Shown piece after piece: positions 1 through 35,408 of a stretch of 35,408 nt of DNA. The translations under genes were made by a program, and so were the position numbers. The stretch lies in contig CAIOAQ010000231.1 of NCBI GenBank assembly GCA_903856025.1, forward strand, positions 1 through 35,408, written 5' to 3'. The number at the start of each line of letters is the position of its first letter. The stretch's first letter is position 1. A model generated the notes under the pieces. That model saw nothing but the letters and a program-made list of their open reading frames with translations, was not told the origin of the DNA and did no database searches. This DNA comes from an uncultured beta proteobacterium (GTDB lineage Bacteria; Pseudomonadota; Gammaproteobacteria; Burkholderiales; Burkholderiaceae_C).

Positions 1-1
1 C

Positions 2-97
2 ACACCCGCGCTGGCGTCAGAAAACATCCACCACCATGTGCCGTGGTGGTGCCCGCGCGTTGGACTTCGCGATGAACTGGCATTAGAAATTCTTTAG
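2..97 (+). other. Possible 3' end of an upstream gene, cut by window edge
   Basis: The first bases stay open in two plus-strand frames. The frame starting at base 2 gives a peptide ending GLRDELALEIL with a TAG at 95-97; the frame starting at base 3 ends at a TAG at 84-86. Either could be the tail of a gene that begins left of the window. I recognise neither, and the stretch is too short to decide or to exclude non-coding DNA. A perfect 8-bp inverted repeat lies inside it at 29-36 and 44-51. Confidence 0.2.
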
Positions 98-244
98 CAA
101 ACATCAAGTCTCGTCACAAATAGATACCAAAAAAAAACCGCGTTGATATTAAAACAGTGCCAACCATGCGGTCAAACTCTTCACAAATTTGAAACCAGGT
201 TTCATTTTCAGCTCTGTTTCTGAGGTATCTTTGGCGACCAAATA

Positions 245-850
245 ATGAATGAACTACCGATGGGCGAAAACGACTACACCACCCGCGATGCTGCCCGCCT
301 GCTGGGTGTCTCAGTACGCACCGTGCAGCTATGGCTTGAAAAGGGTCACCTGCAGGGATGGAAAACCAGCGGCGGCCATCGGCGACTCAAACGCAGTTCC
401 GTAGAGCAAGCCGCACTGGCGCGAAGTCAGGCTCAACCCCAGCCAACCCCAAAAAGATCCTTGAACGTACTGGTGGTGGAGGACAGCACGGCTTTGCTCA
501 AGTTGTATCGCAGCCTGATTTCACGTTGGCCTTTCCCCACCTCCATGTTTACGGCATGCAATGGCTACGAGGCACTGGTAATGGTGGGAAAAGTTACCCC
601 AGACCTGTTGATTTGCGACCTGCGCCTGCCCGGCATTACCGGGTTTCAGGTGGTGCGTGCGCTGTGCGACATGCCACGCTTCAGGCAACTTGCCATCGTG
701 GTGGTCAGCGGCATGCCACTCAATGAAATTGCCGCACATGGCGATTTGCCAAAGGGCGTTCTCACCATGGAAAAACCCATCGATTCAGAACAATTGCAAC
801 ACTTGGCCCAGAAAGTATGGCAAACCCGACGACCAAAAGGGCAAGTTTGA
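245..850 (+). CDS. HTH (MerR/excisionase-type) - receiver response regulator
   Basis: The protein has 201 residues. Residues about 10-55 form a MerR/excisionase-type helix-turn-helix: TTRDAARLLGVSVRTVQLW followed by the GGHRR wing motif. Residues about 73-190 form a CheY-like receiver with an acidic pair (VVEDS), the phosphoacceptor Asp in LLICDLRLPG and a Lys in MEKP. The DNA-binding domain comes before the receiver, the reverse of the usual OmpR/NarL order. It is probably a phosphorylation-controlled DNA-binding protein; its targets are unknown. The gene at 33459-34079 is a full-length paralogue sharing both domains and motifs such as SRWP and PDLLI. There is no good Shine-Dalgarno before 245, and a second in-frame ATG at 260 has none either, so the exact start is uncertain. 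The domain calls are firm; the cellular role is not visible. Confidence 0.9.
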   Translation: MNELPMGENDYTTRDAARLLGVSVRTVQLWLEKGHLQGWKTSGGHRRLKRSSVEQAALARSQAQPQPTPKRSLNVLVVEDSTALLKLYRSLISRWPFPTSMFTACNGYEALVMVGKVTPDLLICDLRLPGITGFQVVRALCDMPRFRQLAIVVVSGMPLNEIAAHGDLPKGVLTMEKPIDSEQLQHLAQKVWQTRRPKGQV

Positions 851-999
851 ACCCGCGAAAAAACGGCGCCTGAGGCTTGCAACGCTCACAGAGTCAGTTG
901 CACACCCTGACCTGGTTTAAGAAAAACGTTGGAATCAATTTAATTTTGATAGCAATCTACCCAACAACGACAAGGGATAGAAGTCAAAATTCCTAATAC

Positions 1000-1644
1000 T
1001 TAACCCATGCTGTGGCGCAAGCCCAGCTTGATCAAGTCGGCGTTACTGGTGACATCGAGCTTGTCCATCAGCCGGACCTTGTGGGTGCTGATGGTTTTGA
1101 TGCTCAGGTTCAATGTCCGGGCAATGTCACTCACGCGCTGCCCCTTGCACAACTGGCGCATGACCTCATGCTCGCGCTGGGTAAGCGTTGCGTCCCAGGC
1201 CGGTGCATGCAACGCCGAGTCCAAGTTCACCACAGCCAGTACCTTGCGTGGGTCCAGGTAGTGTTCACCCATATGTATATGCCTGACAGCTTGTGTCAGC
1301 ACATCAAACGGGCTGCCCTTGGTGACAAATCCAAAAGCGCCAGCGGTCATCGCCGCCCGAACAGTTTCTGGATCGTCGTGGCCGGACAACACCAAAATAC
1401 GCAACCCGATGTATCGCTTGCACAACTCACCAATATCGCCAATGCTGTCCGACGCACCTTGTGTACCCAGGTTCAAGTCGAGTATCAGGACATCGATGTC
1501 TTTCGATTGCGCGTCAAGCGCCTTGAACAACTCCGCACGGCTGGACACCTGCGCCAGTACCTTGAACCTTCCATCGCCATCCAGAAGGCGGGTAACAGCT
1601 GTTCGAATCAGCTCGTGATCGTCACAAATCATCAACTGGATCAT
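1000..1644 (-). CDS. NarL/FixJ-family response regulator (receiver + LuxR HTH)
   Basis: The protein has 214 residues, the usual length of this family. The N-terminal receiver has the acidic pair D8-D9, phosphoacceptor D56 in ILDLNLG, a Ser in LVLSGHD and the conserved Lys in FVTKGSP. Residues about 145-210 are a LuxR/GerE helix-turn-helix with LTQREHEVMRQLCKGQ and the recognition-helix region LSIKTISTHKVRLMDKL. It should be a transcription factor activated by a histidine kinase. The start has GGAG 10 nt upstream. It converges on the gene at 245 and diverges from the gene at 1887; the shared 242-bp region carries repeated CAGAT-type motifs that could be its operator. Which kinase in the window is its partner cannot be told from the sequence. 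Confidence 0.93.
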   Translation of the reverse strand: MIQLMICDDHELIRTAVTRLLDGDGRFKVLAQVSSRAELFKALDAQSKDIDVLILDLNLGTQGASDSIGDIGELCKRYIGLRILVLSGHDDPETVRAAMTAGAFGFVTKGSPFDVLTQAVRHIHMGEHYLDPRKVLAVVNLDSALHAPAWDATLTQREHEVMRQLCKGQRVSDIARTLNLSIKTISTHKVRLMDKLDVTSNADLIKLGLRHSMG

Positions 1645-1697
1645 GGTTGACTGACTCCGAAGGGAGCCGCATGAAGGCTAAGTTGAAAGGCTGACTC

Positions 1698-1818
1698 CAG
1701 ATGGCACGATGGACAGTTCATGATAGTTCGCTGGGTACGCAGATCTGGGTCAACAGATCTCAAATAACTCAGATTTATCTGATATTTCCTCAGATTATTC
1801 CTCCAAATAAACAGATTT
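1698..1818. promoter_or_regulatory. CAGAT-type repeat array in divergent intergenic region
   Basis: The 242-bp gap between the divergent genes at 1644 and 1887 holds six copies of CAGAT on the plus strand, starting near 1698, 1740, 1754, 1770, 1791 and 1812. Several extend to CAGATCT or CAGATTT. One copy belongs to the palindrome TCAGAT-TT-ATCTGA at 1769-1782, and two AGATCT palindromes sit at 1741-1746 and 1755-1760. Spacing between the last five is 14-21 bp. The arrangement suggests a multi-site operator, possibly for the adjacent NarL-type regulator. No convincing -10/-35 pair was found in this gap. Confidence 0.45.
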
Positions 1819-1886
1819 CACCGACAGACAGAAAAACTTTTATTGCATACCATTTGGCCAACGCTTAGGCATATTGGGTTTATTCA

Positions 1887-2282
1887 TTGAACATTAGCAC
1901 CGCCCGACCTGAAAGAACGGTCACCATTTTGTCAATCGATGACACCCCGCTTTTCCAGCAACTCATCAAAATTTCGCTCGAATACCAGGGCATGAAGGTG
2001 CTGGCGACAGACAACGGCACCGATGGATTGAAGCTGGCGCGCATGAACCTGCCAGATTTGATCCTGCTTGATCTGATGATGCCCATCATGGACGGTGTGG
2101 CAGTGTGTCAACAGCTCAAGGCCGATTTGCGGCTCAAGAACATTCCGGTGGTGCTGCTGTCCTCCTCAGACGACTCCGACGAAATTGAAGCCTGCCTTCA
2201 ATTGGGCGCAGTGGGCTATCTACTCAAACCCTTCCAACCGGCTGTTTTAGTTGACATGGTTCGAAAGCACCTGCCGGCTTGA
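1887..2282 (+). CDS. Stand-alone CheY-like receiver protein
   Basis: This 131-residue single-domain response regulator has the acidic pair D18-D19 (LSIDDTP), phosphoacceptor D62 in LLDLMMPIMDG, Ser residues after the fourth strand (LLSSSDD) and the conserved Lys in LLKPF. No output domain follows, so it should act by protein contact, as CheY or PilG/PilH-type receivers do. The reading frame has no ATG before residue 36, which would cut into the receiver fold; TTG at 1887 is the only upstream start before the in-frame TAG at 1866-1868. The Shine-Dalgarno is weak. It is the first gene of the plus-strand chemosensory train and lies 96 bp before the soluble receptor. Confidence 0.88.
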   Translation: MNISTARPERTVTILSIDDTPLFQQLIKISLEYQGMKVLATDNGTDGLKLARMNLPDLILLDLMMPIMDGVAVCQQLKADLRLKNIPVVLLSSSDDSDEIEACLQLGAVGYLLKPFQPAVLVDMVRKHLPA

Positions 2283-2366
2283 CGGCTGCCGCGTCCGACG
2301 CCTGCCTTATCTATTTCCCTTCCCCATTGACTTTGCATTGTCCCAAGTAATCGCCATTTAAACCTC

Positions 2367-2372
2367 AGGAGA
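2367..2372 (+). promoter_or_regulatory. Strong ribosome binding site of the soluble receptor
   Basis: AGGAGA lies 6 nt before the ATG at 2379. It fixes the start of the double-tip receptor and fits a highly expressed structural protein. Confidence 0.75.
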
Positions 2373-2378
2373 CTTCAC

Positions 2379-4301
2379 ATGGCACTTATCAAAAAATCCA
2401 TCGGCAGCACCACTGCATCCGCTTCTACCGAAACCAGTGGCCGCTCCAGCAGCGCCAACCGTGATGCCGAAGTGCAGCGCAAGCGCGCCCGCACCCTGGC
2501 CAAGCAACAGCAGGCTGCCGAACGCATTGCAGCAGCCACTGGGCAAATGGCCTCTGGCATCGCCGAAGCGGCCTCGGCAGCAGAAGAGCTCAAACGCGCG
2601 ACTGATCAGATTGCCACCGGCGCAGAAGAAGCATCTGGTGCTGCACAGGAATCCTTGGCAGCGTTCAAACAGGTTGAAGGTTCAATCAACCGTCAGCTGC
2701 AAAACGCCGACTTGTCACGCAAACTTTGTGAAGAAACCCAAACCCTGATTCTCAGCACCAGTGCAGACGTGGCCGCCACCGTGGTGAACGTGGGCGTGTC
2801 CGCCCAACGTCAGGTGGCATCGGTGGGCATGGTGGCAGAACTGGAAAAACAAGCCGCCAATATCGGCGACATCGTCAAAGCCGTGGCCCGCATTGCCGAC
2901 CAAACCAACCTGTTGGCCCTGAACGCCGCCATTGAAGCGGCCCGTGCGGGTCAACATGGCAAAGGTTTTGCCGTGGTGGCTGACGAAGTGCGCACACTTG
3001 CAGAAACCTCCGAAAAGAGCGCCAAGCAGATTCAGGACCTGGTAGGCCAGATCCAAAAAGAAGTCAAGGTGATTGCCGACGGTATTGGCGAATCTGCCAA
3101 AACAGTCGAAGGCGAAGTTGAAAATGGCAAGATCATCAGCAAACAACTGGAACAAATCGCCGCTGATGCCGCTGAAATCGTCAAGGGTGTAGGGGAAATT
3201 GCAGTTGGTGCCACCCAGTCTCAAACTGCCGCCCGCCAAGCGCTAAAAGGCTCTGAAGACATTGCCGCTGCCGCGCAAGAACAATCTGCAGCCTCTGAAG
3301 AAGCAGCCAAGACGGTTGCCGAACAGGCCCAGGCGCTGGCCACCAGCGAGCAAACTGCACAACATTTGTCTGAATTGTCTGAAGACCTGAAAAACTCGAC
3401 CGACGTGGCCAAGAGCGCTGAAGAAGTGGCCTCAGCCGCGGAGGAGTTGTCGTCTGCAGTTCAGGAAATCAGCCGTTCAGGCACCCAGATCATGACCGCC
3501 ATTGACCAAATCCGCCGTGGTGCAGATGTGCAGTCTGCCGGTTGCGAGGAGTCATCTGCTGCCATCACACAAATCGAACGCGGCGCCCAGTTGGCAATCC
3601 AGCGTGGCCAGGTCAGTGCCGACAAAGTGGTGGCCATCAAGTCGTTGTTGGGCACCAATAAGAACTCGGTGGATGCGCTGATTACCAACGTACTGAGTTC
3701 CGCTGAATCCAGCAAGGTCAGCATCAAACAGGTCAAAGAGCTGGAACTGGTGTCACGCCGTATTGACAAAATTGTCGATGCCATCACGACTGTGTCGATT
3801 CAGACCAACATGCTGGCGGTCAACGGCTCAATTGAAGCCGCCCGCGCTGGCGAGTTTGGCAAGGGCTTTGTGGTGGTTGCCACCGACATCCGTAACCTGG
3901 CACAAGACTCGGCTGAAAACGCCGACCGCATCAAAGACCTGGTCAAGGCCGTGCAAGACCAGATCGGTGTGGTTGGACGTGACCTGGACGAGATTGTCGC
4001 CACCGCCTTGTCTGAGGTAGAAAAAGCCAAGGCCACCACTACCAATTTGGTGAGCATCGAAACCAGCATGGTGCAGGTGGAAAAAGCCTCTGCCGAAATC
4101 TTGTCTGCAGCCACCGAAATCGGTGCGGCTGTGGTGCAGGTCAAGCGTGGTGTTGAACAAATTTCTGCTGCCGCACAAGAAGCCGCCAAGGCATCTGACG
4201 AAGCGGCCGCCGCAGCCAAACAGCAGTCGCAAGGCGCTGAAGAATTGGCCAGCGCAATCGAAGAGGTCTCCTCTCTGGCCGACGAGCTGCAAAGCGCCTG
4301 A
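2379..4301 (+). CDS. Soluble methyl-accepting chemotaxis protein with two signalling hairpins (DosM-like)
   Basis: The 640-residue protein has no signal peptide and no transmembrane segment; it is almost wholly Ala/Glu-rich coiled coil. It contains two complete receptor tips. The first, around residues 171-200, is canonical ([17 protein letters not shown]). The second, around 469-500, is divergent ([17 protein letters not shown]). Their central Glu residues, E186 and E486, are exactly 300 residues apart. This fits two antiparallel hairpins with arms of about 150 residues joined near residue 336, after a basic, Ser/Thr-rich tail of about 35 residues. Ordinary receptors have one hairpin. The only well-known parallel I can name is DosM of Vibrio cholerae, which stabilises cytoplasmic receptor arrays. 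There is no ligand-binding domain and no C-terminal CheR-binding pentapeptide. The triple-CheW gene follows after 16 bp. A scaffolding role in a cytoplasmic array is inferred. Confidence 0.93.
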
Positions 4302-4317
4302 TTAGGGGGCACTCCAA

Positions 4318-5874
4318 ATGAACAGTGAAACAACTGTAGACGAGACTGGTGCGGATGGCACCGTTGCAGCCGCCCAGACGACTGACACCCGCCAGTATGT
4401 GACCTTTGTCGCAGGCGACGAGGTGTTTGCGGTAGAAATGGCACCGGTGCAGGAAATCATCCGTGTGCCCGATGTGGTACGTGTGCCACTGTCGCCGCCC
4501 ACACTCAACGGCCTGGCCAATTTGCGTGGCAAGGTGCTGCCAATTGTGTCCTTGCGTCGGGCGCTTGGTTTTGCCGAGCGTGCAGCGGACGATTCCTCGC
4601 GCGCCGTGGTTATTGACATCGGCCAACCTTTGGGTTTTGTGGTGGACCGCGTTGCCAGCGTGGTGGGTGTCGAAGCCAGCAAAATTGAAGGTGTGGAAGG
4701 TATCCGTGGCACCGTCAACACCGAGCTGCTCACCGGACTGATCAAAGACATTGGCGGACACGCCATGGTGATGGTGCTCAACTTTGAGAAACTGATTGCC
4801 CAGGAATTTGCCCAAATTGCGGCCATCAGCCGCAGCCAGGGCAATGTGGCCGCACAAGGTCAGGTCAAGAAGGCCAGCGACGATGATCTGCACGCAAGCG
4901 ATACCGAGCTTCATCTGGTGAGTTTTGACGTAGCCGGACAGGAGTACGCCATTGCCATCGAAGACGTGCAAGAAATTGTGCAAATACCAGAGCAAATTGT
5001 GCAAGTACCACACGCCCAGTCCCATGTGCTGGGTGTGATGACACTGCGCAACCGCCTGCTGCCGTTGGTGGCTTTGCGGCGCATGTTTGCCCTGGCCGAA
5101 CAAGATGCAAACGAGCAAAGCCGCATTGTGGTGGTGGCTATTGGCGGTGCATCGGTCGGCATTGTGGTGGACAACGTCAATGAAGTGCTTCGCGTCGCCA
5201 AACGTGATGTCGAAGCCATGCCCACGATGTTGGCCCGCGAAGGCGACATGGCCGACATCACCGACATCTGCCGCCTGGACAAAGGCCAGCGTCTGGTGTC
5301 CATCATCTCCACCGACAACCTGTTCCGCCACTCGGCCATCAAAGAGGCTTTGACCACCGTGAGTGCAAATACCGACTCCACCACCGAATCCACTGCCTCA
5401 CACGACGGCTTGGGCGATGACGAACAAGTGGTCGTCTTCCGCTTGGGTGCTGAGGAATTTGGCGTACCAATTGACAGCGTGCAGGAAATTGTGCGCGTGC
5501 CAGAGACGCTGACCCACGTACCCAAGGCCCCTGCTTCAGTCGAAGGCGTCATCAACCTGCGTGGCAGCGTGTTGCCCGTGGTGGACTTGCGCCGCCGGTT
5601 GGGGCTGGACACCATTGCCCGCAACGATGGTCAACGCATTGTGGTGTTTTTGATTCGTGGCGTGCGCACCGGGTTTATCGTGGATGCGGTGGCCGAGGTT
5701 CTCAAAGTGCCACGCAGCGCCATAGAGCCATCGCCGAGCCTGTCAGCTGAACAGGCCACGCTGCTGGCACGCATGGCCAATCTGGAAAAACAAAAACGCA
5801 TGCTGCAACTGATTGACCCTGCGCATTTGCTTGGAGATGGAGAATTGTCCGGCATGGCAAGTTTGACGGTATAG
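4318..5874 (+). CDS. cheW: CheW-type coupling protein with three tandem CheW domains
   Basis: The 518-residue protein carries three CheW (SH3-like) domains at about residues 23-165, 197-345 and 368-505, roughly 173 residues apart and joined by short polar linkers. Each shows the family landmarks: a start of the type F-x-V/L-x-G-x-E, a VQEI(I/V)-x-(V/I)P segment, then a hydrophobic (N)LR-x-x-(L/V)LP segment (GLANLRGKVLPIV, GVMTLRNRLLPLV, GVINLRGSVLPVV). Standard CheW has one domain of about 150 residues. CheW couples CheA to receptors; three linked copies could bridge several receptor or kinase units in a baseplate. GGGGG lies upstream of the ATG, and the gene follows the double-tip receptor by 16 bp. 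The middle domain is the most divergent (GVMTLRNR instead of NLRG), so the three may bind different partners. There is no frameshift sign. Confidence 0.93.
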   Translation: MNSETTVDETGADGTVAAAQTTDTRQYVTFVAGDEVFAVEMAPVQEIIRVPDVVRVPLSPPTLNGLANLRGKVLPIVSLRRALGFAERAADDSSRAVVIDIGQPLGFVVDRVASVVGVEASKIEGVEGIRGTVNTELLTGLIKDIGGHAMVMVLNFEKLIAQEFAQIAAISRSQGNVAAQGQVKKASDDDLHASDTELHLVSFDVAGQEYAIAIEDVQEIVQIPEQIVQVPHAQSHVLGVMTLRNRLLPLVALRRMFALAEQDANEQSRIVVVAIGGASVGIVVDNVNEVLRVAKRDVEAMPTMLAREGDMADITDICRLDKGQRLVSIISTDNLFRHSAIKEALTTVSANTDSTTESTASHDGLGDDEQVVVFRLGAEEFGVPIDSVQEIVRVPETLTHVPKAPASVEGVINLRGSVLPVVDLRRRLGLDTIARNDGQRIVVFLIRGVRTGFIVDAVAEVLKVPRSAIEPSPSLSAEQATLLARMANLEKQKRMLQLIDPAHLLGDGELSGMASLTV

Positions 5875-5880
5875 ACTTGC

Positions 5881-5954
5881 CTTTGCAATGATGTCGACCC
5901 TACGAAAGTGGCTGTAATTTGCAGGTCAAATCCGCTTTGCAATGGTCGACATCA
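5881..5954 (+). repeat. Combined direct and inverted repeat between cheW and cheB
   Basis: The 129-bp gap between the coupling protein and cheB holds a perfect 11-bp inverted repeat, TGATGTCGACC at 5889-5899 and GGTCGACATCA at 5944-5954. It also has a 10-bp direct repeat, CTTTGCAATG, at 5881-5890 and 5935-5944 that overlaps both arms. The 44-nt loop is long for a terminator and no T-run follows. It could be a regulator site, an mRNA processing structure or a decayed small repeat element. Confidence 0.5.
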
Positions 5955-6003
5955 GCCGGACAAATGGTCGCATACCCATTAATTTCTGCAAGTGGTGTAG
6001 GTC

Positions 6004-7092
6004 ATGATCAAACTGTTAATTGTTGACGACTCGGCGCTGATGCGCCGCCAGCTCTCTCAGCTGTTTCAGGCTGAGGGTGACTTTGAGATTCGGCAGGCAC
6101 GCAATGGACAAGAGGCTGTGGACGAAAACCGCAGTTTCAGGCCCGATGTGGTCACGCTTGACATCAACATGCCCGAGATGGACGGCATCACCGCCCTGTC
6201 GCTCATCATGACTGAGCGTCCGGTACCCGTAGTGATGGTCTCGTCACTGACCGAAAAGGGTGCATTGGCCACGTTCGAAGCGCTGAACTTGGGCGCGGTG
6301 GACTATGTGGCCAAGCCCGGTGGCACCATTTCGCTCACGCTGGACCAGATCAAGCCGGATTTGCTGTCCAAGGTACGCGCTGCCGCCCGTGCCAAGCTGG
6401 GCAAAAGCAAGGCCGCCCCCGTCAGGCCAACAAGCTCAGCACAAGGTTTGCGCCAGCGCATGCAAGAAGAGCGTGAGTCCGCCCAGCGCACCGCCAGCGC
6501 CGCGCCTGCGCTGGGCACTGAAGGCGTGTTGCTGATTGGTGTATCCACTGGCGGCCCGCGTGCGCTGGAAACAGTCCTGCCCGCATTGCCCGCCAGTTTT
6601 CCGTGGCCGGTGCTGGTTGCACAACACATGCCGGGCAGTTTTACCGGCCCGTTTGCCACCCGTTTGAACGGATTATGTGAACTCGAAGTCGTTGAAGCCA
6701 ACCGCCCTATGGCGGTGGAGCGCGGCAAGGTTTACATCGGCAAAGGTGGCGCAGACATGTTGGTGACACGTCGTGGCGGCGTGCTGACCGTACTACCCAA
6801 ACCTGAATCGCAAGAGCATTTGTGGCACCCGTCGGTAGAACTGCTGGCACGAAGCGCGCTGGAGTGCATCAAGCCACAACATCTGGTGGCTGTGATGCTC
6901 ACCGGCATGGGTTACGACGGAGCTGATGGTTTTACCGCCATCAAGAACGCCGGTGGGCGCACGATTGCCGAGTCTGAAGAGACTGCAGTGGTGTTTGGTA
7001 TGCCTGCGGTACTCACTGAAAAAGGCGGCGCTTCAGTCGTAGTGCCGCTGGAAAAAGTCGCCACCCAGGTGAAAGCCTGGGCCAACCGCTAA
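6004..7092 (+). CDS. cheB: Protein-glutamate methylesterase CheB
   Basis: The 362-residue, full-length CheB removes methyl groups from receptor glutamates and deamidates glutamines. The N-terminal receiver has D8-D9 and phosphoacceptor D53 (TLDINMPEMDG). A linker of about 50 residues leads to the C-terminal esterase, with the catalytic Ser in GVSTGGP, the His in AQHMP and the Asp in MLTGMGYDGADG. All catalytic residues are present, so phosphorylation by the CheA at 8955 should activate it. It follows the repeat-bearing gap and precedes the HEAT-repeat gene by 15 bp. Its partner CheR is one gene further on, so receptor adaptation by methylation is probably working in this system. Confidence 0.97.
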   Translation: MIKLLIVDDSALMRRQLSQLFQAEGDFEIRQARNGQEAVDENRSFRPDVVTLDINMPEMDGITALSLIMTERPVPVVMVSSLTEKGALATFEALNLGAVDYVAKPGGTISLTLDQIKPDLLSKVRAAARAKLGKSKAAPVRPTSSAQGLRQRMQEERESAQRTASAAPALGTEGVLLIGVSTGGPRALETVLPALPASFPWPVLVAQHMPGSFTGPFATRLNGLCELEVVEANRPMAVERGKVYIGKGGADMLVTRRGGVLTVLPKPESQEHLWHPSVELLARSALECIKPQHLVAVMLTGMGYDGADGFTAIKNAGGRTIAESEETAVVFGMPAVLTEKGGASVVVPLEKVATQVKAWANR

Positions 7093-7107
7093 CCAAGAAA
7101 GTCTTTC

Positions 7108-7731
7108 ATGGCCCTGATCAAAAGCAAAATCACCCGCGACACACTGCACTTGCCCCGCAAGCAGGCGCGCGAATGCGTCGATCTGGAGGCCAGCCTGGAT
7201 GACCCCAGTGCAGAAGTACGCCGCTGGGCTGCACGCGACCTGGCCAACTGCCCCAACAGCTCGAAAGCCTTGGTGGCCCGTTTGACAACTGAGCAGAACA
7301 CCTCGGTGCGCGAGGTGATTTTGACCACCCTTACCCACTTGGGCGATGAGGTGGCGGTCGCGGGCCTGGTGGAGTGCCTGCGCAGCGAAGACACAAGCCT
7401 GCGCAATGAAGCCATCGAGGCCATGAAGCAACTCCCAGAGGCGGTGGCACCCATCATGCATGACCTGTTGCATGACACCGACGCCGATGTTCGGATTTTT
7501 GCCGTCAATGTGCTGGAGTCTCTGCGCCACCCTGACGTGGAACGCTGGCTGTGCGAGGTGATCATGCGCGATACCCATGTCAACGTCTGCGCCACTGCGG
7601 TTGACCTGCTCGGAGAGGTGGGTCAAAAGGATGCTCTGGAGCCATTGCACCAGTTGAAAGCCCGGTTTACCGGGGAGCCCTACATCCAGTTTGCCGCCGA
7701 CCTGGCCATCAAACGCATCTCAGAAGACTAA
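7108..7731 (+). CDS. HEAT-repeat protein of the chemosensory cluster
   Basis: The 207-residue soluble protein is built of about five helical HEAT/PBS-lyase-type repeats from residue 25 on. Typical pieces are DDPSAEVRRWAARDLA, NTSVREVILTTLTHLG, DTSLRNEAIEAMKQL and DTDADVRIFAVNVLESL. HEAT repeats are protein-binding scaffolds; no catalytic motif is seen. It sits between cheB and cheR with gaps of 15 and 11 bp, so it is almost surely co-translated with the adaptation enzymes and may tether them or the array. Its N-terminus, MALIKSKI, resembles that of the double-tip receptor, MALIKKSI, although the codons differ. A specific biochemical role is unknown. Confidence 0.9.
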   Translation: MALIKSKITRDTLHLPRKQARECVDLEASLDDPSAEVRRWAARDLANCPNSSKALVARLTTEQNTSVREVILTTLTHLGDEVAVAGLVECLRSEDTSLRNEAIEAMKQLPEAVAPIMHDLLHDTDADVRIFAVNVLESLRHPDVERWLCEVIMRDTHVNVCATAVDLLGEVGQKDALEPLHQLKARFTGEPYIQFAADLAIKRISED

Positions 7732-7742
7732 GGGGCAGCACC

Positions 7743-8579
7743 ATGCCCGCCCCTAGCATCTCGGACGAAGACTTTCACAAATTTCGGGAATACTTTTACC
7801 GGAAAACCGGCATTCAGTTCGAAGTCAGCAAACGCTACTTTGTTGACAAGCGCCTCCTTGAGCGGATGGAGGCGACTGACAACTCGTTGTTCAGAAGCTA
7901 CTTCACCATGTTGCGCTTTCAGGCCTCTGGCGAAGAGTTGCAGACCCTGACCAACCTGATGACGGTCAATGAGACTTATTTTTTTCGCGAGGAATACCAG
8001 TTCAAGTGCCTGGTGAATTCGATCTTGCCACTGCTGACCGAAAAGAAACGCGACCAAAGCCCCATCCGGATCTGGGTGCTGCCGTCCTCATCGGGGGAAG
8101 AGCCTTACTCGATTGCCATTTACCTTCTGGAAAAGTGGGCGGATATCAACCACTTTGATGTAGAAATCATCGCCTCAGACATTGATACCCACATTTTGGA
8201 GCATGCCAAGCGAGGTTTGTATTCGGAACGGTCTGTCGGACAGTTGCCCAAGCAGTACTTGTCCAAGTACTTTCGTCGTGTCAGCGAGTTTTACAAAATA
8301 TCGGATGACCTGCGTGGCGCGGTGGAGTTCACCCGTGTCAACCTGTCGGAGCCTGCCGACACGCGGCCTTATCGCAATTTTGACGTGGTGTTTTGCCGCA
8401 ATTTGTTGATTTATTTTGACGACTTGTCACGCAAAACTGCCGCTGAAACCTTTTATGACGCGCTCAAACCGGGCGGATTCATTTGCTTGGGGCACTCCGA
8501 GTCGATGAGCCGCATTTCGTCGCTCTACAGAGTGCGCAAGTTCCCAGAAGCCATCGTTTACCAAAAGCCTTCGGAGTAA
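7743..8579 (+). CDS. cheR: Chemoreceptor methyltransferase CheR
   Basis: The 278-residue, full-length CheR transfers methyl groups from S-adenosylmethionine to receptor glutamates. The N-terminal helical domain holds the TYFFRE motif. The Rossmann domain holds PSSSGEEPYSIA for SAM binding, the acidic IIASDID strand end, and VVFCRNLLIYFD. GGGGC lies before the ATG, 11 bp after the HEAT-repeat gene, and the next cheY follows after 7 bp. Neither receptor in the window ends in an NWETF-like pentapeptide, so methylation would rely on direct recognition of the helices. Confidence 0.97.
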   Translation: MPAPSISDEDFHKFREYFYRKTGIQFEVSKRYFVDKRLLERMEATDNSLFRSYFTMLRFQASGEELQTLTNLMTVNETYFFREEYQFKCLVNSILPLLTEKKRDQSPIRIWVLPSSSGEEPYSIAIYLLEKWADINHFDVEIIASDIDTHILEHAKRGLYSERSVGQLPKQYLSKYFRRVSEFYKISDDLRGAVEFTRVNLSEPADTRPYRNFDVVFCRNLLIYFDDLSRKTAAETFYDALKPGGFICLGHSESMSRISSLYRVRKFPEAIVYQKPSE

Positions 8580-8586
8580 ATAAGTT

Positions 8587-8958
8587 ATGAAACGCATACT
8601 GATCGTTGACGATGCCGCCACCGTTCGCATGTACCACCGCCAGATCCTGCAAGGCGCTGGCTACGAGACCGAAGAGGCTGTCAACGGCATTGAGGCACTT
8701 GAGAAGGCGCTGGAAAACCCGTTTGACCTGTACCTGGTGGACATCAACATGCCCAAGCTCGACGGCTATGGCTTTTTGCGCGAACTGCGCAAGCAGGATG
8801 TGCCCCAAGCTCCGGCTATCATGATCTCTACCGAGTGCGCCGAAGGTGACCGCACCCGGGCTTATGCTGCCGGTGCCAACCTGTACATGGTCAAGCCCAT
8901 GAAGCCCGAGCAGCTGCTACAACCGGTCGCATTGTTTCTAGGGGAGCTTGAAGCATGA
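8587..8958 (+). CDS. cheY: CheY-like response regulator
   Basis: The 123-residue single receiver domain has D8-D9, phosphoacceptor D52 in LVDINMPKLDG, Ser/Thr in MISTE and Lys in VKPMKP. Its stop codon overlaps the cheA start by 4 bp (ATGA), which implies translational coupling and makes it the likely main phosphate acceptor of that CheA. Whether it acts on a flagellar motor, a pilus or another output cannot be told; no flagellar or pilus genes lie in this window. Confidence 0.93.
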   Translation: MKRILIVDDAATVRMYHRQILQGAGYETEEAVNGIEALEKALENPFDLYLVDINMPKLDGYGFLRELRKQDVPQAPAIMISTECAEGDRTRAYAAGANLYMVKPMKPEQLLQPVALFLGELEA

Positions 8959-11699
8959 ACGAACTGCTAGAGCAGTTTCTATCCGAAGCGCGCGAAGCGC
9001 TTGAAGGCATTGGGGCGATGCTGATGGCGCTTGAAAACGCGCCTGACGACACTGAACTGATGGCACAGCTGTTCCGGCTGGTGCACACCCTCAAGGGCAA
9101 CAGCGGGCTGTTCGATTTTCCGGAAATGACCCGTGTGCTGCACGCCGGTGAAGACTTGATGGACGCGGTGCGCAACCATCGTGTTGCTTACTCACAGGGG
9201 TTGGCAGATCGTCTGCTGGATGCCATGGATTTTGTGGGCATGCTGTGCGACGACATCGAACATCAAAAACCGGTCGATCCAAGCACAACCGAAGACGCGG
9301 TCGCCCTGGCGGTGGGATTGCGCGCCTTGATTGGCCAAACTACCAGCGCATCGGTTGCACAGGCAGACAAGCCGCTTGCGCCACCCGACGCAGCCCATGC
9401 GCAAGCGCAAACGGTTGATGTAGCCGCTGCGCCCTCGGTAGCCGCATCTACCTTGGCTCGTGTTCCCGAATCGGTGCGCCTGCAAGCCTGGAGCCGGATA
9501 CAAGGCGGCGAAACTTTGCATTGGCTGCGCTACCGTCCGGCAGAAGAATGCTTTTTCCAGGGTGAAGACCCGCTGCACCAGGCCAAGCTGACCCCCGGTT
9601 TGCTTTGGGGCGGCATGGCCGCACGTGCCGAATGGCCCCCCCTGATAGAACTTGATGCCTACCGCTGCATGCTCGACTTTGAGCTGCTGGTGACTGCCGG
9701 CCGCACGGAGTTGCTGGAACACTTTCGCTATGTGCCTGATCAGATTGAGGTGATCGAAGTCGCCCCACTGCAGTTGGTCACACCCCAGGGCGACCCCAAT
9801 GGTGGACCGGTGTACGAAGATTTTGTCAGCGATGCGCTTGGTTTTCTAAGCCGCAATGACCGCCCCGGCTTGGCACGTGCGGTGCGTTCGCTGCTGGACT
9901 TGTCCAGTCCAAGCTTGTGGTTGTCGTCCGCTTTGCGCTGGCTTTCTGCGTTGCTGGAGAGTCCAAGCGTGTCTGTGGCGGAGTTGCGCGCACTGGTTGA
10001 GTCTCTGCGCAATTTTGATACGCCAAATTGGCCCGTACCCCACGTAGAAGCTGAGCATAAAGCTATCATAAACGTAGCGATTGAACAGCCTGTATTGGTT
10101 CAAGCCCTCCCAGCAACTGCGCCAGCGCCTGAACCCAGCAACGCCCGCCTGCAAGCCGTTCTGACGGTTGTGGCAGTGCAGCGCCAAATTTTGGCTTTGC
10201 CCGATGATCCGGTGCTGGTAGTTGGACGCCTGAAAGCTGTGCTGGTGGCGCTTACCGGCTGCCTGAGGGCCTGCGGGCGTAGTGACGACATTTCGGAGCT
10301 CACCCAGGTTGCACATGCCGCCATGCAAGCACAGCAAGCCCTGGCGCTTGCACAGTGGCTCGATGCCGCCTTCCCAGACGATGAAGTTGCAGCACCACCG
10401 GTTCAAACCGAAAGCATCGCCCAAGTCGAGCCTGTGGCTGCGCTGCCCGTAGAACAACCGCTGGCCAGCGCAGACACGCCTGAGCCAGAGGCGCGCTTTG
10501 GACGGCGCTCTGAGGACAATGCCAGTGTCAAGAGCCTCAAGGTTGATCAAGAAAAAATCGACCGGCTGATGAACCTGATTGGCGAGATGGTGGTGGCCAA
10601 AAACGCCATCCCTTACCTTGCCAACCGCGCCGAGAACGTGTTTGGCGTGCGTGAACTCTCACGCGAAATCAAGGCGCAGTACGCGGTGATCAACCGCATC
10701 TCGGAGGAAATGCAAGATGCCATCATGCAGGTACGCATGATGCCGGTGTCGTTTGTGATGCAACGCTTTCCCCGCCTGGTGCGCGATATCTCACGCCGCC
10801 TGGGTAAAGATGTCAATCTGGTCATGGAAGGCCAGGAAACCGCGGCAGACAAAAACATCATCGAGTCGCTGGGCGACCCGCTTGTGCATATTGTGCGCAA
10901 CAGCCTTGACCACGGGCTTGAGATGCCAAATGTGCGTCTAGCCCTTGGAAAACCTGCACAAGGCACTCTTAAAATAATAGCAAAGCAGGAATCAGACCGG
11001 GTGTTGATTGTCATCAGTGACGACGGCAAAGGCATTGACCCGCAGGTTATCAAACAAAAGGCCTACCAAAAAGGCTTGATCGACGAGCACCAGCTTGACC
11101 GAATCAGCGATTCCGAGGCCATCAACCTGATCTTTGCAGCCGGCTTCTCCACCGCAGAGGTCATCTCTGACCTGTCGGGGCGCGGCGTCGGCATGGACGT
11201 GGTGAGAACCGCCGTCGAGCGGGTCAACGGCACCATCCAACTCGAAAGCGTCAAGGGCCAGGGCACCACGCTAACCTTGTCATTGCCACTGTCGATGGCG
11301 GTCACCAATGTCATGACCGTCGCCTCTGATGGCCAGATGTTTGGCGTGCCGATGGAAGCGGTGGTGGAGACCGTGCGGGTTGCCGGCGACAACATCCGAA
11401 CCATCAAACAACGCCAGGCGACGGTGCTGCGCGGGCGCATTGTGCCGCTGCTCTCACTCAACCGTCTGCTTGGACTGGCCGCACCACCACTTGCCAATGA
11501 CAGCGGTGAGCTCGCAGTGCTGGTCGTGCGCCTGGGTGAAGAAACCGTGGGCCTGCTGGTGGACCAATTCCACGGCACAGCCGACATCATTTTGAAACCC
11601 CTGGGCGGGGTCTTGGGCCAGCTAAAAGCCTACAGCGGCTCGGCCCTGATGGGCGACGGCTCGGTGCTGATGGTGCTCAACCTCAAGGAGATGCTCTGA
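8955..11699 (+). CDS. cheA: Chemotaxis histidine kinase CheA with long P1-P3 insert
   Basis: The protein has 914 residues, against about 650-700 for typical CheA. The P1 HPt domain carries H44 in LVHTLKGNSG. Residues about 183-290 (around LRYRPAEECFFQGEDPL and DAYRCMLDFELL) look like a P2-type response-regulator-binding domain. Residues about 300-500 are mostly helical and unassigned. P3 dimerisation begins near 528 (KIDRLMNLIGEM). P4 has the N box with H645 (HIVRNSLDHGLE), G1 (DDGKGID) and G2 (GRGVGMD), so catalysis should be intact. P5, the CheW-like domain, fills about 780-912. It overlaps cheY by 4 bp and the small STAS-like gene by 1 bp. It should phosphorylate the nearby CheY proteins and CheB under control of the receptors through the triple CheW. 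Confidence 0.96.
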   Translation: MNELLEQFLSEAREALEGIGAMLMALENAPDDTELMAQLFRLVHTLKGNSGLFDFPEMTRVLHAGEDLMDAVRNHRVAYSQGLADRLLDAMDFVGMLCDDIEHQKPVDPSTTEDAVALAVGLRALIGQTTSASVAQADKPLAPPDAAHAQAQTVDVAAAPSVAASTLARVPESVRLQAWSRIQGGETLHWLRYRPAEECFFQGEDPLHQAKLTPGLLWGGMAARAEWPPLIELDAYRCMLDFELLVTAGRTELLEHFRYVPDQIEVIEVAPLQLVTPQGDPNGGPVYEDFVSDALGFLSRNDRPGLARAVRSLLDLSSPSLWLSSALRWLSALLESPSVSVAELRALVESLRNFDTPNWPVPHVEAEHKAIINVAIEQPVLVQALPATAPAPEPSNARLQAVLTVVAVQRQILALPDDPVLVVGRLKAVLVALTGCLRACGRSDDISELTQVAHAAMQAQQALALAQWLDAAFPDDEVAAPPVQTESIAQVEPVAALPVEQPLASADTPEPEARFGRRSEDNASVKSLKVDQEKIDRLMNLIGEMVVAKNAIPYLANRAENVFGVRELSREIKAQYAVINRISEEMQDAIMQVRMMPVSFVMQRFPRLVRDISRRLGKDVNLVMEGQETAADKNIIESLGDPLVHIVRNSLDHGLEMPNVRLALGKPAQGTLKIIAKQESDRVLIVISDDGKGIDPQVIKQKAYQKGLIDEHQLDRISDSEAINLIFAAGFSTAEVISDLSGRGVGMDVVRTAVERVNGTIQLESVKGQGTTLTLSLPLSMAVTNVMTVASDGQMFGVPMEAVVETVRVAGDNIRTIKQRQATVLRGRIVPLLSLNRLLGLAAPPLANDSGELAVLVVRLGEETVGLLVDQFHGTADIILKPLGGVLGQLKAYSGSALMGDGSVLMVLNLKEML

Positions 11700-11935
11700 T
11701 GGCCATCGAATTCAAGAAAAAGCTCGCACTGTTCGGCGAAACGGTTGGCGTTGAAGACGCTGAAACGCTTTTGGAATGGCTGCAAGGCAAAGCCAACGCC
11801 CGTGTAGATTTGTCAGCTTGTGTCCATCTGCATCCGGCTAACATTCAAGTATTGTTGGCCTCCAAGGCTCAAATCAGCGCCTGGCCGAAAGATCAGGTTC
11901 TGCACGCTTGGTTGCAAACCATTTTTACTGTTTGA
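11699..11935 (+). CDS. Small STAS-like protein next to cheA
   Basis: The 78-residue soluble protein has a central stretch RVDLSACVHLHPANIQVLLA. Its strand, polar turn and helix pattern resembles the core of STAS (anti-sigma-factor antagonist) domains, but it is shorter than a full STAS domain of about 100 residues. The ATG shares its A with the cheA stop (TGATGG), so translation must be coupled to cheA. The N-terminus is basic (MAIEFKKK). A Ser stands in the position usual for the STAS phosphorylation site (DLSA), which would fit a kinase-controlled partner switch; this is inference. It may be an adaptor for the array. Gene reality is likely; the family call is tentative. Confidence 0.7.
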   Translation: MAIEFKKKLALFGETVGVEDAETLLEWLQGKANARVDLSACVHLHPANIQVLLASKAQISAWPKDQVLHAWLQTIFTV

Positions 11936-11956
11936 AAAAACTAGAGGAATAAATTC

Positions 11957-12331
11957 ATGGCAAAAAAAATTCTGATTGTTGACGACTCGATGACGATGAC
12001 CATGAGCGTCAGATCGACCCTTCAAATGAATGGGTTTCAAGTCGAAACGGCCTCTGATGGGGTCCAGGCATTGATCAAACTCAAAGGCGGCTTGAAGCCA
12101 GACCTGATCATCACCGACATCAACATGCCCAACATGGGAGGGCTTGAACTCATTAAAAATATCAAAGCGCTGCCCGGCTTAAGATTCACGCCCATCCTGA
12201 CACTGACCACCGAGAGCGACCCCGCCAAGCGTGACGAGGGCAAGCGCCTGGGGGCCACCGGGTGGCTGGTCAAGCCGGTGTCGGGTGCCGATCTGGTGAA
12301 AGTGGTCAAGCAGGTCGTGCCTGGGGCCTGA
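11957..12331 (+). CDS. cheY: CheY-like response regulator
   Basis: The 124-residue single receiver domain has D9-D10 (VDDSMTM), phosphoacceptor D54 in ITDINMPNMGG, Thr in TLTTES and Lys in VKPVSG. AGAGGA precedes the ATG. It is the third stand-alone receiver of this gene train, after those at 1887 and 8587. The middle of the protein (PGLRFTPILTLTTESDPAKR) resembles the short PilG/CheY-type regulators common next to receptor genes. It may be a competing phosphate sink or a second output. Confidence 0.93.
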   Translation: MAKKILIVDDSMTMTMSVRSTLQMNGFQVETASDGVQALIKLKGGLKPDLIITDINMPNMGGLELIKNIKALPGLRFTPILTLTTESDPAKRDEGKRLGATGWLVKPVSGADLVKVVKQVVPGA

Positions 12332-12367
12332 AAAACCTGTCCATGAGTTAACACCAGAGTTTTTCAG

Positions 12368-13615
12368 ATGCTAGCCCTTAAGATAAAAACCTTCCCATCG
12401 CGCGTTGGACTGGTGTCCATTGCCATCAGCATCACCATTTTGGTGGCGATCGCGCCCTGGATGCATGAGGTGGCGATGCCGGCAATCGGTTTGGACATGC
12501 CCTGGGATGTTGCGGCCGAACTGGTGCTGGTTTTTGTGATGTCGTCGCTGCTGACAGCGGCGATCCGATATGGATTTAAGTTACCTGCAACCGATGAATG
12601 GTTGACGGGAACAGGCAACCTGGTGATTGAACACATGGTGACCGAAATCCGCCAGGTCGGCCCCTATCTGGATGTGATGAACCAGCAGCTCGAAGGCGCC
12701 ATCAAGGGGACCGAAGAGGGCGTGCTGGCACTGATCACGTCACTCAATACGATTCACGCCGTCTCCGACGAGCAGCTGAACCGTATACGAGCTTCCGAGG
12801 ACAGCGGAGCCGAGTTGTCAGCCGCACTCAAAGAAAAAATGCTGGTGGACAAACAACTGGGTTCGATCCTGCAAATGTTTGTAGAAAAGCAAGACCAGGA
12901 CGTTGAAGTCAACATCGGACGCATCAGACGCCTGCAGGAAGTCAAAAGCCTCACGGTGCTGGTGTCCGAAATCTCTCAAGTGGCCAAGCAAACCAACATT
13001 CTGGCCATCAACGCCGCGGTTGAAGCCGCCCGTGCGGGAGACGCCGGACGAGGTTTTGCGGTGCTGGCTGCAGAAATACGGCTGCTGGCCAACCGCACGG
13101 CCGAAGCAGCAGTGGCGATCTCGGCCAAAATCAAGTCCGCCACTGACGGTATTGATGAAGAATTGAAAAATGCCAGTGAGGTGCAAGAACGCAGCTCTGC
13201 CACCGGCACCATGCGCGGCGTGATCGCCAGCATTGATGACATGCAGCAGCGCTTTGCCCATGCCTCCAAAACCTTGATTCAGATCATCGACGGGGTAAAG
13301 ACCGGGCATCAGGAAATCCTGATGGGCCTGTCTGATTCGTTGGGACAAATCCAGTTTCAGGATGTCATCCGTCAGCGGGTTGAGCATGTGGAACAGGCCC
13401 TGGCTGAGCTCAACAATCACTTGCAAGAAATGGCTGACCAGACCCGTGCCAAGCCCTTTGGCCGCGCACCTGTCGTCACGCTGAAACAGCGCCTGGACGA
13501 CCAGCTTGGCCGCTACGTGATGCAAAGCCAGGTCGACACACACCAAAGCCGCACCGGCCAAACCAGCGCCGCTGCGCAAGCTGCAGATGAGCGACCAAAG
13601 ATTGAACTTTTTTAA
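12368..13615 (+). CDS. Membrane chemoreceptor-like protein with CheZ-like motif
   Basis: The protein has 415 residues. Two transmembrane helices at about 12-31 and 47-66 enclose only about 15 residues, so there is no periplasmic sensor domain. A cytoplasmic helical region follows, with a receptor tip around 203-240 ([20 protein letters not shown], central E219). About 110 residues later comes [20 protein letters not shown]332 and Q336 in QDVIRQ match the D-x-x-x-Q pattern of the CheZ phosphatase active site. The protein ends with a polar tail and no CheR pentapeptide. It follows cheY by 36 bp and precedes the ParA gene by 5 bp. It may sense the membrane or cytoplasm, or act as a receptor-like phosphatase; the second idea is inference. 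Confidence 0.88.
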
Positions 13616-13620
13616 TACCT

Positions 13621-14379
13621 ATGGCACGCATACTGGTCATCAGCAACCGCAAGGGCGGATCGGGCAAATCATCTACCTCAGTCAATGTGGCCGCAGAGCT
13701 GGCGGCCAGACGGCAACGGGTGCTGGTGATTGACCTGGACAGCCAAGGCCATTGCGCCTTGGGGCTGGGCGTCAAGCTGGAGCGTCAGGCCCCCACAGTG
13801 CACGGATTTCTGGCTGGACGGCATGACCTGCGCCCTGCGCTGACACACACCGCTTGGCCTGATCTGGACCTGATTGCGGCTGACCCGCTGTTTGAACACG
13901 GCATGGCCACCGACCGTGAAACCATGCTGCGTGATGCGTTGTGCGCCGAGGGACTTCACGAAGCGTATGACACCATCGTGCTGGACACCCCGCCTTCGCT
14001 GGACGGCTTGCTGATGAACGCCCTTTGCGCAGCCGACCGGGTGCTGGTGCCCTTTGTGCCTCATTTTTTGTCGGGCGAAGGCGTACGCCAACTCGCCCGG
14101 GTGCTGTTCAAGGTTGCCAGTAAAGGCCTGAACGAGCACCTCAAAGTGTTGGGCTTTTTGCCGGTGATGGTCGACCTGCGCATAGGTCAGCACCGTGAGG
14201 TCAGCGCCAGCCTGTCGCACCAGTTTGGCGCGGCGCGTGTGTTGCCCGGCATTCGCACCGACATCAAGGTGGCCGAAGCATTTGCCGCTGGCAAGCCGGT
14301 GCGTTGGTACGCGCCCAGCAGCCGGGCCAGTACCGACTATGCCGCTGCGGTGCAGGCGCTGGAAACACTTTGGGCGTGA
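13621..14379 (+). CDS. ParA/MinD-family ATPase, probable array-positioning protein
   Basis: The 252-residue protein has the deviant Walker A motif RKGGSGKSS, with signature Lys K11 and P-loop Lys K16, Walker A' VLVIDLDSQG and Walker B TIVLDTPPS. This is the ParA type, which dimerises on ATP and binds DNA non-specifically. There is no parB and no centromere-like repeat nearby, so plasmid or chromosome partition is unlikely. Orphan ParA proteins in chemosensory operons, ParC in Vibrio and PpfA in Rhodobacter, position polar or cytoplasmic receptor clusters. The presence of a soluble double-tip receptor favours the PpfA-like role. It begins 5 bp after the membrane receptor with no clear Shine-Dalgarno, so it is probably translationally coupled. 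Confidence 0.93.
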   Translation: MARILVISNRKGGSGKSSTSVNVAAELAARRQRVLVIDLDSQGHCALGLGVKLERQAPTVHGFLAGRHDLRPALTHTAWPDLDLIAADPLFEHGMATDRETMLRDALCAEGLHEAYDTIVLDTPPSLDGLLMNALCAADRVLVPFVPHFLSGEGVRQLARVLFKVASKGLNEHLKVLGFLPVMVDLRIGQHREVSASLSHQFGAARVLPGIRTDIKVAEAFAAGKPVRWYAPSSRASTDYAAAVQALETLWA

Positions 14380-14456
14380 TGCAAGGCATTTTTAGAAGTT
14401 TTCCCTTGAGGCGGCGTTTCATGCTGCCACCAGCTGTATCTACCCTTCCCTAACTT

Positions 14457-14963
14457 ATGGAAACCATTGAAGTGACCAACGACGTCTCGGCCGTTGAGGC
14501 CGTTACGCCCGACCAGGCAGCGCACCCCCAAGCGGACAACACGCAGTCCCACAACGAGTCAACCCCTGTTGACACACCAGCGCCTGCTCAAACCGCGCCG
14601 CCAAGTGAAGCTGAAAAACCCAAAAAACCAGCGCCATTGCTCAAAGAATCCAGAGCAGTGCCAAGAAAACTGTTTAGCGGCCGTGCCAAAGTTGCCCATG
14701 ACAAATTTAGCTGGTCAGGCCGCGTCCTGGATCTTTCGTTGCATGGATTTAGCGCCATTTTTGACGATCCCATTCGAGTGGGCACAAGCTGTTCTGTGTC
14801 GTGCGACATCTTCAGCGCAGGCATCACTCACCATTTTGTGTCGTCGGCCTTGGCCATTCAAAGCGTCCTTGTCAGCGGCAAAGGTTTTCGTGTTGGGTTT
14901 CAGTTTCAAAGATTGAGCGACAGTTCACGTGAGGTCATTCAACAGCTCGTGAAAGCGCCCTGA
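14457..14963 (+). CDS. PilZ-domain-like protein
   Basis: The protein has 168 residues. The first 60 or so are low-complexity and rich in Thr, Pro and Ala. Residues about 65-165 resemble a PilZ domain: a basic start (PRKLFSGRAK), then the DLSLHGF element matching the D/N-x-S-x-x-G motif, then beta strands ending in GFRVGFQF. The first c-di-GMP motif, R-x-x-x-R, is not exact here, since the Arg residues are six apart. Binding of cyclic-di-GMP is therefore possible but unproven. It lies 77 bp after the ParA gene and 20 bp before the hybrid kinase. It would be the obvious link between this chemosensory train and the c-di-GMP enzymes of the opposite strand. Confidence 0.75.
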   Translation: METIEVTNDVSAVEAVTPDQAAHPQADNTQSHNESTPVDTPAPAQTAPPSEAEKPKKPAPLLKESRAVPRKLFSGRAKVAHDKFSWSGRVLDLSLHGFSAIFDDPIRVGTSCSVSCDIFSAGITHHFVSSALAIQSVLVSGKGFRVGFQFQRLSDSSREVIQQLVKAP

Positions 14964-14983
14964 AATCGCCCCTGGCCCCCATC

Positions 14984-17900
14984 ATGAGCATTCACCCGGA
15001 TCTGACCAAAAAATTTGAACTTTTCAAGCCTGCGATGGCTTTTTTGTTATTTTTGGGGCTCTCCGTTGCGGGCTCTCTTTGGGAGAAACGCACCGTCGAA
15101 CGTGAGGCGCAGGAGCAAGTCCAGCGCATTGCAGAACGTCTGGCTGGCGATGTAGAAGAACGGCTGCAAAACATCATTTCCGGCTTGAACGGTGCCAAAG
15201 GCGCTTTTGCAATCACTGCACTCACACGTTCACAATTCCGGACCTATGTGGCATCTCGCGACATGGCCAGGGAGTTTTCTGGTGTCCATGGCTTTAGCTT
15301 CAACCAGCGGGTCTTGCGCACCGACCTTGATCAATTTACCCGTGCTGTTCAGGCCGACGGAGTCCAAGACTTTTCGCTGCGCCAGCTCGAACACACCCAC
15401 CATGACGACCTGTACATCGTCAAATACATCGAACCCATGGCCAGCAATGCCGCTGCACTTGGACTGGACTACGGCTCGGAACCGGTGCGCCGAAATGCTG
15501 TGTTACAGGCCATGGACAGCGGGTTGCCAACCATGAGTGCCATTACCACGCTCGCCCAAAGCAGCCCGGCCGAGCCGGCTGTTCTCTTGATGGTTCCGGT
15601 CTACAACGCGGGCGAGGCACCTGCAAATGTGTCCGAACGCCGCAACAAATTGCACGGTGTCCTGGTTGCACCGGTGGTGGTGTCTGAGCTGCTTCACGGC
15701 GTGCAAAAGTCGTATGCCAACCTGGTTGATTTGCAGATTTACGACACCACCGATGGCAACAACCACTTGGCCTACAACTCGGACCATGACGAAGCCGACG
15801 AAGCCTCTTTTGAACCTGGGGCCGAAAGCCATTTCTACATGGCTCAAAGCCAGGTGAAACTCATGGGGCGGCAGTGGTCCTTGCATGTTCGTTCTGAAGT
15901 TGGGTTTCAGGACACTGTGAAATACACCGTTGCTTGGCTGATATTGATTGGTGGAACCTCACTGGGGCTGCTGCTGGCGCTGAACCTTCGAGCGCAGGGG
16001 CGACTTTACACAGCGACCACTGCACAGGTGGATGAGCGTACCCGCGAGCTCAAGCTTGAACGAAGACGCCTGGAAACCATCTTTGAGACCGTCACAGATG
16101 GAATTTTTATCGTGGATGAAACCGGCCTGTTGCTGGAAGCAAACGGTGCTTTTCTGAACTTGCTCGGGCTTGACGGCTGCGCGTTCGGCCGGTTTCGAAT
16201 TCAGGACTGTGATGTGAAATATGAATCGACAGTGATTCAAAAAAATTTAGAAACGCTCACCACAGAGCAGTCGAGCATGCACAACCGGAGTCAATTCAAG
16301 ACGACGCAGGGCCAGATCATCGACGTCGAGATCAGTGCAAAAGGCAGCAGCAAAGAAGGGCGAAAACGGGTTTATTGCACAGTGCGCGACATCACGGAAC
16401 GCCTGCGCCGTGACAAGGGGACCCAACGCGCAGAAAGCCTTCTGCACACAGCACTCGATGTCATCGATGAAGCCTTTGTGATTTATGACCAGCAAGACTG
16501 CTTGGTGTACTGCAATGACAAATACCGCCAAATTTACGCCCCTGTGTCTGACCTGATGGTGCCTGGCACCACTTTTGAAACCATCATCCGCGCAGGAGCC
16601 ATGCGTGGTGACTACCTGGATGCAGTTGGACGGGTGGACGAATGGGTGGCTGAGCGCCTGGCGGTGCATCGCCAAAGCAACAGCCGCCTGATCCAGCGCC
16701 TTGACACGGGGCGCGTGTTGCGCATTGTTGAGCGTCGCACCGATGAAGGACTGATTGTTGGATTTCGTGTGGACATCACCGAGCTTGAAAATGCCAGACT
16801 GGCCGCCGAAGCCGCCACGGTGGCCAAGAGCCAGTTTCTGGCCGCAATGAGCCACGAAATTCGTACCCCCATGAACGCTGTGCTGGGGATGCTGAGCTTG
16901 CTCAAGGGAACACCACTGAACCGGCAACAGATCGATTACGCCGAGAAATCAGAAACAGCGGCCAAGTCGCTGTTGGAACTGCTCAACGAGATTCTTGATT
17001 TTTCAAAAGTCGAATCAGGCATGCTCATGCTTGATATACGCCCAATGCGGCTCGATCAACTGATGCGCGACCTTTCGGTGATTTTGTCGGCCAACCTGGG
17101 GCGCAAGCCTGTTGAACTTTTGTTTGAGATGGACCCGCAATTGCCTGAGGTGGTCAGCAGTGACCTGCTGCGCCTCAAGCAGGTGTTGATCAACCTGTGC
17201 AGCAACGCGCTCAAATTCACCAGCGAAGGTGAGGTCCGCGTGTCGCTCAAACTGGAGCGGCGCGAGGGCGATGTGGCCTGGATAGAGTTTGGCGTCAATG
17301 ACACCGGCATTGGCATTGCACATGACAAACAAGCAACCATTTTTGAGGCATTTACACAGGCCGAGGCGTCCATCACACGTCGCTTTGGCGGAACGGGTCT
17401 GGGTCTGGCCATCAGTAAAAAGCTGGTGCACTTGATGGCTGGAGACCTGCAGGTCAACAGCACGCCCGGACAGGGAAGCAGGTTTTACTTTTGCCTGCCC
17501 ATGCAGGTGGTCACGCAGGCGCAGCCCGAAGTGATCGCCGTGGACGACACGCCAGCATTGCCGCATGAAGTCGAGGTTTTGGTAGTGGATGACAACCGCG
17601 CCAGCCTTGACCTGATGGTGGGCATGCTCAACACACGTGGCCAGCAGGCAACCGGTGTCTTGAGTGGTGCACAGGCACTGCAATTGCTTCATGAAAGGTG
17701 TGCGGCAGGTCGAAAACCTTTTGATGTGGTGCTGCTGGACTGGCAAATGCCAGACATGGATGGCTGGGACACGGCACGGCGCATCAAAGCGATCGATTTT
17801 GGCCAGCAACCTCAGCCACGCCTGATCATGGTCAGTGCCCAGGGCACGGCGTTGTTGGCTGACCGCACCGCAGAAGATCAAGCATTGCTCAGTGGCTTTT

Positions 17901-18817
17901 TGACCAAACCCGTCAGTCCCGGCATGCTGCTTGAAGCCCTTGCCCATACCAGTGAGGGCCATCACTACGTTTCCAAAGTCGCATGCGGGCAGCACGGCCT
18001 GGAGCGCATGCGCATTCTGGTGGTGGAGGACAATTTGCTGAACCAGCAAGTGGCTGAAGAGCTGCTAACCCGTGAGGGCGCATTGGTGTCCTTGGCTGCC
18101 AATGGCCGCCTCGGTGTAGAGGCGGTTGCCACAGCCGAAATACCGTTTGACGTGGTGCTCATGGACTTGCAGATGCCGGTACTGGATGGGTGGGCCGCCA
18201 CACGCGAAATTCGGCAAACCCTGGGCTTGAAGTCCCTGCCCATCGTTGCCATGAGCGCAAATGCCATGCCCGAAGACAGGGCTGAAAGCATGTCGGCGGG
18301 CATGAACGAACATGTCTCCAAGCCCTTTGATATTGAGCAGTTGGTGATGCTGTTGCGCCGATTGCTCGGGTGGTCTGAGCTGCCAGCAACGGACAAGCCA
18401 GCAAGGCTGAACCACACCATGCAAGCGCAGGCTCCGTTTGAGCCGGAGAACCCGATGGGGGTGATCGACTTTCAGCAGGCACTGAAATGGACAGGAGGCG
18501 ACACCACGCTGTACCTCCATTTTGCCCGCACCTATATGCAAGACGTCGCCAACTACCCGGAACTCCTGGCACAACACCTGGCCCGAGGCGAGCAACAGGA
18601 CGCGATGCGCATCATGCACACGCTTAAAGGTCTGTCGGCCACCGTCGGTGCGCGCAATTTGGCCGATTTTGCCGACAAGCACGAGCATGCCCTGAAGGCG
18701 CAGATGCCCGAACCACAAGACATCAACACCCTGGTTGAGCAAGTGCGCGGCGGCATCGAAGCGGCCCGCGCTGAAATTGGGCGCATTACAGAGAAAATTG
18801 ACGCTCAGCTGATTTGA
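14984..18817 (+). CDS. CHASE-PAS-PAS hybrid histidine kinase with two receivers and HPt
   Basis: The protein has 1277 residues. A transmembrane helix at about 14-32 and another at about 312-335 flank a periplasmic CHASE domain (ALGLDYGSEPVRRNAVLQA is typical). Two PAS domains follow at about 360-480 and 485-600. HisKA carries H624 in MSHEIRTPMNA, and the ATPase has NLCSNALKF, DTGIGI and GGTGLGLAI. Receiver 1 has D919 (LLDWQMPDMDG), receiver 2 D1061 (LMDLQMPVLDG), and the C-terminal HPt has H1212 (MHTLKG). All phosphorelay residues are present, so it can pass phosphate to stand-alone receivers. It ends the plus-strand train 75 bp before the convergent HD-GYP gene. The ligand of the CHASE domain is unknown. 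Confidence 0.95.
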   Translation: MSIHPDLTKKFELFKPAMAFLLFLGLSVAGSLWEKRTVEREAQEQVQRIAERLAGDVEERLQNIISGLNGAKGAFAITALTRSQFRTYVASRDMAREFSGVHGFSFNQRVLRTDLDQFTRAVQADGVQDFSLRQLEHTHHDDLYIVKYIEPMASNAAALGLDYGSEPVRRNAVLQAMDSGLPTMSAITTLAQSSPAEPAVLLMVPVYNAGEAPANVSERRNKLHGVLVAPVVVSELLHGVQKSYANLVDLQIYDTTDGNNHLAYNSDHDEADEASFEPGAESHFYMAQSQVKLMGRQWSLHVRSEVGFQDTVKYTVAWLILIGGTSLGLLLALNLRAQGRLYTATTAQVDERTRELKLERRRLETIFETVTDGIFIVDETGLLLEANGAFLNLLGLDGCAFGRFRIQDCDVKYESTVIQKNLETLTTEQSSMHNRSQFKTTQGQIIDVEISAKGSSKEGRKRVYCTVRDITERLRRDKGTQRAESLLHTALDVIDEAFVIYDQQDCLVYCNDKYRQIYAPVSDLMVPGTTFETIIRAGAMRGDYLDAVGRVDEWVAERLAVHRQSNSRLIQRLDTGRVLRIVERRTDEGLIVGFRVDITELENARLAAEAATVAKSQFLAAMSHEIRTPMNAVLGMLSLLKGTPLNRQQIDYAEKSETAAKSLLELLNEILDFSKVESGMLMLDIRPMRLDQLMRDLSVILSANLGRKPVELLFEMDPQLPEVVSSDLLRLKQVLINLCSNALKFTSEGEVRVSLKLERREGDVAWIEFGVNDTGIGIAHDKQATIFEAFTQAEASITRRFGGTGLGLAISKKLVHLMAGDLQVNSTPGQGSRFYFCLPMQVVTQAQPEVIAVDDTPALPHEVEVLVVDDNRASLDLMVGMLNTRGQQATGVLSGAQALQLLHERCAAGRKPFDVVLLDWQMPDMDGWDTARRIKAIDFGQQPQPRLIMVSAQGTALLADRTAEDQALLSGFLTKPVSPGMLLEALAHTSEGHHYVSKVACGQHGLERMRILVVEDNLLNQQVAEELLTREGALVSLAANGRLGVEAVATAEIPFDVVLMDLQMPVLDGWAATREIRQTLGLKSLPIVAMSANAMPEDRAESMSAGMNEHVSKPFDIEQLVMLLRRLLGWSELPATDKPARLNHTMQAQAPFEPENPMGVIDFQQALKWTGGDTTLYLHFARTYMQDVANYPELLAQHLARGEQQDAMRIMHTLKGLSATVGARNLADFADKHEHALKAQMPEPQDINTLVEQVRGGIEAARAEIGRITEKIDAQLI

Positions 18818-18892
18818 TGCTCTGTGCACAACAACCGGGTGCCAAAAACCAATGCACACCGCACAGGCGCCTCATTTCTGAGCCAGCGGCGT

Positions 18893-20056
18893 TCAAACTG
18901 GCGACGATTTCTCCCCTGCAACAATTTTCAAGAACTCGGATTTTTGCTGCAGTTCATCGTCGCTGTCGGCAAAGCGCCGCGCAATGTCCTGAAATTCATC
19001 GCCAAGGGCCAAAAAGGCATCGACAATGTCAGGGTCAAAATGTTTTCCACGCCCTTCGACGATGATTTGTGTGGCTTTTTCGTGGCTCATGCCTTCCTTG
19101 TAGACGCGCCGGCTGATCAATGCGTCATAAACGTCGGCCAAGGCCATAAAGCGCGCTGCGATTGGAATGTTGTCGCCGGCCAAGCCTTGCGGGTAGCCCG
19201 ATCCATCCCACTTTTCGTGGTGCGAATAGGCAATTTGCTTTGCGATCTCCAAAAAACCCATCGACTCGCCAACCTCCTCTTGGGCATGCATCAGCGCCTC
19301 GTATCCCAACTTGGTATGGGTTTTCATGATGTCGAACTCAAAGGGTTCATAGCGACCTGGCTTGAGCAAAATTCTGTCAGGAATTCCGACTTTACCTATG
19401 TCGTGAAGCGGTGCGCACTTGAATATCAAATCGATAACGCTTTCATTTAGATAGGACGAGAACCGTGGGTGCTTGCATAAGTGCCGCGCCAGTACACGAA
19501 TGTAGTTTTGTGTCCGGCGCAAATGGTTCCCTGTGTCGAGGTCGCGCACCTCTGCAAGGGAGGCCAGCGCCAAAATCGTGACCTGCTGTAATGCGGCGTT
19601 TTCACGGCCACGCTTGGCTACTTCAAACTCCAGGTATTCATTGTTTACCCGCATGGTGCGGGCATACGATGCATCACGAAAATGCGCTTTGACACGCGAG
19701 AGCAAGATCTCAGGGTTAATTGGACGGGTGATGTAATCCACTGCGCCAAGTGCCATGCCAATTTCTTGACTTTCCGTCTCGGTCTTGCTGGTTAGAAAAA
19801 TGATCGGGATGTGCTTGGTGTGACTGTCTGCCTTGAGTTGACGGCACACCTCGTAGCCGCTTACATCCGGCATCACAATGTCCAGCAAGATCAAATCCGG
19901 TTGTTCTTCACTGGCGGCTTTAAGCGCTTTGCTTCCATGATTGACAGCCCGCACGGTATAGGACTTGTGCAACAGGCCGCCCAAGAGAGTCAGGTTGGCT
20001 GGTGAATCGTCAACGATCAGGACGCTGGGTTTAACCGGGTTAAATATGTCCATCAC
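18893..20056 (-). CDS. Receiver - HD-GYP cyclic-di-GMP phosphodiesterase (RpfG-type)
   Basis: The protein has 387 residues. The N-terminal receiver has D16-D17 and phosphoacceptor D59 (LLDIVMPDVSG). Residues about 160-340 form an HD-GYP domain with H218-D219 in APLHDIGKVGIPD, then SHHEKWDGSGYPQGL with the GYP triad at 287-289. All signature residues are present, so hydrolysis of c-di-GMP is likely. The architecture matches RpfG, whose phosphodiesterase is controlled by a hybrid kinase. The start overlaps the 3' end of the upstream hybrid-kinase gene by 17 bp; a second ATG three bases later is equally possible. It is the last gene of the minus-strand train, and the preceding HPt kinase is its natural phosphodonor. 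Confidence 0.96.
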   Translation of the reverse strand: MMDIFNPVKPSVLIVDDSPANLTLLGGLLHKSYTVRAVNHGSKALKAASEEQPDLILLDIVMPDVSGYEVCRQLKADSHTKHIPIIFLTSKTETESQEIGMALGAVDYITRPINPEILLSRVKAHFRDASYARTMRVNNEYLEFEVAKRGRENAALQQVTILALASLAEVRDLDTGNHLRRTQNYIRVLARHLCKHPRFSSYLNESVIDLIFKCAPLHDIGKVGIPDRILLKPGRYEPFEFDIMKTHTKLGYEALMHAQEEVGESMGFLEIAKQIAYSHHEKWDGSGYPQGLAGDNIPIAARFMALADVYDALISRRVYKEGMSHEKATQIIVEGRGKHFDPDIVDAFLALGDEFQDIARRFADSDDELQQKSEFLKIVAGEKSSPV

Positions 20057-23000
20057 GTTCTTTCAGGTTCAAATGGTTGTCGGCAGCTGCAACTGCCATC
20101 TGCAAGGTACCAAGTGCCTCGCCGAAATCAAAATTTACGATCTGGTGTTCGAGTTCTGCAAAAGAATCTCCCACGGCAGTTTGTAACATGGCAGCCTTAT
20201 CGCGAAGCCACTGCACGGCCTCGACATTGTCGGTTCTCAGCAGGTCGGCCAATTCATTGCAGGCCAATCTCAGCTCGTCGGGGGATGCACGCCCAGAAGT
20301 CGGAATTGCCACTTCTTTCGATAACAAAACAAGCTCTATCCCTTGTTTTAATTGATCTAAATGCTTCCATAAAGATAGCATATCCAAGGAAGTATCAGGC
20401 CAGGTGGCACGCTCGGCCAGGACCTCGCCCAACGTCTTTTCAAGCTCCGCACTCATGGCGCTGCAGGAGGTCGCACCAATGTTGCCCGCCATGCCCTTGA
20501 GGTTGTGCACCAGTCGCGCTGCCTGATTCCAGTGCCCACCGGCAAGTGCTGCGTTCAACAAACCGGGCAGGTCGCGGATGCTGCCAAGAAATTGACCGAG
20601 CAAGTCGATGTACAGCGTTTGGTTGCCTGCGCACAGGCGCAGACCCAGAGCCAGGTCAATGCCAGGAATGGACAGTTGGTCTGCAAAAATGTGCGGTTGC
20701 GCCTTTGAATTGCCCTGCGCAACACGGTCTTGAGATCTCGATGCCGCGGCGTCCATGATCAGGGGTTGCTGGTTGGACGAAGGTTCGCGAACAATGCCGT
20801 TCTTTCCCCACTGCGCCACGCAGGCAAACAACGCATCCGGGTCAATCGGCTTGGACAGGTGGGCATTCATGCCATCGGCCAGGCAGCGCGCAATTTCATC
20901 GGCACTGGCGTGGGCCGTCAGTGCAATGATGGGCAGGTTCTTGAATCGTTCGGATTGACGCAACGTGACCGTGGTCTGGTGGCCGTCCATCACTGGCATT
21001 TGCAAATCCATCAGCACCAGGTGATAAGGCAATGGCTCAGACGCTTGGTGCAGCAGCTCAAGTGCCCGTTGACCGTTGTCGGCCAGCGTCACACGCGCGC
21101 CAGCGGACTCCAACAGCTCTCGGGCAATTTGTTGGTTGATCGCGTTATCCTCAACCAGCAGCACAGACAGGCCGTCAAGTGCAGGAAGACTCACTTCATG
21201 CAAAGGACCTTGATGCTGTACAGTGCCCTGCACCACCCCGCCATCGGCGAGCCCGTGAAGGCTTTGTTGAGAGCCTTGTTCCAGCCAAACCGTCGCCGTA
21301 AAGGTGCTGCCCTCACCCAACGTCGACTCCACGCTGACGTGACCATCCATCATGGTCACCAGCCGATGGGTGATGGCCAGTCCCAACCCTGTGCCGCCGT
21401 AACGACGCGTGGTGGAACTGTCGGCCTGGTTAAACGAGGTAAACAGCGCGCCGATTTGTTGCGCGGTCATGCCGATGCCGGTGTCTTGCACCGCCACGCT
21501 CAGCTGCACGCGGTCACCCACCGGAGAACGGCCAGACAACACAGCCTGCCGCTGCGACAACGCCACCGTGACGGTGACCTTGCCATGTTCGGTAAATTTG
21601 ACGGCGTTGCTGATCAGGTTGGTCAACACCTGCTTCAAGCGCAGGGAGTCGCCCACCAGCTCGTTTGGCACCGAGGGCTGTACATTGATCAGAACCTGCA
21701 GGCCCTTGGCCTGCGCCGGCTGTGCTACCAGCGTACAAACGCTGTCAAGGACATGGTCCAGGCAAAACGGCACGGATTCCAGCGTCAACTTTTCCGCCTC
21801 AATTTTGGAGTAATCAAGCACATCGTTGATGATGTCCAGCAGGGCTTTGCCCTCAGAGTGAATTTTTTGAATGTAATCACGCTGCTGGTCGCTTAACGAG
21901 GTCTTGAGTGCGAGGTGAGCCAGACCTATTACCGCGTTCAATGGGGTGCGGATTTCGTGGCTCATGTTGGCCAAAAAATTGCTCTTTGCGCGCGTGGCCT
22001 CCTCAGCTAAAGCCCGAGACTTTTGCGCAATTTCAAACTGCTGGTGCAATTCTTCAGCCTGGTTGAGCAGATCATCTTCAGAAAGCTGTAAGCGATGCGT
22101 TTGCGCCTGGGTTTCTTCAAGCAACTCGCGCGCCAAACGGCTGCGCTCGAGCCTCTCAAGATTCAGCGACACCAGCGGGAGAAGTTCATCCAGCAACGCC
22201 TGGTGGCGCGGCTCGAATGCACCCATGCTGCACAGTTCCAGCACCGCCAACACCTTGCCGTCGCCAACGCTGAGTACCGGCACAAGCAGCACACTGCGCG
22301 GCTGCGCATTGACAAGACCGGAACTCATACGCAGGTGCGTTTGCCCCACATCACTCAAGCGCATCGGGCTCGCCTGCTTGGCGCACATACCAACCAAGCC
22401 TTGCCCGAGGGCAAAGCTTTCGGGCAGACTTTCAGGTGCTTCCAAACCCGTGCCGCCACAATAAACATAGTGTTGCTGCGCTTGATTCCATACATAAAGC
22501 AGGCTGGTTTGTGCACCCGTCAGTGGGGTGATTTGCGCCAACAAGGCCGCAGCAAATTCGTGCTGCGACTCGACCTTGAGGACGCGCTTAAGCACCTCTG
22601 CGACTGTTGCCTTGACCCAATGCTGGATGGTCACTTCACGTGCAGCCTGCTGCAGCACGGTGATGGATCGGGCCATGTCACCAACTTCATTGTCAAAATC
22701 CAGGTGCGGCACCGGGGCGTCCAACTTGCCCTTGGCCAGCCCTTCGATATAGGTACGCAAATGATCGATGGGGCGTCGAACCGAAGCCGCCGTGAGCACA
22801 CCGGTAGCCGAGCCAAACAGCAAAGCGGTGAGCAGCAGTGCCACGCTCAGGTGCTCTGACTCTTTTGAAAATGACTGTGCTTCTTTCCAAAATTGTTGCA
22901 CCTCGTCTTCTTTGTTCTGAACTAAGTGATCAATCAGCCGGTCACTTTCGTCATAGACGGCAGAACTGTCCTTTTTGTACAACCAAGCTGCCGCACTATC

Positions 23001-23447
23001 AATCGGGAAACTTTGGTCGGCGTTGATGCTGACAAGCACTTCGTCCACATCATGCAGATAGCGCGTCACCGCATCGCGCAGCGCGCCATGGAGCCGCGCA
23101 TTGTCCGGCTCAGCAAAGTAGGGTTTGGTTTGCTCCAGGCTGAACAGCAGCTGCTGGCGTGAGTTGTGCAGCTTGCGCAGTATGTTCTGCCGCTCCGAGG
23201 GGTTCTGGGTTAACAATATTTGCAACAAATAGCGTCCCACACCCGTGATGCCAATGTGGGCTTCTTTGATTTCCGATATGGCTTTTACCTCCATATCATG
23301 CATGTGCTGCATCATTTCGGCATGCTGACGGCCACTGTAATAAGCGTTCAGGCCAAGCAACAACGCAATACCCAACAGCACAGACAACCCCCTGCGCAGT
23401 TTGCTGGCCAGCGTCAGGCTGTCAAAATGTCGGTTCAGTCGCTCCAC
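20040..23447 (-). CDS. Hybrid histidine kinase: 4-helix sensor, HAMP, GAF, HisKA, ATPase, receiver, HPt
   Basis: I chose GTG at 23447 because AAAGGG stands 7 nt before it and it clears the upstream gene. An ATG at 23519 in the same frame has no Shine-Dalgarno and would overlap the upstream gene by 50 bp, adding 24 residues. Counting from GTG, the protein has 1135 residues: a transmembrane helix at about 17-39, a helical periplasmic sensor, a second helix near 200-220, HAMP, then GAF at about 300-430. HisKA follows with H497 (MSHEIRTPLNA), an ATPase with NLISNAVKF and GGTGLGLAI, a receiver with D814 (LMDLQMPVMDG) and HPt with H981 (VHNLKGM). All relay residues are intact. It probably passes phosphate to the overlapping HD-GYP gene downstream. 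Confidence 0.93.
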   Translation of the reverse strand: MERLNRHFDSLTLASKLRRGLSVLLGIALLLGLNAYYSGRQHAEMMQHMHDMEVKAISEIKEAHIGITGVGRYLLQILLTQNPSERQNILRKLHNSRQQLLFSLEQTKPYFAEPDNARLHGALRDAVTRYLHDVDEVLVSINADQSFPIDSAAAWLYKKDSSAVYDESDRLIDHLVQNKEDEVQQFWKEAQSFSKESEHLSVALLLTALLFGSATGVLTAASVRRPIDHLRTYIEGLAKGKLDAPVPHLDFDNEVGDMARSITVLQQAAREVTIQHWVKATVAEVLKRVLKVESQHEFAAALLAQITPLTGAQTSLLYVWNQAQQHYVYCGGTGLEAPESLPESFALGQGLVGMCAKQASPMRLSDVGQTHLRMSSGLVNAQPRSVLLVPVLSVGDGKVLAVLELCSMGAFEPRHQALLDELLPLVSLNLERLERSRLARELLEETQAQTHRLQLSEDDLLNQAEELHQQFEIAQKSRALAEEATRAKSNFLANMSHEIRTPLNAVIGLAHLALKTSLSDQQRDYIQKIHSEGKALLDIINDVLDYSKIEAEKLTLESVPFCLDHVLDSVCTLVAQPAQAKGLQVLINVQPSVPNELVGDSLRLKQVLTNLISNAVKFTEHGKVTVTVALSQRQAVLSGRSPVGDRVQLSVAVQDTGIGMTAQQIGALFTSFNQADSSTTRRYGGTGLGLAITHRLVTMMDGHVSVESTLGEGSTFTATVWLEQGSQQSLHGLADGGVVQGTVQHQGPLHEVSLPALDGLSVLLVEDNAINQQIARELLESAGARVTLADNGQRALELLHQASEPLPYHLVLMDLQMPVMDGHQTTVTLRQSERFKNLPIIALTAHASADEIARCLADGMNAHLSKPIDPDALFACVAQWGKNGIVREPSSNQQPLIMDAAASRSQDRVAQGNSKAQPHIFADQLSIPGIDLALGLRLCAGNQTLYIDLLGQFLGSIRDLPGLLNAALAGGHWNQAARLVHNLKGMAGNIGATSCSAMSAELEKTLGEVLAERATWPDTSLDMLSLWKHLDQLKQGIELVLLSKEVAIPTSGRASPDELRLACNELADLLRTDNVEAVQWLRDKAAMLQTAVGDSFAELEHQIVNFDFGEALGTLQMAVAAADNHLNLKERDGHI

Positions 23448-23454
23448 TTCATGG

Positions 23455-23460
23455 CCCTTT
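23455..23460 (-). promoter_or_regulatory. Ribosome binding site that favours the GTG start at 23447
   Basis: Read on the minus strand, AAAGGG ends 7 nt before a GTG codon in frame with the hybrid kinase. The longer ATG start at 23519 has no comparable site. Confidence 0.5.
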
Positions 23461-23469
23461 AACGCAGGC

Positions 23470-25584
23470 TCAACTAAAGTCACCGGGTCGGGTGTCTTGA
23501 ATGCTTTCCAACGGGACATTCACGCTGTTGTCGTTACGCAGCGTGGTATAGGCCGGCAGGCAAATCTGCACGCAGGTGCCTTTGCCGGGCGTGCTTTCCA
23601 GGTGAATCTCGCCGTGGTGCAGATCAATGATTTCTTTGACGATGCTCATCCCAAGACCTGTACCCAAAACCTTACCGGAAGTGTCTGCACGGTAAAAGCG
23701 CTCGAATACCCGCTGAAGTTGTTCTGGTGTCAGACCAATGCCATGATCGGTGATCTCAATGCACACCATGCAAGTCTGGTCTGATTGTTCATTGACCCAG
23801 GCACGGATAAGCACTGTTCCACCCTTGGGCGAATACTTGTAGGCGTTAGAAAGCACGTTGATGAGCGCTTGGCGCAGCTTGCCTGAATCGGCCATAAGGT
23901 ACAGCGGTTGTGCAGGCAAGTCCAACTCGGGCGCGGTGCGCTGTGCCGGCAGTGGCAGTCCCTTGATCACCTCGGTCAACAGCTCCTGCATGTGCACCAA
24001 GGTGTAGCGGAAGTCCTTGCTGCGCCGTGCTTCGATGCGCGCCAGGTCAAGCAGTTCGTTGAGGATGTTGGCCATCAGCGTGGACTGGCTGTAGATGGTG
24101 TCGAGCATCTCATGGCGGGTGGGTTCGTCAAACTCTGCATGCAGCAAAACTTCAGAGTAGCCCAGAATGCTCGCCATGGGGGTACGCAACTCATGGGCAG
24201 CAGTGGCCAAGAATTCGCTTTTCAGGTGTTCAACTTCGTTTTCGCGTGTGATGTCGCGCAGATACAAGATCTGCGACACCGCCCGTGAGGAACTGACACG
24301 CAACCCCACTTCCAACACCCGTTTGACTGGTTTTTCAAGTTCAAACACTTCGCGATGGTCCAATGTTCCCTGCGTGACTTTTGCGTGTAGCGCGGCGATA
24401 CCGGAAAAGGCCAGGTTGGGTGCGCAACGTTCTATCAGCCATTCAGAGATTTCCAGCTCATTGCAACCGTGCAGCACGTCAGTGCCCTGGCCGGTCATCG
24501 AACGAAACGCCGGGTTGATGTAAGTCACCCGTTTCTCGCTGTCAAACGACACAAAGGCATCTGGGCTCAATTCAAAAATGGCATTGAGTTGCTCATTGCG
24601 TTCTTCAATCTGCTTTTGCGCCCTTTGGCGGTTGTACATGGCACGGCGCAACTGGATCAGGTAGCGGGTGAGCGCGGCAGCCAACGCGACGATGAGCAAG
24701 CTCACCATGGAAGCCTGAAGTAACAGTGCCTCCTTGCTTCGTTGATGGCTGGCAAGCACGTATTTGATGTCCTGAGCGTCGATTACGAACAGGTTGTAGC
24801 CCGGGATTTTTCGGTAGGAATACAAGCGCTCGATCCCATCGACGAGCGAACGATTGGTGAAACTTCCCATCGTTTCGCCACGGTTAATAGCCGCCAGCGC
24901 ATAGGAATCCGAGGGGATCGTTCCAAACTCATCGTTATCACCGACCCTGCGCACACGCGCTACTCCATCAAGTCCATACAAGGCCGCCATTCCCCGGCTG
25001 CCCAACTGCAGCTCGCCATAAAAGCGTGTGAAGTAGTCCACCGCGATCGACACCACCACCACACCGGCAAATTCCCCATTGGCACGGGTAATGCGGCGTG
25101 TGAGCTGGATAGACCACTTGCCGCTGGCACGCCCTAACACCGGTTTGGAGACAAATAGTTCACCGGTATCGGCTGCCACATGGACTTTGAAGTGCTCGCG
25201 GTCGGACAAATCCATCGGCGTTGGAATGGGCAGATTGGCCAGTATGTACATGCCATTGGCGTCGATGATGCCGACTTGCGGAAAAAGTTCGGCATCAATC
25301 ACACCCTTTCGAGTAAGTTCGGTCAGATCAATTTTGTTACCGATTTCAAGGTACCGTGACTGGATAAACCGTATGACCTGATCGACCGCGCGGAAAGTCC
25401 GGTTGGCGTGTTCCTGGCTGACTCGCGTCAGGTTGGACAGGTCACGTTGTGCATTGCTGATTTCTCTGGTGTGACTTTCGCTTATCAACCGGGCAACATG
25501 CCACCAGGACAGCCCTGTCAACAACAATGCGGTGAACCAAAGAAAAATGAGGATTCGGCGGTACTTGGAGACAATGGCTGGCAT
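23470..25584 (-). CDS. dCache-PAS sensor histidine kinase
   Basis: The 704-residue inner-membrane kinase has a transmembrane helix at about 10-28, a periplasmic double-Cache (PDC) region at about 35-280 (SDREHFKVHVAADTGELFVS, then GKWSIQLTRRI), and a second helix at about 288-308. A PAS domain follows at about 325-440. HisKA has H464 in TAAHELRTPMASILGYSE, and the ATPase has NVLSNAYKYSP, DHGIGL and GTGLGMSIV. Such Cache domains bind small organic ligands outside the cytoplasm. There is no receiver in the protein, so it must use a separate one; the receivers at 30746, 33459 or 18893 are candidates. AGGA precedes the ATG. It follows the GGDEF-EAL gene by 43 bp. Confidence 0.95.
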   Translation of the reverse strand: MPAIVSKYRRILIFLWFTALLLTGLSWWHVARLISESHTREISNAQRDLSNLTRVSQEHANRTFRAVDQVIRFIQSRYLEIGNKIDLTELTRKGVIDAELFPQVGIIDANGMYILANLPIPTPMDLSDREHFKVHVAADTGELFVSKPVLGRASGKWSIQLTRRITRANGEFAGVVVVSIAVDYFTRFYGELQLGSRGMAALYGLDGVARVRRVGDNDEFGTIPSDSYALAAINRGETMGSFTNRSLVDGIERLYSYRKIPGYNLFVIDAQDIKYVLASHQRSKEALLLQASMVSLLIVALAAALTRYLIQLRRAMYNRQRAQKQIEERNEQLNAIFELSPDAFVSFDSEKRVTYINPAFRSMTGQGTDVLHGCNELEISEWLIERCAPNLAFSGIAALHAKVTQGTLDHREVFELEKPVKRVLEVGLRVSSSRAVSQILYLRDITRENEVEHLKSEFLATAAHELRTPMASILGYSEVLLHAEFDEPTRHEMLDTIYSQSTLMANILNELLDLARIEARRSKDFRYTLVHMQELLTEVIKGLPLPAQRTAPELDLPAQPLYLMADSGKLRQALINVLSNAYKYSPKGGTVLIRAWVNEQSDQTCMVCIEITDHGIGLTPEQLQRVFERFYRADTSGKVLGTGLGMSIVKEIIDLHHGEIHLESTPGKGTCVQICLPAYTTLRNDNSVNVPLESIQDTRPGDFS

Positions 25585-25627
25585 GATGTTGTGTCCTACT
25601 TGGGGAAATATTCAGCGGCAAGCGCCA

Positions 25628-27802
25628 TCAGAGTGTGCGGCCATAACATGCCAGCAATGCGTCTGGAGTCATGGGTCGCCCGGTTAAATAGCCCTGTATC
25701 AACGGGCAACCTTGGTCAATGAGGGTTTGATGCTGCTCTGGGGTTTCAACCCCTTCCGCAATCACATCCATACCCAGCGCCAGTGCCATGTTGATGAAAC
25801 ACTGGCTGATGGCTTGTGCCTTTTCACAAGTGGGCAAGTCGCGAACAAAGCTTTGATCAATTTTCAGGCAACTCACTGGCAAAAACTGTAACCTGGACAA
25901 GCTGGAAAATCCGGTGCCAAAGTCATCAATCGCAAGCTTGATGCCCAATGCCTGCAAGGGCAGCAGGTAGTGGTGGCCATCGCTTTCGGCACCCAGTGCC
26001 TCGGACTCGGTGATTTCAAGTTCCAGGTCTTGCGGGTCGGTATCCGTTTGCGACAAAATTTCTTCGACACGCCGGACAAAATCGGGGTTGGACAACTGGC
26101 GAGCAGACACATTCACCGACATGGTGATGCGGTGCAAACCTGCTTGACGCCACTGCTGGAGTTGTCGGCATGCTGTTTCCAGAACCCAGTCACCAATCGG
26201 AAGAATGGCACCGTTGGTCTCGGCAACCGGAATGAAGGTCGCAGGCGGCACGTTGCCGAGTACCGGGTGTGTCCAGCGCAGCAGTGCTTCACAACCACGC
26301 AAATATCCATCATGAGTTACCTGCGGCTGGTAAACCAAGTGCAGTTCCTGATGCACCACGGCGTGCCAAAGTGTCAGACCCAAATTGGCCAATGCGCTGT
26401 GGTTCCCATCGGCATCGTGAAAACAGAAGTGATTGCCCCCGCAGCTCTTCGCTGCGTACATCGCCTCATCGGCGTATTGGAGCAGCGTAGCGGTATCAGT
26501 CGCATCTTTTGGATAACGCGCACAACCGATACTTGCCCCTATCACCAGTTGGTTGTCGCCCACGACGATGGGCACAGTCAACGCAGTTAGAACATCAACA
26601 ACTATTTCTTGAATGTCCTGCGTCTTTCCTGCGCTTTGCAACAAAATTACAAACTCATCGCCACCCACGCGCGCCGCCGTATCGCCCTGTCGCACCGACG
26701 TTGAGAGTCGCCTGGCAACCTCTTGCAACACGCTGTCGCCCACCGCATGCCCTAAGGTGTCGTTGACAGGTTTGAATCGGTCCAGGTCAATGTAGATTAG
26801 GCTCATGGCAGTACCGTTACGGTGCGCCAGCTTGAGCGACTGGGTCATTCGGTCTTCCAGCAACCGACGGTTGGGCAGGCCGGTCAATGCATCGTGGTTG
26901 GCCAGGTGTGCAAGCTCTTCTGTGTCGTTGTGATGCGAGCTGTCAGTCAGCAAGGCGAGGTAGGCGAGAGTCGTTCCAAGTGCATTTTTTACCACCTTGA
27001 CGGTTATCCATTCAGGATAGATCTGACCATTCTTTCGACGATTAAAAAACTCACCTGACCAGCTGCCTTCATCAATCAAACCACCCCAAAAGGCTTTATA
27101 AAACGCGATGTCGTGGCGGCCCGAGCTGAACAATCTTGGCGTATTTCCAATCATCTCATCGGACTCAAATCCGGTGATTTTGCTCAACGCAGTGTTGACA
27201 TCGCAGATGCGATCCTGTGCATCAGTCATCAGCATGCCTTTGCTGCTGTGATGAAACAGTTGGAAACTTCTTAATCTCGACACATCGTCAACATTGCCGG
27301 AGTTGGTCGGCCTCAGGAGCCAAAAATACTCCATTTGCGCATAGGTCTTCAACGGCACAATCAAGACGTCAAAGCAGGTCACGCTGTCAAAATCGCGACC
27401 ATCAAAAAAATTGATTTGACGCATCTCGATGGCTGCATTGTGTGTCGTAGCTCGCAACTGCTCGAGCAATGTGGACAAACTCGCACGCTGCTTGTTCGGT
27501 GCCAAATTCAAAATGGGTAACCCGGACCAGTGCATTCCGGACTCGCCAAGAAGTGGCTCTGTATTGGCGCTCACCTGGGTAATGTTGCCCGCAGCATCGG
27601 TGATCAAATAAGGCGTCTCACCCTCAAGCAGCTGAAGCATCCACAAGTCGCGGCTCAAACTGGTGCGCCCAAGTGACTGTAATGCTGACTGATGCCGTTG
27701 CTGAAGTTTGCTGTGTTGCTCAATCAGTTCCTGAAGATCCGTTGCATAACGAAATAACTGGTCTTGCAGAAGCATCTCGCCCGTTGGTTTCTGTGCATTC
27801 AT
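25628..27802 (-). CDS. PAS-GGDEF-EAL protein (cyclic-di-GMP turnover)
   Basis: The start at 27802 (MNAQKPTGEM) gives 724 residues. The reading frame stays open further upstream, but there it runs over the preceding gene in another frame. The N-terminal helix (QLFRYATDLQELIEQHSKLQ) is shared with the next two genes upstream. Two PAS-like domains follow, the second with GSWSGEFFNRRKNGQ. The GGDEF domain is intact: DLDRFKPVND and RVGGDEF. The EAL domain also looks intact: CEALLRW, NVSARQL, LEITES, IDDFGTG, LKIDQSF and AEGVET. It may make or break down c-di-GMP; composite proteins often work mainly as phosphodiesterases. It begins 4 bp after the upstream stop, so translation is coupled. Confidence 0.95.
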   Translation of the reverse strand: MNAQKPTGEMLLQDQLFRYATDLQELIEQHSKLQQRHQSALQSLGRTSLSRDLWMLQLLEGETPYLITDAAGNITQVSANTEPLLGESGMHWSGLPILNLAPNKQRASLSTLLEQLRATTHNAAIEMRQINFFDGRDFDSVTCFDVLIVPLKTYAQMEYFWLLRPTNSGNVDDVSRLRSFQLFHHSSKGMLMTDAQDRICDVNTALSKITGFESDEMIGNTPRLFSSGRHDIAFYKAFWGGLIDEGSWSGEFFNRRKNGQIYPEWITVKVVKNALGTTLAYLALLTDSSHHNDTEELAHLANHDALTGLPNRRLLEDRMTQSLKLAHRNGTAMSLIYIDLDRFKPVNDTLGHAVGDSVLQEVARRLSTSVRQGDTAARVGGDEFVILLQSAGKTQDIQEIVVDVLTALTVPIVVGDNQLVIGASIGCARYPKDATDTATLLQYADEAMYAAKSCGGNHFCFHDADGNHSALANLGLTLWHAVVHQELHLVYQPQVTHDGYLRGCEALLRWTHPVLGNVPPATFIPVAETNGAILPIGDWVLETACRQLQQWRQAGLHRITMSVNVSARQLSNPDFVRRVEEILSQTDTDPQDLELEITESEALGAESDGHHYLLPLQALGIKLAIDDFGTGFSSLSRLQFLPVSCLKIDQSFVRDLPTCEKAQAISQCFINMALALGMDVIAEGVETPEQHQTLIDQGCPLIQGYLTGRPMTPDALLACYGRTL

Positions 27803-27806
27803 GGGC

Positions 27807-29306
27807 TTAACTCGGTCCAATCTGGTCGTAGCTGGTTTCAATGCATTCAGTGCGCGCATCGTTTTCAAAAAAGCAAAAGCGCAAATTGAATTGCCTTGCG
27901 GCGTAGGTGGCCGCATCAGCGCAATAGAAAAGGTCGGCGGCGGCCTCGCCATCCTGAGGGAAACGCGCGCACCCAACGCTGGCCTGAATCTCGAACGCAT
28001 GGCCACCCACATGCAACGGCGTGTCCAGCAACTGCAAAATCTGGTTGGCAATGTTCTCGATAATTTCGGAGCTGGCCAGAGTGGGCAGCAAAATGGCAAA
28101 CTCGTCATCACCAATTCGCGCCACCATGTCACCACCTCGCACAGCGAGTTGCAGCTTGCCACTGATGGTCTGCAGGATCTCATCGACTGCTTCGCCTGCT
28201 ACCTTGCCATTGAGACGCTTGAAATGGTTCAGGTCCACAATCAACAGGCCAAGTTCGGCAGAATGGGTTTTGGCATGCTCGATCGCCTGCTTCAACGTTC
28301 TATCAAGGAGTCTTCGGTTGGGCAAGCCCGTCAATGCATCGTGAAATGCCATTTGAGCAAGCTGCTTGTGATCGTTCGCGCTGGGCGACTTGTCTGCAAA
28401 AACAGCCATGTATGAAAGAGTCTGCGTGTGGATGTTCTTGATAGCCTTGATGGTCAACCATTCAAAAAATATCTGCCCGTTCTTGCGTCGATTAAACATT
28501 TCGCCGCTCCAACTTCCACTGAGCCGCAACTTGTTCCACATGGCGCGGTAGAAGGTCGGTTCTTGTAGACCGGAGTTGATCAATCGAGGGTTTTTTCCAA
28601 GAACTTCCGACTCGGCATAGCCAGTGATTTGCGTAAATCCGTCATTCACATATTGAATTTCAGCCGCTTCATTTGTAATCATCAAACCTTCAAAGACCTC
28701 TGCCATGGCCGGAATCCGAAGATTCCACACATTGGAAGCGACACCTTCCAGCGTTGGAGAAGGGATCAGAAGCCAGTAGATTTCTGTACGATCGCGCTTG
28801 CGCACGGGCATCAACAGCGCGTCATAAATCCGAGCTTCATCGCGCTTTAAAGGCCCAAAGAATGGCAGTGTGCAATGTGCAATTGCCGCATCTTCGCGGT
28901 CAGTGGACCATTGCTGCAACATCTTGGCAATAAGTGGCCGATTCTGTTGCGACAATAAATCAAAGATTACCTTTCCCATCAAGGAAGAAGTGCCTTCAAA
29001 GCCCAACTCGCGATGAGCGGCCGAACTGGTTGCAACGATGGCACCCCTGAGGTCGGTCACCAAATGGATGTCGATACAGCGCGTCAACGCATCAAGCATC
29101 AAGTCATCGTCTTGCCCGCCGCGACCCAAAGCGTTGATCATGATTTGATTGCGCTGGTGCAATGCACTTTGCTGCGAAAGAAGTTCTTGCAGATCTTCAG
29201 CGTAGCGCAGCATCTGCTGTTGAAAATCAATGGTGGTTGGTGCACTCATAACTTCTGAAAAATGCAACATTCGATTTTGGAAATAAATGTTGGTCGGCGC
29301 ACTCAT
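27807..29306 (-). CDS. PAS-GGDEF protein with degenerate active site (GDDEF)
   Basis: The 499-residue paralogue of its two neighbours has an N-terminal helix (MLRYAEDLQELLSQQSALHQ), a weak PAS, a clear PAS with GSWSGEMFNRRKNGQ, and a GGDEF domain. The GGDEF signature reads RIGDDEF, with the second Gly replaced by Asp. The metal/substrate motif reads DLNHFKRLNG where active enzymes have DLDxFKxxND. Diguanylate cyclase activity is doubtful; a receptor or scaffold role is possible. The first 19 codons repeat, imperfectly, as codons 20-38, so the start could also be the second ATG at 29249; AAGG lies upstream of 29306, which favours the longer form. The gene sits 4 bp before the GGDEF-EAL gene. 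Confidence 0.92.
   Translation of the reverse strand: MSAPTNIYFQNRMLHFSEVMSAPTTIDFQQQMLRYAEDLQELLSQQSALHQRNQIMINALGRGGQDDDLMLDALTRCIDIHLVTDLRGAIVATSSAAHRELGFEGTSSLMGKVIFDLLSQQNRPLIAKMLQQWSTDREDAAIAHCTLPFFGPLKRDEARIYDALLMPVRKRDRTEIYWLLIPSPTLEGVASNVWNLRIPAMAEVFEGLMITNEAAEIQYVNDGFTQITGYAESEVLGKNPRLINSGLQEPTFYRAMWNKLRLSGSWSGEMFNRRKNGQIFFEWLTIKAIKNIHTQTLSYMAVFADKSPSANDHKQLAQMAFHDALTGLPNRRLLDRTLKQAIEHAKTHSAELGLLIVDLNHFKRLNGKVAGEAVDEILQTISGKLQLAVRGGDMVARIGDDEFAILLPTLASSEIIENIANQILQLLDTPLHVGGHAFEIQASVGCARFPQDGEAAADLFYCADAATYAARQFNLRFCFFENDARTECIETSYDQIGPS
29193..29306 (-). repeat. 57-bp imperfect tandem duplication at the 5' end of a GGDEF gene
   Basis: Two 57-bp units (29250-29306 and 29193-29249 on the minus strand) each begin ATGAGTGC and encode MSAPTNIYFQNRMLHFSEV and MSAPTTIDFQQQMLRYAED. 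By hand alignment about 40 of 57 bases agree. The unit length is a multiple of three, so the frame continues. It may be an old internal duplication or the remnant 5' end of a lost fourth paralogue. Confidence 0.6.
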
Positions 29307-29354
29307 GACGTAGATATCCTTATCCCTTGTAGTCCAACTGCCGGTTCAATCGGC

Positions 29355-30749
29355 TCAGGCCTCGTGCATGGCACAGCTGATGCCTTGCCGCCTTGCCATT
29401 TGCATGGCGCTACGAGCATGGTCGATCAAGCCGCGCACGTCTACTTTCAAATTCCAATGTGCATAACCGATGCGGGTAGTGACCACCAGGTCATGTTGCA
29501 CCGCATGGATTGACTCAGACAACGCACTTAGCAAGGTATTTACCAATGTCCGGGCACAAGCGTTGTCAGTGACATTGCTGAGCATGACCACAAACTCATT
29601 GCCGCTCAGGCGCGCAGCCACGTCTCCAGTGGGCAACCAGGCCTTCAGGCGCGCGCTGTACAGCTCCATCAGGCGATCTCCCACGTCGTGCCCAAGTTCG
29701 TTGGCGATGTCGCGAAAACGCTCAAGGCTTATCGACAGCACATACAAACCGTTGTTTGCCGGACTATTGGCCTTCATGGTTTGGCTCAAGCGCTCTTCAA
29801 ATAGGCGTCGATTTGGCAGTCCAGTCAGCGGGTCATGGTGGACTTCAAGTTCGAGTTGTTTCTGCAAGTTTCCGTTCGAGGACATGTCGCTAAACGTGGC
29901 GAAATACGCACAGGTTTTTCCTTGTGCATCCTTCACTACTTTGACGTTTGACCAATTGAGAAACAATTGCCCGTTTTTGCGGCGGTTGAAGAACTCGCCG
30001 CTCCAACTTCCTTCGGTATGCAAAGCTGACCAGAAGTTCTGGTAAAAGACGGTATCTTGCAGGCCTGAGCTTATTTTGTTTGGGTTTTGCCCCAGCACTT
30101 CGTCCGGTTTGTAACCGGTGATCTGACTGTAGGCAACGTTGGAAGCGATGATTTCGGCATTTTCGTTGGTGAGCAACAGAGCCACTTGGCCGCTATTTGA
30201 CAGCGCCAGCAGGCGCAAAAGTTCCGGTGTGGAAGCAGTTGCCAGCACCGGTGGACTCAACAGCCAGTAAATTTCAATTTGGTCTGCATCGGCCGAGCGC
30301 AGCACCAACGCATCAAAAGCCACTGGCGCGACGGAAGCGGCCTGCCCTTGTGGATGGAGTCGTGTTTGATAGATGGCACCCGATCCATTGTCGCCAACGA
30401 ATGTATTGAGCAGCGACTGGATGTTTGCACGGCACTCGGCGCGCATGAGTTGTTCAATCGGGAGCCAACTCAGGCTCTGGCCGTTTTGCGCGAGCGCCCG
30501 TTCAGCAGAAGGGCTGGCGTGCAAAATCTCACCAAGTGCACTGGTCACCAAGTACCTGTCAAATGCCTTAAGAATCGTGTTGAGCAACAAATCATCGTTC
30601 ACATCGCAATGGCCTATGAACTGCAGCACCTTTTGATGGTGCTGTTGCAGGGCGCTTTGCTGGCGCATCAGCTGTTGCAGGTCTTGGGCATACTGCAGAA
30701 GCTGACGTTGCACCAAATCTATGTTTGGCGCCAATGTGCGCGAACTCAT
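29355..30749 (-). CDS. PAS-GGDEF protein with strongly degenerate active site (SGNEF)
   Basis: The 464-residue protein is the first of three paralogues in transcription order. It has the shared N-terminal helix (LLQYAQDLQQLMRQQSALQQ), a weak PAS, a PAS with GSWSGEFFNRRKNGQ and a GGDEF-fold domain introduced by HHDPLTGLPNRRL. The signature is SGNEF instead of GGDEF, and the usual DLDxFKxxND motif reads SLERFRDIAN. Key Gly and Asp residues are lost, so it should not make c-di-GMP. The fold and reading frame are preserved over the full length, which argues for a retained non-catalytic role. The ATG overlaps the stop of the upstream receiver gene (ATGA at 30746-30749). Confidence 0.92.
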   Translation of the reverse strand: MSSRTLAPNIDLVQRQLLQYAQDLQQLMRQQSALQQHHQKVLQFIGHCDVNDDLLLNTILKAFDRYLVTSALGEILHASPSAERALAQNGQSLSWLPIEQLMRAECRANIQSLLNTFVGDNGSGAIYQTRLHPQGQAASVAPVAFDALVLRSADADQIEIYWLLSPPVLATASTPELLRLLALSNSGQVALLLTNENAEIIASNVAYSQITGYKPDEVLGQNPNKISSGLQDTVFYQNFWSALHTEGSWSGEFFNRRKNGQLFLNWSNVKVVKDAQGKTCAYFATFSDMSSNGNLQKQLELEVHHDPLTGLPNRRLFEERLSQTMKANSPANNGLYVLSISLERFRDIANELGHDVGDRLMELYSARLKAWLPTGDVAARLSGNEFVVMLSNVTDNACARTLVNTLLSALSESIHAVQHDLVVTTRIGYAHWNLKVDVRGLIDHARSAMQMARRQGISCAMHEA

Positions 30750-31108
30750 TTCACGTGGCTCCGAATCCAGGCGACGACCTGCAATGGACTGAAAGGCTTG
30801 ATGAAATACGCGTCGGCGCCGCGCTTGCGGGCATCATCGCCATCAGCAACCTGACCGCGCGCGGTCACCATGGCAACCAGGGTATCGCGGGTGGCTCGAT
30901 CCTTCTTTATGGCATCCAGAACCTGCAAGCCGTCCATCTCGCCAGGCATCATCACATCAAGCAAGACGGCTTTGGGGCGGTGGTGTCGCACAGCCTCCAG
31001 TGCGCTGACACCGTCTTCCGCCTCGATGATGTTGAACTCCTTGCCCAGCGTGATGGACAACAAGCGCCGAATGTCCGAGTGATCGTCAACGATAAGAATG
31101 GTGGTCAT
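30746..31108 (-). CDS. Stand-alone CheY-like receiver protein
   Basis: The 120-residue single receiver has D8-D9 (VDDHSD), phosphoacceptor D51 in LLDVMMPGEMDG, Thr in MVTARG and Lys in FIKPFSP. I chose ATG at 31108, with AAGGGAG 5 nt before it. The frame is open upstream to 31213, but that part lacks receiver character and overlaps the upstream gene. It lies between the kinase-like protein (22 bp upstream) and the GGDEF series (ATGA overlap), so it may carry phosphate from the dCache kinase at 23470 to the c-di-GMP proteins. MPGEMDG has one residue more than the usual MPxMDG loop. Confidence 0.93.
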   Translation of the reverse strand: MTTILIVDDHSDIRRLLSITLGKEFNIIEAEDGVSALEAVRHHRPKAVLLDVMMPGEMDGLQVLDAIKKDRATRDTLVAMVTARGQVADGDDARKRGADAYFIKPFSPLQVVAWIRSHVK

Positions 31109-31130
31109 GGTGGCTCCCTTTTCAGGCGGG

Positions 31131-32261
31131 TTAGTTGGTGGTAAGAAGTTGTGAAAGGTCAGTCGCATAGGCTTGCGCCTGCAGGGTGTAACGGCAACTA
31201 GAACAGGACTCACGACTGCGCTCTTGCAATGGCAATCCTGTGGCCAACGTCAGGGTGAAGGATTCAATCGGTGGATTGGCAGGATCCTGAGACGGCCCCA
31301 AAGGCAATACCTCAAGCTTGAGCTGTCCGCCCTGCAAGGCAAGAATGCGTCGGCACATGAGCCACCGAACGCTGTCATCGCTCAAGGGGCTTTTTGCGGC
31401 GCTGGATTCGCCCGAATGGGTTGCGACAACCGGCCTGACCTTGCGCCGAGCAGTGGCGTTCGTCACACGAGCGGTAAGGACAACAAAATTGCCCAACTGG
31501 CGCAAAGATACAGCGACCAGACTGCGTACCGGTGCACTGTCTTGTAACGCATCAAATAGAACCCGCAAGGCATAGCTCATCCAGGCGGCATGACCATAGA
31601 CAACGCCAAGCCCTGAGCCGTCTTGGGTCAATTCAAATCTGGGTTGATCTGGATCCGGGCTGACCGGCGGGAAGCTGCCGTTGATCAAGGTTGGCAAGTC
31701 CAGCCTCTCATCGGCAAATACCTCGTCGCGTTGCATCAGCAGCGTCAGGTCAGAAAGTTGCTGTAGCAACGTGAGTACACTTTGACTCTGACTGCCTACT
31801 GCTTCGATGTCACGCATGGAATTGCCAGCTTGCGGATTAAGCAACATTTGCAGAGCGCAAAGTTGGGCGCGTGCCTCCTCCCCGAGCAAGAGAAGAAAAC
31901 TTTTTTCCGCGACTGAATTAGCACGCAATTCTTCTCTATCCCCTGTATTTTCAGGTGATGGTGCTATATAAATTGCATAATCACGGCGCCCATTTCTGAT
32001 CAGCCAGACCGAAGCAGTCACTTTGTCGTCGTCGGTTCGAACTTGCCAGTTACCCAATTTGACAGGCAACTTGACACGAGATCGCACCTCCAGGTCAATC
32101 AGCACCTTGATTGCACTGCTGCGCGCCATGATCTGCTTGACCCAAGGAAGTGCGGCCTGGTTGTGGGTTGTGACTTGGGCCAGATGATCAAGCAGGATCA
32201 CCCCTTCGGACAGGGTGTCCATCAGTGGAGCGTCAAAGTTCAGGCGCGTGGTTGCAGTCAT
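31131..32261 (-). CDS. Kinase-like protein without catalytic motifs (putative degenerate histidine kinase)
   Basis: The 376-residue soluble protein is not recognised as a standard family. The start resembles a PAS domain (LSEGVILLDHLAQVTTHNQAAL). Residues about 118-180 look like a two-helix dimerisation region in the place of HisKA (FLLLLGEEARAQLCALQMLL), but there is no H box. After it, YALRVLFDALQDSAPVRSL lies where an N box would be, and the C-terminal part (RRILALQGGQLKLEVLPLG) recalls the last strands of an ATPase fold. No DxGxG or GxGLG box is visible. A non-catalytic sensor or scaffold is the best guess. The frame is intact over its length and is coupled by ATGA overlap to the HDOD gene upstream, so I treat it as a working gene. 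Confidence 0.75.
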   Translation of the reverse strand: MTATTRLNFDAPLMDTLSEGVILLDHLAQVTTHNQAALPWVKQIMARSSAIKVLIDLEVRSRVKLPVKLGNWQVRTDDDKVTASVWLIRNGRRDYAIYIAPSPENTGDREELRANSVAEKSFLLLLGEEARAQLCALQMLLNPQAGNSMRDIEAVGSQSQSVLTLLQQLSDLTLLMQRDEVFADERLDLPTLINGSFPPVSPDPDQPRFELTQDGSGLGVVYGHAAWMSYALRVLFDALQDSAPVRSLVAVSLRQLGNFVVLTARVTNATARRKVRPVVATHSGESSAAKSPLSDDSVRWLMCRRILALQGGQLKLEVLPLGPSQDPANPPIESFTLTLATGLPLQERSRESCSSCRYTLQAQAYATDLSQLLTTN

Positions 32262-33139
32262 GGCGCTGGTGCATTAAAAAAAGCCGTTTCGTGGTTGGCA
32301 CGCGACTCAATGCGACCGAAAAGGTGGCGCGCAGAGTCGTCCCAGATCAGGCCAAGTTGCTCGCAGGCGGTGAGGGAAAGGTTTGTCACACGGTTTTCTG
32401 CCCGTGCGACCAGATCAAGCGCATTGCTGAGCACTTCTGCGACCTGCACAAGCGCTACCAGTGGATTGCTCGCAACGATTTTTCCATCATGGTGCCCAGA
32501 CACGGCTTCAGCCATCGCTTCTGGCAGCGCCCAGTGCTCCAGCAACCAGGCGCCTACGCATCCGTGTCCAATACCAAAATGCTCTCGCTCGACTTGTTCG
32601 ATATCCACTGCACGGTCACGCGCCACGCCCCGGCAAAAGTGCGCAAGCTTTGGGTCAAAGTGATACAACCAGAGTTGCCCAATGTCATGCACCAGCCCGG
32701 CAAGAAGCGCCATGGAGGGTGCTACGTCCAAACCGCAATGAATAGCAAGCTCCTCGCAGCAGATTCCAACCGCGACGCTGTGCGTCCAATAGGCATTGGG
32801 CAACCCATTTCGTGCTGCACCGTTTACAAAAGTGCTCAAACTGCTGATGAGCGCAATATGCCTCAGGCGGTTCAGGCCAATGAGCGAAGTCGCTGCGGAA
32901 ATGTCGTTGATTTCAGTCGTACGGGTACCGCGCAATGCAGCCGTGTTGGCCAACGAGATTACCCTCGCACTGATCAACGGGTCGCGACGAATGGCACGTA
33001 CCAAAATATCAAGGTTACTGTCAGGGTCGTCAAGTGTGTTGACAATTTCCACCACCACACAGGGAAAGCTTGGCAGGCTTCGACTGCGCGCAATCACGAG
33101 TTCGCGAGTTATCGGTGCGAGGTTCATGGCCCCCATCAT
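32258..33139 (-). CDS. HDOD-domain protein
   Basis: The 293-residue soluble protein has an HDOD domain at about residues 15-215. The landmarks are LPSFPCVVVEIVNTLDDPDS, then IRRDPLISARVISLANTA, SLIGLNRLRHIAL and LAGLVHDIGQLWLYHF. HDOD proteins are found widely in bacterial signalling, often beside kinases and c-di-GMP proteins, and usually act without hydrolysis. Here the HD pair in LVHDIG and a later GHHDG are retained, which is worth noting but does not prove activity. It overlaps the small upstream gene (ATGA at 33136-33139) and the kinase-like gene downstream (32258-32261). A second in-frame ATG lies three bases after the first. Confidence 0.92.
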   Translation of the reverse strand: MMGAMNLAPITRELVIARSRSLPSFPCVVVEIVNTLDDPDSNLDILVRAIRRDPLISARVISLANTAALRGTRTTEINDISAATSLIGLNRLRHIALISSLSTFVNGAARNGLPNAYWTHSVAVGICCEELAIHCGLDVAPSMALLAGLVHDIGQLWLYHFDPKLAHFCRGVARDRAVDIEQVEREHFGIGHGCVGAWLLEHWALPEAMAEAVSGHHDGKIVASNPLVALVQVAEVLSNALDLVARAENRVTNLSLTACEQLGLIWDDSARHLFGRIESRANHETAFFNAPAP

Positions 33140-33462
33140 GTGCTCCGATAGATCAGAACCTGATCAAAAAAGTTGGCCATGTATGGTTCGCTGAGATCAG
33201 CACCTTCGAAAATTTCAAGGAGTCGGTGCGCAGCATGCGCGGCGTCATCCGCAACTTGTTCGTCGGATCTGGGATCATCAAGATCCACATCGACAAACTC
33301 TGCGCGATGCGCAATCAACTGGTTTATGTTTTCCTGAGTCAACACAAGACCTGCCGGCAAAGTCATGCTCAGAAAACCTTGCTGGGAAATTTGCATAGGC
33401 GCACTGATCACCATGCCTGGCAACGCCTGTTCGATTGGGAGATAGTGATGTCGTTTTTTCAT
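33136..33462 (-). CDS. Small protein resembling the N-terminal domain of HD-GYP proteins
   Basis: The 108-residue soluble protein has a first half (PIEQALPGMVISAPM, then LPAGLVLTQENINQLIAH and RAEFVDVD) following the pattern seen N-terminal to many HD-GYP phosphodiesterases (DUF3391-like: pGM, G-x-x-L-T, then a V-x-V strand). The second half is helical and acidic, ending in a FFDQVLIYRS helix. It overlaps both neighbours by ATGA, between the HTH-receiver regulator and the HDOD protein. It may be a split-off partner of the HDOD protein, supplying the domain that HD-GYP enzymes carry in cis. The family call is from pattern memory and needs a profile search. Confidence 0.75.
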   Translation of the reverse strand: MKKRHHYLPIEQALPGMVISAPMQISQQGFLSMTLPAGLVLTQENINQLIAHRAEFVDVDLDDPRSDEQVADDAAHAAHRLLEIFEGADLSEPYMANFFDQVLIYRST

Positions 33463-34079
33463 GAGATTTGGACATCACTTTGACTCGCAATGGCACTGGC
33501 AACTGCGAGCAATCGATCGAACGGAATCGGTTTTGGCAACACTTCCATACCCTCAGGCAAACCGCCTTTATCGGCAATAGCTTGTGCATCCAAACCAGTC
33601 ACCACAACAATCTTTGTATGACGCACTTCCGGTGCAAGCTTGAGCAGTCGCAACATGCTGAATCCGTCCATGCCGGGCATGTGCAAGTCGACAATCAGCA
33701 AGTCTGGACCGCCTCTGCCCAACGCCATCAACGCTGAAACTGAGTTGTCGGTGCAGGTAACCAACGGCTGCATTGGCCAGCGTGACAAGTTCGCTTGGTA
33801 CAGGCGCAACAGGTCAAGGTCATCGTCGACAACCAGAACGCTGAGTTTGCGTGGCTGAGCCTCGGACTTGGTGTGCAACGTGGACTCAACTGGTGCTGGT
33901 GCCTTGCGAAGCAACCGCTCGACCGAATCGCGCATGACGCGGCGGTGCCCCCCCGCCGTCTTCCACGCCTGCAACAAACCATTTTCGACCCAAAGCTGAA
34001 CCGTTCCCACCGAAACCCCCAGCAAGGCAGATGCTTCACGCGTGGTGCAAAAGGATTTCTCAACGGCTACTGAGGACAT
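33459..34079 (-). CDS. HTH (MerR/excisionase-type) - receiver response regulator, paralogue of 245
   Basis: I chose ATG at 34079, with GGAG 9 nt upstream, which gives 206 residues; the open frame reaches 34121, but that part lies in the probable leader. Residues about 8-55 form the helix-turn-helix (TTREASALLGVSVGTVQLW and GGHRR). Residues about 77-195 form a receiver with acidic residues in VVDDD, phosphoacceptor Asp in LLIVDLHMPGMDG and Lys in LPKPI. It matches the regulator at 245-850 over its whole length. It is the first gene of the minus-strand train, directly behind a strong sigma70-type promoter, so it may control its own operon. Phosphodonor and target sites are unknown. Confidence 0.93.
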   Translation of the reverse strand: MSSVAVEKSFCTTREASALLGVSVGTVQLWVENGLLQAWKTAGGHRRVMRDSVERLLRKAPAPVESTLHTKSEAQPRKLSVLVVDDDLDLLRLYQANLSRWPMQPLVTCTDNSVSALMALGRGGPDLLIVDLHMPGMDGFSMLRLLKLAPEVRHTKIVVVTGLDAQAIADKGGLPEGMEVLPKPIPFDRLLAVASAIASQSDVQIS

Positions 34080-34088
34080 ATAACAAAT

Positions 34089-34092
34089 CTCC
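34089..34092 (-). promoter_or_regulatory. Ribosome binding site fixing the start at 34079
   Basis: GGAG on the minus strand lies 9 nt before the ATG at 34079. The earlier possible start at 34121 has nothing similar in front of it. Confidence 0.5.
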
Positions 34093-34162
34093 GACAGTTC
34101 AAGCACAAAGCCATGTGGCACACGGTATCTTTGATAAACACCTTTGTCATGGCATTTGCAAA

Positions 34163-34191
34163 ATTCTATGTTTTATGTTGAATTTTGTCAA
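34163..34191 (-). promoter_or_regulatory. Sigma70-type promoter of the minus-strand operon
   Basis: On the minus strand a perfect TTGACA (34191-34186) is followed after exactly 17 bp by TAGAAT (34168-34163), one mismatch from TATAAT. The start of transcription would be near 34156, leaving a leader of about 75 nt before the ATG at 34079. The area is AT-rich. This is the clearest promoter in the window and would drive the train ending at 18893. Confidence 0.75.
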
Positions 34192-34403
34192 TTTTTATTA
34201 TTTTTTATTGTTCTTTGAGATTTATATGCGCGTTGCTGGCAGTCATTACTTCAAGCCAACCAAATTTATTCCTGCTTCCGAACTGGCTAGAACGGAGGAC
34301 TCGACTAGGCAAGAGTTGGCACCGAGCAGGCCGTTTGACGGGACCATGTTGCGTTTGCACAGAACATGTCCGGCCCCGTGCTCGTGTACCCCCCTCCCCC
34401 GGC

Positions 34404-34825
34404 CTAATTCGCCAAATGAGCATCAATGCGCGCTTTCGCCTGAGCGAAAGTAGCGGCAAGTACAGCGGAAAATGCCGCACACTTCGCCGATTCATTGGCC
34501 AAGCCAGCGGTTTCAATCTGCTGGCAAAGTTCCCCCAATGCCAAAGTACCTACAGAATATGCGGCCTATTTGAGCGTGTGTGCTACCTGGCCCGCCTGGA
34601 TAACGTCATCGACGAGTATGGCGGATTCAATGCGGCTGACTTGCGCTTGTGCATTGTGCAAAAACTTCTTTAACAAGCGTTGGTGCAAATCTGGGTTGTC
34701 ACCCACCAGTTGTTTCAAAGCATCGGGGCTCCATACGTCAAATTCACCCGCAGCCCTTGTAACAATTGATTTATTCACTACTATTTCGGTAGCGCAATCA
34801 GGTTTCTCGGCATGATCTGGCAGCG
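34404..34825 (-). pseudogene. HPt-domain fragment of a hybrid kinase with in-frame amber codon
   Basis: On the minus strand the frame reads a linker, then SPDALKQLVGDNPDLHQRLL, and then the HPt active site QVAHTLK (His codon at 34578-34580). A TAG at 34566-34568 then replaces the Gly that normally follows HxxK. The same frame continues with AAYSVGTLALGELCQQIE and ends at a TAG at 34404-34406, which completes a normal HPt helix bundle. This is therefore the C-terminal end of a phosphorelay kinase, broken by one stop codon and lacking its kinase part. Upstream it runs out inside the truncated nnrS gene. It resembles the HPt domains at the ends of the kinases at 14984 and 20040 in pattern. Confidence 0.7.
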
Positions 34826-35408
34826 GCCGCCAAGACAACAAAACCAAGCCGACCGGTTGGCCCCAGTAGCCAGAAGAGCAGGCCCACCGCAGTCAGTCCC
34901 AAAGTGATGCGTTCGTTGGTCTGAGATGTATTCAGTTTCAGCCCGGCGGTCGAACTCATGGTGAAGGCAGGTATTACGCGGCCAGCCATTACACATTCAA
35001 TCATCACTATCAACCCGAGGGCAGCGTGCAAAGGTGTGGTGGGCGCAATGTCCAACACACCCAGAACGGCCAAGTGGAAACTGACGTTAGCCACGGTCAG
35101 CAAAAGTAGAATTCCTGCGAGTGGCAAGTTTCTAATGTTGCCGGCGCGCACCAGCAATCTGATCAGAATACCCGCGACGATCGGTAGCAAAAGCACATCG
35201 ACCATCGCGAAAATAGCGTATGGCATGGTGACTGCTGCCACTCGCGCCGCCACCCATAGCAAGACCAACACGCCCAGAATCGGCCCGCGTGGGGTCGCCA
35301 GGCCGGTCCAGTTTTTAGCGGCAGTCATCAGAAACCCAATGATCACTGCCGATGCAAAGCCAAAGAGCATTTCATGGGCATGCCACAAAAAAGGAGATAT
35401 CGACGCAG
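34798..35408 (-). pseudogene. nnrS: nnrS, 3'-truncated; 5' end beyond window
   Basis: The frame is open to the window edge, so the start is outside. The visible 200 or so residues are a polytopic membrane protein with NnrS features: WHAHEMLFGFASAVIIGFLM, TAAKNWTGL, then IECVMAGRVIPAFT. NnrS is a haem- and copper-containing membrane protein tied to nitric oxide stress and denitrification. After GLTAVGLLFWLLGPTGRLG the similarity stops: the frame ends at once with ARSCRET and a TGA, where normal NnrS would go on for further helices. The lost part is replaced by the HPt fragment in another frame. I infer a deletion or recombination junction near 34810-34830. Function is probably lost. Confidence 0.75.

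Follow-up and report, generated by a model that had tools for sequence, protein, structure and literature searches.

A triple-domain CheW adaptor beside a double-tip receptor in a beta proteobacterial cluster assigned to chemosensory class F9

What use does a chemosensory array have for three CheW domains on one polypeptide? The question is raised by a 35,408-nucleotide stretch of DNA from an uncultured beta proteobacterium (contig CAIOAQ010000231.1 of assembly GCA_903856025.1; the whole stretch is hereafter termed the window), in which the original prediction, made from the sequence alone, placed a coupling protein with three CheW domains directly downstream of a receptor with two signaling tips. 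A standard CheW has one domain, as that prediction rightly held; the triple form is nonetheless normal in chemosensory class F9, which is defined by the receptor DosM and a concatenated triple CheW (VC1403/VC1402) together with two baseplates (PMC7534058). The adaptor has been named CheW3, and DosM and CheW3 are the two signature components of the class (PMC9321776). The window gene almost certainly encodes the adaptor of such a system, of the Vibrio cholerae cluster I type. It is complete and unremarkable for its family, and its kind is already known. The best explanation overall, which we consider very probable, is that it is the CheW3 of a full cytoplasmic F9 system and works within one baseplate.

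The reading of three complete CheW domains in a single frame is borne out by every approach applied to the open reading frame. PF01584 (the Pfam CheW family) matches the protein in three separate stretches (whole-protein E 2.8e-95), and each domain taken singly (100.7, 109.8, and 129.6 bits, respectively) passes the curated cut-off of 23.5; the borders and bit scores in Table 1 derive from a CheW HMM built in this analysis. In the AlphaFold2 model, disordered linkers separate three CheW folds, each with about ten strands, and Foldseek matches this model to solved CheW structures. The linkers (residues 166-195 and 342-365) fall mostly below pLDDT 50 and the pTM is 0.50, so the model gives no fixed arrangement of the domains. 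Across the family, the linkers have median lengths of 25 and 24 residues (ranges 21-50 and 19-42). The third domain (D3) is the one most similar to single-domain CheW.

Table 1. Coordinates of the chemosensory features in the window.
Feature	Position	Strand	Description
dosM-type receptor	2379..4301	+	640 aa; PF00015 (MCPsignal) in two stretches
cheW3	4318..5874	+	518-aa adaptor, three CheW domains; ORF with ATG start; PF01584; AlphaFold2 model
CheW domain D1	4378..4827	+	aa 21-170; NLRG kept; 209.9 bits
CheW domain D2	4903..5349	+	aa 196-344; TLRN replaces NLRG; 219.1 bits
CheW domain D3	5413..5859	+	aa 366-514; NLRG kept; 219.0 bits
cheB	6004..7092	+	PF01339 and PF00072
HEAT-repeat protein	7108..7731	+	PF13646; between cheB and cheR
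cheR	7743..8579	+	PF01739, PF03705
cheY	8587..8958	+	single-domain response regulator before cheA; ORF; homolog in 78/78 loci
cheA	8955..11699	+	914 aa; Hpt, dimerisation, ATPase, and P5/CheW-like domains
STAS-like small protein	11699..11935	+	78 aa; in-frame ORF overlapping the cheA stop
cheY2	11957..12331	+	single-domain response regulator; PF00072; homolog in 74/74 loci
second receptor	12368..13615	+	single-tip; PF00015; in 56/74 loci
ParA-like ATPase	13621..14379	+	cluster end; ORF; in 42/68 loci

The upstream receptor, which ends 16 bp before cheW3 (position 4301 to position 4318), exactly as had been described, also has the double-tip character ascribed to it: besides its two MCPsignal stretches, it carries the tip motif EAARAG at residues 186 and 486, i.e., 300 residues apart. 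AlphaFold2 predicts two helical hairpins (residues 24-339 and 343-639) joined at residues 340-342, and no sensor domain was found in this receptor. DosM (VC1403) likewise has two MCP signaling tips and no recognized sensor domain; the window receptor differs in that its sequence is from another lineage. In a motif search, the tip-to-tip spacing was exactly 300 residues in all 83 receptors counted, a constancy that amounts to no net insertion or deletion between the tips.

The window holds CheW3, DosM, and the full set of CheA, CheB, CheR, and CheY of an F9 system, in the order dosM, cheW3, cheB, HEAT protein, cheR, cheY, cheA, small ORF, cheY, receptor, parA. Other chemosensory classes and flagella, the usual (although not strictly defining) company of F9, also occur in the genome, where five CheA-type dimerisation domains, one FliG, and 39 MCPsignal matches were detected. 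As in V. cholerae, the concatenated triple CheW adjoins DosM, and the distance from cheW3 to cheA is five genes in the window, while the V. cholerae locus numbers, VC1402 to VC1397, are also five apart (PMC7534058). Unlike VC1402, the window protein comes from another lineage, its nearest named relatives being Burkholderiales; the proposed orthology to VC1402/VC1403 draws on architecture, neighboring genes, and the literature, V. cholerae being absent from the collected loci. Horizontal transfer of F9 clusters is frequent (PMC9321776).

Several of the remaining genes recur across F9 loci. The HEAT-repeat protein (∼207 aa) is found in 78 of 81 loci, and is missing from two alphaproteobacterial clusters. 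The gene at the cheY position is annotated as a response regulator in a related locus, and two others (L032 and L036) carry an annotated ParA family protein at the place equivalent to the cluster end. An ORF of 78-87 residues overlapping the cheA stop (e.g., L031 16910-17152) occurs in 72 of 74 loci, where it is annotated as hypothetical and is weakly STAS-like; in the window, its STAS_2 matches are likewise weak and lie under the curated cut-off. This small ORF may be an unrecognized core component of F9. Toward the window ends lie two mutually similar proteins with an HTH and a receiver domain (245-850, forward strand; 33459-34121, reverse strand), read by eye from the ORFs, with a Pfam check covering the 245-850 protein. 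Between the two are genes for a hybrid kinase and for PAS-GGDEF-type and HD-type response regulators, and from these gene assignments a c-di-GMP output near the F9 cluster is possible.

The triple CheW and the double-tip receptor proved to be associated, as the original prediction had proposed, and the association was already published: DosM and CheW3 occur together in 72 of 2,781 species, as 64 full and 8 partial clusters (PMC9321776). Our survey reproduces it in both directions. The 80 named contigs, related whole genomes, and seven plasmids examined yielded 95 triple-CheW ORFs (82 non-redundant proteins, a few of the ORFs being one contig reached by two routes). Cultivable relatives such as Giesbergeria anulus, Rhodocyclus tenuis, and Methylobacter tundripaludum are represented among them. 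A DosM-type ORF is adjacent in all 95 loci, with both tips readable in 90, a count that speaks to one direction only, the loci having been picked by CheW3 similarity. For the reverse direction, 101 related genomes were searched with both proteins, and DosM and CheW3 were found in the identical nine genomes (only in part in G047), with matches far above the next best; an incomplete genome (G053) has only a 77-residue piece of DosM. Of the five loci with a one-tip DosM ORF, four have it cut by a contig edge; in the fifth (L070), an internal shortening fuses tip 1 to the C-terminus, which is probably a collapsed assembly repeat. One cheW3 (L109) has a frameshift between the second and third domains. 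The order CheB-HEAT-CheR-CheY-CheA-small ORF is retained in 73 loci. One locus (L113 7982-11536) has dosM and cheW3 as a two-gene unit with no other che genes nearby, resembling the published partial F9 clusters. A Burkholderiales contig (L049) carries two cheW3 genes, at 2690-4336 (reverse strand) and 10019-11590 (forward strand), each with its own double-tip receptor, and the genome G005 likewise has two CheW3 genes.

Whether the three domains are equivalent was addressed with a tree of the domains of 81 non-redundant CheW3 proteins and single CheWs. Each position forms a clade, with support of 0.52 (weak) for the first domain (D1), 0.99 for the second (D2), and 0.89 for D3, the last including the split-off D3 of L109; these clades persist after the addition of alphaproteobacterial members (∼35% identity), although one Sphingobium D3 strays. 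Since D1, D2, and D3 group across genomes, the triplication is ancient, and its positions have stayed distinct. This phylogeny is consistent with the fixed stoichiometry or the distinct domain roles suggested for a linked set, and fixed, distinct roles for D1, D2, and D3 seem likely. A protein on the Marinitoga okinawensis plasmid pMO1 (L122 4435-5742) also has three CheW domains, but shares only ∼20% identity and its domains fall outside the three groups; its gene neighbors are a c-di-GMP phosphodiesterase and a whole receptor with one tip, so that this triple CheW lacks a double-tip neighbor. It is probably an independent concatenation.

In E. coli CheW, a Glu38-Arg62 salt bridge aligns the receptor and kinase sites and is needed for function (PMC3828127). 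All three F9 domains share the E. coli fold and the equivalents of both residues, which are present in 99-100% of D1, D2, and D3 (E. coli numbering). They differ from the single-domain E. coli protein at interface 2, where R117 and F122 of E. coli lie in the connection that joins core units (PMC5181776): position 117 is E or D in ∼95% of the F9 domains, vs. K or R in most single CheWs compared, and the F122 position is mostly I or L. In the P5 domain of F9 CheA, the A546 position is occupied by K in 94% and the E557 position by R in 74%. Aligned against E. coli only, this looks like a charge reversal at interface 2 that could separate F9 arrays from others. In four alphaproteobacterial CheW3 proteins (L034, L035, L119, and L120, from Agrobacterium vitis, Rhizobium sp. 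L51/94, Novosphingobium, and Sphingobium), D1 lacks ∼25 residues, equivalent to E. coli 121-143, while D2 is complete; in the Sphingobium protein, D3 was also matched poorly. The interface-2 residue F122 falls within the lost segment, and so D1 probably makes no interface 2 in this alphaproteobacterial branch, to judge from the alignment. This is paralleled by FrzB of Myxococcus xanthus, a CheW-like protein that has lost one partner surface, although FrzB is a single-domain protein in its own right, and the segment it has lost is not that of D1.

The reading that comes closest to rivaling work within one baseplate would split the domains by partner, one taking DosM, one the single-tip receptors, and one mainly CheA P5, with the linkers enforcing a mixture of receptors. 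We regard it as possible but on the unlikely side. The separate lineage of each domain position favors it, as do the single-tip second receptor of the window, the alphaproteobacterial D1 deletion, and the arrangement in V. cholerae, where DosM occupies every other trimer and the remaining trimers are other receptors (PMC7534058); against it, the equivalents of Val36, Glu38, Arg62, Gly99, and Val105 are present in all three domains, and the second receptor is absent from 18 of 74 clusters. A more speculative proposal, to which we give rather little credence, is that the three modules are fixed, specialized stations in the ring, in which the acidic residue 117 of all three would face a basic patch on P5 and so insulate the F9 baseplate from the other arrays of the cell, with D1 released from interface 2 in some family members.

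D2 had been singled out as having lost the NLRG pattern and as perhaps structural only. Part of this description stands: N60 is replaced by T or S and G63 by N, S, or Q in almost all copies (TLRN in the window), Q takes the place of R40 in 96%, and P52 has been lost, all of which would suit a spacer without a binding role. Yet 99% of middle domains retain the arginine of the motif (E. coli R62) and Glu38, and the window D2 has both despite its TLRN (residue table). The equivalents of Val36, Gly57, Gly99, Asp103, and Val105 are likewise retained, and the D2 fold in the AlphaFold2 model is complete. A spacer-only middle domain is thus improbable, and we rejected it on the conservation of Glu38 and Arg62.

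It had also been suggested that CheW3 might link the two receptor tips, which would put a domain at each baseplate, and the adjacency of cheW3 to a two-tip receptor in every locus collected, along with its several CheW modules, is what such a bridge would lead one to expect. The geometry speaks otherwise. The linkers, of about 20-30 residues each, total ∼54 disordered residues in the model. Allowing 0.36 nm for each residue and 4-5 nm for one domain, arithmetic gives a fully stretched reach of about 24 nm from D1 to D3. The two receptor tips, 300 residues from each other along the chain, lie in opposite baseplates, which in the cytoplasmic arrays of V. cholerae are ∼35 nm apart (PMC3964821), and one CheW3 should therefore not serve both; moreover, the layers are already spanned by DosM itself (PMC7534058). 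Bridging is very improbable and was rejected on linker length. That the triple gene arose by tandem duplication in recent times, or as an artefact of assembly, has next to no likelihood, the window being from a fragmented draft genome of 592 contigs, but the matching architecture occurring in 95 loci that include named isolates and complete plasmids (on which count an artefact was rejected), and the domains having diverged before the family spread, grouping across genomes and not within one.

The preferred reading therefore keeps CheW3 within one baseplate, where neighboring positions of a lattice spaced at 12 nm should be well within its reach. DosM would form a rod with a signaling tip at both ends, one tip for each of two parallel CheA/CheW baseplates, an arrangement shown by others in V. 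cholerae and which we infer here by homology. CheW3 would act inside one of these baseplates as three CheW modules strung on flexible linkers, its domains most likely filling several adjacent CheW positions, either in the CheA-P5/CheW rings or in CheW-only rings; this placement follows from the geometry and from the array structure of E. coli and Thermotoga. One chain would then staple adjacent receptor trimers and kinases together, stabilizing an array that lacks an organizing membrane, and we hold such in-plane stapling to be an evenly balanced proposition. The three modules are not interchangeable copies, each position being a lineage conserved on its own: D3 stands nearest to an ordinary CheW, D2 combines an altered NLRG turn with the Glu38-Arg62 pair, and D1 can dispense with the interface-2 region, as some alphaproteobacteria show.

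Little is understood of F9 arrays, for which no clear phenotype or stimulus is known (PMC7534058), and we found no study in the literature of why F9 needs a triple CheW or of what each domain binds. Because each domain position has a conserved identity of its own, the need for a triple CheW can be put to the test. Furthermore, if the charge reversal at interface 2 holds true, it would reveal the means by which several CheA systems in one cell keep their baseplates apart.
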